Program-made: the position numbers and the translations under genes | Assembly: GCF_008728855.1 (NCBI RefSeq) | Contig: NZ_CP042906.1 | Coordinates: 5,113,001 to 5,177,000, forward strand | Length of the DNA stretch: 64,000 nucleotides | Direction: 5' to 3' | From: Hypericibacter terrae | GTDB lineage: Bacteria > Pseudomonadota > Alphaproteobacteria > Dongiales > Dongiaceae | In this document: positions 1 to 64,000 of the stretch, piece after piece | Layout of the letters: the number at the start of each line of letters is the position of its first letter | Numbering within the stretch: position 1 is the stretch's first letter | Notes under the pieces: model-generated | The model's database searches: none | What the model was told of the DNA's origin: nothing | What the model saw: only the letters and a program-made list of their open reading frames with translations

Positions 1-413
1 GCACCGAGATCGATGCGAGCCTGTTGCTCTGGCCCGAACTGGGCTTTATTCCGCCCAGGGATCCGCGCTTCCTCTCGACCTTCGACGTGATCGAGAAGCA
101 GCTCCGGCGGGGCACGCATATGATGCGCTATATCGCGCCGGACGATTTCGGTTCGCCCGAGAGCGCCTTTACCGTCTGCAGCTTCTGGTATGTGAATTCG
201 CTCGCGCGCGTCGGCCGCCCGGAAGAGGCGCGCGAGATCCTGGAGTCGCTGCTGGCCAGCCGGAATTCCTCGGGCTTCCTGTCCGAGGATGTGGCGCCCG
301 CCACCGGCGAGCTCTGGGGGAACATGCCGCAGACCTACTCGATGGTCGGTCTGATCGGCGCCTGCATGCGGCTCAGCAAGAGCTGGGAGGAGGGGTTTTG
401 GAACGGCTCGTAA
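1..413 (+). CDS. Glycoside hydrolase family 15 protein, 3' end only
   Basis: The open frame enters from the left edge (codons in frame from base 3) and stops at 411-413, so only about the last 136 residues are visible. The sequence resembles the C-terminal (alpha/alpha)6-barrel end of GH15 glucoamylase/trehalase-like enzymes: a segment with FTVCSFWYVNSLARVGR, a following ARxxLESLL helix, and ATGELWGNMPQTYSMVGLI near the end. GH15 enzymes hydrolyse alpha-glucosidic bonds, and those beside otsA are often trehalases or glucan hydrolases; the substrate here is inferred from context only. Its last 16 bases overlap the start of otsA, so translational coupling is likely. Confidence 0.85.
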   Translation, partial: TEIDASLLLWPELGFIPPRDPRFLSTFDVIEKQLRRGTHMMRYIAPDDFGSPESAFTVCSFWYVNSLARVGRPEEAREILESLLASRNSSGFLSEDVAPATGELWGNMPQTYSMVGLIGACMRLSKSWEEGFWNGS

Positions 414-1807
414 TCGTTTCGAACCGGGTCCCCCTGCCGCGACAGCGCGGGACCCAGGCGGGCGGCCTCGCCGTGGCGCTCCGCGACGTGTTCGGAAAGG
501 CCGAAGGGCTCTGGTTCGGATGGAGCGGCGAAGTCACCGACCAGACCAGCGGCGAACTGCGTTTCACGCGCGCGGGCCGAATGACCTACGCGGTCATGGA
601 TCTCGGACGTGAAGACTATGAGCGCTTCTATAACGGCTTCTCCAATGCCTGCCTCTGGCCGCTGCTGCATTACCGGCTTGGACTCTTGGATTTCCATCGG
701 GAAGATTATCACGGCTATATGGCGGTCAATCGCGCGATGGCGGCGGCACTGAAGCCATTGCTGCGGCCATGGGATCGCATCTGGGTCCATGACTATCATC
801 TGATTCCGTTGGGACAGGAGTTGCGAAAGCTCGGCGTCGAGAATCCGATCGGCTTTTTCCTGCACACGCCCTTCCCGCCGGCCGATCTGTTCGAGTCACT
901 GCCGGCGCATGAGAGCCTGGGTGAATGCTTCGCGAGCTACGATCTCGTCGGTCTGCAGACCGAGCGCGATCGGCGCTGCTTCCACGGCTTCGTGGTTCGC
1001 AGCCTGGGGGGCGAAGTTCGAGCCGACGGAAAGTTCGAGGTGTTTGGCCGGCACAGCCGAATGGGTGCTTTCGGCGTTGGGATCGACGCGGCCGCCTTTG
1101 CCGAACTCGCGGCGGAATCCGGAAGCGGCGACGAGACGGTCCGCCTCAAGGAAAGCCTGGCCGGCCGGCAGCTCGCGATCGGCGTCGATCGGCTCGATTT
1201 CAGCAAGGGCCTGCCGAGCCGATTTCGCGCCTATGGCCAATTGCTCGAGCGCTGGCCCGAGCACAGGTCGAAAGTCACCTATCTTCAGATCGCGCCGCAT
1301 TCGCGCGGCGAGATAGCGGCCTACCGGACGCTGCGCCGCGAGCTCGAGCAGATCGCGGGCCGCATCAACGGCAAGCACGCCGAGTTCGACTGGCAGCCGC
1401 TGCGCTATCTCAACAAGGCGCTGACGCGGCCCGTGCTGGCGGGGTTCTATCGCCTGAGCCGGATCGGGCTGGTGACGCCGCTGCGCGACGGCATGAACCT
1501 GGTGGCCAAGGAATATGTCGCGGCCCAGCCGCCCCAGGATCCCGGCGTGCTGATCCTGTCGCGCTTCGCGGGCGCCGCCGAGAGCCTGACAGCGGCGCTG
1601 CTGGTCAACCCGTTCGACGCGGATTCCATGGCGGATGCGATGCATGCCGCCCTCGTCATGCCGTTCGAGGAGCGGCACGCGCGCTGGCAGGCGATGATGC
1701 AGCAGCTCAAGGCCGACGGGGCCGCCTGGTGGGCCCACCGCTTCCTGGCGACGCTCGACGCCGCGAGCCGCGACGCGCATCCCCTGTCGCCGACCGGCAC
1801 CCAGTAG
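398..1807 (+). CDS. otsA: Alpha,alpha-trehalose-phosphate synthase (GT20)
   Basis: This 469-residue protein has the usual length of bacterial OtsA, which joins UDP-glucose and glucose-6-phosphate into trehalose-6-phosphate in the cytoplasm. Visible GT20 motifs are SNRVP at residues 8-12, GGLAVAL at 22-28, WFGWSG at 39-44, HDYHL at 131-135, LHTPFP near 155, the phosphate/UDP-binding R265 and K270 in GVDRLDFSKG, and RDGMNLVAKEY near 363. The start is a TTG inside the end of the GH15 gene, preceded by a GGAGGAGGGG ribosome-binding site. No otsB phosphatase lies downstream in this window. Trehalose serves as a compatible solute. Confidence 0.95.
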   Translation: MERLVIVSNRVPLPRQRGTQAGGLAVALRDVFGKAEGLWFGWSGEVTDQTSGELRFTRAGRMTYAVMDLGREDYERFYNGFSNACLWPLLHYRLGLLDFHREDYHGYMAVNRAMAAALKPLLRPWDRIWVHDYHLIPLGQELRKLGVENPIGFFLHTPFPPADLFESLPAHESLGECFASYDLVGLQTERDRRCFHGFVVRSLGGEVRADGKFEVFGRHSRMGAFGVGIDAAAFAELAAESGSGDETVRLKESLAGRQLAIGVDRLDFSKGLPSRFRAYGQLLERWPEHRSKVTYLQIAPHSRGEIAAYRTLRRELEQIAGRINGKHAEFDWQPLRYLNKALTRPVLAGFYRLSRIGLVTPLRDGMNLVAKEYVAAQPPQDPGVLILSRFAGAAESLTAALLVNPFDADSMADAMHAALVMPFEERHARWQAMMQQLKADGAAWWAHRFLATLDAASRDAHPLSPTGTQ

Positions 1808-1831
1808 CGCCCGCGAAGCCGGCGCCTTCGT

Positions 1832-2449
1832 CTAGGCCGGGACCCTCATGCCGCGCTGGAGGGCCGGCCGCGCCGCCATCGCTGCCGCCCAACGTTTCAG
1901 GTTCGGCAGCTTGCCACCCTCATGCAGCAGCGGCGCCCGGTAATTGTAGGTCGGATAGAGCGCGAAATCCGCGATCGAGACCTCGCCCGCCAGATAATCG
2001 TTCAACCCCAGCAGGCGATCGGCTTCCTTGAAATGCAACAGCAGTGTGTTGCGGATGAAGTCGGCATTCTTCGCCGAGCGATCCGGCACCCGCTCCTCGG
2101 TCACGAAGAGCGCGCCGCTCCAGGGCGAGCAATCGGACATCGCGGCCATGAAGGCCTGGAGCACCAGTGGCCGCCGCGCCGGATCGGCAGGGAGGAACTT
2201 TCCGCTCGTAATGGCGCAATGAAGAACGATGGCGCCGCTCTGCGCGATCGTCAGCGGCTTGCCGCCGGGGCCTTGCGGATCGACCAGGACCGGCACCTGC
2301 CCGCGCGGGTTGAGCGCCAGGAAGGCAGCCGAACGCTGCTCGCCCTGCTGCAGATCGACCTTATGGGCCCGATAGGGGATGGCGCATTCCTCGAGGATGA
2401 TCGAGGCGCGCTGACCGTTCGTGGTGGCGGCGGTATAGAGCTCGATCAT
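1832..2449 (-). CDS. Glutathione S-transferase family protein
   Basis: This 205-residue protein has a thioredoxin-like N-terminal domain (MIELYTAATTNGQRASIILEE) and an all-alpha C-terminal domain. The cis-proline segment NPRGQVPVL is near residues 47-55 and the glutathione-binding IAQSGAI near 68-74; this is the YfcG/Ure2-like pattern. The ATG at 2449 follows GGGGGAAG and matches the conserved N-terminus; an upstream in-frame extension is not homologous. It is convergent with otsA (24 bp between stops). The substrate is unknown. Confidence 0.85.
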   Translation of the reverse strand: MIELYTAATTNGQRASIILEECAIPYRAHKVDLQQGEQRSAAFLALNPRGQVPVLVDPQGPGGKPLTIAQSGAIVLHCAITSGKFLPADPARRPLVLQAFMAAMSDCSPWSGALFVTEERVPDRSAKNADFIRNTLLLHFKEADRLLGLNDYLAGEVSIADFALYPTYNYRAPLLHEGGKLPNLKRWAAAMAARPALQRGMRVPA

Positions 2450-2656
2450 GACGCTTCCCCCGTGGCCGGCGAGAGCAAGACCACAGCACAGCGCCTGCGT
2501 CATGCCAAGGGGATGAGCCACCCTGCCAACCAGAGGGACGCCGCGCCGGGATCGAACGCGGCGGGGAAGGGCCGCGGGGCCGTCTTGCGGGCAACGGGAT
2601 CGAGGGTTGTGTCGGCACCGGGGGACATCCCGGCGCCGTCATTCATGGCGTCCCGG

Positions 2657-3175
2657 TCACTGCAGCCAAGGTCGCTGGGCATTGTCGTTCACCGCCATGA
2701 CCGCGACCCGGCTGGCCTCGCGCGCCGGCAGGAAGAGGTCGTTGTCCGCCATCCGCGCGCTCAGGACGCGCGAGGCCGAAAGCAGCGCGGCGATCCGGTT
2801 GGAGCCGGTGAGCGCGAAGGCGGCCGCGCGCGATCCCTCATTGTCGGCGGCCTGCGCCGAGGCCAGCAGCCCCAGGATCACCATCTCGTCACGACCCACG
2901 CAGGGACAGCAGGGATGATGAAAATGCAGCACGCGCTGCGTCTGCCCGTGCAGCGCCTCGACGAAGCGCACGAACTCCTGCAGCGCGCGCTCGGACTCCC
3001 GGCTGCCGAAGCGGCGCGCGAACTCGCGCAGGATGTAGCCCTTGAGCGAGAGCGGCGCGATCCAGCAACGGAAGGCCCAGACCATCAACCGCTCGGGCAG
3101 CTCCAATTCCGAGAGCAGCGCGGGTCCGCCGCCGAATTCACCGATGCCTGCCGGTCCGCCTGCCGAAGCACTCAT
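2657..3175 (-). CDS. Conserved hypothetical protein with a His/Cys-rich motif
   Basis: The protein has 172 residues and no signal peptide or clear membrane segment. I do not recognise the family. A helical middle region (residues about 25-80, with FRCWIAPLSLKG and REFARRFG) is followed by H84-F-H86-H87-P-C89-C90-P-C92-V-G-R-D-E, a cluster of three His and three Cys that could bind a metal. The ATG at 3175 is chosen because CGGAGGAAG lies just upstream; a longer frame to 3250 would run through the operator-like palindrome. That palindrome 48 bp upstream suggests metal-responsive control, and a role in metal or iron metabolism is therefore a guess from context. Confidence 0.65.
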   Translation of the reverse strand: MSASAGGPAGIGEFGGGPALLSELELPERLMVWAFRCWIAPLSLKGYILREFARRFGSRESERALQEFVRFVEALHGQTQRVLHFHHPCCPCVGRDEMVILGLLASAQAADNEGSRAAAFALTGSNRIAALLSASRVLSARMADNDLFLPAREASRVAVMAVNDNAQRPWLQ

Positions 3176-3222
3176 GCCGCTCACTTCCTCCGGGCTGTCG
3201 ATCTCAAGAGAGCGGAGGCTAT

Positions 3223-3249
3223 TGCAAATGCAAATGATTTGCAATTGCA
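3223..3249. promoter_or_regulatory. 27-bp Fur/Mur-like palindrome
   Basis: The core 3229-3243 reads TGCAAATGATTTGCA, two perfect 7-bp arms around one central base. The symmetry extends outward to TGCAA/TTGCA at both ends, with a single mismatched pair (3228/3244). AT-rich sequence follows to about 3262, unlike the GC-rich surroundings. TGCAAAT arms are typical of Fur/Mur-type boxes in alphaproteobacteria. It can only serve the leftward gene starting at 3175, because the gene on its right ends here. Confidence 0.55.
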
Positions 3250-3291
3250 TATATAAATGATTGGAGATGAACGTATTTTCAGGGCATCAGA

Positions 3292-5802
3292 TCAGTGCGG
3301 GCTGCCGGGCCGCTTGGCCCGCGCGGTTGGCGGTGCCGTCAGCGGGTCCTCGGGCCAGGGATGCTTCGGGTAGCGCCCGCGCATCTCCGAGCGCACCGCC
3401 TTGTAGGAGCCGCGCCAGAAGCCCGGCAGATCGCGCGTCACCTGGACCGGACGTCCCGCGGGCGAAAGCAGCGCCAGCGTGATCGGCACACGACCTTCGG
3501 CCAGACTCGGATGCTGCGCCAGGCCGAACAGCTCCTGCAACTTGACCGAGAGCGTCGGTCCGCCATCGGCACTGTAATCGATCGCCGCCTCGCGGCCTGT
3601 CGGCAGCACGAGATGAGTGGGGGCCGCGCGCGGCAGCCGCCGGCGCTGGTCCGCCGTCAGCATCGCATCGAGCGCGTGGCTCAGATCCTGGGCCTCCATG
3701 TCCGAGAGCCGGCGCTTGCCGGCGAGGAAGGGACCGAGCCATTCCGCGAGATGGTCCTGCAGCCACGCGTCGCTCATATTCGGCCAGCCATTCCCGCTGT
3801 CCTGGGCCGGCTCGGCGTGGCGCATGAAGCCGACGCGGGCGCGGAACTGCCGGTGGTGATCGCTCCAGGGCAGCGACTCAAGCCCGAGCCCGCGCAAGCC
3901 GTCGATCAGCGCTCTCGCCACGGCCTCCGCCTCGGGCCGGTCGAGCCTGGACTCGCCCAGAACGATCTGGCCGAAGCAGCGCAGCTTTCGGGCCTTCACG
4001 CCGCGCGTCGCCGGATCGAAGGCGATCTCTTCCGTCTCCTCGATATGGGCCGCGAAATCGCTTTCGATCTCGGCTTCCGTGATCGCGGCCGCGAGCAGGA
4101 TGCGTGCGGAGGCCGCCTCGCCCGCGATCTCGGCCACGGCGAGATTAGGTTCCTGCCCCAGCGAGTCCGCGGCCTCGAGGCGACCGCCGCGGCCATTGGC
4201 CAGCAGATATTCGCCGCGCTTGCCGGGCCGCGCCTGGGCCACGCGGTCGGGATAGGCGAGCGCCAGGATCGCGCCGGTGCGCGACAGATCGCGCGCCGTT
4301 TCCCCGGCCGCGCGCTTTCCTTCCGGCGCCGCGAGGCGCTCCCAATTCTCCGCGAGCCGGCGCGCATCGCGCGCGCGGGGACTGCGGTCATTGCCGAAAA
4401 GCGAGAGCCGGTGGCGCAGATCGCTGTCATTGCCGCCGAGACCCCGCTCGGTCAGCAGCAGCGCGATCTCGGCGCCGAGCGCGCCTTCGCCGCGTTCGGC
4501 CGCGGCCCGCAGCATATGGGCGAGGCGCGGCGGCAAGGGCAGGCGCGCCAGCGCCCTTCCATGCGGGGTAATCCGCCCCTGCGGATCCAGCGCGTCGAGG
4601 CCGACGAGCAGCTCGCGCGCGGCCGAGAACCCCGCCTTGGGCGGCGGATCGAGCCAGGCGAGATCGCCCGGATCGGCCGCGCCCCACTCCGCCAGCGCCA
4701 GGGCCAGCGCCGCCAGGTCGGTCTCGAGAATCTCCGGTCGCGCGAAGGGTTCGAGGGCGCGGGTCTCGGCTTCGTCCCAGAGGCGATAGCAGACGCCGGC
4801 CTCGGTTCGCCCGGCCCGGCCGCGGCGCTGGTCGGCGGCGGCGCGCGAGACGCGTACGGTGGCGAGCTCGGTCATGCCCTTGGCCGGGTCGTAGCGCGGC
4901 ACGCGCGCGAGGCCGGAATCGATTACCACCCGCACGCCTTCGATGGTGAGGCTGGTCTCGGCGATCGAGGTCGCGAGCACGATCTTGCGCTTGCCCTTGG
5001 CCGCGGGCGCGATGGCGAGATCCTGCTCGCCGCCTTCCATCGCCCCGAACAGCGGCGCCAGGATCACGTCGGCGTCGGCGATGCTTTCCGTCAGCAGCCG
5101 CTCGACGCGCCGGATTTCACGCGCGCCGGGGAGGAAGACGAGGAGGCTGCCGCTCTCGGCACGCAGCGCCTGCAGCACCGCATCCGCCACCTGCGGCTCG
5201 ATCGGCCGGCGCGGCTCGCGACCGAGATAATGAGTCTCGATCTCGAAGAGCCGGCCCTCGCTGCGGATCAGGGGCGCGTCGCCGCGCTCGCCGCCGAGCA
5301 GCTTCGCCACCCGGGCGCCGTCGAGCGTCGCCGACATGGCGAGGAGCCGCAGGTCGTCGCGCAGATGGCGCTGGGCGTCGAGCGCCAGCGCCATGCCGAG
5401 ATCGGCATCGAGGCTGCGCTCATGGAATTCGTCGAACAGCACCGCCGCCACGCCCTCGAGGCCCGGGTCGGACAGGATGCGCCGCGCGAACAAGCCTTCC
5501 GTCAGGAACTCGATGCGCGTGCGCGGACCCACCGCCGCCTGCAGCCTCACGCGGAACCCCACCGTGTCGCCGACGGATTCCCCGCGCTCCTGCGCGATGC
5601 GCCTCGCGGCCGCGCGCGCGGCCAGCCGGCGCGGCTCCAGCACCAGGATCTTGCCACCCTGGGCCCAGGGCTCGTCGAGCAGCGCCGGGGGCACGCGCGT
5701 GGTCTTGCCGGCGCCGGGCGGCGCCACCAGCACCGCATTGGGTGAGCGCGCGAGCGTCTGCTTGAGTTCCGGCAGTATGTCGTCGACCGGCAGCTTGATC
5801 AT
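3292..5802 (-). CDS. hrpB: ATP-dependent helicase HrpB (DEAH box)
   Basis: This 836-residue protein is the usual length for HrpB. Motif I is APPGAGKTT with K33, motif II is DEFH at 124-127, motif III is SAT, and motif VI is QRRGRAGRTEAGVCYRLW. A helicase-associated region and the HrpB-specific C-terminal domain (LPTGREAAIDYSADGGPTLSVKLQELFG, ending in HPWPEDP) follow. HrpB proteins are SF2 RNA-helicase-like enzymes of poorly defined role. The ATG at 5802 lies 10 nt after the stop of the AraC gene, so the two are probably co-transcribed; the frame is open to 5916 but the extension overlaps araC and is not homologous. Confidence 0.93.
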   Translation of the reverse strand: MIKLPVDDILPELKQTLARSPNAVLVAPPGAGKTTRVPPALLDEPWAQGGKILVLEPRRLAARAAARRIAQERGESVGDTVGFRVRLQAAVGPRTRIEFLTEGLFARRILSDPGLEGVAAVLFDEFHERSLDADLGMALALDAQRHLRDDLRLLAMSATLDGARVAKLLGGERGDAPLIRSEGRLFEIETHYLGREPRRPIEPQVADAVLQALRAESGSLLVFLPGAREIRRVERLLTESIADADVILAPLFGAMEGGEQDLAIAPAAKGKRKIVLATSIAETSLTIEGVRVVIDSGLARVPRYDPAKGMTELATVRVSRAAADQRRGRAGRTEAGVCYRLWDEAETRALEPFARPEILETDLAALALALAEWGAADPGDLAWLDPPPKAGFSAARELLVGLDALDPQGRITPHGRALARLPLPPRLAHMLRAAAERGEGALGAEIALLLTERGLGGNDSDLRHRLSLFGNDRSPRARDARRLAENWERLAAPEGKRAAGETARDLSRTGAILALAYPDRVAQARPGKRGEYLLANGRGGRLEAADSLGQEPNLAVAEIAGEAASARILLAAAITEAEIESDFAAHIEETEEIAFDPATRGVKARKLRCFGQIVLGESRLDRPEAEAVARALIDGLRGLGLESLPWSDHHRQFRARVGFMRHAEPAQDSGNGWPNMSDAWLQDHLAEWLGPFLAGKRRLSDMEAQDLSHALDAMLTADQRRRLPRAAPTHLVLPTGREAAIDYSADGGPTLSVKLQELFGLAQHPSLAEGRVPITLALLSPAGRPVQVTRDLPGFWRGSYKAVRSEMRGRYPKHPWPEDPLTAPPTARAKRPGSPH

Positions 5803-5812
5803 GAGGGCGATG

Positions 5813-6619
5813 TCATCGCGGCTGGTCGAAATAGCGGCTGGGCGTGACACCCAGGCTGCGCCGGAACATGGCGGTGAAGGCGCTCGGGCTTTCATAGCCC
5901 AGGTCGAGCGCCACATTCGTCACCGGTTCGCCGGTCCCCAGCCGCGCGAGCGCCTCGATCAGCCGCGCCTGCTGGCGCCAGGCGCCGAAGCTCATGCCGG
6001 TCTCGCGCTGGAACAGCCGCGCCAGGGTGCGTCCGCTGGCGCCCGCGCTGCGGCCCCATGCCTCGAGCGCGCGGCCATCCTCGGGATGGCGCAGCAGCCT
6101 CTCGCAGATCTTCGCCAGCCGCGGTTCGGCCGGCATCGGCAGATGGAGCGGCAGCGCCGGCAGGACGCGGATCTCGTCGAGGATGAGCGCGATCAGACGG
6201 CCGGCGGCGCCCGCGATGTCGTAGAGTCGCGGCAGCTCCATCGCGCGCAGGATCATCTCGCGCAGCAAGGGCGACACCGACAGCACGCAGCATTGCCGCA
6301 GCATCGAGGCCGCCGCCGCGGGCTCGACATAGAGCGTGCGCATCGAGACGGGGCCCGTCATGCGGATCGCGTGATCGGTCGCCGGCGGAACCCAGAGGGC
6401 GCGATGGGGCGGCACCACCCAGGACCCGCCCGGTGTCGTCACCGTCATCACGCCCGTGACGGCGTGAAGCAGTTGTGCGCGGCGATGGCGGTGCGAGGGC
6501 ACCACCTCGCCTGCGTCATAGGAGTCCGCCCAGGCGACGACATCGCGCGGTGTGTCGTCGAGCAGATCGGGGTCCAGGTAGGCCCGCCGTTTTGTCCGTT
6601 TCTCGATAATGACTGACAT
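5813..6619 (-). CDS. AraC-family transcriptional regulator with cupin N-terminus
   Basis: The 268-residue protein has an N-terminal cupin-like sensor domain (residues about 25-110, with SHRHRRAQLLHAVTGVMTV) and a C-terminal pair of helix-turn-helix motifs (about 170-265, with SGRTLARLFQRETGMSFGAWRQQARL and GYESPSAFTAMFRRSLGVTPSRYF). It is divergent from an MFS transporter gene, 83 bp away from that gene's chosen start, and this is the usual layout for a regulator controlling an adjacent exporter. It probably heads a two-gene unit with hrpB. The ligand is unknown. Confidence 0.9.
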   Translation of the reverse strand: MSVIIEKRTKRRAYLDPDLLDDTPRDVVAWADSYDAGEVVPSHRHRRAQLLHAVTGVMTVTTPGGSWVVPPHRALWVPPATDHAIRMTGPVSMRTLYVEPAAAASMLRQCCVLSVSPLLREMILRAMELPRLYDIAGAAGRLIALILDEIRVLPALPLHLPMPAEPRLAKICERLLRHPEDGRALEAWGRSAGASGRTLARLFQRETGMSFGAWRQQARLIEALARLGTGEPVTNVALDLGYESPSAFTAMFRRSLGVTPSRYFDQPR

Positions 6620-6702
6620 GATAGCGAGGGTAAGACAGACGGCCGGCGCCTACAATGCCCGTCCTGTCGATCCTGCCTCGCCTCGGGAGTTCCCCAGCCG
6701 TC

Positions 6703-7872
6703 ATGCGCCGCCCAGATCCGACCATCGGCTTCATCAATCTGGGCCACGTGTTGGTCCATCTCTTCATGCTGATCTTCCCGACCGCCGTGTTGGCGCTGGA
6801 GCGGGACTGGAACACGCCTTACAGCCAGCTGCTCAGCCTCGCGCTGGGCGGACTCATCGCCTATGGCGGCGGCTCGCTGCCGGCCGGCTGGCTCGGCGAC
6901 CGCTGGAGCCGGCGCGGCATGATGGTGATCTTCTTCTTCGGCACGGGGCTCGCCGCCATCGCGACCGGCTTCGCGCAGGGCCCGACCGGCATCTTCGTCG
7001 GCCTCACCGCCATCGGCCTGTTCGCCTCGATCTATCACCCGGTCGGGATCGCGCTTCTGGTGCGCAACCAGGCGAAGCTCGGAAAGACGCTCGGCATCAA
7101 TGGCGTCTTCGGCAATTTCGGAATCGCCAGCGCCGCCCTGATCACCGGCGCGCTCTGCGATGGGGTCGGCTGGCGCGCGGCCTTCTTCGTGCCGGGCGCC
7201 GTCGCCGTCATCGCCGGCCTCTTCTTCCTCATGACGGTGCGCGCGACCGTGGAAGCGCCGCTGACCGAGACCCGGACGGCCGGCGCCCTGCCGCGCAGCC
7301 TGCTGCTGCGGGTCGGGCTGGTGCTGTTCGTCGCCACCATCTGCGACAGCGTCATCTTCAACGCCACCACCATCGCCATGCCGAAGGTGTTCTCCGAGCA
7401 TCTGGCGGCCTTCACCGAATCGACGCTGGGCATCGGTGCGCTCCTCTCGATCGTCTATGTCCTGGCGGCGATGGCCCAGCTCCTGGTGGGACAGCTGATC
7501 GACCGGCACGGGGTGGGCCGCATGTTCCTGCCGGTGGCGGCGCTGCAGGTGCCGCTGCTGATCGTCGCCGCCATGAGCCCCGGCATCTTCATCCTGCCGA
7601 TCGCGGTCGCGCTGATGTTCTCGGTCTTCGGCCTGATCCCGATCCTCGACGCGATGGTGGCGGTCATCGTCGACGAGCGCTGGCGCGCCCGGGTCTATGC
7701 CGTGAGCTATGTGCTCTCCTTCGGTGCGAGCCCCTTGGCGGTGCCCCTGATCGCCTACACGCATGACGCGGCGAATGGGTTCTCGAGCCTGTTCCTGGCG
7801 CTGGCGGTGATCGGCATGGGCACGGTGGCGTCGGCCTTGTTTTTGCCGCAGAGAGCGCTCATGCGGGCCTGA
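6703..7872 (+). CDS. MFS transporter, fosmidomycin-resistance-like
   Basis: This 389-residue protein has about 12 hydrophobic segments. The N-terminal IGFINLGHVLVHLFMLIFPTAVLAL resembles Fsr-type exporters, and the A-motif GWLGDRWSRRGMM follows helix 2. An in-frame ATG at 6655 would add 16 non-hydrophobic residues; 6703 is preferred because GGGAG lies upstream and the family starts close to this point. It probably exports a drug or metabolite and is likely controlled by the divergent AraC regulator. Confidence 0.85.
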   Translation: MRRPDPTIGFINLGHVLVHLFMLIFPTAVLALERDWNTPYSQLLSLALGGLIAYGGGSLPAGWLGDRWSRRGMMVIFFFGTGLAAIATGFAQGPTGIFVGLTAIGLFASIYHPVGIALLVRNQAKLGKTLGINGVFGNFGIASAALITGALCDGVGWRAAFFVPGAVAVIAGLFFLMTVRATVEAPLTETRTAGALPRSLLLRVGLVLFVATICDSVIFNATTIAMPKVFSEHLAAFTESTLGIGALLSIVYVLAAMAQLLVGQLIDRHGVGRMFLPVAALQVPLLIVAAMSPGIFILPIAVALMFSVFGLIPILDAMVAVIVDERWRARVYAVSYVLSFGASPLAVPLIAYTHDAANGFSSLFLALAVIGMGTVASALFLPQRALMRA

Positions 7873-7951
7873 GCGCAACAGCCGAAATGTCCCAAATTCC
7901 CGAGGCCAGGACTGGCATTGCAGGGGCCGATCCGCCATCTTGCTTGTCATG

Positions 7952-7964
7952 GATGGCAGCCATC
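7952..7964. promoter_or_regulatory. GATGGC-A-GCCATC palindrome upstream of the DHA2 transporter
   Basis: Two perfect 6-bp arms around one base lie in the 216-bp gap before the MFS gene at 8089. No regulator gene is adjacent, so a function as an operator is only a possibility. The rest of this gap shows no clear promoter boxes. Confidence 0.25.
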
Positions 7965-8088
7965 TGAAATTGGCGCAACTGAGGGGCGTTCGTCGCCTTA
8001 TGGTCGATGACGGATGCATCGTTCGCGCGTCCTCTCGCCCCGGCGCCGCTCTCTTCCGGCGGCTCTCCTCCGACTTGAATTCCGGTTC

Positions 8089-9525
8089 ATGACCCGCGTC
8101 CGGCCTTCCTCGCCCATGACCACGCCGCTGATCGTCGCTTGCGCGCTGTTCATGGAGAACCTCGATTCGACGGTGGTGTCGACGGCGCTCCCCACCATCG
8201 CGAAGGCCTTCAACGAGAACCCGGTCCATCTCAATCTCGCAATCACCTCCTATCTGCTGAGCCTCGCGGTCTTCATCCCGATCAGTGGCTGGGTCGCCGA
8301 CCGCTATGGCGCGCGCCATGTCTTCCGCATCGCCATCGTCGTCTTCACCCTGGCCTCGATTCTCTGCGGCCTCAGCAATTCATTGGCCGAGTTCGTCGCC
8401 GCGCGCATGCTGCAGGGCATGGGCGGCGCCATGATGGTCCCGGTCGGAAGGCTCGTGGTGCTGCGCGCCGTCAGCAAGACGCAGCTCGTCAGCGCCATGG
8501 CCTATCTGACCGTGCCGGCGCTGATCGGCCCGGTGATCGGGCCGCCGCTCGGCGGCTTCATCGTCACCTATTTCTCCTGGCGCTGGATCTTCTGGCTGAA
8601 CCTCCCGATCGGCGTGCTCGGCATCGTGCTGGCTACACTCTTCATCGCCGACGCGCGAGAGCCGAAGACGCCGCCCCTGGACCTGAGAGGGTTCATCCTC
8701 AGCGGCATCGGCCTGTCGGGGCTGGTCTTCGCCTTCGAGACCATGGGCCGCGGCATCCTGCCGAACTGGATCGTCGGCGTGCTGCTGGTCGCGGGCCTCG
8801 TCACCATCACGCTCTATGTGCGCCACGCCCATCGCGTGGCCCATCCCGTCATCGACCTGAAGCTGCTGCGCATCCAGACCTTCCGGACCAACATCTGGGG
8901 CGGCACGCTGTTCCGCATCGGCATCGGCGCCCTGCCCTTCCTGATGCCGCTGCTGCTGCAGTTGGGATTCGGGCTGTCGGCGCTCAATTCGGGCCTGCTG
9001 ACCTTCGCCGCCGCCGCCGGCGCGCTGTTCATGAAGCTGACCGCGGCCCCGATCCTGCGCCGTTTCGGCTTCAAGCGCACGATGATCGCCAACGCCATCA
9101 TCAGCGCCATCTTCCTCGCCAGCTACTCCTTCTTCCAGCTGGGCACGCCCGGTTGGGTGATCCTGGTGCTGCTCCTGGCCGGCGGCTTCTTCCGTTCGCT
9201 GCAGTTCACCGCGCTCAACACCATCGCCTATGCCGACATGCCGCCGGAGAAGATGAGTCTCGCCACCAGCTTCGCCAGCATGGCGCAGCAGCTCTCCGTG
9301 AGCCTCGGCGTTGGCGTCGGCGCCCTGGCCCTCCATATCTCGGTCTCGATGCATGGGAGCCAGCTGAACGTCGGCGACTTCACCTTCGCCTTCTATGTGG
9401 TGGCGATCTTCTCCGCGGCCTCGGCCTTCACCTTCATCGCCCTGCCCGCCAATGCCGGCGACGAGGTCAGCGGCCATGGCCGCGTGCCGGTCCCCAAGCC
9501 GGCGCTGGCGCCCAAGGATTCCTGA
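8089..9525 (+). CDS. DHA2-family (EmrB/QacA) MFS drug exporter
   Basis: The 478-residue protein has about 14 hydrophobic segments. Helix 1 carries MENLDSTVVSTALPTIA, the DHA2 equivalent of LDxTIVNVALP; motif A is GWVADRYGARHVF, and motif C is GPVIGPPLGGFIVTYFSWRW. DHA2 proteins export drugs, dyes or other hydrophobic compounds with proton antiport. An upstream start at 8014 would add an Arg-rich tail; the ATG at 8089 fits the family better, though its ribosome-binding site is weak. It is followed after 120 bp by matB, but nothing shows a link with malonate transport. Confidence 0.88.
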   Translation: MTRVRPSSPMTTPLIVACALFMENLDSTVVSTALPTIAKAFNENPVHLNLAITSYLLSLAVFIPISGWVADRYGARHVFRIAIVVFTLASILCGLSNSLAEFVAARMLQGMGGAMMVPVGRLVVLRAVSKTQLVSAMAYLTVPALIGPVIGPPLGGFIVTYFSWRWIFWLNLPIGVLGIVLATLFIADAREPKTPPLDLRGFILSGIGLSGLVFAFETMGRGILPNWIVGVLLVAGLVTITLYVRHAHRVAHPVIDLKLLRIQTFRTNIWGGTLFRIGIGALPFLMPLLLQLGFGLSALNSGLLTFAAAAGALFMKLTAAPILRRFGFKRTMIANAIISAIFLASYSFFQLGTPGWVILVLLLAGGFFRSLQFTALNTIAYADMPPEKMSLATSFASMAQQLSVSLGVGVGALALHISVSMHGSQLNVGDFTFAFYVVAIFSAASAFTFIALPANAGDEVSGHGRVPVPKPALAPKDS

Positions 9526-9645
9526 GCCATATCAACAGGAAACCGGTGCAGGCCTTGTGTCCGGGGGCCCTCCCATCGACAATCGCTCGAGACCGGCGCC
9601 GGCTTCCGGCCGGACCTGACGTCAACGAACAAAAAGATTCGCACC

Positions 9646-11181
9646 ATGTCGGCCAATCGCAATCTCTTCGCCATCCTGGCGCGCAACTTCCCGAGGGATC
9701 CGGGAGCGCCGCTGCTGGAATCCGCCGACGGGTCCATCCGCAGCTATGCCGAGATCCTGGACCTGAGCGCCCGCATCGGCCGTGCGCTCCGCGCCGCCGG
9801 CGCCACGCCCGGCGAGCGGGTCATGGTCCAGGTGGAGAAGACGCCCGAAGCCCTGGCGCTCTATCTCGCGGCCCTGCGCATCGGCGCGATCTATCTGCCG
9901 CTCAACACCGGCTATCGCCGCGACGAGGTCGAGTATTTCCTGGCCGATGCCGCGCCCAAGGTCGTGGTGGTGACGCCGGGCTCGCCGCTGGCCGACGAAT
10001 CGCTGATGAAGGATCACGGCGCGCGGATGCTCACCCTCGACGCCGAGGGCCGCGGCAGCCTGATGGACGCGGCCTCGCGCCAGCCGGCCGAGCTCGAGGA
10101 TTTCGTCTGCGACGACGATACGATCGCGGCGATCCTCTACACCAGCGGCACCACCGGCAAGCCCAAGGGCGCCATGCTGAGCCACGGCAATCTCTCCTCG
10201 AACGCCGCAGCCTTGCATGAGATCTGGCGCTTCGATCCGCGCGACCGGCTGCTGCATGCGCTGCCGATCTTCCATACCCACGGGCTCTTCGTCGCGCTCA
10301 ACACCACGCTGATGAACGGCACCAGCATGATCTTCCTGCCGCGCTTCGACGCGGCCGAGATCGTCCGCCTGCTGCCGCGCGCCACCGTGATGATGGGCGT
10401 GCCCACCTTCTATACGCGCCTTCTCGCCACGCCCGAATTCACCCGCGACTGCTGCCGCCAGATCCGGCTCTTCATCTCAGGCTCGGCGCCGCTGACGGTC
10501 GAGACCTTCAACGCCTTCAAGGAGCGGACCGGCCACACCATCCTCGAGCGTTACGGGATGACCGAAGCCAACATGGTCTCCTCCAATCCCTACCTGCGCG
10601 ATCGCGTGGCGGGGAGCGTCGGGTTCCCGCTGCCGGGCGTGAGCCTGCGCATCGCCGACGACCAGGGTCGTGCGTTGAAACCGGGCGAGGTCGGCGGCAT
10701 CGAGGTCAAGGGTCCCAACATCTTCCATGGCTATTGGCGCAATCCGGAGAAGACCAAGTCCGAGTTCCGCGCCGACGGCTTCTTCATCACCGGCGATGTC
10801 GGCCGCATCGACGAGCGCGGCTATGTCCATATCGTCGGCCGCTCCAAGGACCTGATCATCTCCGGCGGCTTCAATGTCTATCCCAAGGAAGTGGAAACGG
10901 TGATCGACGCGCTGCCCGGCGTCGCCGAATCGGCCGTGATCGGCGTGCCTCATGCGGACTTCGGCGAGGCCGTGGTGGCGGTGGTGGTGGCCAGACCCCA
11001 GGCGGCGCTGGCCGAGCGCCAGATCGCGGAGGCGACGCGCGAGCATCTGGCGACCTACAAGGCACCCAAGGCCGTGTTCCTGGTCAAGGAGCTGCCGCGC
11101 AACACCATGGGCAAGGTGGAGAAGGCCAAGCTGCGCGAGACCTACAAGGCGACCTTCGCGCAAGCAGCGGCGGTGCGGTGA
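9646..11181 (+). CDS. matB: Malonyl-CoA synthetase
   Basis: This 511-residue adenylate-forming (ANL) enzyme activates malonate with ATP and CoA to malonyl-CoA. The ATP-binding loop YTSGTTGKPKGAM starts near residue 165. Further motifs are PIFHTHGLF, the A5 motif ERYGMTEANM, the hinge GRSKDLIISGGFNVYPKEVE, and the C-terminal catalytic Lys region LPRNTMGKVEKAKL. These match MatB better than general acyl-CoA ligases. matA follows after 119 bp on the same strand. The start has no strong ribosome-binding site, but the N-terminus NLFAILARNF is conserved in the family. Confidence 0.93.
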   Translation: MSANRNLFAILARNFPRDPGAPLLESADGSIRSYAEILDLSARIGRALRAAGATPGERVMVQVEKTPEALALYLAALRIGAIYLPLNTGYRRDEVEYFLADAAPKVVVVTPGSPLADESLMKDHGARMLTLDAEGRGSLMDAASRQPAELEDFVCDDDTIAAILYTSGTTGKPKGAMLSHGNLSSNAAALHEIWRFDPRDRLLHALPIFHTHGLFVALNTTLMNGTSMIFLPRFDAAEIVRLLPRATVMMGVPTFYTRLLATPEFTRDCCRQIRLFISGSAPLTVETFNAFKERTGHTILERYGMTEANMVSSNPYLRDRVAGSVGFPLPGVSLRIADDQGRALKPGEVGGIEVKGPNIFHGYWRNPEKTKSEFRADGFFITGDVGRIDERGYVHIVGRSKDLIISGGFNVYPKEVETVIDALPGVAESAVIGVPHADFGEAVVAVVVARPQAALAERQIAEATREHLATYKAPKAVFLVKELPRNTMGKVEKAKLRETYKATFAQAAAVR

Positions 11182-11300
11182 CGCTGCCATCAATTTGCCC
11201 CGAAACCGGGGTAAGAATCCGATCGCGCACCTTTAGAGTGGCGCGGGAATCGGCCTTGCCGGCGGGCCCCTGGAGAGGCCGGCATAACGGAGCGATCATC

Positions 11301-12674
11301 ATGACGGCGCCCCTGATCGGCGGCATTCTCGACCAGATCATCGAAGCGGGCCGGCGGTTGCTGTCGCAGCAGAGCAGCCCGGCCGCTCCGGGTGCCGGGC
11401 TCGACGCGCTCTGCGCCCGGGTGCTGGCGCAACGCGGCGAAGCGACGGCGCTGGCGGCCGCCAGCGAGCTCGCGGCGCGGCTCGAGCGCCTGACGCCGGC
11501 CGAGGAGACGAAGTTCTTCCGGACCCTGGCGACGCGCTTCGGCGCCGACCGGGAGAAGATCCTGGCCGCTGCCGAGGCCTATCGCCGGGAGGACAGCCCC
11601 GCCCATCTGCACCAGCTGGGCGAGGCGGTCGAAGCGCCGCGCCAGGAGTTGCTGCGCCGACTCAACATGGCGCCGGGCGGCACGCGGGCCATCGTCAGTC
11701 TGCGCGAGCGCCTGCTCGGGCGCCTGGCCGAGGATCCGGCCTTGCGCGCGGTCGATGCCGATTTCCAGCATCTGCTGGGCTCCTGGTTCAACCGCGGCTT
11801 CCTCTATCTCGAGCGGATCGACTGGAACTCGCCGGCCTCGCTCTTGGAGAAGATCAAGCGCTACGAATCCGTGCATGAGATCGCCAACTGGTCCGACCTG
11901 CGCCGGCGCCTGGCGCCCGACCGCCGCTGCTTCGCCTTCTTCCATCCGGCGCTGAAGGACGAGCCGCTCATCTTCATCGAGGTGGCGCTCGGCCGCGAGC
12001 TGGCTTCCTCGATCCAGCCGATCATCGATCCCGACGCCTCGGCGCTCGATCCGGCGACCGCGACCCACGCGATCTTCTTCTCGATCAACAATTCGCTGAA
12101 CGGGCTGCGCGGCATCTCCTTCGGCAATTTCCTGATCAAGCAGGTGGTGGTCGAGCTGCAGCGCGAGCTGCCGCAGCTCAAGACCTTCGCCACGCTCTCG
12201 CCGATCCCCTCCCTCCGCGGCTGGCTGGGGCCGGCGCTGGCCGACGCGGCCGGACTCGATCTCGATCCCGCCGAGCGACAGGCCTTGTCGGCGCTGCAGC
12301 AGAAGCCTTCGGTCGATGCGACCGACCTGGCCCCCTTGCGCGACTCCCTGACCGGCCTCTGCGCCCGCTATCTGGGCGGCGTCCTCGGCGGGCCGCGGCC
12401 CGCCGATCCCGTCGCCCGCTTCCATCTCGGCAACGGCGCGCGGCTGGAGCGGATCAACTGGCTGGGCGATGTCTCGCCCAAGGGCCTGCAGCAATCCTTC
12501 GGCATGCTGGTGAATTACTACTACGATCTCGATAATCTGGAGCTCAATCACGAGGCCTTCGCCGAGGCGGGCAAGGTGGCGCTGTCCAAGGAGCTCGCGC
12601 GCCTCATCGCCGCCAAGCCGCGACCGAAGGCACGACCCAACGACAGAACGCCCGCGATCGTGACGGGAAGCTGA
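11301..12674 (+). CDS. matA: Malonyl-CoA decarboxylase
   Basis: The 457-residue protein converts malonyl-CoA to acetyl-CoA and CO2. The helical N-terminal domain (about residues 1-150) is followed by the GNAT-like catalytic domain, with FFHPALKDEPLIFIEVAL, IFFSINNSLNGLRGISFGNFLIK, FATLSPIP (Ser/His region), and the C-terminal FHLGNGARLERINWLGD and SFGMLVNYYYDL. The ATG at 11301 follows ACGGAGCG. With matB it forms a malonate-to-acetyl-CoA route. The gap from matB holds an imperfect stem-loop at about 11219-11253. No matC transporter or GntR-type regulator is adjacent. Confidence 0.95.
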   Translation: MTAPLIGGILDQIIEAGRRLLSQQSSPAAPGAGLDALCARVLAQRGEATALAAASELAARLERLTPAEETKFFRTLATRFGADREKILAAAEAYRREDSPAHLHQLGEAVEAPRQELLRRLNMAPGGTRAIVSLRERLLGRLAEDPALRAVDADFQHLLGSWFNRGFLYLERIDWNSPASLLEKIKRYESVHEIANWSDLRRRLAPDRRCFAFFHPALKDEPLIFIEVALGRELASSIQPIIDPDASALDPATATHAIFFSINNSLNGLRGISFGNFLIKQVVVELQRELPQLKTFATLSPIPSLRGWLGPALADAAGLDLDPAERQALSALQQKPSVDATDLAPLRDSLTGLCARYLGGVLGGPRPADPVARFHLGNGARLERINWLGDVSPKGLQQSFGMLVNYYYDLDNLELNHEAFAEAGKVALSKELARLIAAKPRPKARPNDRTPAIVTGS

Positions 12675-12738
12675 CACCGAAGAAGCGATACCGGGCCCGA
12701 AAGCCGGGCCGCGAACCGACCGGGGGGACCGACGTCAC

Positions 12739-14184
12739 ATGAAAAGCAGAGTTGAACTCGTGCGGCTGAGCGCCTGCGCGGCCGTGGACCTTCTCAAGGA
12801 CGGCGAGATCTCGCCGCTCGATCTGGTCGAGGCCTCGCTGGCGCGGATCGCCGCCGTCAATCCCGCCGTCAACGCCATGGTGACGCTGGCGCCGGAGCGC
12901 GCGCGCGAACAGGCCAAGCGCATGATGGCGCAGAAATCGAAACCGAGCGACGAGCGCGGCTGGCTCGCCGGCCTGCCCTTCGCGGTCAAGGATCTCAACG
13001 ACCTCGCCGGCGTGCGCACCACCTATGGCTCGCCGATCTTCGCCGACAATGTGCCGAAGCGTTCCGACATCATGGTGGAGCGGCTCGAAGCCAATGGCGG
13101 CATCCCCATCGGCATGAGCAACACGCCCGAGTTCGGCGCCGGCGCCAACAGCTTCAACGAGGTGTTCGGCGAGACGCTCAATCCCTGGAACACCAGCCTC
13201 AATGCCGGCGGCTCCTCGGGCGGATCGGCGGTCGCGCTCGCGACCGGCCAGGTCTGGCTCGCGACCGGCTCGGATCTCGGCGGCTCGCTGCGCACGCCGG
13301 CGAGCTTCTGCTCGGTGGTGGGCCTGCGGCCGAGCCCCGGCCGCGTGGCGGCGGGCCCCGGCGAGGTTCGTTTCGACACGCTCTCGGTCAACGGACCGAT
13401 GGGACGCAATGTCGAGGACACGGCCCTGATGCTCGACGCCATGGCCGGCTGGCATATCGAAGATCCGCTATCGCTGGAGGCGCCCGCGGTGGGCTTCCGC
13501 GAAACCGCGCGCCAGCACCGCGTGCCGAAGCGCGTCGCCTTCTCGACCGATCTCGGCATCACGCCGGTGGCGCCCGAGACCCGCGCCATCTGCAAGGCGG
13601 CGGCCGAGCGCTTCGCCGCGATGGGCGCCGTCGTCGAGGAAGCCTGCCCGGATTTCCACGGCGTGGCGCAGGCCTTCCAGACGCTGCGCGCGGTCGATTA
13701 TGCCGCAACCATGAAGCCGCTCTATGACCGCCACCGCGACAAACTCAAGCCCGACGTGATCTGGAACATCGAGCGCGGCATGAAGCTGACAATCGAGGAG
13801 ATCGGCAAGGCGCTGCTGCGCCGCGGCCGGCTCTATGGGCAAATCGCGGAGTTCTTCCAGACCTACGACATCCTGATCGCGCCCGCGGCCTGCACCCCGC
13901 CGCTCGACGTCAAGATCCGCTGGGTGCGCGAGGTGGACGGGCAGAGCTTCGACAATTATGTCGAGTGGCTGAAGATCGCGAGCGTCGTCACCATGACCTC
14001 CTGCCCCTCGATCGCCGTGCCGGCCGGATTCACCGCCGACGGCAGGCCGGTGGGCGTACAGATCGTGGGGCGCCCGCGCGGCGAGGCGGCGCTGCTCTCC
14101 GCCGCGGCGGCCTTCGAGGAAGCGACGGGTTTGGCGAAGCTCATGCCGATCGATCCGAGGCCGGGGCCCGCCTACCAGCACTGA
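12739..14184 (+). CDS. Amidase, amidase-signature family
   Basis: The 481-residue protein shows the Ser-cisSer-Lys triad of the family: K84 in FAVKDLNDLAG, the cis-Ser S159 in GGSSGGSAVALA, and the nucleophile S183 in GSDLGGSLRTPAS; the 75- and 24-residue spacings agree with known members. Such enzymes hydrolyse amides, often with broad specificity. It lies 64 bp after matA and 97 bp before the amino-acid ABC ATPase on the same strand. It may belong with either neighbour; a role in nitrogen release from an imported amide is inference. Confidence 0.9.
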   Translation: MKSRVELVRLSACAAVDLLKDGEISPLDLVEASLARIAAVNPAVNAMVTLAPERAREQAKRMMAQKSKPSDERGWLAGLPFAVKDLNDLAGVRTTYGSPIFADNVPKRSDIMVERLEANGGIPIGMSNTPEFGAGANSFNEVFGETLNPWNTSLNAGGSSGGSAVALATGQVWLATGSDLGGSLRTPASFCSVVGLRPSPGRVAAGPGEVRFDTLSVNGPMGRNVEDTALMLDAMAGWHIEDPLSLEAPAVGFRETARQHRVPKRVAFSTDLGITPVAPETRAICKAAAERFAAMGAVVEEACPDFHGVAQAFQTLRAVDYAATMKPLYDRHRDKLKPDVIWNIERGMKLTIEEIGKALLRRGRLYGQIAEFFQTYDILIAPAACTPPLDVKIRWVREVDGQSFDNYVEWLKIASVVTMTSCPSIAVPAGFTADGRPVGVQIVGRPRGEAALLSAAAAFEEATGLAKLMPIDPRPGPAYQH

Positions 14185-14203
14185 TCCCGCCGCAAGCTCA
14201 GTT

Positions 14204-14260
14204 CGAGAGATCGCCATCCATGGCAGCCGAGGGGCGCCGCAGGATGGAATCGCCCTCTCG
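14204..14260. other. Imperfect hairpin between amidase and ABC ATPase genes
   Basis: CGAGAG (14204-14209) and CCATCC (14214-14219) pair with GGATGG (14242-14247) and CTCTCG (14255-14260). The structure has two 6-bp stems separated by an internal loop and lies just before the ribosome-binding site of the next gene. It has no T-run, so it is more likely a 3' stabiliser or attenuator than a classical terminator. Confidence 0.3.
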
Positions 14261-14281
14261 TGGAATCTGCTGGAGTCGACC

Positions 14282-15061
14282 TTGACCGACGCCTTCCATT
14301 CTCCCGCCATCGAACTGCGCGGCCTCCGGCTGGCCTTCAGCGCGAACCCGATCCTGTCGGGCATCGACCTGTCGGTCGCAGCCGGAGAGCGCCTCGCTTT
14401 GATCGGCCCTTCGGGGTCGGGGAAATCGACGCTGCTGCGCTGCGTCAACGGGCTCGAGCGGCCCGACGAGGGCGAAGTGTTTATCTTCGGGGAGCCACTG
14501 GCGCGTCAGGGGCGGTCGCGGGTCCAGGCCCGGCGGCGCATGGGTATGATCTTCCAGCATTTCAATCTCTACTCGATGAAGACGGTGCTGGAGAATGTGA
14601 CCCTGGCGCCGATTGCGGTCGGCGGGCTGAAGAAGACGGAGGCCGAGCGGATCGCGCGCACCTGTCTCGGCCGCGTCGACGTGTCGACGCTAGCCGACAA
14701 ATATCCTTTCCAGATTTCCGGTGGCCAGCAGCAGCGTGTCGCCATCGCCCGGGCGCTCGCCATGCAGCCCGAAATCCTCCTGCTCGACGAACCGACCTCG
14801 GCGCTGGACCCGGAGCTGGTGCAGAGCATGCTCGAATTGATCCAATCGCTGGCCGGCGACGGCATGACGATCCTCTGCGTGACGCATGAGATCAATTTCG
14901 CGCGCCGGCTGGCCGACCGGATTCTGTTCATGGCCGAAGGCCGGATCCTGGAGTCCGGAAGGCCGGACGAGCTGCTCGACCGGCCTCGCTCCGAACGGCT
15001 CAAATCCTTCCTCGCGACCCTGGGCTCGTCTCGCGCTCAGGCGGAGGCAATCACAGGATAG
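14282..15061 (+). CDS. Amino-acid-type ABC transporter ATP-binding protein
   Basis: This 259-residue ATPase belongs to the GlnQ/HisP subfamily. It has Walker A GPSGSGKST (near residue 42), the Q-loop segment GMIFQHFNL, the signature ISGGQQQRVAIARAL, Walker B LLLDEPTSALDPE and the switch His in VTHE. The start is TTG with TGGAG upstream. Its partner permeases and binding protein lie on the opposite strand and converge on it: the last 11 bases overlap the 3' end of the permease gene at 15051. Separating the ATPase from its operon this way is unusual. Confidence 0.92.
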   Translation: MTDAFHSPAIELRGLRLAFSANPILSGIDLSVAAGERLALIGPSGSGKSTLLRCVNGLERPDEGEVFIFGEPLARQGRSRVQARRRMGMIFQHFNLYSMKTVLENVTLAPIAVGGLKKTEAERIARTCLGRVDVSTLADKYPFQISGGQQQRVAIARALAMQPEILLLDEPTSALDPELVQSMLELIQSLAGDGMTILCVTHEINFARRLADRILFMAEGRILESGRPDELLDRPRSERLKSFLATLGSSRAQAEAITG

Positions 15062-15794
15062 GTCTCGGCTGCGGTCCGGGCCGGCGCAGGTGCGAGGGTG
15101 CGCGTGGCCGCAACCTGAGCTCGGGCGAAAGCCGGCGCTCGGCCATGCCGACCAGCCGCGTCAACCCGAAGATGAGCAGAAGATAGATGATTCCGGCCGA
15201 GATCAGCGGCGTGAAGGGATCGTAAGTGTTGAAGTAAACCGAGTTGGCCGAGGCCATCAGGTCGATGATCGTGACCATGCTGGCGGCCGAGGTGCCCTTG
15301 AGCACGAACACCACCTCATTGCCATAGGCCCTGAGGGCAATGCGTGCCGCATGCGGCATGACGATCGAGCGGAACAAGCGAAGCCGGCCAAGGCCGGCGA
15401 CCTCGCCCGCCTCGATCTCGCCGCGCGGCACGGCCCGCAAGGCGCCGGCCAGGATCTCGGCGACATAGCCGGCGGAGTTGAGCGACAGCGCCAGCACCGC
15501 ACAGACGTAAGGCTCGCTCAGTAAAATCCAGAGCGGCGAATGCCGCAGGAAATCGAACTGCGGCAGGCCGTAGTAAATGAGATAGAGCAGCACCAGCAGC
15601 GGCGCGCCGCGAAAGACGAAGATGAAGCCATAGCCGAACCAGCGGACCAGGGCGAAGCGACCATTGCGGGCGAGCGCCACGGGCAGCGCGATCAGGCCGC
15701 CGCCGACGAGCGACAGGACGAAAAGCTTCAGGGTCTCGAGAGTGCCCTGCGCCAGCAACGGCAGGCCGGCCAAGAAGGTTTCGAGGGAGAACAT
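15051..15794 (-). CDS. Amino-acid ABC transporter permease (HisM type)
   Basis: The 247-residue polar-amino-acid permease has several hydrophobic helices. FRGAPLLVLLYLIYYGLP and the EAA-loop (EIEAGEVAGLGRLRLFRSIVMPHAAR), which docks the ATPase, are characteristic. It overlaps the preceding permease by one base (TGATG), so the two are translated together. With the other permease it forms the membrane channel of an uptake system served by the binding protein at 16639 and the ATPase at 14282. Confidence 0.92.
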   Translation of the reverse strand: MFSLETFLAGLPLLAQGTLETLKLFVLSLVGGGLIALPVALARNGRFALVRWFGYGFIFVFRGAPLLVLLYLIYYGLPQFDFLRHSPLWILLSEPYVCAVLALSLNSAGYVAEILAGALRAVPRGEIEAGEVAGLGRLRLFRSIVMPHAARIALRAYGNEVVFVLKGTSAASMVTIIDLMASANSVYFNTYDPFTPLISAGIIYLLLIFGLTRLVGMAERRLSPELRLRPRAPSHLRRPGPQPRPIL

Positions 15795-16510
15795 CAGGTC
15801 CCTCGCGCCGCGGCCAGATGCCGGAACAGCCGGCGGTCGATCGCGTATTGGACTGCCATGGTCGCGGCTGAGAGCAGGAGATAGGCGACCAGCACGGCGA
15901 GGTAGAAGGTGAAGAACTGCTTCGTATTCTCACCGGCGGTCCCGGCCGCCCGCACCAGGTCCTCGAGCCCAATCGCAGAGACGAAGGGCGTGTTCTTGAC
16001 CACCACCATCCACATATTGCAGAGGCCAGGAAAGGCGTACCGGACCGCGATCGGCAGCGTCACCAGACGGAACACATTCCAGCGGCTCATGCCCAGAGAG
16101 CGCGCCGCTTCAACCGCGCCTCGCGGCACGGCGAGAATGGCCCCCTTGAAGACCTCGCTGGTATAGGCACCCTGGATCAACCCCAGGGCCGCCATGCCCG
16201 CCCAGAAGGCGCTGACCTCGACATAACCCTCGATACCCAGGAGCGAGAGCAGACCGCCCAGCGCGAAGGAGCCGCCGAAATAGAAAAGGAAGATCACCAG
16301 CAGCTCGGGCACGCTGCGCAGCACAACGCCGTAGGCGCCCAGGAGCCATCGGACCAGGCGCCCGCCATAGAGCTCGCCCATGGCGCAGAGGAGGCCGAAC
16401 AAGGAACCAAAGATGAAAGAAACCGCGGCAAGCTTGAGCGTGAGGACGGCGCCGAGCAGCAGCTCGTCGCCCCAGCCGGGCCCATAGGCGAACAGTGACG
16501 ACAGATCCAT
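15794..16510 (-). CDS. Amino-acid ABC transporter permease (HisQ type)
   Basis: This 238-residue permease has LRSVPELLVIFLFYFGGSFALGG and the EAA loop (AVEAARSLGMSRWNVFRLVTLPIAVRYAFP). An in-frame TTG at 16519 is an alternative start, but the ATG at 16510 fits with MDLSSLFAYGPGWGDELLLGA. It is the second gene of the binding-protein/permease/permease unit and lies 128 bp after the binding-protein stop, with a strong hairpin in that gap. Confidence 0.92.
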   Translation of the reverse strand: MDLSSLFAYGPGWGDELLLGAVLTLKLAAVSFIFGSLFGLLCAMGELYGGRLVRWLLGAYGVVLRSVPELLVIFLFYFGGSFALGGLLSLLGIEGYVEVSAFWAGMAALGLIQGAYTSEVFKGAILAVPRGAVEAARSLGMSRWNVFRLVTLPIAVRYAFPGLCNMWMVVVKNTPFVSAIGLEDLVRAAGTAGENTKQFFTFYLAVLVAYLLLSAATMAVQYAIDRRLFRHLAAARGT

Positions 16511-16591
16511 CGGCCCCAATCTTACAATCGCGGCTGGCGCGAGGTCGGGCTTCGCAACCCTCGGGATCCGGTCGACCGGCCCGTTGATCGA

Positions 16592-16629
16592 GCGGGCGGC
16601 CGATCCCCAATCGGGACCGGCACGCCCGC
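16592..16629 (-). other. Strong hairpin between binding-protein and permease genes
   Basis: The arm GCGGGCGGCCGATCCC (16592-16607) pairs with 16613-16629 around a 5-base loop, with one bulge and one mismatch. It starts 9-10 nt after the stop codon of the binding-protein gene. No T-run follows on the minus strand. Such hairpins commonly protect the mRNA of the binding protein and keep its level above that of the permeases. Confidence 0.55.
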
Positions 16630-16638
16630 CCCGGCAGC

Positions 16639-17433
16639 TTACCAGTTCTGATCGGCGCGAACGCTCATGCTGCCGAAATATTTCTGCGAGATTTTGTCGA
16701 ACGTGCCGTCCTGGTAGAGCGAACGGATCGCATCGTCAATCTTCTCGCGCAAGGCGCCGTCACTCTTTCGGAACACGGCGCCGGCACCGACGCCGAAGAT
16801 CGCCTTGTCCTTGATTTCGGGGCCCACGAACTCGAATGCCTGGCCCTCGGGCGTCTTCAGGAATTCGGCGCCGGCCAGCTGCTCGTTGAAGGCCATGTCG
16901 ATGCGGCCAGTGACGAGATCGGCATTGATCTGATCGATCTTGTCGTAGCCGCGGATCTCGACCACGCCGTCATACTTCGCCTTCAGGTATTTCTCCTGCG
17001 TGGCGCCGGCATAGACACCGACCTTCTTACCCTGAAGGCCTGCATTCGAGATCTCGATGCTCGAACTCTTATGCGCGATGAAGCGATAGGGCGTGTCGTA
17101 GTAAGGCAGCGAGAAATCCACCGCCTTCTTGCGCTCCTCCGTAATCGACATCGAGGAGAAGATCATGTTGTATTTGCCGGCCAGCAGCCCGGCGATCAGT
17201 CCGTCGAAATCCTGCTTCACCCATTCGCATTGCAGCTTCGCCCGCTCGCAGACGGCATTCCCCAGATCGATCTCGAATCCGGTGATAGTCCCATCCGCCT
17301 CGGTCTTGCTGAAGGGCGGGAAGGATGCCTCCGTCGCCACCTTGATCGTCTCCGCGGCCACATGGCCTGGTGCGACAATGACCGCCGCCAGTACCGTTGC
17401 CAGCGCAACGCCCATCAATCCTCGAACCGCCAT
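16639..17433 (-). CDS. Periplasmic amino-acid-binding protein (SBP_bac_3)
   Basis: The 264-residue precursor has a signal peptide (residues about 1-27, VALATVLAAVIVAPGHVAA-E) and a mature domain starting ETIKVATEASFPPFS, typical of the lysine/arginine/glutamine-type family. The ligand-site features GTITGFEIDLGNAV and SSMSITEERKKAVDFSLPYY are present; the Asp in the FEIDL segment usually binds the alpha-amino group, so an amino-acid-like ligand is likely. It is the first transporter gene and lies 166 bp after the deacylase, which may therefore be part of the same unit. Confidence 0.92.
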   Translation of the reverse strand: MAVRGLMGVALATVLAAVIVAPGHVAAETIKVATEASFPPFSKTEADGTITGFEIDLGNAVCERAKLQCEWVKQDFDGLIAGLLAGKYNMIFSSMSITEERKKAVDFSLPYYDTPYRFIAHKSSSIEISNAGLQGKKVGVYAGATQEKYLKAKYDGVVEIRGYDKIDQINADLVTGRIDMAFNEQLAGAEFLKTPEGQAFEFVGPEIKDKAIFGVGAGAVFRKSDGALREKIDDAIRSLYQDGTFDKISQKYFGSMSVRADQNW

Positions 17434-17599
17434 GTTCGCCTCCTGTTCCGATGTGGCGAGCGCTTGTTCGATGGCGCCGCCGCTTGTTTCCTTCGCCTGC
17501 CATGGAACCGTGATACCGCGCGCCGTTGCATTGCCATGTGTCTAAATCCAGTTCGCGGTTCCGCAAACCGAAAGACGAAATCGGATCGCCCTGAACCGG

Positions 17600-18634
17600 T
17601 CAGGGTGAAAAGGGCTCGGCGATATAGAGCAGATCTTCGCCCGGTTGAACCGGCCCACGGCGCGCCGCGGCGACCAGGATGCCCGAGGACGGCGCCCGGA
17701 CTTCCTGCCGCGCCAGAGTACCCGAGTCCAACTGATAGAGATCGGCGACCGGCTGCCCCCGCTCGACCTCATCGCCCAGCCAGCAGCGGGGCACGAAATG
17801 CCCTTTCACGGGTGCGGCCAGATAATGCTCCGGACGGGCCAGCAGCAGCAGGCGCGAGCGGCTCTGCGCCGCCAGGCGTGCCGCCGGGTCCTTCAGCACG
17901 CCGAAATGGTGCAACAGGTTGCGCAGGCCGTCGCGCGCCACTTGCATCGAGACCGGCGTCACCCGGCCAGCACCGCCGATCTCGGAAGAAATGGCGAATT
18001 TTCTCAGCTCGCGCGCCGCCCCTTCCAACGTCCCGCGATGCGGCATCGCGCCCTCGGCTTTCACCTCGTCGAAGACGATCGCATAGGGCGCGTCGAACGC
18101 CATCAGGGCCGGCAATCCCGCTGCCAGATCCGGGCTGCCGGGGCGGCCCTGGAGGTTGGAGCTCAACACGAACTCCATCGCTTCACCGCCCGAATGGATA
18201 TCGATGGCGACATCCGCGCGCCCGATGAGCGCGCTGGTCACGAAGCGCGCGATGGCAGCGCTCGGGCCCTCGCCAGCAAGACCAGGAAAGCGGCGATTGA
18301 GATCGGCGTCATCGATCGGCGACCGCCGCGCGCCCGCGAGGCAAGCCGGCCGGTTGAGCGTCGGCGCGATCAGGAGCAGGCCCGATACCCGGACCGGATC
18401 CAGCCGATGGATCAGCTCGGTGGCCGCGATCTGTCCTTCGAACTCGTCGCCATGCGTGCCGCCCGTCACCAGGACCGAGGGTCCCCTGCCGCGACGGCAG
18501 ACCACCAGCGGCCATGCCAGCCGCTGCGGGCGATTGTCGTGAACGTAATCGAGCTGGACCCAGTAGCGGCGCAGGCCGTCGCTTTCGAAATCCAGATGCT
18601 CCGGCATCCCCTCGATCCATGCCTGATCGGGCAT
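17600..18634 (-). CDS. AspA/AstE-type zinc deacylase (M14-like)
   Basis: The 344-residue protein belongs to the succinylglutamate desuccinylase/aspartoacylase group, whose members remove N-acyl groups from amino acids. The zinc ligands appear as H61 and E64 in GGTHGDEFEGQ and H147 in DIHSGG; DLNRRFPG at 112-119 is the substrate-binding Asn-Arg segment. It is DoeB-like in length, but no doeA (ectoine hydrolase) is near. The ATG at 18634 follows GAGGAAG at good spacing, whereas longer frames (up to 18952) would run into the lysR gene. Neighbouring transporter and LysR genes suggest an imported N-acyl amino acid as substrate. Confidence 0.85.
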   Translation of the reverse strand: MPDQAWIEGMPEHLDFESDGLRRYWVQLDYVHDNRPQRLAWPLVVCRRGRGPSVLVTGGTHGDEFEGQIAATELIHRLDPVRVSGLLLIAPTLNRPACLAGARRSPIDDADLNRRFPGLAGEGPSAAIARFVTSALIGRADVAIDIHSGGEAMEFVLSSNLQGRPGSPDLAAGLPALMAFDAPYAIVFDEVKAEGAMPHRGTLEGAARELRKFAISSEIGGAGRVTPVSMQVARDGLRNLLHHFGVLKDPAARLAAQSRSRLLLLARPEHYLAAPVKGHFVPRCWLGDEVERGQPVADLYQLDSGTLARQEVRAPSSGILVAAARRGPVQPGEDLLYIAEPFSP

Positions 18635-18727
18635 CGCTGCTTCCTCGATTTCACCGATCGGCTTTGCCGCCGATCTTCCACCTGGGCTTTCTTGCATAGC
18701 CGGATCGAACAGCCCATGATCTTTCAT

Positions 18728-18741
18728 CGAAACTTGTTTCG
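18728..18741. promoter_or_regulatory. Palindrome CGAAAC-TT-GTTTCG in the lysR/deacylase divergent region
   Basis: A perfect 6-bp inverted repeat with a 2-bp centre lies 56 bp before the lysR start and 93 bp before the deacylase start. It is directly followed by a second, wider inverted repeat (CGGGTCG ... CGACCCG). LysR proteins bind dyad sites in such divergent regions and usually repress their own gene. Confidence 0.45.
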
Positions 18742-18797
18742 GGTCGGGCGAAGCGACGACCCGGCTCGAGGGAACGGCGACAGGACCTGCAGGAAAC

Positions 18798-19703
18798 ATG
18801 ATCGGCCGGCTCAGCGACATCGATTTGAGATTGCTCAGAATCTTCGTCGCCGTGGTCGAATCCGGCGGGTTCTCGCTAGCCTCCGCGCGGCTCAATGTCT
18901 CGGAATCGACCATCAGCTCGCATATGTCGGACCTCGAGAAGCGGTTGGGCATGCGGCTCTGCGAACGCGGCCGTGCCGGATTCCGCCTGACCGACGATGG
19001 CGAGGAGGTCTATCGCGCGACGACCGAGCTGCTCGAGGGAGCGACGCGATTTCGCGACCGTCTCGCGACCTTGCGTTCCGATCTCGGGGGCACCCTCAAA
19101 TTCGGCCTCCCCGACGCCATCGTCACCAATGCCAAGGCGGGGCTGGTGGAATGCCTGCAACGCTATTGCGAGCGGGCACCCGAGATCTCGCTGCAGATCC
19201 ACATCCTGACGCCGCGCGAGCTCGAGCATGGCGTCCTCAATGGCTCGCTCCATCTGGCGGTGGCGCCGGAGCACCGCCGCGTCAGCGGCCTCGAATATGT
19301 GCCCCTCTTCATCGAGCACAACTATCTCTATTGCGGGCGTGGCCATCCCTTCTTCGACCTCGCCGATGAGGCGATCGGCCCGGATAGGCTCGATGCGGCC
19401 AATCGCATCTCGCGCGGCTATCTGGAGCGGTTCGACGAGGAGTTCTTCTCGACCCCGACGCACCGCGCCGTGGTGCATCAGATCGAAGCGGCGGCGCTCT
19501 TGATCCTGACCGGCCGCTTCATCGGTTTCCTGCCGGACCATTACGCGGCGGAATGGGTCGCGGAGGGCCGCATGCGGCCGATCAAGCCAGATGCGATCGA
19601 GTTCCGGTCCCCCTTCACCATCATCACCCGGCGCGACGCCGATGCGAGTCAGCGGGTCTCAACCTTCATCCGCGAGATGCGCCAGGCTCTGGCGGATATC
19701 TGA
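18798..19703 (+). CDS. LysR-family transcriptional regulator
   Basis: The 301-residue protein has an N-terminal winged helix-turn-helix (DLRLLRIFVAVVESGGFSLASARLNVSESTISSHMSDLEKRLG, residues about 8-52) and a C-terminal LysR substrate-binding domain. The ATG at 18798 follows AGGA. It is divergent from the deacylase and convergent with ridA (3 bp between stops). By position it is the candidate regulator of the deacylase/transporter genes and perhaps of the aldolase-ridA pair. Confidence 0.92.
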   Translation: MIGRLSDIDLRLLRIFVAVVESGGFSLASARLNVSESTISSHMSDLEKRLGMRLCERGRAGFRLTDDGEEVYRATTELLEGATRFRDRLATLRSDLGGTLKFGLPDAIVTNAKAGLVECLQRYCERAPEISLQIHILTPRELEHGVLNGSLHLAVAPEHRRVSGLEYVPLFIEHNYLYCGRGHPFFDLADEAIGPDRLDAANRISRGYLERFDEEFFSTPTHRAVVHQIEAAALLILTGRFIGFLPDHYAAEWVAEGRMRPIKPDAIEFRSPFTIITRRDADASQRVSTFIREMRQALADI

Positions 19704-19706
19704 GCT

Positions 19707-20102
19707 TCAGCCGCCTGCGCCGATTCCGGCCACGACATCGACCTCGATCCGGGCATCGATGGTGAGTCGCGCCGCCATGGTGACGCGAGCCGGCGGATTC
19801 TTCGGAAACAGCGTCTTATAGACTGCGTTGAACTGGTCGAAATCGCCCGAATCGGACAGGATGACGTTCACCTTCAGGATGTCGGCCAGGCTGCAGCCCG
19901 CGCTCGCCAGAACCTTCTCGATATTGCGGAAGGTCTGCAGGGTCTCAGCCCCGATACCGCCGGTCACGATGCGATCCTCGTCGTCGAAGGCGACCGTGCC
20001 GGAGACGAAGACCAGATCGCCGAACTTGACGGCGAGCGAGATCGGCAGTCCCTCGATATTGGCGCCGCCGATGACCTGTTTGCTTTTCGAAGCCGGGCTC
20101 AT
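19707..20102 (-). CDS. RidA-family enamine/imine deaminase
   Basis: The 131-residue protein has the RidA/YjgF fold signatures FVSGTVAFDDEDRIVTGGIGAETLQTFRNIEKVLASAG and the C-terminal ARVTMAARLTIDARIEVDVVAG. The substrate-binding Arg in PPARVT is present. RidA proteins hydrolyse reactive enamines and imines released by PLP enzymes. It overlaps the aldolase gene by ATGA (20099-20102), so both are translated together. A role in clearing an intermediate from the nearby PLP enzyme is inferred. Confidence 0.9.
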   Translation of the reverse strand: MSPASKSKQVIGGANIEGLPISLAVKFGDLVFVSGTVAFDDEDRIVTGGIGAETLQTFRNIEKVLASAGCSLADILKVNVILSDSGDFDQFNAVYKTLFPKNPPARVTMAARLTIDARIEVDVVAGIGAGG

Positions 20103-21064
20103 GGATATCCTCGCGATAGGTACGGTGAACCGTTGCTGGCCTCGCCCAGGATGAAGTGCTGCGATTGAGCGAGCGTGATAGGAAGAGCGCGGAAGCTGCG
20201 CAGCAGATCGCGCCGGGCCGACTCCGGCAACCGTCCCAAGGGCGGGCGCATCGGCAGCCAGCCGGTATCGCCGGTCTCCGCTGCCAGGATCTCCTTGAGC
20301 GCTTCCGTGACCGGGTATTTCAACAGCAGTCCCGACCACAGATCCTGCAGCGCGCGCTGATGCGCCTCGATTGTGGGGCCGCCTTCCTGCCAGCCTTCAT
20401 GGATTTCGGCCAGCAGCCGCGCCGCGATATTGGCGCCGGCCGTGATCGAGCCGGCGCCGCCGGCGCGCAGCAGGGGCAGCAGCAGATCGTCGTCGCCGGT
20501 GAAGACCGAGAGCTGGGGAAACCGGGCGACGATCGCTTTGGTGTTGCCGAAATCGCCCGAGCTGTCCTTCAATCCCGCGACCTGGCGCGGCCAAGCGGCG
20601 AGAAGCCGCTCGAGCAGGCCGGGGCGGATGGGAACCGCCGACATGGCCGGGAAATGATAGAGATAGAGCCGAACGGCCTCGCCAGAGGCCTCGACAATGC
20701 GCGCATAGGCAGCGAAGAGACCATCCTCGCCAACCTCCTTGAAGTAGAAGGGAGGTGCGACCAGAATTCCGAGACAGCCACGCTCGGTCGCATGGCGGCT
20801 CAGGCGGGCGGCGTCGGCTACCGCCGCGGCCCCGGTCCCGACTAGAATCCGGTTCGCCGGGACTCCATCCTCGATCAGCCGGTCCAGCGCCGCGATCCGT
20901 TCCTCAGTTGTGAAGGACGCAAACTCGCCGGTGGTCCCGAACGGCACCACGCCATGGCAACCATGGTCGAGGAGCCAAAGTGCCAGCCGCGCGAAACCCT
21001 GGCGGTGGATCGCGCCCTCCGCTTCCTGCGGCGTCAGCATCGCCGCGAACACACCCGCCGCCAT
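20099..21064 (-). CDS. Dihydrodipicolinate synthase / N-acetylneuraminate lyase-family aldolase
   Basis: This 321-residue class I aldolase-type (beta/alpha)8 barrel has GTTGE at 43-47, the catalytic Tyr136 in LYLYHFPA, and the Schiff-base Lys166 in AGLKDSSGD. The family condenses or cleaves pyruvate or other 2-keto acids with aldehydes. It is not a likely dapA, given its place in a catabolic cluster with ridA. It is divergent from the PLP enzyme gene with a 246-bp shared promoter region (21065-21310), in which I see no clear operator. Confidence 0.88.
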   Translation of the reverse strand: MAAGVFAAMLTPQEAEGAIHRQGFARLALWLLDHGCHGVVPFGTTGEFASFTTEERIAALDRLIEDGVPANRILVGTGAAAVADAARLSRHATERGCLGILVAPPFYFKEVGEDGLFAAYARIVEASGEAVRLYLYHFPAMSAVPIRPGLLERLLAAWPRQVAGLKDSSGDFGNTKAIVARFPQLSVFTGDDDLLLPLLRAGGAGSITAGANIAARLLAEIHEGWQEGGPTIEAHQRALQDLWSGLLLKYPVTEALKEILAAETGDTGWLPMRPPLGRLPESARRDLLRSFRALPITLAQSQHFILGEASNGSPYLSRGYP

Positions 21065-21310
21065 GATCACCTCGACTCCCTAGGGCAAATACCGCCTCAG
21101 GTCCCATATGATCGCGACTTTCCACCGCGGCGCGGCACCGGGAACATGGCAGATGCGTCAAGTGAACTTCAGGGCTCAGGGATTGGAGCGTCCGCGAGCT
21201 GCTTACCGGGCGCGCTTTCCAAGTTCATATCGAGACATGCCCATTTTTCTCCAGCGGCCGGCGGCGATGATCGCCCGTAACGACCCTCGATCATTGGAGA
21301 AGAAGCCGCC

Positions 21311-22480
21311 ATGAGCCCCATCCCGCAGGATCCCGCCAGCACTGGCGTGGTCTTCCACCATTTCGGCGTTGTCCCCGTCATCAATGCCTGCGGCATCTAT
21401 ACCGATCTCGGCGGCTCGCGCCTGTCGCCGCGGGTCTGGGCGGCGATGACGGAGACCAATCGCCATTTCGTGCGGATGACCGATCTGCTCGACCGGACCG
21501 GCGAGCGCATCGCGGGGTTACTGGGAGCCGAAGCGGCTCGCGTCACGCCGGGTGCCGCCGCCGCCATCATGCTCGGCACCGCCGCCTGCATGGCCGGCAC
21601 CGACGGCAGCCGGTCGCAGCAGCTTCCCAACACCCACGGCATGAAGTCGGAGGTGCTGATCCAAGCCGGCCATCGCTACAAGTATGACCGGCAGACCATC
21701 ATGACCGGCGCAACGCTGATCGAGATCGGCAGCGCCAACGGCGCGCGGGTCGATCAGTACGAAGCGGCGATCACCGAGCGCAGCGCGATGATCCTCCATC
21801 CCGCCCACCTGGACGGCAAGCCCGGGACGCTTTCCCTGGAGCAAGTCTCCGCGATCGCACGCCGGCGCGGCGTCCCGATCCTCGTCGATGCCGCATACAT
21901 GAATTACCCCACCGACATCATGGGCGCCTATCTCGGGCGCGGCGCCGATCTGGTGGCGATCAGCGCTAAATATTTCGGCGGCCCCAATGCCGGGGGCTTC
22001 ATCATGGGGCGCAAGGATCTGGTGGCGGCCGTCACCAATGTGCATTTCACCCGCTACGAGTCCGGCCAATATCTCAAATATGGGCGCCCGTTGAAGATGG
22101 ACCGGCAGATCGTGGTCGCGGTCGCGGTGGCGCTGGAGGAATGGCTGGCCATGGACCACGAGGCCCGCTTCGCGAACTATGTCCGACAGGTCGGGTTGCT
22201 GAAGGAGAAACTCACGGGGCTGCGCGGCCTGTCCCTGGTGCCGATGAATTTCACCATGGATGAGCGTCTCATTCCCGAGCCGGTGAACTGCCTGCTGGTG
22301 GGTTTCGACAAGGCCGGCTTCGGTCTGTCGGCGGCGGAAGCCGCCGAGGCGCTCAAGAACGGCATGCCCAGCATCATGACGGTTCTGGAGGGCGACAAGC
22401 TCGCCATCGTCATGGACGTGCTCGAGGACGACGAGGTCGGGCTGATCGGTGACCGGATCCGTACCTTGGCGCGCGGCTGA
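21311..22480 (+). CDS. SelA-like PLP-dependent enzyme (fold type I)
   Basis: The 389-residue protein resembles the SelA/DgaE group (selenocysteine synthase-like, D-glucosaminate-6-phosphate ammonia-lyase-like). The N-terminal VINACGIYTDLGGSRLSP, the glycine-rich cofactor segment VTPGAAAAIMLGTAA, D193 in VDAAYMNYP (pyridine N contact) and K220 in AISAKYFGG (Schiff base) are visible. It is too small and out of context for true SelA. Members eliminate ammonia or isomerise amino acids. GGAGAAG precedes the ATG. It ends 4 bp before the convergent kinase gene. Confidence 0.82.
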   Translation: MSPIPQDPASTGVVFHHFGVVPVINACGIYTDLGGSRLSPRVWAAMTETNRHFVRMTDLLDRTGERIAGLLGAEAARVTPGAAAAIMLGTAACMAGTDGSRSQQLPNTHGMKSEVLIQAGHRYKYDRQTIMTGATLIEIGSANGARVDQYEAAITERSAMILHPAHLDGKPGTLSLEQVSAIARRRGVPILVDAAYMNYPTDIMGAYLGRGADLVAISAKYFGGPNAGGFIMGRKDLVAAVTNVHFTRYESGQYLKYGRPLKMDRQIVVAVAVALEEWLAMDHEARFANYVRQVGLLKEKLTGLRGLSLVPMNFTMDERLIPEPVNCLLVGFDKAGFGLSAAEAAEALKNGMPSIMTVLEGDKLAIVMDVLEDDEVGLIGDRIRTLARG

Positions 22481-22484
22481 CCCT

Positions 22485-25400
22485 TCAACTCGCCGCCCGC
22501 AGCAGCGTCGACACCGTCTGTCCCAGCACGACCGGGTCGACCGGCTTCGGCAGGAACGCGCTCACCTGGGCGCGGGTGGCCGCGGTCTCGACGGTGCTGT
22601 CGGCATAGCCGGTGCAAAGAATGCAAGGGATGTCCGGCCGGCGGCCGCGCAAGCGGGCGATCATCTCGAGCCCCGACAGGACCGGCATGTTCTGGTCGGT
22701 GATGACGAGGTCCCACAAGGCAGGGTCGTCCTCGAACGCCTCGATCGCGTCCTGTGCCCGGGTGGCGACGGCGACCTCGTAGCCCAGCCGCTCCATCGAG
22801 GCCGCGACCATGTCGCCGAAATCGTCATCGTCATCGACCACGAGAATGCGCCGGCGGCCGCCCGCGGGTCGGGCGGGTCGCGACCGCGCCGCCGCCGGCC
22901 GACCGGCCGAGGCCTGTGGCAGCCAGATGCGGAAATCGGTGCCCTCGCCGGGCCGGCTGGTGACGGCGATGGCGCCGCCCAGTCCGGTCACGATGCCCTG
23001 CACCACCGGCAGGCCGAGGCCGGTGCCGTGGCCGGCAGGCTTGGTGGTGAAGAAGGGATCGAAGATCCGCTCCAGCACCTCGCGCGACATGCCCATGCCG
23101 GTATCGCGCACGCCGATCCGGATGTAATCGACCGTCCGATCGACGCTGCCGGCGACGAGGCGGGAACCCGAGAGAGTTTCCGCCACCGGTTCCGCCTGCT
23201 CGAGCTCGCGAGCCGCCTCGGCGCCGGACTGGCCGCTGGCCTCGATCGCCACCGAGCCGGTGCGGCCCAGCAGCGCATCGCTGGCATTGACGCAGACATT
23301 GACCAGCACCTGACCCAGCTGCGCCGGATCGCCGTCGATCGCCAGATCGGGTGCCGCGGCCCGCGATTCGATGCGCGTGGTGCCGGGAAGGGTCGCCCGC
23401 AGCAGGGCCACGGTCTCGTCGAGGATCGGCGCCAGCGGAATCCGCTGCGCCTTGGTTTCCTTGCGCCGGGAGAAGGCGAGGATCTGCTGGATCAGTTGCT
23501 TGGCGCGCGTGGAGGCGGTGAGGATGCGTTCGCCATAGAGATGGATGTCGGAGTTCTCGGGCGTGTCCTCGACGATGAAGCGCGCGAAGCCGGCGATGGC
23601 GCCGACGATATTGTTGAAGTCATGCGCGACGCCGCCGGCGAGGCGCCCGAGCGCATCCATCTTCTGCGCCTGGGTCAGATGCGCCTGCACGCGGCGCAGC
23701 TCGGTGATGTCGGTCATGGCGATGCCATGCGCGATCGCCTTGCCCGCGCCGTCGATCACCGGAAAGGCGGAGACCAGGATGTCATGGGCCCTGCCGTCGG
23801 CCAGCGGCGCATTGATCTCGCGCGTGACCAGGGCCGATTGGGTCTCGGCCTCCTGCTGCAGCAGCCGCAGCGCGCGCTGGCTTTCCACGCTCCAGCCGGC
23901 CTCCGCCAGCATGATGCCCTCGGGCAATTCCTCCAGATCCTGCCGCGCCGCGCCGAACCAGCGCGCCACCGTCTCGTTGACCACCAGCAGCCGGCCTTCG
24001 GACTTGAGCACCACGCCGATCGGCATGTTGTCGAGCACGGCGCGGAAGCGCTGCTCCTGCTCGCGCAGGCGCCGCTCGCTCAACTGGCGTTCCAGCTCCG
24101 CCGCCGCGCGCGGCGCCAGCGCGCTCAACACCACCCGCACCAGATCGGGATTGGTCATGGGCTGGCGCGCCAGGAGAACGAGGACACCAATCGGCGTTCC
24201 GGCGCTGTCGCGCAAGGGCGTGCCGGCATAGCCCTCCATGCGATGCTGCGAGAACACCGAATCGTCCGGATAGAGATCGGTGATGCCGGCCGCCTGGAGG
24301 AGGAACCCCTCCTTCATGACCCGCTCGGAAGGCGTGCCGGCCAGCGTGTAATGCGGGACCGTCTCGGTGTTCTCCCGATCATGCCATGCCAACACCAGCG
24401 CATGCTGGCGGTTCGGGTCCGGTGCCGCGACGAACGCGACATCGACCTCGGTGCGCTCCACCAGATGGCGGACCAGTGCCTGGAAATAGCCTTCGCCGAC
24501 TGCATGGGCGACGCCGTCCACGATGGCATCCAACGCCGAGCGCGTCTCGACCTGGGCCGTCAGATCCCTGGCGGCCCCGCGATAGCCGATGAAGCGACCG
24601 GACTCGTCATGAATCGGCTTGGCGCTGGCCATGATGTGGATGATCCGGCCGGTTTCGCCATGCCGCGTCTGTAGCATCAGGTTGCGGAAGGGCCGCCGGT
24701 ATTCGAAGCATTCCAGCAATTCGGGCCAGGCGCCCGACATCTCGCGGCCGGGTCGTACTCTTTTTATGGTCTGGCCCAGATAGTCCTCGGCGGGAATCCC
24801 GGTGCTCGCATAGATCTGTGGCGAGACGAAGGTGAAGCGAAGGTCGCGATCGATCTCCCAAACCCAGTCCGATGCGAGATCGACCAAATCCTCGAAACGC
24901 CGCTGGTTCGCTACCGCGGTGGTTTCAGCCCGCTGACGGCTGGCCACCTGCGCCAGCATCCGCTCGATGAGGTAGCGCTGGGAGGCGAGCGCCAGCAGGA
25001 TCGAGGAGGTCAGGCGGAAACCCGACCGGATGAGGCTGCTGGCGAGGAATCCCGTTTCAGTACCGGCGATGAGGGGCAAAAGGCCGTAGGAGATGGCCCA
25101 GCCCAGGCAGAGCCAGGTCAGGGCGCCGTAGTACCAATAGCCGGCCTCGCGCCAACGCTGGGAAAAGGCCCAGGTGGTGGCGAGCAACCCGACAATGATG
25201 AGGGCGGTCTCGACCATGGTCAGCACGGCCGTCGTCGGCAGTGACGAACGTAGACCCGCCAGCAAGGTAACGAGGACGATGGCGACGGCCGCCAGCAAGC
25301 GCCAGGGAATCGGCCGGCGCGTATATTGCAGCGCACCCAGCAGGAAACCGACCGTGGTCAGGCCGGTGAAGACATCGATGACATAGGGAGCGCCCTCGAA

Positions 25401-25571
25401 ACTGAAGAAGGGGACGCCCAGGACGTTGGCGACCAGCCCCAGCATATGCAGCACGCCAAAGGTGCCCAACGCCGGCTCGGCATGGTCGAGGCGCCACATC
25501 AACAGCAGCAGGGCGCCGCTGATGAGGCTGGTCAAAATCAGGAAAAGGCTGCCGGCCTCGTAGATATTCAT
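22485..25571 (-). CDS. Membrane-bound PAS/GAF hybrid histidine kinase
   Basis: The 1028-residue protein has about seven N-terminal transmembrane segments (residues 1-205), a PAS domain (225-345), a GAF-like domain (350-495), a second PAS (505-630), a HisKA domain with phospho-acceptor H650 in GGVAHDFNN, an HATPase domain (N762 in VNASD; DTGMGM at 823-828; GTGLGLP at 849-855) and a C-terminal receiver with D959 and K1009. The ATG at 25571 follows GAGGACC; the frame stays open to 26069 but that part overlaps the divergent regulator gene. The signal is unknown. The next response regulator, 125 bp away and divergent, is the likely partner. Confidence 0.9.
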   Translation of the reverse strand: MNIYEAGSLFLILTSLISGALLLLMWRLDHAEPALGTFGVLHMLGLVANVLGVPFFSFEGAPYVIDVFTGLTTVGFLLGALQYTRRPIPWRLLAAVAIVLVTLLAGLRSSLPTTAVLTMVETALIIVGLLATTWAFSQRWREAGYWYYGALTWLCLGWAISYGLLPLIAGTETGFLASSLIRSGFRLTSSILLALASQRYLIERMLAQVASRQRAETTAVANQRRFEDLVDLASDWVWEIDRDLRFTFVSPQIYASTGIPAEDYLGQTIKRVRPGREMSGAWPELLECFEYRRPFRNLMLQTRHGETGRIIHIMASAKPIHDESGRFIGYRGAARDLTAQVETRSALDAIVDGVAHAVGEGYFQALVRHLVERTEVDVAFVAAPDPNRQHALVLAWHDRENTETVPHYTLAGTPSERVMKEGFLLQAAGITDLYPDDSVFSQHRMEGYAGTPLRDSAGTPIGVLVLLARQPMTNPDLVRVVLSALAPRAAAELERQLSERRLREQEQRFRAVLDNMPIGVVLKSEGRLLVVNETVARWFGAARQDLEELPEGIMLAEAGWSVESQRALRLLQQEAETQSALVTREINAPLADGRAHDILVSAFPVIDGAGKAIAHGIAMTDITELRRVQAHLTQAQKMDALGRLAGGVAHDFNNIVGAIAGFARFIVEDTPENSDIHLYGERILTASTRAKQLIQQILAFSRRKETKAQRIPLAPILDETVALLRATLPGTTRIESRAAAPDLAIDGDPAQLGQVLVNVCVNASDALLGRTGSVAIEASGQSGAEAARELEQAEPVAETLSGSRLVAGSVDRTVDYIRIGVRDTGMGMSREVLERIFDPFFTTKPAGHGTGLGLPVVQGIVTGLGGAIAVTSRPGEGTDFRIWLPQASAGRPAAARSRPARPAGGRRRILVVDDDDDFGDMVAASMERLGYEVAVATRAQDAIEAFEDDPALWDLVITDQNMPVLSGLEMIARLRGRRPDIPCILCTGYADSTVETAATRAQVSAFLPKPVDPVVLGQTVSTLLRAAS

Positions 25572-25651
25572 CAGGGTCCTCGCCCGACCGTTTCTAGCAC
25601 CCCCCGGACTGGGGCCGCGGCGGGCTGAGGTATGGGGTATTCGCAATCGCC

Positions 25652-25667
25652 CTATACCTTCGTATAG
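25652..25667. promoter_or_regulatory. Inverted repeat CTATAC-CTTC-GTATAG in divergent kinase/regulator promoter
   Basis: Perfect 6-bp arms around four bases lie 29 bp before the response regulator start. A further ATACC pair occurs on the minus strand at 25629-25640 (ATACCCCATACC). The core ATACCttCGtATA matches ATACCgaCGcATA before the receiver gene (26385-26397) at 10 of 13 positions, so both promoters may be bound by the same NarL-type protein. Confidence 0.45.
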
Positions 25668-25695
25668 TCGTAGGAATAACGGCCCTGGGTTGGCG

Positions 25696-26349
25696 ATGCC
25701 TCCTGCAACAGTCTTAATTGCCGACGACCATCCGCTGTTCCGCGCGGCGCTTGCGGATTTGATCCGCCGGACCCCCGAATTCGAGCTGGTGGGAGCGGTG
25801 GAGGCGCTCGATCCCGCCTTGTCGTTGCTGGCGGAACGCCCCTGCGACCTGGCGCTCCTCGACCTGCGGATGCCGGGCATGACCGACCTCTCGGTGCTCT
25901 CGGCTTTGCGGGCGAAGCATCCGGACACCAAACTGGCCCTTATTTCCGGCAATCTCGACAGCGAGGCGGTTTCGGGCGGCCTCAAGAATGGAATTGTCGG
26001 CTTCCTGCCCAAATCGTTCGATCCGCCCGTCATCCTGGCCGCGATAAGACTGATTCTTTCCGGGGCCATCTATGTGCCCCATGAGTTGGCGGCGCTGGCC
26101 AGCGAGCCGGAATCCTCGCCCTCCGCGGCCAGCAGTGACGAGCCCTCGACCTTGACCGAGCGGGAGCGCGAAATCCTGACCATGATGGTGGCGGGCGCGT
26201 CGCATAAGGAGATCGCGCGGTCGCTCGGGCTCGCCGAGATCACGATCAAACTCCATGCCCAGCGCATCGTGAAGAAGCTGGGCGTGCGCAACCGCGCCGC
26301 CGCCATCGCCAAGGCCGTCCGCGATCAGTTGGTCGATCCAACAATCTGA
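25696..26349 (+). CDS. NarL/FixJ-type response regulator
   Basis: The 217-residue protein has an N-terminal receiver (acidic residues in IADDHPLF, phospho-acceptor D56 in LLDLRMPG, Lys in FLPKSFD) and a C-terminal LuxR-type helix-turn-helix (about 150-210, LTEREREILTMMVAGASHKEIARSLGLAEITIKLHAQRIVKKLGVRNRAAA split over the four helices). The TTG at 25690 is an alternative start two codons upstream of the chosen ATG. It is divergent from the hybrid kinase and precedes a single-domain receiver gene, so these three genes probably form one signalling module. Confidence 0.92.
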   Translation: MPPATVLIADDHPLFRAALADLIRRTPEFELVGAVEALDPALSLLAERPCDLALLDLRMPGMTDLSVLSALRAKHPDTKLALISGNLDSEAVSGGLKNGIVGFLPKSFDPPVILAAIRLILSGAIYVPHELAALASEPESSPSAASSDEPSTLTEREREILTMMVAGASHKEIARSLGLAEITIKLHAQRIVKKLGVRNRAAAIAKAVRDQLVDPTI

Positions 26350-26384
26350 AACGACTGAAACAATTCGGCCGCCGGCACTTCCCC

Positions 26385-26397
26385 ATACCGACGCATA
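26385..26397. promoter_or_regulatory. ATACC-N2-CG-N-ATA site before the receiver gene
   Basis: This site repeats the core found at 25654-25666. It lies 35 bp after the stop of the NarL-type regulator and about 200 bp before the GTG start of the receiver gene, suggesting a separate, co-regulated promoter. Confidence 0.35.
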
Positions 26398-26594
26398 ATA
26401 TGCCTCGCGCGTCGCGACTTTGCCGCTATCCCCGCTATGGTCCGCCCCAACGCAAGACCGGGCGCTGCCGCTCATTATGGCCAGCGCCGCACAGCGTCTT
26501 GTTTCGTATCAACGCCGCGGAGACTGAGACCAGTCTCGGACCGGATCGGGTCACAGAGACGATCAGGCTTCTGCCAAAGGCTAAGGAAGAGCCC

Positions 26595-27026
26595 GTGCAG
26601 GACATTCTTGTGGTGGATGACGATCCGTCATTCGCCGATTACATCACGACGCTGCTGCGTCGCGATGGCTACAGTGTGACCTGTGTCGATTCGGGAGAGA
26701 AGGCGCTCGAACATTTGGCCGAGCATCCCTGCCGTGTCGTCATCACCGACGTGCTGATGCCCGACATGGACGGGATCGAGCTGCTGCGCGAGATCGGTCA
26801 GCGCGGCCTCGATATCGCTGTGATCGGCATCACCGGCGGCGATCAGGACATGAACAGCCTGGTCTCGCGCCTGTTCGATGCGATGGGGGCCGCCTTCGTC
26901 GCGATGAAGCCGATCGAGCCGCAGAAATTCCTGGCGCGCCTTGCGTACCATGCGGGCCGCAACGGGGGAGACCCGGCGGCGCCTTACCTGGATGGAACGT
27001 CGATTCTCCGCTTCAGGCGACCGTAA
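26595..27026 (+). CDS. Single-domain response regulator (receiver only)
   Basis: The 143-residue protein consists of one receiver domain: DDD at 8-10, phospho-acceptor D52 in VITDVLMPDMDG, a Gly in place of the usual second Thr region (ITGGDQD), and K105 in AMKPIEP. The start is GTG with AAGGAAGA upstream; an in-frame extension to 26400 runs through a promoter-like region. There is no output domain, so it may relay phosphate between the hybrid kinase and another protein. Its 3' end overlaps the convergent dehydratase gene by 14 bp. Confidence 0.85.
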   Translation: MQDILVVDDDPSFADYITTLLRRDGYSVTCVDSGEKALEHLAEHPCRVVITDVLMPDMDGIELLREIGQRGLDIAVIGITGGDQDMNSLVSRLFDAMGAAFVAMKPIEPQKFLARLAYHAGRNGGDPAAPYLDGTSILRFRRP

Positions 27027-28182
27027 AGGCCTTGAGCGCCTCGTCGCTGACGGTGATGCCGAGGCCGGGCTTGGTCGGCAGCGGGATCACGCCGTCGACC
27101 ACGGGCAGCTCGTCCGGCACCAGCTCGCGCCGCAGCCGCGAGTCCGAGAGGCCGTGCGGCAGGAACTCGATGTAGCTGCAGGTGGGCGCGATCGCAGCCA
27201 GATGAGCCGAGGCCGCGATGCCGATCGCCGATTTCCAGCAATGCGGCACCACCACGATGCCGCGGTCGCGCGCATGCATCGCCACGCGCCGCGCCTCGGT
27301 CAGGCCGCCGACGCGGCCGACATCGGGCTGCACCACATCGAGCGCGACACGATCCATCAGCTCGAGGAATTCGAAGCGTGAGTTGAGCCATTCGCCGGCG
27401 GCGACCCGCATCGGCGAGGCCTTCACCAGCTTGGCGTAGCCCTCGTAGTCGTCGCTCGGCAGCGGCGTCTCGATGAAATAGATGTCGTCGTCGGCGAACA
27501 TCTCCATCGCGCGGAGGGCCTCCTTCCAGTCCTGCCAGCAATAGGCGACGTCGACCATCAGGGTCATCTCGGGCCCGACCGCCTGGCGGCAGGCGCGCAC
27601 GATCCGCGCGATCTCGCGATCGTCGGGAATCTGCAGCGAGTTGTGCGAATAGGGGCCCTTGATGCAGATCTCGAGCTTGGCGGCCTTGAAGCCAAGGCGC
27701 TTGGCCTCGACCGCGCGATGCACCAGCACCCTGGTATATTCGTCGAGCGTGTTGCCGTCGGGCAGCAGCGAGGCATAGGGCGTGATGGTGTTGAGGGCGC
27801 CGCCCAGCAGCTGCCAGCAGGGCTTGTTCTCGGCCTTGCCCTTGAGGTCCCAGAGCGCCATGTCGAGCGCACCCATGGCACAGATGCCGAGGCCCCGGCG
27901 CCCGGTCATGGCCGAGCCCTTATACATCCGCTCCCACAAGCCTTCGACATCGCTCGGATCGGCGCCGAGCAGCATTTCCTTGAGACCCAGCCCCATGATG
28001 TGGGTGCCGGGCGCCTCGATCATCGCTTTCGCCACCCAGGGATTGGTGTCGGTCTCGCCGATTCCCACCAGCCCGTCGTCGGTGTGGATCTTCACGACCA
28101 GATTGTCCTGGGCGGAGCTGCAGGCATCGGCCCGGTAATCGGGCACGAGCAGGACGAAACATTCGATCTTGGTGATCTTCAT
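27013..28182 (-). CDS. Enolase-superfamily sugar-acid dehydratase (mandelate racemase group), copy 1
   Basis: The 389-residue protein has an N-terminal capping domain and a (beta/alpha)7 barrel. Active-site residues visible are K169-x-E171, metal ligands D211 (LMVDVAYCW), E238 (FIETPLP) and E264 (AAGEW), and the general base H314 (VVPHCWKSA). Such enzymes dehydrate acid sugars to 2-keto-3-deoxy acids; the exact substrate cannot be read. It is the last gene of the peptide-type ABC operon (ATGA overlap with the ATPase gene), so the transporter probably imports its substrate or a conjugate of it. Confidence 0.88.
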   Translation of the reverse strand: MKITKIECFVLLVPDYRADACSSAQDNLVVKIHTDDGLVGIGETDTNPWVAKAMIEAPGTHIMGLGLKEMLLGADPSDVEGLWERMYKGSAMTGRRGLGICAMGALDMALWDLKGKAENKPCWQLLGGALNTITPYASLLPDGNTLDEYTRVLVHRAVEAKRLGFKAAKLEICIKGPYSHNSLQIPDDREIARIVRACRQAVGPEMTLMVDVAYCWQDWKEALRAMEMFADDDIYFIETPLPSDDYEGYAKLVKASPMRVAAGEWLNSRFEFLELMDRVALDVVQPDVGRVGGLTEARRVAMHARDRGIVVVPHCWKSAIGIAASAHLAAIAPTCSYIEFLPHGLSDSRLRRELVPDELPVVDGVIPLPTKPGLGITVSDEALKAFTVA

Positions 28183-30278
28183 GGCGGGTTCTCACGCAGA
28201 GAGCGGGTGGAGGGCGTCGGCGTCGCGGAAGGCTCGTCGGGCGGCACCCATTGGGCGCGCGCCGTCAGCTCGTCGAGCGGCAGATGGCAATAGATCGACA
28301 CGCCACGCTCGGTCTTGCGCCAGGGCGGCGCCTTCTGCTCGCAGATCGGCCCCGGCTGCCAGGCGCAGCGCCCGGCATAGGGACATCCGGTCGCGAGCGC
28401 CGGTCCGGCCGCGACACGACGAACGTTTGCCGTCGTCCGGCGCGGCCGGTCGGGATCGGGGACCGCCATCAGGAGACTGTGGGTGTAGGGATGGAAGGGC
28501 GGCGAGAAGATGTCCGCCGTGCGGCCCACTTCCATGAGCTGGCCCTGGAACAGCACGCCGATCTTGTCGGCGATCGAGCGCACCACGGCGAGATCGTGCG
28601 AGATGAAGAGCATCGCCACATGATGCTCCTCGCGCAAGCGGCGCAGCAGGTCGAGGACGTTGGCCTGGACCGAGACGTCGAGCGCCGAGAGCACCTCGTC
28701 GCAGAGGAGCAGGGTCGGCCGCGCGATGAGAGCGCGGGCGATCGCGACGCGCTGGCGCTCGCCGCCCGAGAGCTGGTCGGCATAGCGCTCGGCATAGCCG
28801 GCATCGAGACGGACATCGGCCAGAGCCTCGAGCACGCGCTCGCGCATCGCGACCCGGTCGAGATCGAAGAACATCTCGAGCGGACGGGCGAGGATCGTGC
28901 CGATCCTGGCGCGCGGGTTGAGGGAGGCGTCCGGATTCTGGAAGATATACTGGATCTCGCGCCGCTGCTCGCCCGAGCGCTCGCGCACCAGCCCTGCCAA
29001 AGCCAGGCCGTTCAGCTTCACCTGGCCCTCATGCGGCCGCAGCAGGCCGCTGACCGCACGCGCGACGGTCGACTTGCCGCTGCCGGATTCCCCCACGAGC
29101 GCCAGCGTCTCGCCGCGCGCGATGGTGAGGTTGACGTCGCGCACGGCGACGAAGGGCAAGGCCCCCAGGAAGCGCGCGAGTGCGCCGCCGCCGGTCCCGT
29201 AGGCGATCGAGAGATGATCCAGCGCCAGGAGCGGCGGATCGGGCTCGGCAACCGCCCGGGGCAGCGCCGCTTCGCCCGCGGCCGCGACGCTGGGGGCGAG
29301 GAGGCTCCGCCAGCGCTGGCAGGCGACTTCGTGCCCGGGCGCCACGGCATCGAGCGTCTGATGGTTGACCGCGCAGCTCGCCTCCGCGAAATCGCAGCGC
29401 GGCTGGAACGGACAGCCCTCGGGCAGCTCGTTACGGCGGAGAAGGCCGCGCAAGGGCCGCGCGACCGGCTCGTCGGGCCGGTCGATGCGCGGGATCGAGC
29501 CGATCAGGCCGCGCGTATAGGGATGACGGGGCTGGTGGAAGAGCTCGGCCACCGGGGCGATCTCGACCATATGGCCCGCATACATGACGCCGACCCGGTC
29601 GGCGATCTGCGACAGCAGCCCGAGGTCATGCGTCACATAGAGCATCGAGAGCTTGATGCGCCGGCGCAGATCGATCAGCAGCTCGACGATCTGCTCCTGC
29701 GTCGTGACATCGAGCCCGGTGGTGGGCTCGTCCAGCACCACCAGGTCGGGATCGCAGGCGAGCGCCATGGCGATGCAGACGCGCTGCTGCTGGCCGCCGG
29801 AAAGCTGATGCGGATAGCGCTCGACCAGCGCCTTGGGCGTCGGCAGCCCGACCAGCCCGAACAGCTCGATCACGCGCTGGAGCGCCTGGGTCCGGTCGGG
29901 GACGCGCTTGTGCAGCAGCAGGATCTCGGTGACCTGGTCGCCGACCCGCATGCCCGGGTTGAGCGCGGTCGTCGGGTTCTGCGGCACGAAGCTGATCCGG
30001 TTGCCGCGGATCTGGTCGAGCTCATGGCGTTTCAGCTTGAGGAGATCGCGTCCACCGAACTCGATGCGGCCGCCATCGACCCGGCTGCTGGGATGGCGAT
30101 AGCCGAGGAGCTGAAGGGCGACGGTGGACTTGCCGCATCCGGATTCGCCGACCAGGCCGAAGGTCTCGCCGCGCTCGATCGCGAAATTGACGCGATGGAG
30201 CACCGACAGCCAGCCCTCCTGCTGCCGGTATGAAACCTGCAAATCCTCCGTGCGCAGCAGGATGTCGCCGCCGTTCAT
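28179..30278 (-). CDS. Fused dipeptide/oligopeptide-type ABC ATPase (two ATP-binding domains)
   Basis: The 699-residue protein is a tandem DppD-DppF fusion. Domain 1 (about 5-330) has GESGCGKST, LSGGQQQRV and LDEPTTGLD; domain 2 (about 365-690) has GESGSGKST, LSGGERQRVAIARAL and CDEVLSALD. Each ends with the oligopeptide-transporter C-terminal Cys cluster (CPFQPRCDFAEASC and CPYAGRCAWQPGPIC), which in DppD/OppD relatives can bind an iron-sulfur cluster. Walker B of domain 2 is LLLCDEV, a mild variant. ATGA overlaps with the permease upstream and the dehydratase downstream show a tightly coupled operon. Confidence 0.93.
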   Translation of the reverse strand: MNGGDILLRTEDLQVSYRQQEGWLSVLHRVNFAIERGETFGLVGESGCGKSTVALQLLGYRHPSSRVDGGRIEFGGRDLLKLKRHELDQIRGNRISFVPQNPTTALNPGMRVGDQVTEILLLHKRVPDRTQALQRVIELFGLVGLPTPKALVERYPHQLSGGQQQRVCIAMALACDPDLVVLDEPTTGLDVTTQEQIVELLIDLRRRIKLSMLYVTHDLGLLSQIADRVGVMYAGHMVEIAPVAELFHQPRHPYTRGLIGSIPRIDRPDEPVARPLRGLLRRNELPEGCPFQPRCDFAEASCAVNHQTLDAVAPGHEVACQRWRSLLAPSVAAAGEAALPRAVAEPDPPLLALDHLSIAYGTGGGALARFLGALPFVAVRDVNLTIARGETLALVGESGSGKSTVARAVSGLLRPHEGQVKLNGLALAGLVRERSGEQRREIQYIFQNPDASLNPRARIGTILARPLEMFFDLDRVAMRERVLEALADVRLDAGYAERYADQLSGGERQRVAIARALIARPTLLLCDEVLSALDVSVQANVLDLLRRLREEHHVAMLFISHDLAVVRSIADKIGVLFQGQLMEVGRTADIFSPPFHPYTHSLLMAVPDPDRPRRTTANVRRVAAGPALATGCPYAGRCAWQPGPICEQKAPPWRKTERGVSIYCHLPLDELTARAQWVPPDEPSATPTPSTRSLRENPP

Positions 30279-31168
30279 CGGTCGCCCAGCCTGACGCTGC
30301 GCCCGAGGATGCGCGCGAGGCCCTCGGTGAAGAGATTGAGCCCGACCACGAGCGAGGCCAGCGTCAGGCCGGGCCCCAGCACGGTGATCGGCGAGACCAT
30401 CAGCAGGGCGCGGTTCTCGCTGATCATGAGGCCCCATTCCGGGGTCGGCGGGCGCAGGCCGAAGCCCAGGAAGCCCAGCGAGCCGATCAGCACCGGCGCA
30501 TAGCCGGCGCGCAGCGCGAACTCGACCAGCAGCACGCTGGTGGCGTTGGGCAGGAGCTCGCGGCGCATGACCGACCAGGGGCTCTCGCCCCGCAGCCTTG
30601 CCACCGTGACATAGTCGCGGGTGGCGATGTCGATGGCGGCCGCGCGCGCCATGCGGGCGATGCGCGGCGCATAGACCAGCGCCACCACCAGCACCACCAG
30701 GACCGGATTGCCCGCGACCTCGGGGCCGGCGGCCGCCATGGCGAGCAGCGCCAGCACCAGGAAGGGAATGCTGATCAGCGCCTCGATGAAGCGCTGCAGG
30801 ATGTCGTCGAACCAGCCGCCGATATAGCCCGACAGCAGTCCGACGATGGCACCGATGACGAGCCCGAGCGCCGTGCCCGACAGCGACAGCAGGATCACGA
30901 TATGCGAGCCATAGACGACGCGGCTGAGGATGTCGCGGCTCAGCTGGTCGATGCCGAAGGGGTGGGCCCAGCTCATGCCCGAGAGCGGGATGCCCGCCCC
31001 CATCTGGGAATAGCCATAGGGCGCCCAGAACGGGCCGGTCACGGCGACCACCAGATGCACGAAGAGAATGAAGGCGCCGATGCGGAAGCTCTTCGGCGTG
31101 CGGTGCCAGAAGGCGCGCAGGCGACGGGCGCGGGGACGAGGTGCCGGCTGGACGGTGACGGCGGCCAT
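30275..31168 (-). CDS. Peptide-type ABC transporter permease (DppC family)
   Basis: The 297-residue permease has the DppC/OppC N-terminal segment, HPFGIDQLSRDILSRVVYGSHI, GLLSGYIGGWFDDILQRF and the EAA-like loop TRDYVTVARLRGESPWSVMRRELLPN. About six hydrophobic helices are present. The ATG at 31168 follows AAGGGGCGC and lies 4 nt after the stop of the other permease; the longer frame to 31213 overlaps that gene and is not conserved. Confidence 0.92.
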   Translation of the reverse strand: MAAVTVQPAPRPRARRLRAFWHRTPKSFRIGAFILFVHLVVAVTGPFWAPYGYSQMGAGIPLSGMSWAHPFGIDQLSRDILSRVVYGSHIVILLSLSGTALGLVIGAIVGLLSGYIGGWFDDILQRFIEALISIPFLVLALLAMAAAGPEVAGNPVLVVLVVALVYAPRIARMARAAAIDIATRDYVTVARLRGESPWSVMRRELLPNATSVLLVEFALRAGYAPVLIGSLGFLGFGLRPPTPEWGLMISENRALLMVSPITVLGPGLTLASLVVGLNLFTEGLARILGRSVRLGDR

Positions 31169-31172
31169 CGAA

Positions 31173-32123
31173 TCAGCGCCCCTTGAGCCGCGGATTGAGC
31201 AGGATGGCGCCAATATCGGCCAGCAGGTTGGCCGCGATATAGACGGTCGAGGCCAGCATCACCGTCGCCTCGATCACCGGCAGATCGCGCAGCTGCAGCG
31301 AATCCACCAGCAGGCTGCCGAAGCCCGGATAGCCGAACACCTTCTCGACCACCACCACGCCGCCGACGAGATAGCCCAGATTGATCGCGGTCACGTTCAG
31401 CGTCGGCACCAGCGCGTTGGGCAGCGCATGGCGGATCAGCACGCGCGCCGGCGGCAGGCCCTTGAGCTCGGCCATCCGCACATAGTCGGAATCGAGCACC
31501 TCGATGAGATTGTCGCGCAGCATCCGCACCGCATAGACCGCCATGACGATGGCGAGCGTCACGGCCGGCAGGGTCGTGGCCTCGAGATATTCATGCCAGC
31601 CCGAGCTCTGATCGACGATCGACATCGCCGGCAGGATCGGGATGGTGATCACGAAGACGATCATGAGGATCGTCGCCAGCAGAAAATCCGGCATCGACAG
31701 CAGCACCAGGGTCAAGGCCGAGAAGCCGTGATCGACCAGCCGGTCGCGCTTCACCGCCTGGATCAGGGCCGGGATCACCGTCAGCGGGATATAGAGGATG
31801 AAGGCGTAGATCGAGAGCAGGACGGTGTTGTAGATGCGGGGGCCCAGGATATCGATCACGCGCCGGCCGCTGACGAGGGACTGGCCCATATCGCCGGTCA
31901 GGACGCCGCCCAGCCAATGGAGATAGCGCCAGATCGCGGGCTGATCGAGGGCGAGCTTGGCGCGCAGGACCGCCAGCGCCTCGGGCGTGGCGTCGCGGCC
32001 GAGAATGCGCGAGGCGACGTCGCCCGGCAGGATCTCGAGCACGCCGAACACGATGAAGGACACGATCAGGAGGGTGACGACCGTCAGCAGGATGCGGCCG
32101 GTCACGAGGCGCAGCATGACCAT
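31173..32123 (-). CDS. Peptide-type ABC transporter permease (DppB family)
   Basis: The 316-residue permease shows the DppB hallmarks: an N-terminal helix, LPGDVASRILGRDATPE, GDMGQSLVSGRRV, the EAA loop (DYVRMAELKGLPPARVLIRHALPNAL) and EKVFGYPGFGSLLVDSLQLRD. The gene follows the binding-protein gene after 89 bp that contain an intrinsic terminator or attenuator. Confidence 0.92.
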   Translation of the reverse strand: MVMLRLVTGRILLTVVTLLIVSFIVFGVLEILPGDVASRILGRDATPEALAVLRAKLALDQPAIWRYLHWLGGVLTGDMGQSLVSGRRVIDILGPRIYNTVLLSIYAFILYIPLTVIPALIQAVKRDRLVDHGFSALTLVLLSMPDFLLATILMIVFVITIPILPAMSIVDQSSGWHEYLEATTLPAVTLAIVMAVYAVRMLRDNLIEVLDSDYVRMAELKGLPPARVLIRHALPNALVPTLNVTAINLGYLVGGVVVVEKVFGYPGFGSLLVDSLQLRDLPVIEATVMLASTVYIAANLLADIGAILLNPRLKGR

Positions 32124-32174
32124 CGGCGTCGCGTCCCCTCTCCCCGGGCTGTCGGTCGCGCGCGAAAAGAAAAA

Positions 32175-32202
32175 GCCCCGGGCGCAGCGAAGCGCCCGGG
32201 GC
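32175..32202 (-). terminator. Intrinsic terminator/attenuator inside the peptide ABC operon
   Basis: GCCCCGGGCGC (32175-32185) and GCGCCCGGGGC (32192-32202) form a perfect 11-bp stem with a 6-base loop. Read on the minus strand it is followed by TTTTTCTTTTC. It lies 10 nt past the binding-protein stop and before the permeases, so partial termination would favour the binding protein. Confidence 0.8.
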
Positions 32203-32212
32203 CGGCCTCAGC

Positions 32213-33739
32213 CTATTTGCAGCTGAGATTCTCGAAGTTCAGGTTGAAGTTCTGCGCCAGCGGCTGATAGCCATCGCAGCCCTTGCGCAGCGCCACCACC
32301 TGATGGACGAACATCGGCAGGATCAGGCCGCCCTCGGTCGCCAGCATCTTGCCGGCGTCCTGATAGAGCTTCAGGCGTGCGGCCGGATCGACCGTGGTGT
32401 TGGCCTTGAGCAGCAGCGCGTCATAGTCCGGACGGACCCAATGGGTTTCCGGCCATTTCGCGGTCTGCGTATAGGCGACGGCCAGACCTTCTCCAGGCGG
32501 ACGCATCGACCAGGCCGAGGTCACGATCGACTTCTTGAGCCAGACATCGTCCCAGAAGCTTTCCGCCGGGGTCACGATGACGTTGATGTTGAAGCCCGCG
32601 GGCTTCGCCATCTCGGCATAGACCTGGGCCATGCGCACCATGCCGGGCACGCCTTCGGCCGTGTAGAGGTCGAAGCTGAGGCCGTCCGGATATCCCGCTT
32701 CGGCCAGGAGCTTCTTGGCGCCCGCGATATCCTGCTTCGGTGCTTCCTTCACGTAAGACGCCGGGTTCGGAATCGGAACCGGATTGTCGGCACCCGGCTC
32801 GCCATAGCCCAGGAGCACGGTGTCGATCATCGCCTGGCGATCGACCACCATCTTCATCGCCTCGCGCACCTTCACATTGTCGAAGGGCTTGGTGTCGATC
32901 CACATCGAGATCGTCATCGAGTTGGAGGCGCCGGTCTGGAGCAGCGTGACGCTGGGATCGTCCTTGAGGGCCGGGATCACCGACGGATCGACGTTGAGCA
33001 CCAGATCGACCTGCCCGGCCTTGATCGCCGAGACGGCCGCGACGGGCTCCTGCGCCACGGTGATGCGCAGGCAATCCGCCTTGGGCAGCCCCGCCTGCCA
33101 GTAGTTCGGATTCTTCTTGAGGATGCGAACGGGCGCGTTCGGCGTGAACTGCTCCTGCATGAAGGGACCGGTGCCGTCCTCGTGCAGAATCAGGTCTTCA
33201 TGCTTGGCGCCGTCCGGCACGATGTTGGTGAACTTGTTGGTGATCAGCACCGGCAGCTCGGCCACCGGCTTCGGCGTGGTGAAGCTGACGGTGTATTTGT
33301 CGACCGCCTTGATGCCGTTGGCGTCGAGGAAGGCGAGCACGGCTTGCGCGCCCGAGCCCAGCGCCGGATCCAGCAGCCGCTTGAAGCTGTAGACCACGTC
33401 GGCCGAGGTGAAGTCCTTGCCGCTGTGGAACTTGACGCCTTCGCGCAGCTTGAAGGTCCAGGTCAGGCCGTCCGCCGAGGACGACCATTCGGTCGCGAGC
33501 TCGGGCAGCACCTTGAAATTGTCGTCGACATCGACGAGGCGGTTATAGACCGCGAAGGTGTGATAGGCGTCGTCGCCGGAATGCATGTCCGCCGGATCCA
33601 TGGACTGCTTCTCGCCGCTCCACTCATAGCCCAGCACCTTCACGCATTCGTCGCCCGCCGCGGCCCATGCGCCGCCCCCGGTCATGACGAATCCAGCACC
33701 GGCCATCGCGGCCGCCATCAGGCATTTGCGAAATGTCAT
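32213..33739 (-). CDS. Periplasmic peptide/nickel-type solute-binding protein (SBP_bac_5)
   Basis: The 508-residue precursor has a signal peptide (about residues 1-27, MAAAMAGAGFVMTGGGAWAAA) and the family-5 fold, with LATEWSSSADGLTWTFKLREGVKFHSGKDFTSADVVYSFKRLLDP split across the conserved signature. It is the first gene of the transporter-dehydratase operon, with GGAGGAGGGT before the ATG. Family-5 proteins bind peptides but also sugars, opines and other solutes; the dehydratase in the same operon makes a carbohydrate-derived ligand plausible. Two TTCCGG-type operator sites lie upstream. Confidence 0.93.
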   Translation of the reverse strand: MTFRKCLMAAAMAGAGFVMTGGGAWAAAGDECVKVLGYEWSGEKQSMDPADMHSGDDAYHTFAVYNRLVDVDDNFKVLPELATEWSSSADGLTWTFKLREGVKFHSGKDFTSADVVYSFKRLLDPALGSGAQAVLAFLDANGIKAVDKYTVSFTTPKPVAELPVLITNKFTNIVPDGAKHEDLILHEDGTGPFMQEQFTPNAPVRILKKNPNYWQAGLPKADCLRITVAQEPVAAVSAIKAGQVDLVLNVDPSVIPALKDDPSVTLLQTGASNSMTISMWIDTKPFDNVKVREAMKMVVDRQAMIDTVLLGYGEPGADNPVPIPNPASYVKEAPKQDIAGAKKLLAEAGYPDGLSFDLYTAEGVPGMVRMAQVYAEMAKPAGFNINVIVTPAESFWDDVWLKKSIVTSAWSMRPPGEGLAVAYTQTAKWPETHWVRPDYDALLLKANTTVDPAARLKLYQDAGKMLATEGGLILPMFVHQVVALRKGCDGYQPLAQNFNLNFENLSCK

Positions 33740-33852
33740 CGCTGCACCCTCCTCCCCATCAGGCGTTTGCCCCGCCGCCGATCTTCCGCCGACAGCTAAG
33801 GTCGGGGTCGGCCGGTCTGGCGGCCTTGCCCGATTGTTTTATCGCTTTCCCG

Positions 33853-33871
33853 ATTCCGAAATACCGGAATT
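33853..33871. promoter_or_regulatory. IclR-type operator site a (ATTCCG-N6-CGGAAT)
   Basis: Perfect 6-bp arms around AAATAC lie 114 bp before the binding-protein start. On the minus strand it reads AATTCCGGTATTTCGGAAT. The same TTCCGG(T/C)ATT core occurs at 33951, 35749, 38130, 38151 and 42584. Confidence 0.5.
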
Positions 33872-33950
33872 AGGTGCGGTTATCTAGACAGCCACAGTAA
33901 CGGGGTTGGTTTTCTCAAGTCAAGAAAGCGCGGTCGCAGAAGGCTCAGTG

Positions 33951-33966
33951 CGAAATGCCGGAATTG
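33951..33966. promoter_or_regulatory. IclR-type operator site b
   Basis: CGAAATGCCGGAATTG matches site a at nearly all positions. On the minus strand AATTCCGGCATTTCGCACT matches the first site in the iclR promoter (38130-38147) at 17 of 19 positions. It lies between the binding-protein gene and the end of the SDR gene at 33992. Confidence 0.5.
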
Positions 33967-33991
33967 AATCTTGTCCCCGCGACGAGGCCGG

Positions 33992-34810
33992 TCAGAAGAG
34001 ACTCGCGGTCATGCCGCCATCGACGGTCATGACGAGGCCGTTTACGAAGGACGACGCCGGCGAGGCCAGGAACACGACCGGACCCTTCAGCTCATGCGGA
34101 TCGGCCCAGCGCTTCAGCGGCGTGCGATTGGCGATCATCCGATAGAAATCCGGCTTGGCCGTCAGCGTGTCGCTCATCGGCGTCTGGAAATAGCCGGGAG
34201 CCAGCGCGTTGCAGGTGATGCCCTGGCTGCCCAGATCGGACGCCATCGCGTGGGTCAGGCCCACCACGCCATGTTTCGAAACGACATAGGAGGGAATGCC
34301 GGGCCGCGAGACCAGGCCGAGCACCGAGCTGATATTGATGATCCGCCCATAGCCGCCCTTCGCCATCAGCGCCGCCGCCTCGCGGCCCACCACGAAGAGC
34401 GCGTTCAGGTTGACGTTCATGACCCGGTGCCACTCGCCGAGATCGTGATCGGCGATCCCCTGATAGACGGCGATGCCGGCATTGTTGACCAGGATGTCGA
34501 GCCGGCCGCGGCGCTCGCCCAGCTGGCGCAGCGCGGCGGCCACCGCCGCGGCGTCGGTCACGTCGAAGGGCAACCCCTCGACCGAATGGCCCAGCCCTGT
34601 CAGTTCGGCGCAGCGCGTCTCAAGTGCCGCCGGATTGATGTCGTTGAGGACCACATGGGCGCCGGCTTCGGCCAGCGCCTCCGCCATGGCCGCGCCCAGG
34701 CCTTGTGCCGCGCCGGTCACCAGCGCCACGCGGCCCGTGAGGACGAAACGCTCCAGCACCGGCTGGCCGGCGGGAACGGTCGATGACGGAGAGGCGGCGA
34801 CGTCACTCAT
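33992..34810 (-). CDS. SDR-family oxidoreductase, gluconate 5-dehydrogenase-like
   Basis: The 272-residue classical SDR has the NAD(P)-binding TGAAQGLGAAMAE (about residues 33-45), NNAG, catalytic Ser in INISSVLG, and the YxxxK motif YVVSK. The C-terminal GLVMTVDGGMTASLF is typical. The aspartate-containing VVLNDINP after beta-2 favours NAD. It is divergent from an IclR gene with shared operator-like repeats at 34874-34905, so IclR control is likely. Its place among sugar-acid genes suggests oxidation of a keto- or aldonic acid. Confidence 0.9.
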   Translation of the reverse strand: MSDVAASPSSTVPAGQPVLERFVLTGRVALVTGAAQGLGAAMAEALAEAGAHVVLNDINPAALETRCAELTGLGHSVEGLPFDVTDAAAVAAALRQLGERRGRLDILVNNAGIAVYQGIADHDLGEWHRVMNVNLNALFVVGREAAALMAKGGYGRIINISSVLGLVSRPGIPSYVVSKHGVVGLTHAMASDLGSQGITCNALAPGYFQTPMSDTLTAKPDFYRMIANRTPLKRWADPHELKGPVVFLASPASSFVNGLVMTVDGGMTASLF

Positions 34811-34873
34811 GGGCGATGCTCCGCGGATGAACGGCCTTTCGCCGACGCTAGGAGAGGCCGGTGCGGTGTGTCA

Positions 34874-34905
34874 ATATTTGATATCAGTATCACTATTTGA
34901 TACAC
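34874..34905. promoter_or_regulatory. Repeat cluster (TATTTGATA x2 and TGATA-TCAG-TATCA) between SDR and iclR genes
   Basis: TATTTGATA occurs at 34875-34883 and 34894-34902, 19 bp apart (about two helical turns). TGATA (34879-34883) and TATCA (34888-34892) form an inverted repeat between them. The region is AT-rich in a GC-rich setting and serves both divergent genes. The motif differs from TTCCGG, so the two IclR proteins would have separate sites. Confidence 0.5.
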
Positions 34906-34936
34906 GGTCGGCAGGCTCCAGGGCTTGAGGATGGCG

Positions 34937-35734
34937 ATGGGCATCGAGAAGAAACCGAAGGCGCGAAGCGGCGCGCGGGAGATCGCGGCGAAAGCGAGCG
35001 ACCGGGCGCCGCCGCGCGTGCAATCGGCCGCGCGCGCGATGGCGATCCTCGTCGCCGTCGCGGAGAGCCCCCATGGCTTGCGCGCCATGGAGATCGCCAA
35101 GACGCTCGGGCTCGGCCGGCAGACGACCTATCATCTGCTGCACACGCTGATCGGCTGCGGCATGCTCGCGCGCAGCCCGGAGGGTCTCCACGTCTTGGGG
35201 CTGCAGATGGCGACACTCGCCGACGCCTTCGTGCGCCAGCTGGCGGCACCGGAGCATCTGGCGCCCCTGGTCCGCCGCATCGCCCAGGAGACGGGCGAGA
35301 CCGCCTATGCGGTCGCCTGGCGCGAGGGCGAGATCGTCAATCTGGTGGCAGCCCCCGGCAGCAACGCCATCCATGCGATGACCGTGCCGCAGGGCTATCA
35401 CCGCCATGCCCATGCGCGCGCGACCGGCAAGCTCCTGCTCGCTCACGCGACGAAGGAGATCCGCGAGGGCTATCTGGCGACGCATCGCCTCGACCGGCGC
35501 ACGGCCAACACGCTGACCAGCCGCAAGGCGCTCGAACGCGAATTCGAACGCATTCGGGAGGACGGCTATGCCAGGGACCGCGAAGAATTCGCGCTCGGCC
35601 TCTGCTGCCTCGCGGTGCCGGTCGGCAGCGGCCCCGCGACCTTCGCCATCGGCATCTCGGCGCCCTCGGCCGCGTTCGAGGCCAAGCTCGAAGGCTATCT
35701 GAAGATCATGCGCCGAGCGATCCGCGCCGGCTGA
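34937..35734 (+). CDS. IclR-family transcriptional regulator 1
   Basis: The 265-residue protein has an N-terminal winged helix-turn-helix (about residues 30-90, RAMAILVAVAESPHGLRAMEIAKTLGLGRQTTYHLLHTL) and a C-terminal IclR effector domain. Three in-frame starts lie close together (TTG 34925, ATG 34931, ATG 34937); the last is best spaced from GAGGA at 34927-34931. It is divergent from the SDR gene and lies 110 bp before the signal-less binding-protein gene. Confidence 0.88.
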   Translation: MGIEKKPKARSGAREIAAKASDRAPPRVQSAARAMAILVAVAESPHGLRAMEIAKTLGLGRQTTYHLLHTLIGCGMLARSPEGLHVLGLQMATLADAFVRQLAAPEHLAPLVRRIAQETGETAYAVAWREGEIVNLVAAPGSNAIHAMTVPQGYHRHAHARATGKLLLAHATKEIREGYLATHRLDRRTANTLTSRKALEREFERIREDGYARDREEFALGLCCLAVPVGSGPATFAIGISAPSAAFEAKLEGYLKIMRRAIRAG

Positions 35735-35748
35735 GAGCTCCCGGCAGG

Positions 35749-35764
35749 ATTCCGAAATGTCGGA
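35749..35764. promoter_or_regulatory. IclR-type operator site e
   Basis: ATTCCGAAATGTCGGA matches site a (ATTCCGAAATACCGGA) at 14 of 16 positions. It lies 81 bp before the GTG start of the binding-protein-like gene at 35845, in the gap after iclR 1. Confidence 0.45.
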
Positions 35765-35844
35765 GCGCGCCGCGCGCGTTTGAACTTCGCGATTTCTCCG
35801 TGTTAGCGTCCCCGCCGCTTCAAGCGGTGCGAGGGAGGATCCGG

Positions 35845-37005
35845 GTGAACGGGCGACAATTGCGCGGCATGACCTGGGGACATCGGCGCGCGATCGATCC
35901 CCTGATCGCGACCCTGCTGGAATTCCAGCGCCGCTATCCCGACATCGCGGTCAACTGGGACGCGCGGCCCCTTCACGGCTTCGAGTTCACGCCGGTCGGG
36001 GAACTGGCGCAGAAGTACGACCTCATCATCCTCGATCATCCCTTCTGCGGCGACATCGCCCGGACCGGCGCCCTGCTCCCGCTCGACGAGCTCATCACGC
36101 CCGCGCTCGAGCGGGCCTTCGTGGGGCCGTCGCTCGCGACCTATCGCTATGACAACCGGATCTGGGCGCTCCCTGTCGATGCCGCCTGTCAGGTTGCCGT
36201 GGCGCGGCCGGACCTTTTGGCCAAATTCGATCGTCCGGCGCCCGCGAGCTGGTCCGAGATGCAGCAACTTGGCGAGGCCGCGCAGCGTAAGGGGCAGAAG
36301 CTCGCGATCGGCCTGCGCGGCGTCCACAGCCTCATGACCTTTTTCACGGCTTGCGCCAATCTTGGCCGTCCTTGCGCGACCGATCCGCACCAGAAGCTGA
36401 TCGACCGCGACACCGCGAGAGAAGCGATCGACGCGATCAAGGCCCTCCTCGCTTTTTGTCCTCGGGAAGCGCTCGACTGGAACAGCATCGAGCTCCATGA
36501 CGCGATGGTGGCGCGCGACGACCTGGTCTTCTGCCCCGCCGTCTATTGCTACGCGACCTATGCCGAGGCCGACATCGCGCGGCCCTTGCGCTTCTCGAAC
36601 CTGCCGGGCCTGGTCGATTCGAACCCGCGCGGCTCGACCATCGGCGGCACCGGCCTCGGCATCTCGGCCCAGGTGAAGGATCGCGACGCGGCCTTCGCCT
36701 ATGCGCGCTATCTGATGGAATCGGCCGCCCAGAAGGCCTTCGCCGCCCATCACGGCCAACCCGCGCGCATCGACAGCTGGGAGGATCCCGCCATCGGGGC
36801 GCGCTTCGGCGGCTGCTATGCCGACACTCGGGCGACGATGGAAGCCTGCTGGATCCGGCCGCGCTACTCGGGCTATCTCGCCTTCCAGGCCGCGGCGGGC
36901 ACGCTGATCGAACAGCATCTGCGCGGCGAGGTCGCGTTCGATGCGCTGTTCGACCGGCTGAGCGCCCTGCACCGCACGAGCGCGGGGACGCGCCCGACAG
37001 CTTAA
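35845..37005 (+). CDS. Extracellular solute-binding-like protein without signal peptide
   Basis: The 386-residue protein resembles family-1 sugar-binding proteins (LRGMTWGHRRAIDPL, YDLIILDHPFCGDIARTGALLPLDEL, IWALPVDAACQVAVARPDLL, TIGGTGLGISAQVKDRDAAFAYARYLM). The GTG start follows GGGAGGAT. There is no signal peptide or lipobox: the first 20 residues are basic and polar, and no upstream start in frame supplies one. No permease or ATPase is adjacent. It could be a cytoplasmic sugar-binding or sensing protein, or be exported without a recognised signal. Confidence 0.75.
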   Translation: MNGRQLRGMTWGHRRAIDPLIATLLEFQRRYPDIAVNWDARPLHGFEFTPVGELAQKYDLIILDHPFCGDIARTGALLPLDELITPALERAFVGPSLATYRYDNRIWALPVDAACQVAVARPDLLAKFDRPAPASWSEMQQLGEAAQRKGQKLAIGLRGVHSLMTFFTACANLGRPCATDPHQKLIDRDTAREAIDAIKALLAFCPREALDWNSIELHDAMVARDDLVFCPAVYCYATYAEADIARPLRFSNLPGLVDSNPRGSTIGGTGLGISAQVKDRDAAFAYARYLMESAAQKAFAAHHGQPARIDSWEDPAIGARFGGCYADTRATMEACWIRPRYSGYLAFQAAAGTLIEQHLRGEVAFDALFDRLSALHRTSAGTRPTA

Positions 37006-37013
37006 GCTTGGTT

Positions 37014-37291
37014 CCCCTCCCCCAGCTTTTGCAGGAGTGTCCGGGGAAAGTTTTCATGAATCGTATCAAAGTGTTGGCGCATATGGATTAGACGTGATCC
37101 GTGGGCGTGCGAGACTTAGAACAATAAAAATGAGTCGTTTGAATCCCTTGAGTCCGTTCCCCGGACAGTCCTGCAGCTTTTGGGGGAGGGCAGGGAGGGG
37201 GATGACTGGGTCCATGATCTCGTCGGGGTGCGAAGGGGCCGATACCGAGCAGCCCCCTCCCCAACCCTCCCCCAAAAGTAGGGGGAGGGGA
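37014..37291. repeat. GC-rich palindromic intergenic repeat, copy A (interrupted by MITE)
   Basis: Without the inserted element and one target copy the repeat is about 127 bp. It starts with a CCCTCCCCC/GGGGGAGGG hairpin and ends with a similar hairpin at 37265-37290. The inside contains GTCGGGGTGCGAAGGGGCC and ACCGAGCAGCCCCCTCCCC. The reverse complement of copy B (49243-49370) matches it almost throughout, so these are dispersed members of one family. It sits between the ends of two convergent genes. Confidence 0.8.
37032..37173. mobile_element. 142-bp MITE-like element, copy 1
   Basis: The ends CAGGAGTGTCCGGGGAAAG and (reverse complement of the right end) CAGGACTGTCCGGGGAACG match at 17 of 19 positions. 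The flanks carry a direct repeat CAGCTTTTG (37023-37031 and 37174-37182), a 9-bp target duplication. The inside is less GC-rich than its surroundings and encodes no transposase. It is identical over all 142 bp to the copy at 39498-39639. It lies in the loop of the left terminal hairpin of repeat copy A. Confidence 0.85.
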
Positions 37292-37301
37292 TCGTTGGAG
37301 G

Positions 37302-38108
37302 CTACGGCGCCCCCAGCCGGTGCGAAAGCCCGTCGGCGGCGGCGCGGACGGCCTCGATCAGCTTGTCGCGGCTGGCCTTGCCGAGGCGTTGCTCCGGGGC
37401 CACCACGCTGATGGCGGCGATGCAGCGCCCGGTGGCGTCGATCACCGGTGCGGCGACGCAGCCTGCATGATCGTTGGCCTCGTTGATCTCGACCGCATAG
37501 CCCTGCTTGCGGAACTTGCGGATCTGCTGGATCAGCTTGTCGACCTCCATCACCGCCTTGCCCGAGGGCGACTGGACGATGGTGCGCTTCAGCATCTCCT
37601 GCAGCGTGGCGTCGTCGAGATCGGAGACCAGGAGGCGCGCGGCCGCCGCCCAGTTGATCGGCACGCGCGAGCCGACGCGGCTGATGATGCGGATCGGATG
37701 GCTCCCCTCCTCCTTGATCAGCACCAGCATCATCTCGTTCTCGAGCACCGAGAACTGCACGGTCTCGCCGGTCGCGTCGCGCAGCGCCTCGACCACCTGG
37801 CTGCCTTCCTTGAGCAGGTCGATCTGGCTGCGATACATCATGCCGAGCTCGAACAGCTTGCGGCCGAGGAAGAGACGCCCCTCCTTGCCCATGCGCTCGA
37901 GATAGCCGGCTTCGGTCAGTGTCCGAGCCAATTCATAGGCGGTCGATTTCGGGATCTTCAGCGCCGACACGATCTCGACCACGGCCAAGGCTTCGCCCCG
38001 CGCCAGCATCAGCTCGAAGATCTCCAGCGCGCGCCGCACGCTGCGCGAGCCGGAGGCGCCGTCCTCCTCGCCCTCGATCGCCGTCCTTGCCCTGACCCTG
38101 GTCGCCAT
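37302..38108 (-). CDS. IclR-family transcriptional regulator 2
   Basis: The 268-residue protein has a winged helix-turn-helix (about residues 20-80, SRSVRRALEIFELMLARGEALAVVEIVSALKIPKSTAYELARTL in parts) and an IclR effector domain with INWAAAARLLVSDL and VAAPVIDATGRCIAAISVVAP. The ATG at 38108 follows GAGGTGA; the longer frame to 38276 would run through its own promoter. Two TTCCGG-type sites spaced 20 bp lie in the 112 bp shared with the divergent dehydratase, so autoregulation and control of the sugar-acid genes are likely. Confidence 0.9.
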   Translation of the reverse strand: MATRVRARTAIEGEEDGASGSRSVRRALEIFELMLARGEALAVVEIVSALKIPKSTAYELARTLTEAGYLERMGKEGRLFLGRKLFELGMMYRSQIDLLKEGSQVVEALRDATGETVQFSVLENEMMLVLIKEEGSHPIRIISRVGSRVPINWAAAARLLVSDLDDATLQEMLKRTIVQSPSGKAVMEVDKLIQQIRKFRKQGYAVEINEANDHAGCVAAPVIDATGRCIAAISVVAPEQRLGKASRDKLIEAVRAAADGLSHRLGAP

Positions 38109-38129
38109 CGCCGTCACCTCGACTGCCTG

Positions 38130-38147
38130 AATTCCGGCATTCTGCAC
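38130..38147. promoter_or_regulatory. IclR-type operator site c1
   Basis: AATTCCGGCATTCTGCAC lies 22 bp before the iclR 2 start and 74 bp before the dehydratase start. It is nearly identical to site b read on the minus strand. Confidence 0.55.
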
Positions 38148-38150
38148 TAT

Positions 38151-38167
38151 CGTTCGGTATTCTGCAC
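38151..38167. promoter_or_regulatory. IclR-type operator site c2
   Basis: CGTTCGGTATTCTGCAC repeats site c1 in direct orientation, 20 bp (two helical turns) away, with 13 of 16 core positions shared. Paired sites in the regulator's own promoter are the main reason to assign the motif to iclR 2. Confidence 0.5.
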
Positions 38168-38220
38168 CCTTAAGCTGCCATGCCGAACCGCCGCAGCACG
38201 GGGCCGCCAGGGAGAGACCG

Positions 38221-39354
38221 ATGAAAGTTACCGATATCGAGGTGATCGAGCTGCGCACGCCGGGCTGGACCGGCACGACCTTCGACGGGTCCTACGACAA
38301 TTGCGTGGTGCTGGTCCATACCGACCAGGGCATCTCGGGCCTGGCCGAGGTCGATTCCGTCCCGTCGGTGATCCGCGCCATCGTCGAGGCGCCGCGCTCC
38401 CACACCCATGCAATGGGCTTGAAGTCGATCCTGGTCGGCAAGGACCCGAGCGATGTCGAAGCGCTGTGGGACGAGATGTATGACGCCACCAGCTATTACG
38501 GCCGGCGCGGCGCCGTGATCCATGCCATCAGCGCGGTCGATATCGCGCTCTGGGATCTGCGCGGCAAGGTCAAGAGCAAGCCGCTCTCGGAGATCCTGGG
38601 CGCCAGGAAGCAGCGCGACCGGATCCTGGCTTACGGCACGGTCTATCCGCTGGGCGAGACGCCCGACGAGGTGCGCCGCACGATCGACCGCGGCCTCAAG
38701 CTGGGCCTGCGCTGCATCAAGATCGTGGCCGATCCCTTCTGGCGCGAGGACCTCGCCAAGACGACATCGCTGATCCGCGCCGCGCGCGAGCATGTCGGCC
38801 CCGGCGTCAGGCTGATGGTCGATGCCGCCACCGCCTGGAGCAAGGCCGAGGAAGGCCTGCCGCTGATGCCGATCTTCCGCGAATACGACTTCTACTGGGT
38901 CGAGGCGCCGCTGCCGCTCGACGACATGGAGGGCCATGCCAGGTTCCAGGGTTTTGGCGTGCCGATCGGCGGCGGCGACCTGGGCCTCACCACCCATTAC
39001 GAATATGAGCAGATGTTCGATGTCGGCAAGATCGACATCGCCCAACCCGACGTCACCATGGTGGGCGGCCTGACCGAGCTGCTGCGCTTGAGCGCCATCG
39101 CGAAGAAGCGCGGCAAGCGCGTCGTCACCCATGGCTACAAATCCAACATCACCATCGCCGCCAACCTCGCCTTCCTGGCGCAGCACTGGGCCGACGAGGT
39201 GCTGGAATATTCCACCAGCGAGTCCGCGCTGCGCTGGGAACTGACGAAGGAACGCTTCCCGATCGACAAGGACGGCAAGGTCGCGGTGCCGACAGGCCCC
39301 GGGCTGGGCGTGAGCCTCGATCCGAAGGTGGTGGAGCGGTTTCGCGTGCGGTGA
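38221..39354 (+). CDS. Enolase-superfamily sugar-acid dehydratase, copy 2
   Basis: The 377-residue protein has metal ligands D201 (LMVDAATAW), E228 (WVEAPLP) and D253 (IGGGDLG), K167 as the first barrel Lys, and H304 (VTHGYKSNI). It differs from copies 1 and 3: the residue two after K167 is Val, not Glu, and the third ligand is Asp. It therefore probably acts on a different acid or has a different stereochemical course. GGGAGAG precedes the ATG. It is divergent from iclR 2 and lies between the two MITE copies. Confidence 0.88.
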   Translation: MKVTDIEVIELRTPGWTGTTFDGSYDNCVVLVHTDQGISGLAEVDSVPSVIRAIVEAPRSHTHAMGLKSILVGKDPSDVEALWDEMYDATSYYGRRGAVIHAISAVDIALWDLRGKVKSKPLSEILGARKQRDRILAYGTVYPLGETPDEVRRTIDRGLKLGLRCIKIVADPFWREDLAKTTSLIRAAREHVGPGVRLMVDAATAWSKAEEGLPLMPIFREYDFYWVEAPLPLDDMEGHARFQGFGVPIGGGDLGLTTHYEYEQMFDVGKIDIAQPDVTMVGGLTELLRLSAIAKKRGKRVVTHGYKSNITIAANLAFLAQHWADEVLEYSTSESALRWELTKERFPIDKDGKVAVPTGPGLGVSLDPKVVERFRVR

Positions 39355-39368
39355 CGAAATTCTTCTAG

Positions 39369-39658
39369 CCCCCTCCCCTTGCGGGAGGGGGTAGGGGGAG
39401 GGGTTCTCTCAAGACGAGACTCGGAGTGCTGCGATGAGTTGCGATGGACGCTTCGCCTTCTCTTGAAGCGCCCCCTCCCCCTACCCCCTCCCACAAGCAG
39501 GAGTGTCCGGGGAAAGTTTTCATGAATCGTATCAAAGTGTTGGCGCATATGGATTAGACGTGATCCGTGGGCGTGCGAGACTTAGAACAATAAAAATGAG
39601 TCGTTTGAATCCCTTGAGTCCGTTCCCCGGACAGTCCTGCTCCCACAAGGGGAGGGGG
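39369..39658. repeat. GC-rich palindromic intergenic repeat, copy C (interrupted by MITE)
   Basis: Without the MITE and one target copy the repeat is about 138 bp. A left hairpin (CCCCCTCCCC-TTGC-GGGAGGGGG) and a right hairpin (CCCCCTCCC-ACAAG-GGGAGGGGG) flank a core of about 80 bp; the blocks next to the core also pair with each other. The core differs from copies A and B, so this is a related subtype. It fills most of the 342-bp gap 39355-39696 between two convergent genes; nothing else is seen there. Confidence 0.75.
39498..39639. mobile_element. 142-bp MITE-like element, copy 2
   Basis: It is base-for-base identical to copy 1 and has the same orientation. The flanking direct repeat is CTCCCACAAG (39488-39497 and 39640-39649), a 10-bp target duplication distinct from that of copy 1. 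It lies in the loop of the right terminal hairpin of repeat copy C. Short reading frames inside both copies are identical only because the DNA is; they are not likely genes. Confidence 0.85.
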
Positions 39659-39696
39659 CGAGAGAAATCATCATCTCGCCGCTACATCAGACGTCG

Positions 39697-40545
39697 TCAC
39701 CGCTTCCACGCCACGCATGTCTGCCGCTGCTCGCCCAATCCGGCGATGCCGAGCGTCATCACGTCGCCGGGCTTGAGATAGCGCGGCGGCTTCATCCCCA
39801 TGCCGACGCCGGGCGGGGTGCCGGTGGTGATGACGTCGCCGGTCTGCAGCGACATGAACTGGCTGACATAGCTGACGATATGGGCGACGCCGAACACCAT
39901 GGTGCGGGTGTTGCCGCGCTGCGCCTTGTCGCCGTTCACATCGAGCCACATGTCGAGCGCCTGCGGGTCCTTGATCTCGTCGCTCGTCACCAGCCAGGGC
40001 CCGAGCGGACAGAAGCTGTCGCAGCCCTTGCCCTTGTCCCAGGTGCCGCCGCGCTCGATCTGATAGGCGCGCTCGGAGACGTCGTTGCAGATGAGATAGC
40101 CCGCGACATGCGACAGCGCCTCGGCCTCGCTCACATAGGAGGCGGGCTTGCCGATCACGACCGCGAGCTCGACCTCCCAGTCGGATTTCTCCGACCCCTT
40201 CGGGATCGTGACCGGATCGTTCGGGCCCGTGAGCGACGAGGTCGCCTTGAAGAAGATGATCGGTTCCTTCGGCACCGGCAGATTCGATTCCGCCGCATGG
40301 TCCGAATAATTGAGCCCGATGGCGACGATCTTGCCGATGCCGGTCACGGGCACGCCGAGCCGGGGGCTTCCCGAAACCAGCAGCAGCTTCGCCGGATCGA
40401 GGGCCTTCAGCTTCGCCAGCCCCTCGGGACGCAGGACATTGCCGCCCAGATCGTCGATCGCGGCGCCGAGGTCGCGGAGCTTGCCGCCCGCATCCAGGAG
40501 ACCGGGCTTCTCGCGTCCTGTTTCGCCATACCGAACCAGCTTCAT
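39697..40545 (-). CDS. Fumarylacetoacetate hydrolase-family protein, 2,4-diketo-3-deoxy-fuconate hydrolase-like
   Basis: The 282-residue protein starts MKLVRYGETG and carries the FAH core: IGLNYSDHAAE (76-86), metal ligands around E124 and E126 in DWEVELAVVIG, D155 in NDVSER, KGKGCDSFCPLGPWLVT and TGDVITTGTPPGVGMG. The length and motifs match hydrolases of non-phosphorylative fucose-type pathways, which split a diketo acid into pyruvate and a hydroxy acid. It follows dehydratase copy 3 by 43 bp in the same operon, which supports this role; other FAH members are ureidoglycolate lyases or pentenoate hydratases. Confidence 0.82.
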   Translation of the reverse strand: MKLVRYGETGREKPGLLDAGGKLRDLGAAIDDLGGNVLRPEGLAKLKALDPAKLLLVSGSPRLGVPVTGIGKIVAIGLNYSDHAAESNLPVPKEPIIFFKATSSLTGPNDPVTIPKGSEKSDWEVELAVVIGKPASYVSEAEALSHVAGYLICNDVSERAYQIERGGTWDKGKGCDSFCPLGPWLVTSDEIKDPQALDMWLDVNGDKAQRGNTRTMVFGVAHIVSYVSQFMSLQTGDVITTGTPPGVGMGMKPPRYLKPGDVMTLGIAGLGEQRQTCVAWKR

Positions 40546-40588
40546 CGTTTGATACCTTCTGTGGGGCGGATGCTCTGAACGCTCGAAA

Positions 40589-41755
40589 TCAGCGCCGGTC
40601 GACGCGCCAGCGCGCGACCAGATCCTCATTGAGCTCGATACCGAGCCCGGGGGAAGTTGGCAATTCCATAAAGCCGTCCACGACCTTGGGCTCCGGCGAG
40701 ACCAGCTCGCGGCGCAGCACGCTGTCGAAGACCTGGGGCGATATATATTCGAAGACGGGGGCGGCGGGACAGGCCGCCTGGAAATGACGCCCGACGGCCG
40801 AAGTGATGCCGGTCTTCCAGCCATGCGGCACCACCTGGGCGCCGTGAAGCTCGGCCAGCTCGGCGATGCGCTTGATCTCGGTCAGGCCGCCGCCGCGCGC
40901 GATGTTGGGCTGAACCACCGCGACCTTGCCGCGTTCCAGCCATTCCAGGATTTCCCAGCGCGTGGCCGCGGCCTCCGCGCCGCCGATGCGGATGGGGCTG
41001 TTGGCCGCGAGCTTGGCATGGCCCGCCAGATCGTCATGCTGCAAGGTCGCCTCGGCGAAGAAGATGTCGCAATCGCCCAGCCGGTCGAGCACCCATTTGG
41101 CGTCATACCAGTTCTGCCAGCGATAGCCGAAATCGACCGCCATCAGGATATCGGGCCCCAGCATGGCGCGGCCCTCATGGATGAGATCGACCAACTCACG
41201 GTCGCTCACCAGGTCGTAGAACAGCACCTCCATCTTCACGGCGCGGAAGCCGATATCGAGCGCGGTACGGAACTGGCGCTGGATCTCGGCCATCAGATCG
41301 CGGATCGAGCGACCATGGGCGAGGCCCGGATAGATCGTGCAGTAGGGCGTCAGCTTCTCGCGCCGCGCGCCACCCATCAGCTTGTAGGCCGGCACGCCCA
41401 GCTGCTTGCCGACCAGGTCATAGAGCGCGATGTCGATGGCGGAGATCGCGTGGATGCCGAGGCCGCGGCGTCCGGGCCAGAAGGTGCCTTCATACATCTT
41501 CTGCCAGAGGCCCTGGATCCCGAGCGGGTCCTCGCCGATCAGGAGATCGATCGGGTTGCGGCTCCAATTATGGGCCGATGGCATCTCCAGGAAGGCCTTC
41601 ACCACCTCGGGCGGGGCGTCGGTCTCGCCGATGCCGAAGACGCCGTTCTCGTCGGTCACCCGCACGATCACCGTATCGACGGTGCCGTCGAGATCGTCGA
41701 CGGCCTGGCCGGGGGCCCGGACCGGGATCACCTCGAGCTTGGCGATCTTCGCCAT
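40589..41755 (-). CDS. Enolase-superfamily sugar-acid dehydratase, copy 3
   Basis: The 388-residue protein has K174-x-E176, metal ligands D208 (MAVDFGYRW), E235 (FAEATLQ) and E261 (IGGAEAA), and the base H311 (VVPHGWKTG). The residue pattern is the same as in copy 1 (K-x-E, D, E, E, H), and the loop GRRGLGIHAISAIDIALYDL matches GRRGLGICAMGALDMALWDL there. It is the second gene of an SDR-dehydratase-FAH operon. It is a candidate aldonate dehydratase feeding the FAH hydrolase. Confidence 0.88.
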   Translation of the reverse strand: MAKIAKLEVIPVRAPGQAVDDLDGTVDTVIVRVTDENGVFGIGETDAPPEVVKAFLEMPSAHNWSRNPIDLLIGEDPLGIQGLWQKMYEGTFWPGRRGLGIHAISAIDIALYDLVGKQLGVPAYKLMGGARREKLTPYCTIYPGLAHGRSIRDLMAEIQRQFRTALDIGFRAVKMEVLFYDLVSDRELVDLIHEGRAMLGPDILMAVDFGYRWQNWYDAKWVLDRLGDCDIFFAEATLQHDDLAGHAKLAANSPIRIGGAEAAATRWEILEWLERGKVAVVQPNIARGGGLTEIKRIAELAELHGAQVVPHGWKTGITSAVGRHFQAACPAAPVFEYISPQVFDSVLRRELVSPEPKVVDGFMELPTSPGLGIELNEDLVARWRVDRR

Positions 41756-41809
41756 GGCGCATTTCCCCTGAAGGCGTCGAAAAGCGGACTCCCGCCCGGA
41801 AGCGGGCGT

Positions 41810-42568
41810 TCAATAGGTGGCGCGGCCGCCGGTCAGATCGAAGGTGAAGCCGGTGGTGAAACTGCAGGCGGGCGACAGGATGAAGGCGATCATCGCCGCA
41901 CACTCTTCGAGCTCGCCGCAGCGGCGCATCGGGATCTTGTCGGTCATGTATTTGACCGTGGCATCGGGCAGGGCTGCCACCAGCGGCGTGCGGATCACGG
42001 CCGGCGCCAGCGCGTTCACGGTGACGCCGGTCTCGGCATAATCCTTGCCCATCGATTTCACCATGCCGATGAGGCCGGCCTTGGTCGCCGAATAGGCCGT
42101 CATGCCGGCATTGCCCTCCTTGCCGGCGATCGAGGCGACATGCAGCAACCGTCCGTAATTGTGAGGCAGCATATGGCGCAGAATCGCCTGGCTGACGATG
42201 AGGGCGCCGCGCAGATTGATCGCATGGACGCGATCGAAATCGGCGAGCTCGACCTCATGGGCCTTGATGTTGGTCTTGCCGGTAATGCCGGCGCAATTGA
42301 CCAGCGCATGGATCTGGCCGAAGGCTTTCGCGGTCCCGGCGATGGCGTTCTCGACCGAGGCGGCATCGGTCACGTCGGTTCTGGCCGAAAAGCTTTCGCC
42401 GCCCTTTGCCGGCAGCGCCTTCGCCACCGTCGCCGCACCCGCTTCATTGGCGTCGAGACAGGCGACGCGCGCGCCCTCCGCGGCCAGGAACCGCGCGGCG
42501 GCCTCGCCGATGCCGCTTGCCGCCCCGATCACGGCCACGTTGTAAGGGCGGTTGGGGAAATAACTCAT
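41810..42568 (-). CDS. SDR-family oxidoreductase (FabG-like)
   Basis: The 252-residue SDR has IGAASGIGEAAARFL, D in ACLDANE (NAD preference), NCAG, a catalytic Ser in HVASIAGK and YSATK. GAGGAAG precedes the ATG at 42568; the longer frame to 42625 would run through the operator. It is the first gene of the SDR-dehydratase-FAH operon and is divergent from another SDR. It likely oxidises a hydroxy-sugar or keto-deoxy-acid intermediate. Confidence 0.9.
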   Translation of the reverse strand: MSYFPNRPYNVAVIGAASGIGEAAARFLAAEGARVACLDANEAGAATVAKALPAKGGESFSARTDVTDAASVENAIAGTAKAFGQIHALVNCAGITGKTNIKAHEVELADFDRVHAINLRGALIVSQAILRHMLPHNYGRLLHVASIAGKEGNAGMTAYSATKAGLIGMVKSMGKDYAETGVTVNALAPAVIRTPLVAALPDATVKYMTDKIPMRRCGELEECAAMIAFILSPACSFTTGFTFDLTGGRATY

Positions 42569-42583
42569 CGGCGCTTCCTCGTG

Positions 42584-42601
42584 ATTTCCGGTATTCTGGA
42601 C
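42584..42601. promoter_or_regulatory. IclR-type operator site d
   Basis: ATTTCCGGTATTCTGGAC lies 15 bp before the leftward SDR start and about 105 bp before the rightward SDR start. It matches site c1 at 14 of 16 core positions. Confidence 0.5.
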
Positions 42602-42706
42602 AAGATTATGGAATTGCGGACCCAAACTTTATACGACTAGGATGCCGGCCGCAAACGACGCGGGCGTCGGCCGGGCGCCTTTCTTCCATCTTGCGGATCA
42701 TCATTC

Positions 42707-43456
42707 ATGAGCAGCATACCGGGCCGCCTCGCCGGCAAGACCGCCTTCATCACCGCCGCCGCGCAAGGCATCGGCCGCGCGACCGCGGAAGCCTTCGCCG
42801 CGGAAGGCGCCCGGGTCTGGGCCACCGACATCGCGACCGACAAGCTCACGGGCTTCCATCACAAGGATGCGATCCACACCCGCAGGCTCGACGTCACCGA
42901 CGATGCCGCCGTGGCGGCGATCGCGAAGGAGGTCGGCGATATCGACATCCTCTTCAACTGCGCGGGCTGGGTTCCGGCGGGCTCGATTCTCGATACCAGA
43001 AAGGCCGATTGGATGCGGGCCTTCGACATCAATGTCCACAGCATGTACCGCACGATCCAGGCTTTCCTGCCCGGCATGCTGGCGCAGGGGCACGGCGTCA
43101 TCATCAACACCGCCTCGGTGGTCTCGTCGCTGAAGGGCGTGCCCAACCGCGCCGCCTATGGCGCCTCCAAGGCCGCGGTCATCGGCCTGACCAAGTCCGT
43201 CGCCGCCGAATATGTGACCAAGGGCATCCGCTGCAACGCGCTCTGCCCGGGCACGGTCGAGACGCCCTCGCTGCAGGACCGGCTGCAGGCCTATGCCGAT
43301 CCGGCCGCGGCGCGGCGCGACTTCGTCGCCCGCCAGCCGATGGGCCGTCTCGGCACGCCCGAAGAGATCGCAGCGCTCTGCGTCTATCTGGCCTCCGACG
43401 AATCGGCCTTCATGACCGGGACGACGCAGATCATCGATGGCGGGATGACGGTCTGA
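42707..43456 (+). CDS. SDR-family oxidoreductase, 2-keto-3-deoxy-L-fuconate dehydrogenase-like
   Basis: The 249-residue SDR has ITAAAQGIGRATAEAFA, the NAD-favouring TDI after beta-2, FNCAG, INTASVVSSLKGVPNRAAYGASKAA (catalytic Ser, Tyr and Lys) and CNALCPGTVETPSLQ. This pattern closely resembles fuconate-pathway dehydrogenases and the related DHRS6 type. The product, a 2,4-diketo acid, would be the substrate of the FAH protein at 39697. The ATG at 42707 lacks a strong ribosome-binding site but matches the family's N-terminus. It is convergent with the ClC gene (3 bp apart). Confidence 0.88.
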   Translation: MSSIPGRLAGKTAFITAAAQGIGRATAEAFAAEGARVWATDIATDKLTGFHHKDAIHTRRLDVTDDAAVAAIAKEVGDIDILFNCAGWVPAGSILDTRKADWMRAFDINVHSMYRTIQAFLPGMLAQGHGVIINTASVVSSLKGVPNRAAYGASKAAVIGLTKSVAAEYVTKGIRCNALCPGTVETPSLQDRLQAYADPAAARRDFVARQPMGRLGTPEEIAALCVYLASDESAFMTGTTQIIDGGMTV

Positions 43457-43459
43457 ACG

Positions 43460-45307
43460 TCAGCCTTCGCCCGGCGGCCCAAACAGTTCGCTGTCGCCGA
43501 GCTCCTCGCTGCGGCGGCGCTCCAGCTCCTGGTTGTAGCGCTTGAGCACATAGGCCTCGGTGACGAAGCCCACCACCCGGCGCGTGGTCATGTCGCTCAC
43601 CACTGCCAGGGTCTCAAGCTCCTGCTGCTCGAACTGCTTCAGGATCGAGCGGATCGGCGTCGCCGGCAGGATCGGCTCCTGGGGCGTCGGCAACAGGTCG
43701 CCGACCCGTTTGGCCACGCCCTCCGTCGGGGGCGGCGCCAGATGAAGCGCCGCGGTGTCGACGACACCCCGAAACGCGCCGGTCTCCTCGAGCACGAAGA
43801 GCCGCTTCACGGCGCCGACGGGGAAACTCTGGCGCGCGGTCTCGAGGGTTTCGTTGACCGAGATGAAGGCCGGGTCGCGGCGCATCAATTGGCGCGCCGT
43901 GATGTCGGCCAGCCAGCCGATGTCGAAGGCGCCGGAGAGCCGCAATCCCCGCTGATGGAAGCGCCAGGTCGAGAAGGAATAACCGAACCATTGGCGCGAG
44001 GCGAAGGAGGCCAGGACGACCGAGACGATCACGCCGATGGTGATGTCGTAACTGCCGGTGGTTTCGAGCACGAGCAGGATCATCGTCACCGGCGCGCCGA
44101 TGATGGCGGCCCCGACCGCGCCCATGCCGGCGAGGGTGAAGGTGATCTCGTAGTTGGCGACGCTGGGCGACAGCAGGGCCGCCCCCTTTCCGATCAGCGC
44201 CCCCAGGAGGCAGCCCAGGAACAGCGAGGAGCTGAACATGCCGCCGCGCATGCCGGTGCCGACGGATATGGCAGAGGCGACGATCTTGGCCAGCAGGATC
44301 CCGAGAAGCGTGGCGGTGGTGAAGATGCCGTCCACGGTGAGCTGGATCGCGCCATGGCCGGCGCCGAGCACCTGCGGATAGATGAGGGCCATCGCCGCCA
44401 GCCCCAGCCCCGCCAGGAGGGGTCGCAGGCCGCGCGGAAATTTGAAGTCTTGCAGGATGCGCTCGATGCCGGTGACGGAACGCATGGCGGCGATGCCGAC
44501 GCCGGCGCCGGCAAACCCGATGACGACGAAATAGACGAAGTCGATATTGGTCGGCGGCAGCTGCATCGGCACGAGGAAGATCGAGTAATTGCCGAAGACC
44601 GCCCTTCCCACCAGGGCCGCCGAGACGCTGGCGAGGCCCACCGGCGCCAGGGCAGCCAACGAATAACTGCCGATCACCAGCTCGAAGGCATAGAAGGCAC
44701 CCGCGAGCGGCGCGTTGAAGGCCGCGGCGATGGCCGCAGCGGTACCGCAGCCGACCAGGATGCGCAGATCGCCCCGCCGCATCCGAAACAGCTGGCCGAG
44801 CTGGGACGCGAAACCGCCGCCGCTCTGCGTGTAGGCCGCTTCCATGCCGACGGACGCGCCGACGCCGGTCGCGAACAGGGTCATCGCCGTCAGCGACAGG
44901 CTGTCCCGCAGCGACATGCGGCCGCCATAGAGGGCGTTGGCCTCGATCGGATCGACCACGTCGCGGCCGCGCCAGCGCCGCTCCGCGGCGGCCACCAGAC
45001 CATAGGCAAAGCAGCCCATCACGGTCACGGCGATGAGCCGGATGGGCCCGTCGGCGTCGCCGGCGCTCAGATGCCCGGTGAGCGGCGTGTCGAAGAGGAG
45101 AAAATGAATGAGGCTGAGAAGCCGCTGCAGCAGACAGGTCGCGGCGCCGACCGCGATGCCGATGACAACCGCGAGGGTCACGGGCGCGGCGGCGCTGTCG
45201 CGCACCCGCCGCGCCAGCCCGCGCAGCAAGGCGATCTTGACGCGAGTCGGGAGCCGGGATTTGAAGAGCCAGCGGAAGCGCTGGCTGCGCGCGAAGATCG
45301 GCCCCAT
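43460..45307 (-). CDS. ClC-family chloride channel/transporter with CBS domains
   Basis: The protein has about 615 residues with some 10-12 hydrophobic helices (to about residue 430) and a C-terminal CBS pair (about 455-590). Selectivity-filter segments appear as GVGASVGMEAAYTQSG, AAFNAPLAGAFYAFELVIG and GTGMRGGMFSSSLFLGCLLG. The gating-glutamate motif is GMEAAYTQ, not the classical GREGP, which is usual for a subgroup of proteobacterial ClC proteins. An in-frame TTG at 45361 would add 18 polar residues; the ATG at 45307 is preferred, though neither start has a strong ribosome-binding site. Confidence 0.9.
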   Translation of the reverse strand: MGPIFARSQRFRWLFKSRLPTRVKIALLRGLARRVRDSAAAPVTLAVVIGIAVGAATCLLQRLLSLIHFLLFDTPLTGHLSAGDADGPIRLIAVTVMGCFAYGLVAAAERRWRGRDVVDPIEANALYGGRMSLRDSLSLTAMTLFATGVGASVGMEAAYTQSGGGFASQLGQLFRMRRGDLRILVGCGTAAAIAAAFNAPLAGAFYAFELVIGSYSLAALAPVGLASVSAALVGRAVFGNYSIFLVPMQLPPTNIDFVYFVVIGFAGAGVGIAAMRSVTGIERILQDFKFPRGLRPLLAGLGLAAMALIYPQVLGAGHGAIQLTVDGIFTTATLLGILLAKIVASAISVGTGMRGGMFSSSLFLGCLLGALIGKGAALLSPSVANYEITFTLAGMGAVGAAIIGAPVTMILLVLETTGSYDITIGVIVSVVLASFASRQWFGYSFSTWRFHQRGLRLSGAFDIGWLADITARQLMRRDPAFISVNETLETARQSFPVGAVKRLFVLEETGAFRGVVDTAALHLAPPPTEGVAKRVGDLLPTPQEPILPATPIRSILKQFEQQELETLAVVSDMTTRRVVGFVTEAYVLKRYNQELERRRSEELGDSELFGPPGEG

Positions 45308-45715
45308 CAGAATCGAATCCGCAAGACGCTCGCGGGCTCGATCGGAGGGTCGCCGCCGCAAGTCTGGTCACAATGACGCGCCGGGCCCCGGCCCGCTATC
45401 GCGGACGCGTCCCCGGCTTTCGCCTCGACGCCATCCGCTGGTCCGATCCCATTACCGTTTGGACATGTTTGCCATAATCCGCCAACGAAAACGACGGTTC
45501 GATGGCCGGGTCGCCTCAGAATAATTGATTGCTCAACCAATCTCTGACGAGCCTCCCCTGCGACCACACCTCGCTGCCACAGAAAATTATCCCCCCGGTT
45601 AGATTGCAAATCGGACAGCAGCCGTGTCAGTTTTATCCGAGGAAACACAGGGCGTTGGAATCACGGGCTCGATGCCGGCGGTGAGCGGGCCCCCGGTGGG
45701 ATTGCGGAGGGCGTG
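45308..45715. other. 408-bp intergenic region between ClC and hybrid kinase genes
   Basis: No convincing gene is seen. The region is AT-richer from 45460 to 45640 and holds promoter-like sequence (TTTGGACATG near 45459, CATAAT near 45474) and an inverted repeat GATTG-CTCAAC-CAATC at 45527-45542. It probably holds the promoters of both divergent genes. Confidence 0.4.
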
Positions 45716-47515
45716 ATGGCCGGCGCGGGTTTGCAGGGATCCGGCGTGGACTACCAAGCCCTGTTCCAGGCCCTGCCCGGCCTGTACCTGATCCTCCAAC
45801 CCGACCTGACGATCGTCGCCGTGACCGACGCCTATCTCTCGGCGACCATGACGCGCCGGGAAGAGATCCTCGGCCGCAACATCTTCCACGTCTTTCCCGA
45901 CAATCCCGATACCCCCGACGCCACGGGCGTGAGCAATCTCCGGGCCTCGCTGCTGCGCGCGCTCCACGACAAGGTGCCCGATGCGATGGCGGTCCAGAAG
46001 TACGATGTGCGCCGCCCGGCCCAGGAAGGCGGCGCCTTCGAGGAGCGCTATTGGAGTCCGGTCAATTCGCCGGTGCTCGATTCCAACGGCAATGTCACGC
46101 TGCTGATCCATCGGGTCGAGGACGTAACCGACTATATGCGCAGCAAGTCGCTCGAGCGCGAGAAGGCATTGCAGGCACAGGCGCTGCTCGAAAAGACCGA
46201 GCGCATGGAATCGGAGATCTTCCGCCGCGCCCAGGCGCTGCAGGACGCCAACAAGGCGCTGCGCGAAAGCGAGGCCCGGCTGCAGCAGCTCAACGACACG
46301 CTGGAGGAGCGGGTCGCCGAGCGCACCCGCCAGCTCGAGGACGAGATCGAGGAGCGGGAGCGGACCGAAACCGCCCTGCGGGACGCGCAGAAGCTCGAGG
46401 CCGTCGGGCGGCTGGCCGGCGGTGTCGCCCATGATTTCAACAATCTCCTGACCATCGTGCTGGGCAGCGTCGATCTGGTCCGCGACCATGTGCCGCCGCC
46501 CGGTGTCCGCCTGGTCGAGGCGATCGAGCATGCGGCAATCCAGGGCACGCGGCTGACGCGCCAGCTCCTCACCTTCACCCGTCGCCAGGCCCTGCGTCCC
46601 GAGATCATCGATCTTGCCAGCCGGTCGGAGGGCATGACCGAATTTCTCGCGCGCTCGCTCGGCGGCAATATCCGGATCGTCGTGACCTTCCCCAAGGATC
46701 TCTGGCTGGTCGAATGCGACCTGGGCGAGCTCGAGCTGGCGCTGATCAATCTCTGCGTCAATGCGCGCGACGCGATGCCGAGCGGCGGCCTGGTGCGGAT
46801 CGACGGGCGCAACGTGACGCTGCGCGGCGGGGAGTATCCGGGAGCCGCCTTCAGCGGCGATTTCGTGGCGCTCAGCGTGGCCGACAACGGAACCGGCATC
46901 GAGCCCGACGTGCTGGCCCATGTGTTCGAGCCCTTCTTCACCACCAAGGTCGTCGGCAAGGGCAGCGGTCTGGGCCTGAGCCAGGTGCATGGTTTCGCGC
47001 AGCAGGCGGGCGGGCTCGCGACGATCGAGAGCGAGGTCGACCGGGGCACGACCGTGACCCTGCTGCTGCCGCGCAGCTATGCGGCGAGCGCGCCCAAGAC
47101 CGGCGAAGACCGCCAGAGCCTCTCCCGCGGCATCGGCCTCGTGCTGCTGGTGGAGGACAATGACGGCGTCGCCGAGACCGCGATGCGCATGCTCGATCTC
47201 ATCGGCTATCGCTCGCACTGGGTGCAGGATGCGGGAACGGCCCTGGCCCTCCTGCTCGGCGGCCAGCGCTTCGATCTGGTGTTCTCGGACATCGTCATGC
47301 CCGGCAGCATGACCGGCCTCGATCTGGCGCGCCGCATCCGCCGCTATTTCCCGGCGCAGCCGGTGCTGCTCGCGACCGGCTATAGCGACGCCGCGGCGGA
47401 AGTGTCGGCGGAGGGATTCTCGATCCTGGCGAAGCCCTATCGGGCGAATGCGCTCGCCGACGCGATCCGGACCAGCCTCAACATCGCCAACCGCACCCGG
47501 CGCAACAGCGCCTGA
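45716..47515 (+). CDS. Soluble PAS hybrid histidine kinase
   Basis: The 599-residue protein has no signal peptide or membrane helix. A PAS domain (about 12-135, PGLYLILQPDLTIVAVTDAYL) is followed by a coiled coil (145-225, rich in Glu, Arg and Leu), HisKA with H239 in GGVAHDFNN, HATPase (NARDAMP at 349-355, DNGTGI at 390-395, GSGLGLSQ) and a receiver with D525 and K573. GGAGGG precedes the start; GTG at 45713 is an equal alternative. The layout suggests a cytoplasmic sensor that passes phosphate through its own receiver. No response regulator is adjacent. Confidence 0.92.
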   Translation: MAGAGLQGSGVDYQALFQALPGLYLILQPDLTIVAVTDAYLSATMTRREEILGRNIFHVFPDNPDTPDATGVSNLRASLLRALHDKVPDAMAVQKYDVRRPAQEGGAFEERYWSPVNSPVLDSNGNVTLLIHRVEDVTDYMRSKSLEREKALQAQALLEKTERMESEIFRRAQALQDANKALRESEARLQQLNDTLEERVAERTRQLEDEIEERERTETALRDAQKLEAVGRLAGGVAHDFNNLLTIVLGSVDLVRDHVPPPGVRLVEAIEHAAIQGTRLTRQLLTFTRRQALRPEIIDLASRSEGMTEFLARSLGGNIRIVVTFPKDLWLVECDLGELELALINLCVNARDAMPSGGLVRIDGRNVTLRGGEYPGAAFSGDFVALSVADNGTGIEPDVLAHVFEPFFTTKVVGKGSGLGLSQVHGFAQQAGGLATIESEVDRGTTVTLLLPRSYAASAPKTGEDRQSLSRGIGLVLLVEDNDGVAETAMRMLDLIGYRSHWVQDAGTALALLLGGQRFDLVFSDIVMPGSMTGLDLARRIRRYFPAQPVLLATGYSDAAAEVSAEGFSILAKPYRANALADAIRTSLNIANRTRRNSA

Positions 47516-47537
47516 CGGAGCGGCGGCGCCAAGGCGT

Positions 47538-47738
47538 TCAGCTCTTCATCTCTTCCGAGAATTCGGCTTCGAGTTCCGCTTCCAGATCCAGCAGATCCTT
47601 CGGGATGGGCTGACCGGTGCTGCGCCATTCGTTCAGCTTCTCATGGAGTTGCAGATAGAGCTCGTGCTTGTCCTCGGGCTGATTCTCCATCTGCTCGAGC
47701 AGCGTCTCGATCTGCGACTTGATGGCTTCGAAGGCCAT
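47538..47738 (-). CDS. Small acidic conserved protein of unknown function
   Basis: The 66-residue protein is acidic and largely helical (MAFEAIKSQIETLLEQMENQ at the start, LDLEAELEAEFSEEMKS at the end). GGAGGAC lies before the ATG at good spacing, and there is no competing gene on the other strand. I do not recognise a characterised family. It is convergent with the hybrid kinase (22 bp between stops). Confidence 0.65.
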   Translation of the reverse strand: MAFEAIKSQIETLLEQMENQPEDKHELYLQLHEKLNEWRSTGQPIPKDLLDLEAELEAEFSEEMKS

Positions 47739-47860
47739 AAGGCGTCCTCCACATTTCCGTTCCGGGGCTGTCGCCCGCGTCGGAGGGGAGTCTAGCCCCT
47801 ATCGCCGCCCGTCGCCAGTGAGGCGCTCGGCCGCGGGAACTCGCGCAAATGGTCGTCCCC

Positions 47861-47979
47861 GCTCCCACAGTCATCCCCGCGAAAGCGGGGACCCAACTCT
47901 CCACCGACACCGCTGGATCGGCATGGGCCCCCGCTTTCGCGGGGGTGACGTTGAGAGCCGTGGGGGCTACGGTGGGAGC
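47861..47979. repeat. Nested palindromic intergenic repeat with GAAA-loop hairpins
   Basis: CCCCGC-GAAA-GCGGGG (47875-47890) and CCCCCGC-TTTC-GCGGGGG (about 47929-47946) are inverted copies of one unit, GTCA(T/C)CCCCGCGAAAGCGGGG. They are enclosed by GCTCCCAC (47861-47868) and GTGGGAGC (47972-47979). The unit resembles dispersed REP-like repeats common between genes in alphaproteobacteria. It lies between a leftward small gene start and the end of the Rieske gene. Confidence 0.75.
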
Positions 47980-47994
47980 GCGAAGCAGCGCCCC

Positions 47995-49131
47995 TCAATC
48001 CCCCAGCGCGTTCAGCACCAGGCTGTGGAAGTGATGCAGCGCATGCTCGCTGATGTCGCTGCGGTCGGCATCGACGATGTAGCGGCCCTGGTGATATCCG
48101 CGCGAGCGCAGACCCCGCTGCACGCTCTCGACCAGGCCGATATCCTCGGGCTGGAGCACCGCGTCGACATAGTCGACCGAGGCCTGCTCCTCGGCGGTCG
48201 CCTCCGGGGCCGCGAAATAGAAGTCCCAATATTCGCGGCAGGTCTCAGGGCCAGTCGGCATGATCTGCAGCACGCTCAGATTCCGGCAGCCCGGGAAGGT
48301 GTTGAGCGTGATGTTGGGCCAGAGATACCAGCCGGAGAAATGCTTGCTGGCATTGGCCTGCGTCGCGTCGAACTTGTAGGCCTTGTTGTCGCCCCCGGTC
48401 ATGGGCGCGATATGGGTCGAGTAGATGCCATGCGTGATCGACTGGTACTTCTTGATGTCGATCAGGTCGACGAAGGCCGGATGGGCCGGCGGGCAGTGAT
48501 AGCATTCGAGATAGTTGTCGACCACGTTCTTCCAGTTGGCTTTCACGTCGTAGGTCAGCCGCCGCGAGAAGGTCAGCGTTTCGACATCGGGCACATAGCG
48601 GCGGATCTCGTCGGCCAGTTCGCCCGACTGGACCGCAAGAGGTGCCGCTGTCGAATCCAGATTGATGAAGAGGAATCCGAGGAAGGTCTCGATCCGGACC
48701 TCCTTCAGGCAGAACTCGTTCTTGTCGAAGCCCGCCACCTTCTCGCTGCCGCGCGCGGAGCGCAGGCTGCCGTCCGCGTGATAGGACCAGGCGTGATAGG
48801 GGCAGGTGATGACCTTGGCGTTGCCCTCGCCCTGGAGCAGCTCATGGGCTCGGTGCGAGCAGACATTGAAGAAGGCGCGGATGCGCTGGTCCTTGGCGCG
48901 GATGACCAGGATGTTCTGGTCGAACAGCGGGACCGTGAAGTAGTCGCCGACCTTGGCAACCTTCTCGCTGTGGCCGATGAAGATCCAGCTCTTGAAGAAG
49001 ATCGCATCCCGTTCGCGCGCCAGGACGTCCGCGTCGCGGTAATAGGGGGCCGAGAGCGTGTAGGAGCGTTCAGGATCGGGGTTGAAGCCCTCGAGCCTCG
49101 GCTGACGGAGCGCGGGTTCGTCTCTCGGCAT
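47995..49131 (-). CDS. Rieske non-heme iron oxygenase alpha subunit, GbcA/CntA-like
   Basis: The 378-residue protein has a Rieske [2Fe-2S] site C91-x-H93 and C110-x2-H113 (CSHRAHELL and CPYHAWSY) and a mononuclear iron site with H212 and H217 in DNYLECYHCPPAHP. E209 stands where quaternary-amine oxygenases (carnitine, betaine) have the bridging Glu, which ring-hydroxylating dioxygenases replace by Asp. Together with the DgcA-like gene 4 kb away this suggests N-demethylation of a betaine-type compound. No ferredoxin reductase partner is seen in the window. It lies near a LuxR regulator on the same strand. Confidence 0.88.
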   Translation of the reverse strand: MPRDEPALRQPRLEGFNPDPERSYTLSAPYYRDADVLARERDAIFFKSWIFIGHSEKVAKVGDYFTVPLFDQNILVIRAKDQRIRAFFNVCSHRAHELLQGEGNAKVITCPYHAWSYHADGSLRSARGSEKVAGFDKNEFCLKEVRIETFLGFLFINLDSTAAPLAVQSGELADEIRRYVPDVETLTFSRRLTYDVKANWKNVVDNYLECYHCPPAHPAFVDLIDIKKYQSITHGIYSTHIAPMTGGDNKAYKFDATQANASKHFSGWYLWPNITLNTFPGCRNLSVLQIMPTGPETCREYWDFYFAAPEATAEEQASVDYVDAVLQPEDIGLVESVQRGLRSRGYHQGRYIVDADRSDISEHALHHFHSLVLNALGD

Positions 49132-49242
49132 GGCGTCCTCTCCCAGGAGCGGGCAATGCCGTCGGCACTGCCTCTTCGACCCTTGCCATTATCGAGGAGC
49201 CACCGTCCGCCACAATGGTGCCCCGGGGAACCATGGGAAATT

Positions 49243-49370
49243 CCCCTCCCCCAAACTTTTGGGGGAGGGTTGGGGAGGGGGCTGCTCGGTGCCGGCCCCT
49301 TCGCACCCCGACGGGACCGTAGACCGAGCCATCCCCCTCCCTGCCCTCCCCCAAAAGTTGGGGGAGGGGA
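49243..49370. repeat. GC-rich palindromic intergenic repeat, copy B
   Basis: Hairpins CCCCTCCCCC-AAACTTTT-GGGGGAGGG at the left and CCCTCCCCC-AAAAGTT-GGGGGAGGGG at the right flank a core of about 70 bp. Its reverse complement aligns with copy A without the MITE. Sequence just to its right (49371-49405, with ATGCGATTGCC) is shared with the reverse complement of copy D, so the family unit may extend further and reaches the stop of the LuxR gene at 49411. Confidence 0.8.
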
Positions 49371-49410
49371 TTCAAGCGGCATATGCGATTGCCCTACCCG
49401 CAAGGGAGTG

Positions 49411-50478
49411 TCAGCGGTCCTTCGAGGAAATCTCCGTCGCCGCCGTCTCCGGCATCAGGGCGCGCATGAAGAGCAGGAACACCTCGCGCTCCGAGGTGAT
49501 GTCGAGCTTGTAGTAGAGCCGGCGCCGGTGGTTCTTCACCGTGCCGCGCCCGATCTTGAGCTTTCGCGCGATCTCGCTCGAGGGGTATCCCTGCAGGATG
49601 AGCGCCACGATATCGCGTTCGCGCCGGGTGAGCTCGACGCCCAGCATCGCCGCCGGGTCGCCGCTGCGCGGCACGGGCTGCGGGGTCAGGCCCTGGGTCT
49701 CGAGCGCGATCATCCGGCCCGCGGGCGCCAGCGGGAAATCGGCGCTCAGCGCCTCGGCATGAAGGACGCGGCCGTCGGCGAGGAAAAGGCGCGCCTGCGC
49801 CCCGCTCGAAAGTCCCTCGATCGCCTTGGCGATCTCCGGGTCCGTGCGCTCGGCCTCCTGCCAGTCCTTGTCGGCGAAGACGCGGTGGCCCGAACGGTCG
49901 AGCAGCAGGGTCGCGCGCGGAAGATGCGAGCCCGGCTTGCCCGCGTTGAAACGCAGGTCGAGGAAGATCCGGGCGATATGGGCGTCGTGCAGGCCGGCCG
50001 CGGCGGGATAGATCGCTTGCGCCCATGCGATCTCGCGCGCGGTGAAGCGACCCTTCGACCGTTCGATGAAAAGGCCGATCGCGGAATGGCCGACATTGGG
50101 CAGGAACATCCCCAACTCGTCGGCGATATCCGCCTGGCGCTGGAAGAAGCGGTGATAGTCGCCCCGGCGCAGATCGGCCGAGGCGACCGACCGGTAGGGC
50201 ACCACGCCGCAACGCCGATGCTCGCGCCAATGGCGGTAGAAGGGATCGAAGCGGTAGAAGCCGGTGAGATAGAGATCGGCCAGCCGGTCCGGGAATTTTT
50301 CGCGATGCAGGAAATCCGGCGCCGCATAGCGCGGATAGCGCATCACCATGCCCATGTCGTGCGGGATGGCATGGCCCAGCAGATGCAGGAGATGGCGATA
50401 GAAGCTGTCGGTGCCGATGGCGCCTGCGGCCTTGCCCACCAGTTCGAGCATCGTGGCATCGGTCTTTCGCGACGTCAT
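49411..50478 (-). CDS. LuxR-type helix-turn-helix regulator
   Basis: The 355-residue protein has an N-terminal region of about 280 residues with no receiver signature and a C-terminal LuxR helix-turn-helix (ELTRRERDIVALILQGYPSSEIARKLKIGRGTVKNHRRRLYYKLDI in parts). The ATG at 50478 follows GGGGAGCC; the frame remains open to 51009 but that part overlaps the gene on the other strand. It precedes the Rieske gene on the same strand and may regulate it. The ligand is unknown. Confidence 0.87.
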   Translation of the reverse strand: MTSRKTDATMLELVGKAAGAIGTDSFYRHLLHLLGHAIPHDMGMVMRYPRYAAPDFLHREKFPDRLADLYLTGFYRFDPFYRHWREHRRCGVVPYRSVASADLRRGDYHRFFQRQADIADELGMFLPNVGHSAIGLFIERSKGRFTAREIAWAQAIYPAAAGLHDAHIARIFLDLRFNAGKPGSHLPRATLLLDRSGHRVFADKDWQEAERTDPEIAKAIEGLSSGAQARLFLADGRVLHAEALSADFPLAPAGRMIALETQGLTPQPVPRSGDPAAMLGVELTRRERDIVALILQGYPSSEIARKLKIGRGTVKNHRRRLYYKLDITSEREVFLLFMRALMPETAATEISSKDR

Positions 50479-50661
50479 GGCTCCCCGCCCGGATTGGCGG
50501 CGCCGATCCTCATTGATCCGGCCGCTTCCGGTCAAGCATAGGGAAAACGGCCGGTCCCTGGCGCGAAATGACAAGGCGGGGCGCAATAGCTTGGAGGCGG
50601 CGCGCGTGATAACCTTTCGGACGACGGGTTTTCCCTGACGCCATGATCCGGAGAGGCACCC

Positions 50662-51093
50662 ATGCGGACAGGAATTCGATCGCTGATGCTGATCATGCTG
50701 ATGGCGACCCTGGCGACGCCGGCGGCGGCGCAACAGATGTATGTCTATCCGAGCAAGGGCCAGAGCGCCGAGCAGCAGGCCAAGGACACGCAGGAATGCC
50801 AGGGCTGGGCGGTGCAGCAGGCCGGCAGTCCCTATGGCACGACGGCCAGCCAGCCGAGCGGCGGTGTGGTGCGGGGTGCGGCGGGCGGTGCCGCCCTCGG
50901 TGCCGTGGGCGGCGCGATCGCCGGCGATGCCGGCCAGGGTGCTGCGATCGGTGCGGCGACGGGCGCCCTCTTCGGCGGCATTCGCCAGCATCGCCAGCGC
51001 AACCAGCAAGCCAGCCAGCAGCAGAACCAGGCCGACGCCTATAACCGCGCCCTGGCCGCCTGCCTGCAGGGCCGCGGCTACACCGTCAATTGA
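50662..51093 (+). CDS. Glycine-zipper envelope protein
   Basis: The 143-residue precursor has a signal peptide (to about residue 23, LATPAAA-QQ) and a glycine-zipper segment (about 70-107, GGVVRGAAGGAALGAVGGAI then GDAGQGAAIGAATGALFGG), followed by a Gln-rich linker and ACLQGRGYTV. Such segments insert into or span the outer membrane. The C-terminal AYNRALAACLQGRGY is typical of YMGG-like proteins. GGAGAGG precedes the ATG. It starts a pair with the next gene and is divergent from the LuxR gene (183 bp). Confidence 0.82.
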   Translation: MRTGIRSLMLIMLMATLATPAAAQQMYVYPSKGQSAEQQAKDTQECQGWAVQQAGSPYGTTASQPSGGVVRGAAGGAALGAVGGAIAGDAGQGAAIGAATGALFGGIRQHRQRNQQASQQQNQADAYNRALAACLQGRGYTVN

Positions 51094-51110
51094 GGGAGCG
51101 GAGAAAGCGC

Positions 51111-51521
51111 ATGCGACGGAAACATATCGCGTTGTTCGCGGCCGCCCTGACGACCCTTTCCAGCGTCGCCTCGGCTGCCGGAATCGATCCGGCCAAATCG
51201 GCGCTCTGCGCCAACACCGATACGTTCGAATGCGCCCCGGGCGAGAACTGCATCGCCGACACGCCCGAGGGCATCAACCTGCCGCGCTTCTTCCGGATCG
51301 ATTTCGCCGCCAAGAAAGCCTATGGCGAGCGCGAGGACGGCGAGAAGACGACCGCTGTCATCACGAACCAGAAGGTCGAGGATGGCCGGATCGTGATGCA
51401 GGGCGTGCAGAGCGGCAATGGTTGGACGGCGACGATCGACCAGGCGACCGGCAAGATGTCGCTGGCGATCAGCGCCGACGGGGTCGGGTTCGTCATCTTC
51501 GGCGCCTGCACGCAGATGTAA
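51111..51521 (+). CDS. Secreted hypothetical protein
   Basis: The 136-residue precursor starts MRRKHIALFAAALTTLSSVA and is probably cleaved after ASA near residue 22. The mature part has two Cys pairs (ALCANTDTFEC and ENCIA, with GACTQM at the end) that may form disulfides. I do not recognise the family; its beta-rich pattern suggests a small periplasmic domain. GGAGAAAG precedes the ATG, 17 bp after the previous stop, so the two are probably co-transcribed. Confidence 0.7.
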   Translation: MRRKHIALFAAALTTLSSVASAAGIDPAKSALCANTDTFECAPGENCIADTPEGINLPRFFRIDFAAKKAYGEREDGEKTTAVITNQKVEDGRIVMQGVQSGNGWTATIDQATGKMSLAISADGVGFVIFGACTQM

Positions 51522-51543
51522 GCGGCGGGCGCGAAAACCCACC

Positions 51544-52443
51544 TCAATCGTTGGCGGGCAGGCTCGGATAGAAGATGGCGCCGGGCGCGTAAGCCTCCGG
51601 CAGCTCGAAGCCGGGTCCCAGCTCACGGTCCATGGCCAGCAGGTCGGGCAGCAGATGCGTGTGCGGGCCCGCGATGGAAGCGGCCCCCGGCGGCGGGATC
51701 GGCGTCCGCACCTCGGCCCGTCCGAGGACGGATTCGACAACGCGCACCGGATTCTCGCGCAGGATGGCGGCGCCCAGCGTCGGGAGATAGCCCGGCCAGC
51801 TCTGCCCCAGGGAGGGCGTCAATGCCTGCAGCAGCGCCGGCTTGTCGGTGCGGATGCAGAAGCGCGTGATGGTCCGGCGCAGGCCCAGGTCATAAAGGGC
51901 CAGTCCGCGATCTTCGGGCCGGATCGCCGAGCGATCGGGGCCGAGCGCCGAAAGCCCATTCGCGACGGGTAGTCCTGCCCGCAGCCGCGAAATCACCAGA
52001 AAGATCGCGCGCAGATCCTGCCGGCCCGGCGTCTCATAGAGCGCCAAGGCGCGAACCGCATCGCCGATCCACAGCCGCAGCGCGCCGCGATCGGTGCGCG
52101 CGATGACTTTGTCCCCAGCGACGGCGATCTCGCAATCCTCGCCCGCCTCGGCGCGGAACTCGGCCACCGCGCCATAGCAGCCGATCGCCCAACTGCCTTC
52201 GCGGTTGCGCAGCTTGCCAACGGCGAAGTGGAGGATCTCCCCTTGCGTCCAGGGCAGCCGCGCCAGGGTCAGGCCGAGGCGCTCGAAGCGCGCCGGCAGG
52301 GCCGCCCAGATCCGGCGACGCTGGGCCTCGCCGGTGTCGCGCCAGATCGCGATCTCCTCGCCGCTGCGCGCGCAGCCGAGACAGAGCCCTGTGCCTTCAT
52401 CCATGCGGCAGATGCCGACGCAGGGGCTGGGGATCGAGATCAT
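51544..52443 (-). CDS. DUF1289 protein with a long unknown C-terminal domain
   Basis: The 299-residue protein starts with a DUF1289 domain (PCVGICRMDEGTGLCLGCAR, a C-x3-C ... C-x2-C cluster, then AIWRDTGEAQRRRIWAALPAR). DUF1289 proteins are usually under 100 residues, so the extra 200 residues are notable. That part (from WTQGEILHFAVGKLRNREG to the end) has no motif I recognise. The start ATG 52443 is two codons inside a TTG; the ribosome-binding site is weak. Confidence 0.7.
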   Translation of the reverse strand: MISIPSPCVGICRMDEGTGLCLGCARSGEEIAIWRDTGEAQRRRIWAALPARFERLGLTLARLPWTQGEILHFAVGKLRNREGSWAIGCYGAVAEFRAEAGEDCEIAVAGDKVIARTDRGALRLWIGDAVRALALYETPGRQDLRAIFLVISRLRAGLPVANGLSALGPDRSAIRPEDRGLALYDLGLRRTITRFCIRTDKPALLQALTPSLGQSWPGYLPTLGAAILRENPVRVVESVLGRAEVRTPIPPPGAASIAGPHTHLLPDLLAMDRELGPGFELPEAYAPGAIFYPSLPAND

Positions 52444-52537
52444 CGCCAAGGCAAGGGCACCTGCTGAAGGGAGATCATTCCAAGAGGCTTCACCCTACCC
52501 CATGAGCTCGCCGATCCGATGGCTTGCGGGCGACGGG

Positions 52538-52792
52538 TCACGGACGCAATGCGCCCGCCAGCAGGGACCGGAACTTCCGGTCGCGCTTCAGATGCCACTC
52601 GCGGCTCATGGCTTCAAGCCGGGTCTCGCAGCGTTCAGCATAGAGCAGCACCCAATCGCGCCCGCGGGTCGATTTGGCGCCGGTGCCGCTGTTATGCTGC
52701 TCGAGGCGCCGCTCCAGATCGAGTGTCCAGCCGACATAGGTTCGGCAGTCTCGCCGGCGCCGGCTGCCCAGGACATAGACATAGCCCGGCAT
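52538..52792 (-). CDS. GIY-YIG nuclease-superfamily protein
   Basis: The 84-residue protein has the GIY-YIG core as GYVYVL and YVGWT, with R in DLERRLEQHNSG and the downstream Glu in AMSREWHLKRDRKF. This is the small free-standing UPF0213/YhbQ type. GGGGGAAG precedes the ATG at 52792; a longer frame overlaps the region after the DgcA-like gene. Its role is unknown, and DNA repair is often suggested for the family. Confidence 0.82.
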   Translation of the reverse strand: MPGYVYVLGSRRRRDCRTYVGWTLDLERRLEQHNSGTGAKSTRGRDWVLLYAERCETRLEAMSREWHLKRDRKFRSLLAGALRP

Positions 52793-52875
52793 CGGCTTCC
52801 CCCAGGTCTGCGCTCGTTGCGTCGCGGGCGGATCGTCGCGGCAACGCCGCGAGCCTGTCAAGCCGCCGGGTGCGA

Positions 52876-54939
52876 TCAGAGCGGCGACAGGTCGAGCGGC
52901 TCGGGCCGGAAGGACAAATCCGCCGCCGGCGGCGCGTCGAGCTCGCGGGCATGACGATGCCCGCTATAGACCGCGTGCGCGATCATGCCGGGCGCCAGGC
53001 AGTCGCCGATGCGCGTCACCGACTTGATGCCGGCCTTGCCGAGCGCGTCGGGGGCCGCCATCAGCTCGTGATAGAGACCGTCGTTCGGCAGCCGCGCGGT
53101 GACCATGACGACGGAGCCCGCCTCATGCCGCGCGATCCGGTCGGTGAAGACGCAGGCGAGTTCGACATGGCCGGCACCGACCCGGGCCAGATTGTGATTG
53201 GCGACGATGCCGACCTCGAGCTCGATCAGGCGCTTCTGGATCTTCTCCTGTTCCAGCGTGAACTGGGTCCAGGCCGAGACCAGGGACGAAGGCGTGATGA
53301 GCATCACCCGATGGCCGTCGCGCCGCAGCTTCTCGGCGAGCACGCCGCCCAGGTAATAATCGTCATCGTCAAACAGGATCACCGGGTCGGCGAGAGCCCG
53401 GCCCGCCATCACATCTTCCGGCGTGAAGACCGAGGCCGCGTCCCAGCCGGGAATGGGCCGATGATTGTGACGGCCGACGCCGTCCTTGCGCCAGGCGCAG
53501 CTGGTGGCGATCACCACATGATCGGGGCCGATCTCGTGGATCTCCTCGGGGCTGAGCCGGCTCTCGCGAAAGATCTCGACCGTCGGCAGTTTCGAGAGCT
53601 GCTGCACCCGATGATCGCGCACGCGGATCCAGGCGGCGAGGCCCGGCAGCCGGCTCTCGGCAGCGACCCGGCCGCCCAGCTCGCGGCCCGCTTCGGCCAG
53701 GCGGACGCGATAACCGCGCTTGCCCAGCACCGTGGCGCATTCGAGGCCGGCGGGGCCGGCGCCGACCACGAGAATCTCCGCCTCCGACCGCTTGCGTTCG
53801 ACCCGTTCCGGATGCCAGCCGCGCCGATATTCCTCGCCCATGGTGGGATTCTGCGTGCAGCGGATGACGGCGCCCGAGGTGTAGCCCGAGACGCAGACAT
53901 TGCAGCCGATGCATTCGCGAATGTCCTCGGGCCGCCCCTCCTCGATCTTCCGGGGCAGGAAGGGATCGGCGATCGAAGGTCGTGCCGCGCCGATGATATC
54001 GAGAATGCCGCGCTTGATCTGCGAGACCATCGTGTCGGGCGAGGTGAAGCGGCCGACGCCGACGACGGGCTTGGTTGTCAGCTTCTTGACGATCGCATGA
54101 TAGGGCTCCTGGAAACCTTCGGGACCGAAGCGCGAGCTCAACGAATCCTCGGCCCAGGGACTGACCTTCACGTCCCAGAGGTCCGGCAGCTCGGCCAGCA
54201 TCTCGATGATCTCGCGGCCCTCGCCGTCGCTTACCAGCCCGTCCGGTCCCGAGAACTCGTCGATCGTATAGCGGACCGCGACGGCACAGCTGTCGCCCAC
54301 GGCATCCTTGGTGTCCTCGATCACCTCGCGCAGCAGCCGCACCCGGTTTTCGAGGCTGCCGCCATATTCGTCGCCGCGATGATTGCGCCGGCGGGAGAGG
54401 AAGAACTGCAGCAGCTCCAGATCGTCCGCGGCATAGACATAGATGATGTCGAACCCGGCCTTGCGCGCCTGCAAGGCCGCACGCCGGTGCCAGCCGCGAT
54501 AGGCGCGGATATCGGCGCGGTCCATCGCGCGGGCCTGCCAGGGATCGCGCCGGTTGGGAATGGCCGAGGGCGCCAGCGGGATCTCGCGCGTATAGCGGTT
54601 GGCGACGGCGAAGCCGCCATGGGCGAGCTCGGCGCCGGCGAGCGCGCCATGGCGATGCACGGCCTCGGTCAGGATCGCGAGCGATTTGACGTCATGCTCG
54701 TCCCAGAGCTTGACCTGAGCGAACGGCCATGAGTCCGAGGTCGGATGGATGGACATGATCTCGGTGCAGACGGCGGCCCAGCCGCCTTCGGCCTTGACCT
54801 CGCGCATGGCGGCATGGCCGCGGGGCAGGATCGAGCCCAGCCCGTTGCAATGGGGCACCTGATAGAACCGGTTGCGCAGCGTGACCGGCCCGATCCTGAC
54901 AGGCTCGAACAGGATGTCGTAGCGGGGATCCCGGGTCAT
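52876..54939 (-). CDS. FMN/[4Fe-4S]/FAD oxidoreductase, DgcA/trimethylamine dehydrogenase family
   Basis: The 687-residue protein has an N-terminal old-yellow-enzyme-type FMN barrel (1-335), a [4Fe-4S] site C343-x2-C346-x2-C349-x11-C361, and a C-terminal FAD/NAD domain with GAGPAG at 393-398. The opening DPRYDILFEPVRIGPVT and QVPHCNGLG closely resemble dimethylglycine demethylase DgcA and related N-demethylases rather than dienoyl-CoA reductases. With the Rieske oxygenase at 47995 it suggests stepwise N-demethylation of a betaine. No DgcB-like partner is adjacent. The start at 54939 matches the family. Confidence 0.85.
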   Translation of the reverse strand: MTRDPRYDILFEPVRIGPVTLRNRFYQVPHCNGLGSILPRGHAAMREVKAEGGWAAVCTEIMSIHPTSDSWPFAQVKLWDEHDVKSLAILTEAVHRHGALAGAELAHGGFAVANRYTREIPLAPSAIPNRRDPWQARAMDRADIRAYRGWHRRAALQARKAGFDIIYVYAADDLELLQFFLSRRRNHRGDEYGGSLENRVRLLREVIEDTKDAVGDSCAVAVRYTIDEFSGPDGLVSDGEGREIIEMLAELPDLWDVKVSPWAEDSLSSRFGPEGFQEPYHAIVKKLTTKPVVGVGRFTSPDTMVSQIKRGILDIIGAARPSIADPFLPRKIEEGRPEDIRECIGCNVCVSGYTSGAVIRCTQNPTMGEEYRRGWHPERVERKRSEAEILVVGAGPAGLECATVLGKRGYRVRLAEAGRELGGRVAAESRLPGLAAWIRVRDHRVQQLSKLPTVEIFRESRLSPEEIHEIGPDHVVIATSCAWRKDGVGRHNHRPIPGWDAASVFTPEDVMAGRALADPVILFDDDDYYLGGVLAEKLRRDGHRVMLITPSSLVSAWTQFTLEQEKIQKRLIELEVGIVANHNLARVGAGHVELACVFTDRIARHEAGSVVMVTARLPNDGLYHELMAAPDALGKAGIKSVTRIGDCLAPGMIAHAVYSGHRHARELDAPPAADLSFRPEPLDLSPL

Positions 54940-55037
54940 GACCTCGGCGGCATCAGCGGATGATCGCCGATGTTAGGGATCCGGCGGCCCTTCGCCAAGG
55001 CACGGAGATGGCTTGCCCTCGATACAGCCTCGCGGGT

Positions 55038-56852
55038 TCAAGCGCCTTCGATCTCTTCCCGCTTCAGCTCGAGCTCCAGCCATTCATGCTCGGCCGCCGC
55101 CAGCGCCGCCTCGCGCTCATGCAGGCCCGCCGCCACCTTGTCGAAGCCGGCGCGGTCGCGGGCATAGAGGGCGGGGTCGGCCAGCGCCGCCTGCAGCCTG
55201 GCGATCTCTGCCTGCAGCTTTTCGATCCGGGCGGGGAGCGCCTTCAGCGCATGCTCGTCCTTGAAGGAGAGCCTGCGCCGCGCCGCCGGCGCCGTGGCAG
55301 CAGCGCGCGAGGCCGTGGGCTCCTTCGCCCGGCGCGGCTTCTCCACCGCCTTCTTTTCGACGCCGATGCCGCGCTGGATGACCATGTCGGAATAGCCGCC
55401 GGCATATTCACGCCAGCGGCCGCGGCCCTCGCTGACGATGACCGAGGTCACGACGCGGTCGAGGAAGTCGCGGTCATGACTGACCAGCAAGACGGTGCCG
55501 TCATAATCCGCCAGCATCTCCTGGAGCAGATCGAGAGTCTCGAGATCGAGATCGTTGGTGGGCTCGTCCAGCACCAGGAGATTCGAGGGCTGCGCCAGGG
55601 CGCGCGCCAGGATGAGACGTCCGCGCTCGCCGCCCGAGAGCACGCCGACCGGCGTGTTGACCTGCTCGGGCGAGAACAGGAACTCCTTCATATAGCCGAC
55701 CACATGCTGCGTGCGGTTGCCGATCGCGACCGTGTCGCCGCGCCCGCCGGTCAAGGCCGCCGACAGGGTGACGGTGGGGTCGAGGCTGTCGCGGCGCTGG
55801 TCGAGCGTCACCATCTGCAGGTTGGCGCCGAGCTTGACGCTGCCGCTGTCGGGCGCGAGGGACCCCGTCAGCAGATTGAGAAGCGTGGTCTTGCCGGCGC
55901 CGTTCGGCCCGATGATGCCGATGCGGTCGCCGCGCTGGATGCGGGTCGAGAATTCGGCGACGATCGGCGTCTCGCCATAGGATTTCGAGATCTTCCGAGC
56001 CTCGATCACGAGCTGGCCCGATTGCTCGCCGAGGCTCGCCTCCATGGTGGTCATGCCGGCGGGGATCTTCGCGGTGCGGCGGCGGGCACGCAGATCGTAG
56101 AGCGCCCGCAGGCGGCCCTGATTGCGCTTGCGCCGCGCCGTCACGCCCTTATGCAGCCAGTCCATCTCCGAGGCGATCTTGCGGTCGAGCTTGTGCCGCG
56201 CGACCTCCTCCTGCTCCAGGATCTCGTCCCGCCAGGCCTCGAAGCCGGTGAAACTGCGGTCGAGCCGCCGCGTGCGCCCGTCGCTGAGCCAGACCGTCGC
56301 CTGGGAGAGGTTCTCGAGGAAACGCCGGTCGTGGCTGATCAGCACCATGGCCGAGCGCGCCGATTTGAGCTCGGCCTCGAGCCACTCGATCGCCGGCAGG
56401 TCGAGATGGTTGGTGGGCTCGTCCAGCATCAGGATATCGGGCTGCGGCGCCAGGGCCCGCGCCAGCGCCGAGCGCCGCGCTTCGCCGCCGGAAAGCCGCG
56501 AGGGATCCTCCTCGCCGGTGAGGCCCAGCTGCTCCAGCAGATATCTCGCGCGATAGGCATCGTCGCCCGGCGCCAGCCCCGCCTCGACATAGGCGAGCGT
56601 GGTGGCGAAGCCGGAGAGGTCCGGCTCCTGCGGCAGATAGCGCAGCGTGGTGCCCGGCTGCAGGAACCGCTCGCCGCTGTCGGACTGGATGATGCCGGCC
56701 GCGATCTTGAGCAGGGTCGATTTCCCCGACCCGTTGCGCCCCACCAGGCAGAGCCGTTCGCCCGCCGACACCGTCAGCTCGGCGCCCTCGAGCAAAGGCG
56801 TGCCGCCGAAGGTCAGGTGAATGTCGCGCAGGATCAGGATGGGTGGGGCCAT
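55038..56852 (-). CDS. ABC-F family ATPase, Uup-like
   Basis: The 604-residue protein has two ATPase domains with no membrane part: GRNGSGKST and LSGGEARRSALARAL with LDEPTNHLD in the first, GPNGAGKTT and LSGGERGRLILARAL with LDEPTNDLD in the second. A charged linker rich in Lys and Arg lies between them, and a C-terminal coiled coil (about 530-604) is the Uup-type extension. ABC-F proteins act on the ribosome or on DNA. AAGGAGCG precedes the ATG at 56852; the longer frame overlaps the divergent promoter. Confidence 0.93.
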   Translation of the reverse strand: MAPPILILRDIHLTFGGTPLLEGAELTVSAGERLCLVGRNGSGKSTLLKIAAGIIQSDSGERFLQPGTTLRYLPQEPDLSGFATTLAYVEAGLAPGDDAYRARYLLEQLGLTGEEDPSRLSGGEARRSALARALAPQPDILMLDEPTNHLDLPAIEWLEAELKSARSAMVLISHDRRFLENLSQATVWLSDGRTRRLDRSFTGFEAWRDEILEQEEVARHKLDRKIASEMDWLHKGVTARRKRNQGRLRALYDLRARRRTAKIPAGMTTMEASLGEQSGQLVIEARKISKSYGETPIVAEFSTRIQRGDRIGIIGPNGAGKTTLLNLLTGSLAPDSGSVKLGANLQMVTLDQRRDSLDPTVTLSAALTGGRGDTVAIGNRTQHVVGYMKEFLFSPEQVNTPVGVLSGGERGRLILARALAQPSNLLVLDEPTNDLDLETLDLLQEMLADYDGTVLLVSHDRDFLDRVVTSVIVSEGRGRWREYAGGYSDMVIQRGIGVEKKAVEKPRRAKEPTASRAAATAPAARRRLSFKDEHALKALPARIEKLQAEIARLQAALADPALYARDRAGFDKVAAGLHEREAALAAAEHEWLELELKREEIEGA

Positions 56853-57073
56853 GGCCCGCTCCTTTACAGGGTCGGGTCGCGCGGCGGCAAGGGACCTGAT
56901 GGCGCGGGACACGGCTGGATCCCGCGGAAATCGGCCCAAAAGCCATAGAACCCTGCCCCGCGCTGCGGCATTAGAACCTACTGTTGCATTCGCGGGGCAT
57001 CTGGCAGCATCGCCCCTTCGCTCGGGGCTCCCGAGCAACAATCCACATTTCGCCTTTTCCAGGAGTTTGGCCC

Positions 57074-58573
57074 ATGGGGCACAGGGACATCATTTCCGCC
57101 TGCGGTCTGACGGCGTCCGAAATCGAGGGCGGCACGCTCACCGTGCGCACGCCGGTCGACGGCACCGAGATCGCGCGGCTCAAGACTCGCAATACGGCCG
57201 ACATCCAGGCGATGATCGCGAAGGGCGTCAAAGCCTTCGAGAGCTGGCGCCAGGTGCCGGCACCGCGTCGCGGCGAGCTGGTCCGGCTGCTGGGCGAGGA
57301 GCTGCGCGCGGAGAAGAAGAATCTCGGCCGCCTCGTCACGCTCGAAGCCGGCAAGATCCTGCAGGAAGGCCTGGGCGAGGTGCAGGAGATGATCGACATC
57401 TGCGACTTCGCGGTCGGCCTCTCGCGCCAGCTCTATGGCCTGACGATCGCTTCGGAGCGGCTCGGCCACGCCATGCGCGAGACCTGGCACCCGATGGGCG
57501 TCTGCGGCGTCATCACCGCCTTCAACTTCCCGGTGGCGCCCTGGGCCTGGAACGCGGCGCTGGCGCTCGTCTGCGGCGATCCCGTGATCTGGAAGCCGTC
57601 CGAGAAGACCCCGCTCTCGGCGCTCGCGACCGCCAGGATCTTCGAGCGCGCGCTGGCGAAATTCGGCGATGCGCCGACGGGATTGCTGCAGGTCGTCATC
57701 GGCGGGCGCGAGACCGGCCAGGTCCTGGTCGAGAGCCGTGACGTCCCTATCGTCTCGGCGACCGGGTCGACCGCGATGGGCCGCGCCGTGGGACCGAAGG
57801 TGGCCGAGCGTTTCGGGCGCGCGATCCTCGAGCTGGGCGGCAATAACGGCATGATCGTGGCGCCTTCGGCCGATCTCGAGCTGGCCTTGCGCGCGATCGT
57901 GTTCTCCGCGGTCGGCACCGCCGGCCAGCGCTGCACCAGCCTGCGCCGCCTGATCCTGCATGAAAGCGTCTATGACACGCTGCTGAAACGGCTGATCCCG
58001 GTCTATGAGCGTCTCGCCATCGGCGATCCCTTGAGCGACGGCGTGCTGGTCGGTCCGCTGATCGACGCGGCCGCTTTCGCCGGCATGAACAAGGCGCTGG
58101 AGCAGGCGAAGAAGGACGGCGGCATCGTTCATGGCGGCGGCCGCGCCCTCGCCGACAAATATCCGCAAGCGCATTACGCAAAGCCCGCGATCGTCGAGAT
58201 GCCGTCCCAGACCGAGATTGTGCGTCACGAAACCTTCGCGCCGATCCTCTATGTGATGAAGTATCGCGAGTTCGCGGAGGCCGTGGCCCTCCATAACGCG
58301 GTGCCGCAGGGCCTCGCCTCCTGCATCTTCTCGACCGACGTCCGCGAGACCGAGGCGTTCCTGTCGGCGACCGGCTCGGATTGCGGCATCGCCAACGTGA
58401 ATATCGGTCCCTCGGGGGCCGAGATCGGCGGGGCCTTCGGCGGCGAGAAGGAGACGGGCGGCGGCCGCGAATCCGGTTCCGACGCCTGGAAGGGCTATAT
58501 GCGCCGCCAGACCAACACGGTGAATTATTCCCGCGCGCTGCCCCTGGCGCAGGGCATCAAGTTCGAGATCTGA
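57074..58573 (+). CDS. Aldehyde dehydrogenase, ALDH7 (aminoadipate-semialdehyde) type
   Basis: The 499-residue enzyme has N151 in AFNFPVAPWAWN, E253 in ELGGNNG and the catalytic C287 in GTAGQRCTSLRRL. The GNNG and QRCTSLRRL forms and the GGAFGGEKETGGGRESGSDAWK segment are typical of ALDH7, which oxidises 2-aminoadipate-6-semialdehyde. CAGGAG precedes the ATG at 57074. It is 9 bp before a saccharopine-dehydrogenase-like gene, and together they point to lysine degradation. It is divergent from the ABC-F gene (221 bp). Confidence 0.9.
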   Translation: MGHRDIISACGLTASEIEGGTLTVRTPVDGTEIARLKTRNTADIQAMIAKGVKAFESWRQVPAPRRGELVRLLGEELRAEKKNLGRLVTLEAGKILQEGLGEVQEMIDICDFAVGLSRQLYGLTIASERLGHAMRETWHPMGVCGVITAFNFPVAPWAWNAALALVCGDPVIWKPSEKTPLSALATARIFERALAKFGDAPTGLLQVVIGGRETGQVLVESRDVPIVSATGSTAMGRAVGPKVAERFGRAILELGGNNGMIVAPSADLELALRAIVFSAVGTAGQRCTSLRRLILHESVYDTLLKRLIPVYERLAIGDPLSDGVLVGPLIDAAAFAGMNKALEQAKKDGGIVHGGGRALADKYPQAHYAKPAIVEMPSQTEIVRHETFAPILYVMKYREFAEAVALHNAVPQGLASCIFSTDVRETEAFLSATGSDCGIANVNIGPSGAEIGGAFGGEKETGGGRESGSDAWKGYMRRQTNTVNYSRALPLAQGIKFEI

Positions 58574-58582
58574 GGTTCCGTC

Positions 58583-59656
58583 ATGCTGTTCAGCAAGATC
58601 GCCGTCCTGGGCTTAGGAAAGGTCGGAACCCTCGCGGCGACCCTGCTGCATGAGAGCGGTTTCAAGGTCGTGGCCTACGATGCGAGGGCGCCACGCGACC
58701 CCCTGCCCTTCCTCACCGAGACCGCCGATCTGAAATCGCCGTCGGAGCTGCGCAAGGCGCTCGGCTCCGCCGAAGCGGTGCTCTCCTGCCTGCCCTATCA
58801 TCTCAATGCCGAGGTCGCCCGCATCGCCCATGGCTCGGGCCTGCATTATTTCGACCTGACCGAGGATGTGCCGACGACCAAGGCCATCATCGAGATGAGC
58901 GCCAGCGCCAAGGGCCTGATGGCGCCGCAATGCGGGCTGGCCCCGGGATTCGTCGGCATCGTCGGCGCCGATCTCGCCCGGCAGTTCGATCATTGCCGCT
59001 CGATCCGGATGCGCGTGGGCGCGCTGCCGCGCAACCCGACCGGCCTCATGGGCTATGCCTTCAACTGGTCGCCGGAAGGCGTGGTCAACGAGTATCTCAA
59101 TGACTGCGAGGTGATCGAGGAGGGCAAGAAGAAGCTGGTCTCGCCGATGGAATGGATCGAGACGCTCTATATCGACGGCGTCAGGCTCGAGGCCTTCACC
59201 ACCTCGGGCGGGCTCGGCACCATGTGCGACACCTATCTCGGGAAGGTCGACAATATCGACTACAAGACCATCCGCTATCCCGGCCATGTGCAACTCATGA
59301 ACTTCTTCTTCCATGAGCTCCTGATGCGCGAGCGCCGCGAGCTGGCGGGCCAGATCCTCACTTATGCCAAGCCGCCGGTCGATGACGACATCGTCTATGT
59401 TCATGTGGCGGCCGAGGGCACGGTCAATGGCGGGCTGCGGCGCAAGGAGTTCGTCCGCGCCTATCACCCGATCGAAGCAGGCGGCGCGCGGCGCACCGCG
59501 ATCTCCTGGACCACCTCGGCCTCGGTCGTGTCGGTGATCGAAATGGTCCGCGACGGTGCCTTGCCGCCCAAGGGCTTCCTGCGCCAGGAGGACATCCCGC
59601 TGGCGCCCTATCTCAAGACGACGACGGGGCAACTCTTTCTCGGCGGAACGAAGTAG
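58583..59656 (+). CDS. Saccharopine dehydrogenase-family oxidoreductase (lysine 6-dehydrogenase-like)
   Basis: The 357-residue protein has an N-terminal Rossmann motif GLGKVG at 10-15, SCLPYHLNAEVARIA, and the catalytic-domain segments PQCGLAPGFVGIVGADLA and TSGGLGTMCDTY. This matches the lysine 6-dehydrogenase/saccharopine reductase-like group. The product of lysine 6-dehydrogenase, aminoadipate semialdehyde, is the substrate of ALDH7, whose gene lies 9 bp upstream. Other family members act on saccharopine, so the precise reaction is not settled. Confidence 0.83.
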   Translation: MLFSKIAVLGLGKVGTLAATLLHESGFKVVAYDARAPRDPLPFLTETADLKSPSELRKALGSAEAVLSCLPYHLNAEVARIAHGSGLHYFDLTEDVPTTKAIIEMSASAKGLMAPQCGLAPGFVGIVGADLARQFDHCRSIRMRVGALPRNPTGLMGYAFNWSPEGVVNEYLNDCEVIEEGKKKLVSPMEWIETLYIDGVRLEAFTTSGGLGTMCDTYLGKVDNIDYKTIRYPGHVQLMNFFFHELLMRERRELAGQILTYAKPPVDDDIVYVHVAAEGTVNGGLRRKEFVRAYHPIEAGGARRTAISWTTSASVVSVIEMVRDGALPPKGFLRQEDIPLAPYLKTTTGQLFLGGTK

Positions 59657-59689
59657 GGCGCCCTGCCGGCTTATTTCCTTCCCCTCCTC

Positions 59690-59752
59690 CCTTGAAGGCG
59701 AGGCAATCGCATGTGGCGCTCCAATCCCCTCCCCCAACTTTGGGGGAGGGGA
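59690..59752. repeat. GC-rich palindromic intergenic repeat, copy D (partial)
   Basis: A hairpin CCCCTCCCCC-AACTTT-GGGGGAGGGG occupies 59726-59751. The sequence to its left (59701-59725, with GCAATCGCATG) is the reverse complement of the stretch right of copy B. Only one terminal hairpin and its flank are present. It lies between convergent genes. Confidence 0.7.
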
Positions 59753-59793
59753 TAAGGGATGAGATCGCGAGACTGCGTGAAGAATGAGAAAAA

Positions 59794-60825
59794 TCAAATC
59801 TGCGACTGCGGATATCCCACCGGGAACCCAGTAATCAGCCGCAGGTGATTGATCAAGGCCAGCGACACCTCGCCGGTGACCGGGAGGCCGTAATCCTGCT
59901 GGTAGCGGCGGATGGCGGCGCGGGTGCGGGGCCCGAGCTTGCCGTCGGCGATGCCGGGGCGATAGCCCTTGGCCTGCAGCGCCTGCTGCACCGAGGTCGT
60001 GTAGATGAAGAGGAGATCGGGGCTGATCGGCACCGAGCCGTGATCGCCGTCGGTCGTCCCGTTGTCGTAACCGGAGGCCACCGCGGGCTGCTGTTGTTGG
60101 GTCGCAGTCGGTGCCGTGCCGTTGCCGAGGCTCGCCAGCATGCGGGCGCTGCGCACCGGCGGATTGTTATATTGCAGATGGCTCAGCAAGGCGGCGCTCG
60201 GCTGGCCGTCGACGGGCAGATTCGCATCGCGCTGATAATCGGCGATCGCCTGCTGCGTCTGCCAGCCGACGACCCCGTCAGCGGTGCCGGGATCATAGCC
60301 GTGGATGGCGAGCTGCCATTGCAGGTCGGAGATCTGCGTGGGCGTGAGCGGTCCCTCCGGCGGAGCGTCCGCGCCCGTAGGGACCGCGTCGCCGCCGGCA
60401 TCGGTCTCGTTCGACGCGACCGCTTCGCTCGGACGCCAGGCCCGGGCCAGTTGCTGCGCTTCCGCGATCTGCGACGGCTCCATGCGTTCGGCCAGCTCGT
60501 CGCGCGCCCGGGCCGCATCCTGCTGCCCCCCGGCGGCCGCGAGATTGAGCCACTGATGGGCCAGGACATAGTCCTGCGGTACCGCCTGGCCGTCGCGATA
60601 CATCGCGCCCACGAGGGCCTGGGCGCGCGCGTCGCCCTGCTCGGCCAGCGGCGCCAGCTCCTGCATGGCGGCGGTGTAGTCGTGATTCTGATAGGCCGTC
60701 ATTCCGTCGTAGAAATCGGCGCGCGCGGCCGCGCCGAAGCCTAGGCTGGCAAGCGAGACGCCCGCTGCGAACAACGCCGCGAGGCGCCGGCGGCGCATCG
60801 ACGCCGCCCGTTTTTCTCGGATCAT
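59794..60825 (-). CDS. Secreted Sel1-repeat and peptidoglycan-binding protein
   Basis: The 343-residue precursor has a signal peptide (to about residue 37, LASLGFGAAARA-D), Sel1-like repeats (about 40-115, QGDARAQALVGAMYRDGQAVPQDYVLAHQWLNLAA in parts), and two PG_binding_1 domains (about 160-210 and 275-335), each with D-G-x-x-G-x-x-T. TGGAGGAAT precedes the ATG at 60825. It likely acts in the cell envelope, perhaps linking protein complexes to peptidoglycan. It follows the lipoprotein gene by 47 bp and is probably co-transcribed. Confidence 0.85.
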   Translation of the reverse strand: MIREKRAASMRRRRLAALFAAGVSLASLGFGAAARADFYDGMTAYQNHDYTAAMQELAPLAEQGDARAQALVGAMYRDGQAVPQDYVLAHQWLNLAAAGGQQDAARARDELAERMEPSQIAEAQQLARAWRPSEAVASNETDAGGDAVPTGADAPPEGPLTPTQISDLQWQLAIHGYDPGTADGVVGWQTQQAIADYQRDANLPVDGQPSAALLSHLQYNNPPVRSARMLASLGNGTAPTATQQQQPAVASGYDNGTTDGDHGSVPISPDLLFIYTTSVQQALQAKGYRPGIADGKLGPRTRAAIRRYQQDYGLPVTGEVSLALINHLRLITGFPVGYPQSQI

Positions 60826-60872
60826 GATTCCTCCAGGACGCAAAAGCGCGCCGTGATCGACGAGGCGCGAGA

Positions 60873-61364
60873 TCAGCTGACGACGCGCCAGCTGCCGTCG
60901 GCCTCGCGGCAGGCCGTGCCATGGGCGCTCTCGGGGCGGCCGTTCACGACGATCGTGGTCTGGTACTCGCGGCAGTACTGGCCGGAGGGCGCCTGATAGG
61001 TGCTCTGCGGCACGGTATAGCCGGAATTGCCGTTGTTCGGATTCTGCCAGGTGGCGTACCGGCCGTCGGGATAGCGCTCGAGCGCGTTCTGCTCGGCGCG
61101 ATTTGCCGACTGCTGATCGGCCTGGTCGAGGCCGCGACCGATCTGATTGCCGATGAAGCCGCCGATCACCACGCCCGCCGCGGTCGCGACCAGCTGCCCC
61201 GTGCCATGGCCGATATTCGAACCGGCCCAGCCGCCGAGGGCCGCACCGCCCAGCGTACCGATCGTTTCCTTGGTGCCGAGGCCCGTGCCGCCATAGCCGC
61301 CATTGGCGCAGGCGCCGAGCGTCGAGGCGAGCAGGATGACGGCGGTGATTTTCTTGAGGTTCAT
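60873..61364 (-). CDS. 17-kDa surface-antigen-like lipoprotein with glycine zipper
   Basis: The 163-residue precursor has a lipoprotein signal with lipobox LGAC (MNLKKITAVILLASTLGACA). The glycine-zipper segment (about 35-80, GTKETIGTLGGAALGGWAGS then GVVIGGFIGNQIG) and the C-terminal REYQTTIVVNGRPESAHGTACREADGSWRVV are the marks of the rickettsial 17-kDa antigen family. It is likely an outer-membrane lipoprotein. A GTTCA direct repeat (61480-61495) similar to that before the regulator operon lies upstream. Confidence 0.87.
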   Translation of the reverse strand: MNLKKITAVILLASTLGACANGGYGGTGLGTKETIGTLGGAALGGWAGSNIGHGTGQLVATAAGVVIGGFIGNQIGRGLDQADQQSANRAEQNALERYPDGRYATWQNPNNGNSGYTVPQSTYQAPSGQYCREYQTTIVVNGRPESAHGTACREADGSWRVVS

Positions 61365-61479
61365 GGTCGGCTCCATCTCCAGAGTGACAGGGAGCTGCCT
61401 TGCGGGTGTCGATCTCGATTCGCATTGCAGCCTGGCGCTCACTCTGCCCAAGCCCGACTGAACCGACTCTGATGGCGCC

Positions 61480-61495
61480 GTTCATCTGCCGTTCA
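61480..61495. promoter_or_regulatory. GTTCA direct repeat, 11-bp period
   Basis: GTTCA at 61480-61484 and 61491-61495 with context CCGTTCATCTGCCGTTCAG closely matches the minus-strand sequence before pepSY. An extra TGAAC lies at 61459-61463. It is 116-131 bp before the lipoprotein gene, in the 211-bp gap after the kinase gene. OmpR/PhoP-family regulators bind direct repeats of this period. Confidence 0.4.
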
Positions 61496-61575
61496 GGTTC
61501 GGGCCCCTTCCCCGAAGCTGCCGGGAGGCGAGAAAATAACAGCTATTTCAGTGGCGTAATGCCTGCGGATCGCTT

Positions 61576-62919
61576 TCAGGCGGCGTCGGCTGCAGGCAAG
61601 CTGAGGGTGGCGCGCAGCCCCCCGGTCGGCGAATCTCCGAGCTCGACCGAGCCGCCATAGAGCTCCGCGATCTCGCGCACGATGGCAAGGCCGTGGCCGC
61701 TGCCGGGCACGCTTTCATCGAGCCGGTTGCCGCGTTGGAAGACCTGATCGCGCTGGGCCTCCGGCAGACCCGGGCCGTCATCGTCGACGATGAGCTGAAT
61801 CCGGCTGCCGTCGCGCCGGCCCGCGATGAAGACCTGGCTCTTCGCCCATTTGCAGGCATTGTCCGCGAGATTGCCCAGCATCTCCTCGAGGTCCTGCCGT
61901 TCGCCGCGGAAGGCGAGATCGGCCGGCAGGCGCGTCTCGATCCGGATCTGCCGATCGATATGGATGCGCTCGAGCGTCCGGCGCAGATCCTCGGCGACCG
62001 TGCCGGCCTCCGTGCGCACGCCGAGCACGCGGGCCGCGGCCGCGGTCCGCGCGCGCGCCAGGTAATGATCGATCTGCTGGCGCATCGATGCCGTCTGCCG
62101 CTTGACGGTCTCGGCCAGCGGCCCTTCGGCGGCGCTGGATTCGTTGGTCAGGACCGACAAGGGCGTCTTCAGCGCATGAGCCAGGTTGCTCACTTGCGTG
62201 CGCGCGCGCTCCAAGACCGCGGCGTTATGGTCGATCAGCACATTGAGCTCGTTGGAGAGCGGCTCGATCTCGAGCGGGAACTCGCCCTCGAGCCGCTGGG
62301 CGCGGCCGGTGCGCACGGCGATGATGGCGCGACGGATCCGGCGCAGCGGCTGCAGGCCGAACCGGATCTGGATCAGCAGGGCCACGATCAGCCCCAGCCC
62401 CAGGAGGCCCAGCGACCAGATCAGCGTGGTGTTGAAGCTGCGCACCGCCGTATCGATCTCGCTGGTCTCGCCGGCGACACCGAATCTGAGACGATGGGTC
62501 GAGCCCGGCAGCGTGATCTCGCGCTCGACCAGCCGCAGCGGCTGATTGTCGGGGCCGATCACATCGTGGCGATAGGCCTCGGTCGTCGCGGTCTCGTCGC
62601 TCAGCGGCAGATCCTGGTCCCAGAGCGAGCGCGAGCGCAGCAGCGGCTTGCCGCCTTCGGCGATCTCCCAATACCAGCCGGAATAGGACTGGTCGAAGCG
62701 GGGCTCGCCGACGCTGCGTGTCAGTTGCGGCTGGCCCTCGGGAGTCAGTTCGGCGACCGCCACCAGGCTTTCGAGCAGCACCACGAGGCGAGCGTCGAAG
62801 CTGTTCTCGACCGTGTCCTCGAACAGGCGCGACAGCGTGAAGCCGCCTGCCAGCAGGGCCACCGCGATCCAGACGCCGGCGCCGACGATCAGGCGCAGCG
62901 CCAGCGAGCGCGCGGCCAT
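61576..62919 (-). CDS. Sensor histidine kinase, PhoQ/FeuQ-like
   Basis: The 447-residue protein has two membrane helices (about 8-30 and 165-187) around a periplasmic sensor domain, a HAMP-like segment, HisKA with the phospho-acceptor His in NLAHALKTPLSVL, and HATPase with NLADNACKWA, DDDGPGLP and GSGHGLAIVREI. It directly follows the response regulator (no base between stop and start) and is its partner. FeuQ-type kinases act in envelope or osmotic control; the signal here is unknown. Confidence 0.92.
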   Translation of the reverse strand: MAARSLALRLIVGAGVWIAVALLAGGFTLSRLFEDTVENSFDARLVVLLESLVAVAELTPEGQPQLTRSVGEPRFDQSYSGWYWEIAEGGKPLLRSRSLWDQDLPLSDETATTEAYRHDVIGPDNQPLRLVEREITLPGSTHRLRFGVAGETSEIDTAVRSFNTTLIWSLGLLGLGLIVALLIQIRFGLQPLRRIRRAIIAVRTGRAQRLEGEFPLEIEPLSNELNVLIDHNAAVLERARTQVSNLAHALKTPLSVLTNESSAAEGPLAETVKRQTASMRQQIDHYLARARTAAAARVLGVRTEAGTVAEDLRRTLERIHIDRQIRIETRLPADLAFRGERQDLEEMLGNLADNACKWAKSQVFIAGRRDGSRIQLIVDDDGPGLPEAQRDQVFQRGNRLDESVPGSGHGLAIVREIAELYGGSVELGDSPTGGLRATLSLPAADAA

Positions 62920-63591
62920 CTATTCGTCCTTGGCCGGCGGCGCCAGGCGGTAGCCGAGGCCCCGGACCGTGGCGATGTAATTGGCCCCGAGCTTCTTGCG
63001 CAGGCGGCCGACGAAGACCTCGATGGTGTTCGATTCGCGATCGAAATCCTGGTCGTAGATATGCTCGGTCAGCTCGGTGCGCGAGACGATCTTGCCCTGA
63101 TGGTGCATCAGATAATCGAGCAGCCGGAACTCCTGGGCCGTCAGCTTGATCGGCACCCCATCGACCGTGACGCGGCCGCTGCTGGAATTGATGCGCAGGC
63201 CCGCGCATTCGAGCTCGGCCGAAGCATGGCCCGCGGCGCGCCGGATGAGCGCGCGCAACCGCGCCAGCACTTCCTCCATCTGGAAGGGCTTGGTCACGTA
63301 ATCGTCGGCGCCGGCATCGAAGCCTGCGACCTTTTCGCTCCAGCGGTCCCGCGCGGTCAGGATCAGCACCGGCATGGTGCGACCGGCGCGCCGCCAGCGG
63401 GTCAGGACCGTGACGCCATCCACCACGGGCAGCCCCAGATCGAGCACCACCGCGTCATAGGGCTCGGTGTCGCCGAGGAAATGACCTTCCTCGCCGTCCT
63501 TGGCCAGGTCGACGGTATAGCTCGCTTCCGACAACGCTGCCTTCAGCTGCCGGGCCAGATCGGGATCATCTTCGACGACGAGGATTCGCAA
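62920..63591 (-). CDS. OmpR-family response regulator, PhoP/FeuP-like
   Basis: The 223-residue protein has a receiver (DD at 8-9, D51-region VVLDLGLP, Lys in VTKPFQ) and a winged-helix output domain with DRESNTIEVFVGRLRKKLG. The stretch GEEGHFLGDTEPYDAVVLD is especially close to FeuP of rhizobia. It lies 26 bp after the pepSY gene. It probably binds the GTTCA direct repeats before its own operon and before the lipoprotein gene (inference). Confidence 0.93.
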   Translation of the reverse strand: MRILVVEDDPDLARQLKAALSEASYTVDLAKDGEEGHFLGDTEPYDAVVLDLGLPVVDGVTVLTRWRRAGRTMPVLILTARDRWSEKVAGFDAGADDYVTKPFQMEEVLARLRALIRRAAGHASAELECAGLRINSSSGRVTVDGVPIKLTAQEFRLLDYLMHHQGKIVSRTELTEHIYDQDFDRESNTIEVFVGRLRKKLGANYIATVRGLGYRLAPPAKDE

Positions 63592-63617
63592 CGCTGTGAC
63601 TCACATGACGCGACGGG

Positions 63618-63932
63618 TCAGCCGCCGCCCTGGACATCGATGATCCGGCCGCTCTTGCCATCGACGCCGATATCCAGTGCCTGTCCGTCCTGGGTCAGGA
63701 ACCGGACCCGATAGACCCATTGGCCACCGAGATCGAGCAGCTGGGTATCGAGTACCTGGCCTTTGTACTTCTGGCGCACGGCCTTGAGGATGGCGCCGAG
63801 CGGCTTCACTTCGCCCGACTCGACGGCGGCCCTGGCCCGATCCTGTTCGCTGTCGGCAAAGGCGGGCGCGGCGCCGACGACCGTCAGCGCCAGGAGAAAG
63901 GCCAGACTCATGCGAAGAAAATGTCGGCGCAT
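63618..63932 (-). CDS. Secreted PepSY-domain protein
   Basis: The 104-residue precursor has a signal peptide (to about residue 26, LALTVVGAAPAFA-D) and one PepSY domain (AILKAVRQKYKGQVLDTQLL, then WVYRVRFLTQDGQALDIGVDGKSGRII). PepSY proteins are periplasmic and often found with PhoP/PhoQ-like pairs, where they may inhibit proteases or tune the kinase. It is the first gene of the three-gene operon. The ATG at 63932 follows GGGAG at a long distance; the frame continues to 63995 but that part holds the promoter. Confidence 0.88.
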   Translation of the reverse strand: MRRHFLRMSLAFLLALTVVGAAPAFADSEQDRARAAVESGEVKPLGAILKAVRQKYKGQVLDTQLLDLGGQWVYRVRFLTQDGQALDIGVDGKSGRIIDVQGGG

Positions 63933-63957
63933 GATGCGTGATTTACTCCCGGGAAGC

Positions 63958-63973
63958 TGAACCGGACATGAAC
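63958..63973 (-). promoter_or_regulatory. GTTCA direct repeat before the pepSY-regulator-kinase operon
   Basis: On the minus strand GTTCA begins at 63973 and again 11 bp later at 63962, within CCGTTCATGTCCGGTTCAG. It lies 26-41 bp before the pepSY start, suitable for autoregulation by the OmpR-type regulator. The window ends 27 bp further on. Confidence 0.45.
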
Positions 63974-64000
63974 GGGCCGCCCAGGCTGCGTTCAACTGGC

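Follow-up and report, generated by a model that had tools for sequence, protein, structure and literature searches.

REP-type palindromes as insertion sites of a MITE and two IS4-type elements in Hypericibacter terrae

All ten copies of a 142-bp MITE, which are identical throughout the genome of Hypericibacter terrae, are located in REP-type palindromes (CCCTCCCC…GGGGAGGG) near the loop, and halves of the same palindromes flank all 12 copies of IS-A, an IS4-family element of 1,288 bp. It is likely that a symmetric transposase complex would read two inverted half-sites in duplex DNA at these sites, and that the MITE is moved by an IS-A-type transposase. Mapping of all genome copies had been proposed on the basis of two MITE copies (A and C) in the window, i.e. 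the 64-kb stretch of contig NZ_CP042906.1 analysed here; it confirmed both the insertion near the loop and the differing loop sequences of the ten target palindromes. The original prediction that the transposase recognises a structure rather than a sequence was not supported; the separate targets of IS-A and a second element (IS-B), the class II sites and the sites of a Thiomicrorhabdus relative argue against it.

The MITE and its probable parent element

The features of both MITE copies in the window are compiled in Table 1.

Table 1. MITE copies A and C with their flanking repeats (positions within the 64-kb window of contig NZ_CP042906.1)
Feature	Position	Strand	Sequence or remark
MITE copy A, 142 bp	37032..37173	+	ends CAGGAGTGTCCGGGGAA / CAGGACTGTCCGGGGAA (right end read inward)
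Copy A target duplication, left	37023..37031	+	CAGCTTTTG
Copy A target duplication, right	37174..37182	+	CAGCTTTTG
REP palindrome interrupted by copy A, left arm	37015..37022	+	CCCTCCCC
REP palindrome interrupted by copy A, right arm	37183..37190	+	GGGGAGGG
Site A, partner REP of the pair	37254..37290	+	uninterrupted
MITE copy C	39498..39639	+	same sequence as copy A
Copy C target duplication, left	39488..39497	+	CTCCCACAAG, 10 bp
Copy C target duplication, right	39640..39649	+	CTCCCACAAG
Class II REP with copy C, left arm, outer part	39484..39487	+	CCCC
Class II REP with copy C, right arm	39650..39658	+	GGGAGGGGG
Site C, class II partner REP	39369..39403	+	uninterrupted

Once joined, the flanks of copy A form a 10-bp stem (CCCTCCCCCA/TGGGGGAGGG) with the loop GCTTT, and the duplication consists of this loop and two closing pairs on either side. 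The assumption that the duplication spans the loop and part of one arm is correct for copy C, where it covers the ACAAG loop and part of the left arm, but not for copy A. The lowest-energy DNA fold of the copy C flanks is a larger hairpin with a 12-bp stem and a 16-nt loop; the small hairpin with the ACAAG loop is one of two predicted fold options. In comparison to shuffled sequences, the fold at copy C is exceptional (z -4.4; 0/200 as good), and the fold at copy A is not (shuffles of its C- and G-rich stretch; z -1.7; 11/200 as good).

The target duplications of the MITE comprise 9 bp in eight copies and 10 and 11 bp in one copy each. Those of IS-A comprise 9 bp in 8/12 copies, 10 bp in one and 11 bp with one mismatch in another, and two copies have none. 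Of the 17 terminal bases, MITE and IS-A have 15 in common at the left and 16 at the right end, while their interiors are unrelated. With its 142 bp, the MITE is too short to encode a transposase; it matches the autonomous element in ends, target and duplication length, and 11 copies of the latter contain the same open transposase frame. As judged from these sequences, IS-A is probably the full-length parent of the MITE, and we infer that its transposase, or that of a very close sibling, mobilises the MITE in trans. Searches for the MITE yielded no match in plasmids, in viral contigs (one exact 28-base pattern) or in 16 other genomes of the family.

The identity of the ten MITE copies would also be expected if MITE and REP had spread jointly as a composite repeat, in which case their association would be due to common descent. 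This explanation was rejected as extremely improbable: the ten copies possess ten different duplications and different outer flanks, and a sister species of the same genus has an orthologous REP without the MITE (L008; one site tried of the 20 IS-A/MITE sites outside the window). The proposed comparison with empty sites was informative for this locus but not for the two sites in the window, since in the related genome G001 the orthologue of site C contains no REP and that of site A contains an IS110-family gene adjoining REP remnants.

The IS-A transposase consists of a DDE domain (PF01609) and a DUF4372 domain (PF14294) and scored 227 bits with the NCBIfam profile NF033592 (transpos_IS4_1; cut-off 115). 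The available text of PMC2266710 defines the IS4 family by the motifs D(60-110)D(100-150)E and Y(2)R(3)E(6)K. In IS-A, the residues D144, D209 and E314 are separated by 64 and 104 residues, and Y307, R310, E314 and K321 were identified, the motif residues being invariant in a four-row alignment. Duplications of about one helix turn, as is usual for the family, are present with IS-A, the MITE and IS-B. For the subgroup IS4Sa, ends of the type CA------T, a size of 1150-1750 and duplications of 8-10 bp are given (PMC2266710, table 1, as far as available); IS-A corresponds to this with CAGGGCTGT, 1288 bp and duplications of mostly 9 bp, and the 11-bp duplications of one MITE copy and of one IS-A copy (with a mismatch) exceed the range. 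By these features, the MITE can probably be assigned to an IS4-family (IS4Sa-type) IS, the subgroup being suggested by ends, size and duplication length.

An IS200-like Y1 transposase (PF01797), which could spread the REPs as in a RAYT/REP mobile system, was searched for in the genome with 0 matches; the control gave matches in 5/14 genomes.

Target choice in the H. terrae genome

In the 5.89 Mb of the genome, 245 places match the strict palindrome CCCTCCCCN2-16GGGGAGGG (reversed-pattern control, 2); by calculation, they make up about 0.1% of the sequence. Since 22 of 22 IS-A and MITE copies are found in such palindromes, the association is far above chance. REPs mostly lie outside genes, where insertions would presumably be neutral, and one might suppose that insertion is random and that only copies in harmless repeats survive. 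However, survivorship cannot yield 22/22 in about 0.1% of the genome, nor does it fit the near-fixed position inside the repeat; it was rejected, its probability being negligible.

IS-B, a second IS4 element of the same genome with 41% identity to IS-A, is located in a different, CGTC-type palindrome in all seven copies, each with a 9-bp duplication (IS-A/MITE 22/22 in CCCTCCCC-type vs. IS-B 7/7 in CGTC-type palindromes; Fisher p 6.4e-7). The alternative of a transposase that detects hairpins or cruciforms, extruded during replication or by supercoiling, with the sequence of little account, agrees with the presence of all 22 IS-A/MITE and seven IS-B copies in palindromes. A pure structure reader would mix the palindrome families, but IS-A/MITE and IS-B share none, so that reading of structure only is not supported. 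In addition, 3/7 IS-B sites contain a mismatch among the seven inner arm pairs.

The centre of the duplication coincides with the hairpin centre to within 1 nt at 16/19 IS-A/MITE sites and at 7/7 IS-B sites. The remaining three, all in class II hairpins, are 2.5-3.5 nt away from it, and a hairpin-centre rule for all sites was thereby ruled out. Such off-centre insertions also speak against structure reading, as does the under-use of class II hairpins: they account for 54 among the first 100 listed of the 245 strict-palindrome sites but took only 3 of the 19 insertions with exact duplication (binomial p 0.0007). A weight matrix derived from class I failed on the class II register (ranks 7/27, 14/25 and 12/25); with other settings, L002 ranked first, and L003 and L042 only reached ranks 4 to 13. 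This result counts against the reading of half-sites in duplex DNA. A class II rule, CCCC|C-N7-G|NGGG, was post hoc and recovered by the class I matrix for L002 only, and there only with the other settings; it was dropped. When partner arms were shuffled within the own genome, the observed pairing was reached in 31 (MITE), 114 (IS-A) and 1498 (IS-B) of 2000 shuffles, which says little because the sites of one family have common arms.

With the favoured reading of half-sites in duplex DNA, a two-fold symmetric transposase-DNA complex would capture a two-fold symmetric duplex target, the inverted arms of which would be read in B-form DNA (for IS-A, C-rich left and G-rich right). The two element ends would be joined on either side of the dyad axis, with about 9 bp between them; extrusion of a hairpin or cruciform would not be required. 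The middle of the site would not be read, which would leave the loop sequence free to vary, and it seems that the loops vary because the duplication centre is not read. The choice of REPs would be due to the large number of matching dyads that they supply in the genome, at positions where an insertion probably does no harm. Related transposases may have been adapted to further palindromes of their hosts, such as CGTC-tagged REPs (IS-B and many relatives) or CCAGGCCTGG (Thiomicrorhabdus).

Instead, a transcription end or a REP-binding host protein (gyrase, Pol I and IHF elsewhere) could recruit a transposase of low specificity; REPs are reported as binding sites of Pol I, gyrase and IHF in the available part of PMC1525189. 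This is highly unlikely, as the register is nearly nucleotide-exact, two related elements in one cell use different repeats, and the decamer used in Thiomicrorhabdus is a different kind of site.

Target sites of relatives

Among 500 loci confirmed in a scan of genome contigs for relatives, the best 80 were considered; 70 of these were examined together with four loci from the genome search (ten were omitted, being too near to a contig end). An exact duplication was found at 42 of these 74 loci (38 of them among the best 80 of 500). The rest and L106 (33 loci, nine re-examined) provided both ends for 16 further sites; 17 were not counted (no second end or contig edge). Among these best 80 of 500 plus four, duplications of relatives outside Bacteroidota are mostly centred on palindromes, often CGTC-tagged REPs, and those of the ten Bacteroidota relatives are not. 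Outside Bacteroidota, 5.91 of 8 arm positions paired at 32 sites vs. 3.01 with shuffled partners (0/2000 shuffles), the sites coming from 23 elements by our count and not being independent within one genome; the 16 further sites from the best 80 of 500 gave 6.06 vs. 3.49 (0/2000). The CGTC/TGTC end is present on the palindromes of 29/48 relatives outside Bacteroidota (best 80 of 500 plus four) and of IS-B (7/7). Clean duplications at sites without a dyad occur with L108, which is 63% identical to IS-A, and with L124; they count against the reading of a symmetric target. The label 'dyad' was given from 5/8 pairs and is probably wrong where the site is rich in AT (e.g. L161 and L172). In 9/16 of the further sites (best 80 of 500), the right loop is the reverse complement of the left loop with 0-2 mismatches; these sites are regarded as putative recombination hybrids between copies in inverted REP pairs.

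In a Thiomicrorhabdus relative, 13/13 insertions are located in the decamer CCAGGCCTGG. Contiguous pairing stops within 2 bp of the decamer at eight of them, including L238 with a stem farther out, and seven possess no extended stem at all beyond the loopless 10-bp palindrome, which speaks against hairpin reading. The latter is favoured by the pairing of the relatives' arms despite their differing sequences and by longer dyads at inserted sites (5.85 of 10 pairs at 13 inserted vs. 4.39 at 67 uninserted decamers, with a one-sided p 0.016, and for the run length p 0.065). This weak preference counts against the view of sequence reading in duplex DNA. Taken with the H. terrae sites, targets were not found to be chosen by pairing instead of sequence, and hairpin reading is unlikely. 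Such natural experiments, i.e. two elements in one genome and a loopless palindrome in a relative, separate reading of sequence from reading of hairpins.

We cautiously favour the view that a large IS4-type branch with DUF4372 and DDE domains, mostly from Pseudomonadota, keeps the dyad symmetry fixed, while the palindrome read changes with its abundance in the host (GC-rich REPs, CGTC-tagged REPs, an iterated decamer); co-resident elements would use different families and carry MITEs, and a neighbouring, mainly Bacteroidota branch would lack the rule. If this is true, the difference should be traceable to transposase residues; in the tree of relatives, gain and loss of the dyad rule cannot be distinguished. 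Related transposases with different palindromes represent a natural panel for mapping the target-reading residues.

Comparison with known elements

IS231A prefers a symmetric GGG-N5-CCC target and is not known as REP-specific. REP-specific like IS-A, but with transposases of other families, are IS1397, ISKpn1 and ISPsy8 (IS3) and IS621, ISPa11, ISPpu9 and ISPpu10 (IS110), the last three being placed in the IS110 family as well. Their duplications (ISPsy8, 3 bp; ISPpu9 and ISPpu10, 2 bp; ISPa11, none) differ from the 9-11 bp observed here. IS231A, like IS-A, belongs to the IS4 family and has a reported degree of insertion specificity, with duplications of 10-12 bp in its subgroup (available text of PMC2266710).

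A published precedent is ISRm22 of Sinorhizobium meliloti, also of the IS4 family, where it is placed in the subgroup IS4Sa; its target arms are conserved (PMC2266710, available part). As with IS-A and the MITE, 9/9 copies are inserted in REPs, at the axis of a highly palindromic target consensus; imperfect repeats in 3/9 copies were regarded by the authors as recombinants. The ISRm22 duplication is reported to comprise 6 bp instead of 9-11 bp, and the word MITE does not occur in the available text of that article (PMC1525189), whereas a MITE is present here. New beside this precedent are a MITE of the REP-axis type, two co-resident elements on two palindrome families and the survey of relatives. 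The system illustrates how a DDE transposon may persist at numerous repeats with neither RNA guides nor accessory genes.

New targets of IS1272 from Staphylococcus aureus are inverted-repeat structures as well. According to the available part of PMC5678879, however, this element replaces the inverted repeat without target duplication, whereas IS-A and the MITE keep the repeat and duplicate 9-11 bp.

The palindromes of IS-B have the same CGTC/TGTC end as the CGTC-tagged REPs, for which the available text of PMC3733652 reports no dedicated transposase and only a few chance associations with genes for other transposases. Unlike in that account, IS4-type elements were found here that target the axis of CGTC-tagged REPs.

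MITE copies and their probable parent element

Both MITE copies of the window were confirmed (see table), and genome-wide mapping, which the original prediction had proposed as a check, revealed ten identical copies on the chromosome (5.89 Mb, one contig). Each of the ten splits a GC-rich palindrome with the pattern CCCTCCCC…GGGGAGGG and lies between its halves. The target duplications comprised 9 bp in eight copies, 10 bp in one (copy C) and 11 bp in one; because all ten differ in sequence, the copies represent separate insertions. Strict sites of this palindrome occur only 245 times in the genome (reversed-pattern control, 2), and chance is therefore ruled out as the reason for the association. 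The MITE interior has a GC content of 0.49, in comparison to 0.67 for the window. A comparison of 17 genomes from the family detected the MITE in H. terrae and in none of the other 16. A profile search of this genome, which contains hundreds of REPs, yielded no IS200-like transposase (PF01797) that could have spread them.

MITE copies in the window
Feature	Position	Length	Ends	Target duplication
MITE copy A	37032-37173	142 bp	CAGGAGTGTCCGGGGAA…TTCCCCGGACAGTCCTG	
MITE copy C	39498-39639	142 bp	CAGGAGTGTCCGGGGAA…TTCCCCGGACAGTCCTG	10 bp

When the genome was searched with the MITE ends (≤ 2 mismatches), the 20 MITE ends and the ends of a longer element, IS-A (1,288 bp; ends CAGGGCTGTCCGGGGAA), were obtained. 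IS-A is present in 12 copies, each with half of such a palindrome on either side. Its 409-residue transposase was matched at 100% in 11 copies and at 84% in one (L048), without internal stops in any of the 12 frames. This protein contains the domains DDE_Tnp_1 and DUF4372, matches the IS4 family model and possesses both the DDE and the YREK motif; ends, size and duplication of IS-A fit subgroup IS4Sa as tabulated in PMC2266710. Exact duplications were detected in nine copies (9 bp in eight, 10 bp in one), and L041 showed an 11-bp duplication with one mismatch. The left and right flanks of L043 and L049 are unlike, as expected after recombination between copies. The left tip of L043 reads CACGGC instead of CAGGGC and resembles the tip of IS-B, a second IS4 element of the chromosome; its flanks come from two different REPs. 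MITE and IS-A agree at 15/17 positions of the left and 16/17 of the right end, and their interiors are unrelated (longest common word, 9 bases). Probably, the IS-A transposase moves the MITE in trans.

The core phenomenon is already known, since two reports describe ISRm22 of S. meliloti (IS4 family) with 9/9 copies in REPs at the palindrome axis (2006; PMC1525189) and its assignment to IS4Sa, with conserved target arms (2008; PMC2266710). Searches of the open-access literature, in which a review on MITEs of prokaryotes from 2024 (PMC10969869) was included, yielded no report of such a MITE, of two co-resident IS4 elements with different palindrome families, or of a link between this IS4 transposase branch and CGTC REPs. 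The nearest case met, IS1272, also targets inverted-repeat structures but, according to PMC5678879, works differently from IS-A and the MITE.

The comparison with empty sites was successful in part. In the same-genus genome G001, the counterparts of both window sites were uninformative, whereas the stretch orthologous to MITE copy L008, alignable on both sides, contains a REP without the MITE, with the same arms except one stem mismatch and with a different loop. At the place matching site A (L198:393-1487, G001:C1), an IS110-family transposase gene (PF01548, PF02371) adjoins remnants of the same REP pair.

Palindrome families and classes

All seven copies of IS-B (transposase 41% identical) occupy the axis of a different palindrome, which has CGTC/TGTC at one end and CCA at the opposite end; the 9-bp duplication is GGCTTGACC or a variant. 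All three relatives in G001 (L102, L105, L107) likewise lie within an IS-B-type palindrome. Each carries one TGA inside the transposase match, and copies with a broken frame therefore seem to have multiplied.

IS-A and the MITE occupy one palindrome family (22/22) and IS-B the other (7/7; Fisher p 6.4e-7). Site availability is uneven: the first palindrome has 245 strict sites, and for the second, 32 exact sites were counted for a single stem variant, which is a lower bound. On these numbers, the observed distribution would have a probability under random choice of ~3e-7 for IS-B and ~0.07 for IS-A alone; the argument for separate targets is thus carried by IS-B, and the contribution of IS-A is weak.

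When the first 100 palindromes out of 245 were sorted by length, 46 belonged to class I (short, ≤ 28 bases, including one atypical match) and 54 to class II (31-32 bases, CCCTCCCCTTGCGGGAGGGGGTAGGGGGAGGG and its complement, variants included). Although class II palindromes also fold well, they received only 3 of the 19 insertions with exact duplications, and class I received 16 (p 0.0007). In the 16 class I insertions, the centres of duplication and hairpin differ by no more than 1 nt; in the three class II insertions, they are 2.5-3.5 nt apart. The register of these three was not predicted by a class I-derived weight matrix; altered settings recovered one of them.

Symmetric targets

In Thiomicrorhabdus sp. 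Milos-T2 (G061, locus L126), a relative with 42% identity showed the duplication CCAGGCCTGG in all 13 full copies. This perfect palindromic decamer occurs 612 times in the 2.7 Mb of that genome (control 0) and resembles the highly iterated palindromes of cyanobacteria. Where the decamer has no insertion, pairing in its flanks mostly ends after 1-2 bp. In 8/13 insertion sites, contiguous pairing outside the decamer stops within 2 bp; since L238, one of the eight, forms a long stem farther out, 7/13 sites are without a stem able to hold a loop. The 13 inserted sites pair at 5.85/10 positions, in comparison to 4.39/10 in 67 uninserted sites from 300 kb (one-sided p 0.016; run length, p 0.065), and longer dyads may therefore favour insertion here.

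The original prediction held that the transposase recognizes a structure rather than a sequence. The separate palindromes of IS-A/MITE and IS-B, the rare and off-centre use of class II and the seven stemless Thiomicrorhabdus sites speak against this. IS4-family transposases form symmetric complexes which join the two element ends to the target at a spacing of roughly one helix turn, as in the Tn5 structure. A palindromic duplex would present an identical half-site to each half of such a complex, and extrusion would be unnecessary if the half-sites were read in the duplex. A symmetric complex meeting a symmetric duplex would account for the centring of the duplication on the dyad axis, for conserved arms around a middle that is free to vary, and for the different specificities of IS-A and IS-B. 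The anatomy of the elements, their targets, the insertion register and the separation of targets are observed. Duplex reading by the transposase is the probable mode, and the assignment of target reading to one of its domains is putative.

Related elements

From the best 80 of 500 loci, 70 were examined together with 4 from a genome search, and exact duplications were detected in 42 of these 74. Arm pairing was scored over 8 positions in the register set by the duplication, with shuffled partners as control; in the own genome, this control cannot tell pairing from common arm sequence. Among the best relatives, 32 sites outside Bacteroidota (23 elements, nearly all Pseudomonadota) showed a pairing of 5.91/8 vs 3.01 shuffled (0/2000 shuffles reached 5.91), with ≥ 5 pairs in 28/32. 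The 10 Bacteroidota sites showed 3.10 vs 3.04 (≥ 5 pairs in 1/10), and 16 further loci 6.06 vs 3.49 (0/2000; ≥ 5 pairs in 12/16). The dyad is absent despite clean duplications in L124 and in L108, which is close to IS-A (63% identical; 9 bp), and poor in L182. These three sites, like the failure of the class I matrix at class II sites, speak against the proposed symmetric-duplex reading. In an unrooted tree calculated from 37 transposases, 5 changes sufficed to explain the distribution of the dyad label vs 11.0 for shuffled labels (0/500), and a starred branch (100/99) separates a mostly dyad-free group (11/13 rows).

One or both sides end in CGTC/TGTC in 29/48 sites outside Bacteroidota, 7/7 IS-B sites and 0/10 Bacteroidota sites. 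These palindromes resemble the CGTC REPs described in PMC3733652, whose authors detected no dedicated transposase for them and only a few associations, judged fortuitous, with transposase genes of other kinds. In nine IS copies (L115, L119, L122, L125, L138, L145, L147, L152, L155), a direct duplication is absent and the loops on the two sides are reverse complements of each other (0-2 mismatches); six of them have the same CGTC/GTC half on both sides. Perhaps these copies arose when copies seated in paired, head-to-head REPs recombined, or through one insertion across two REPs.
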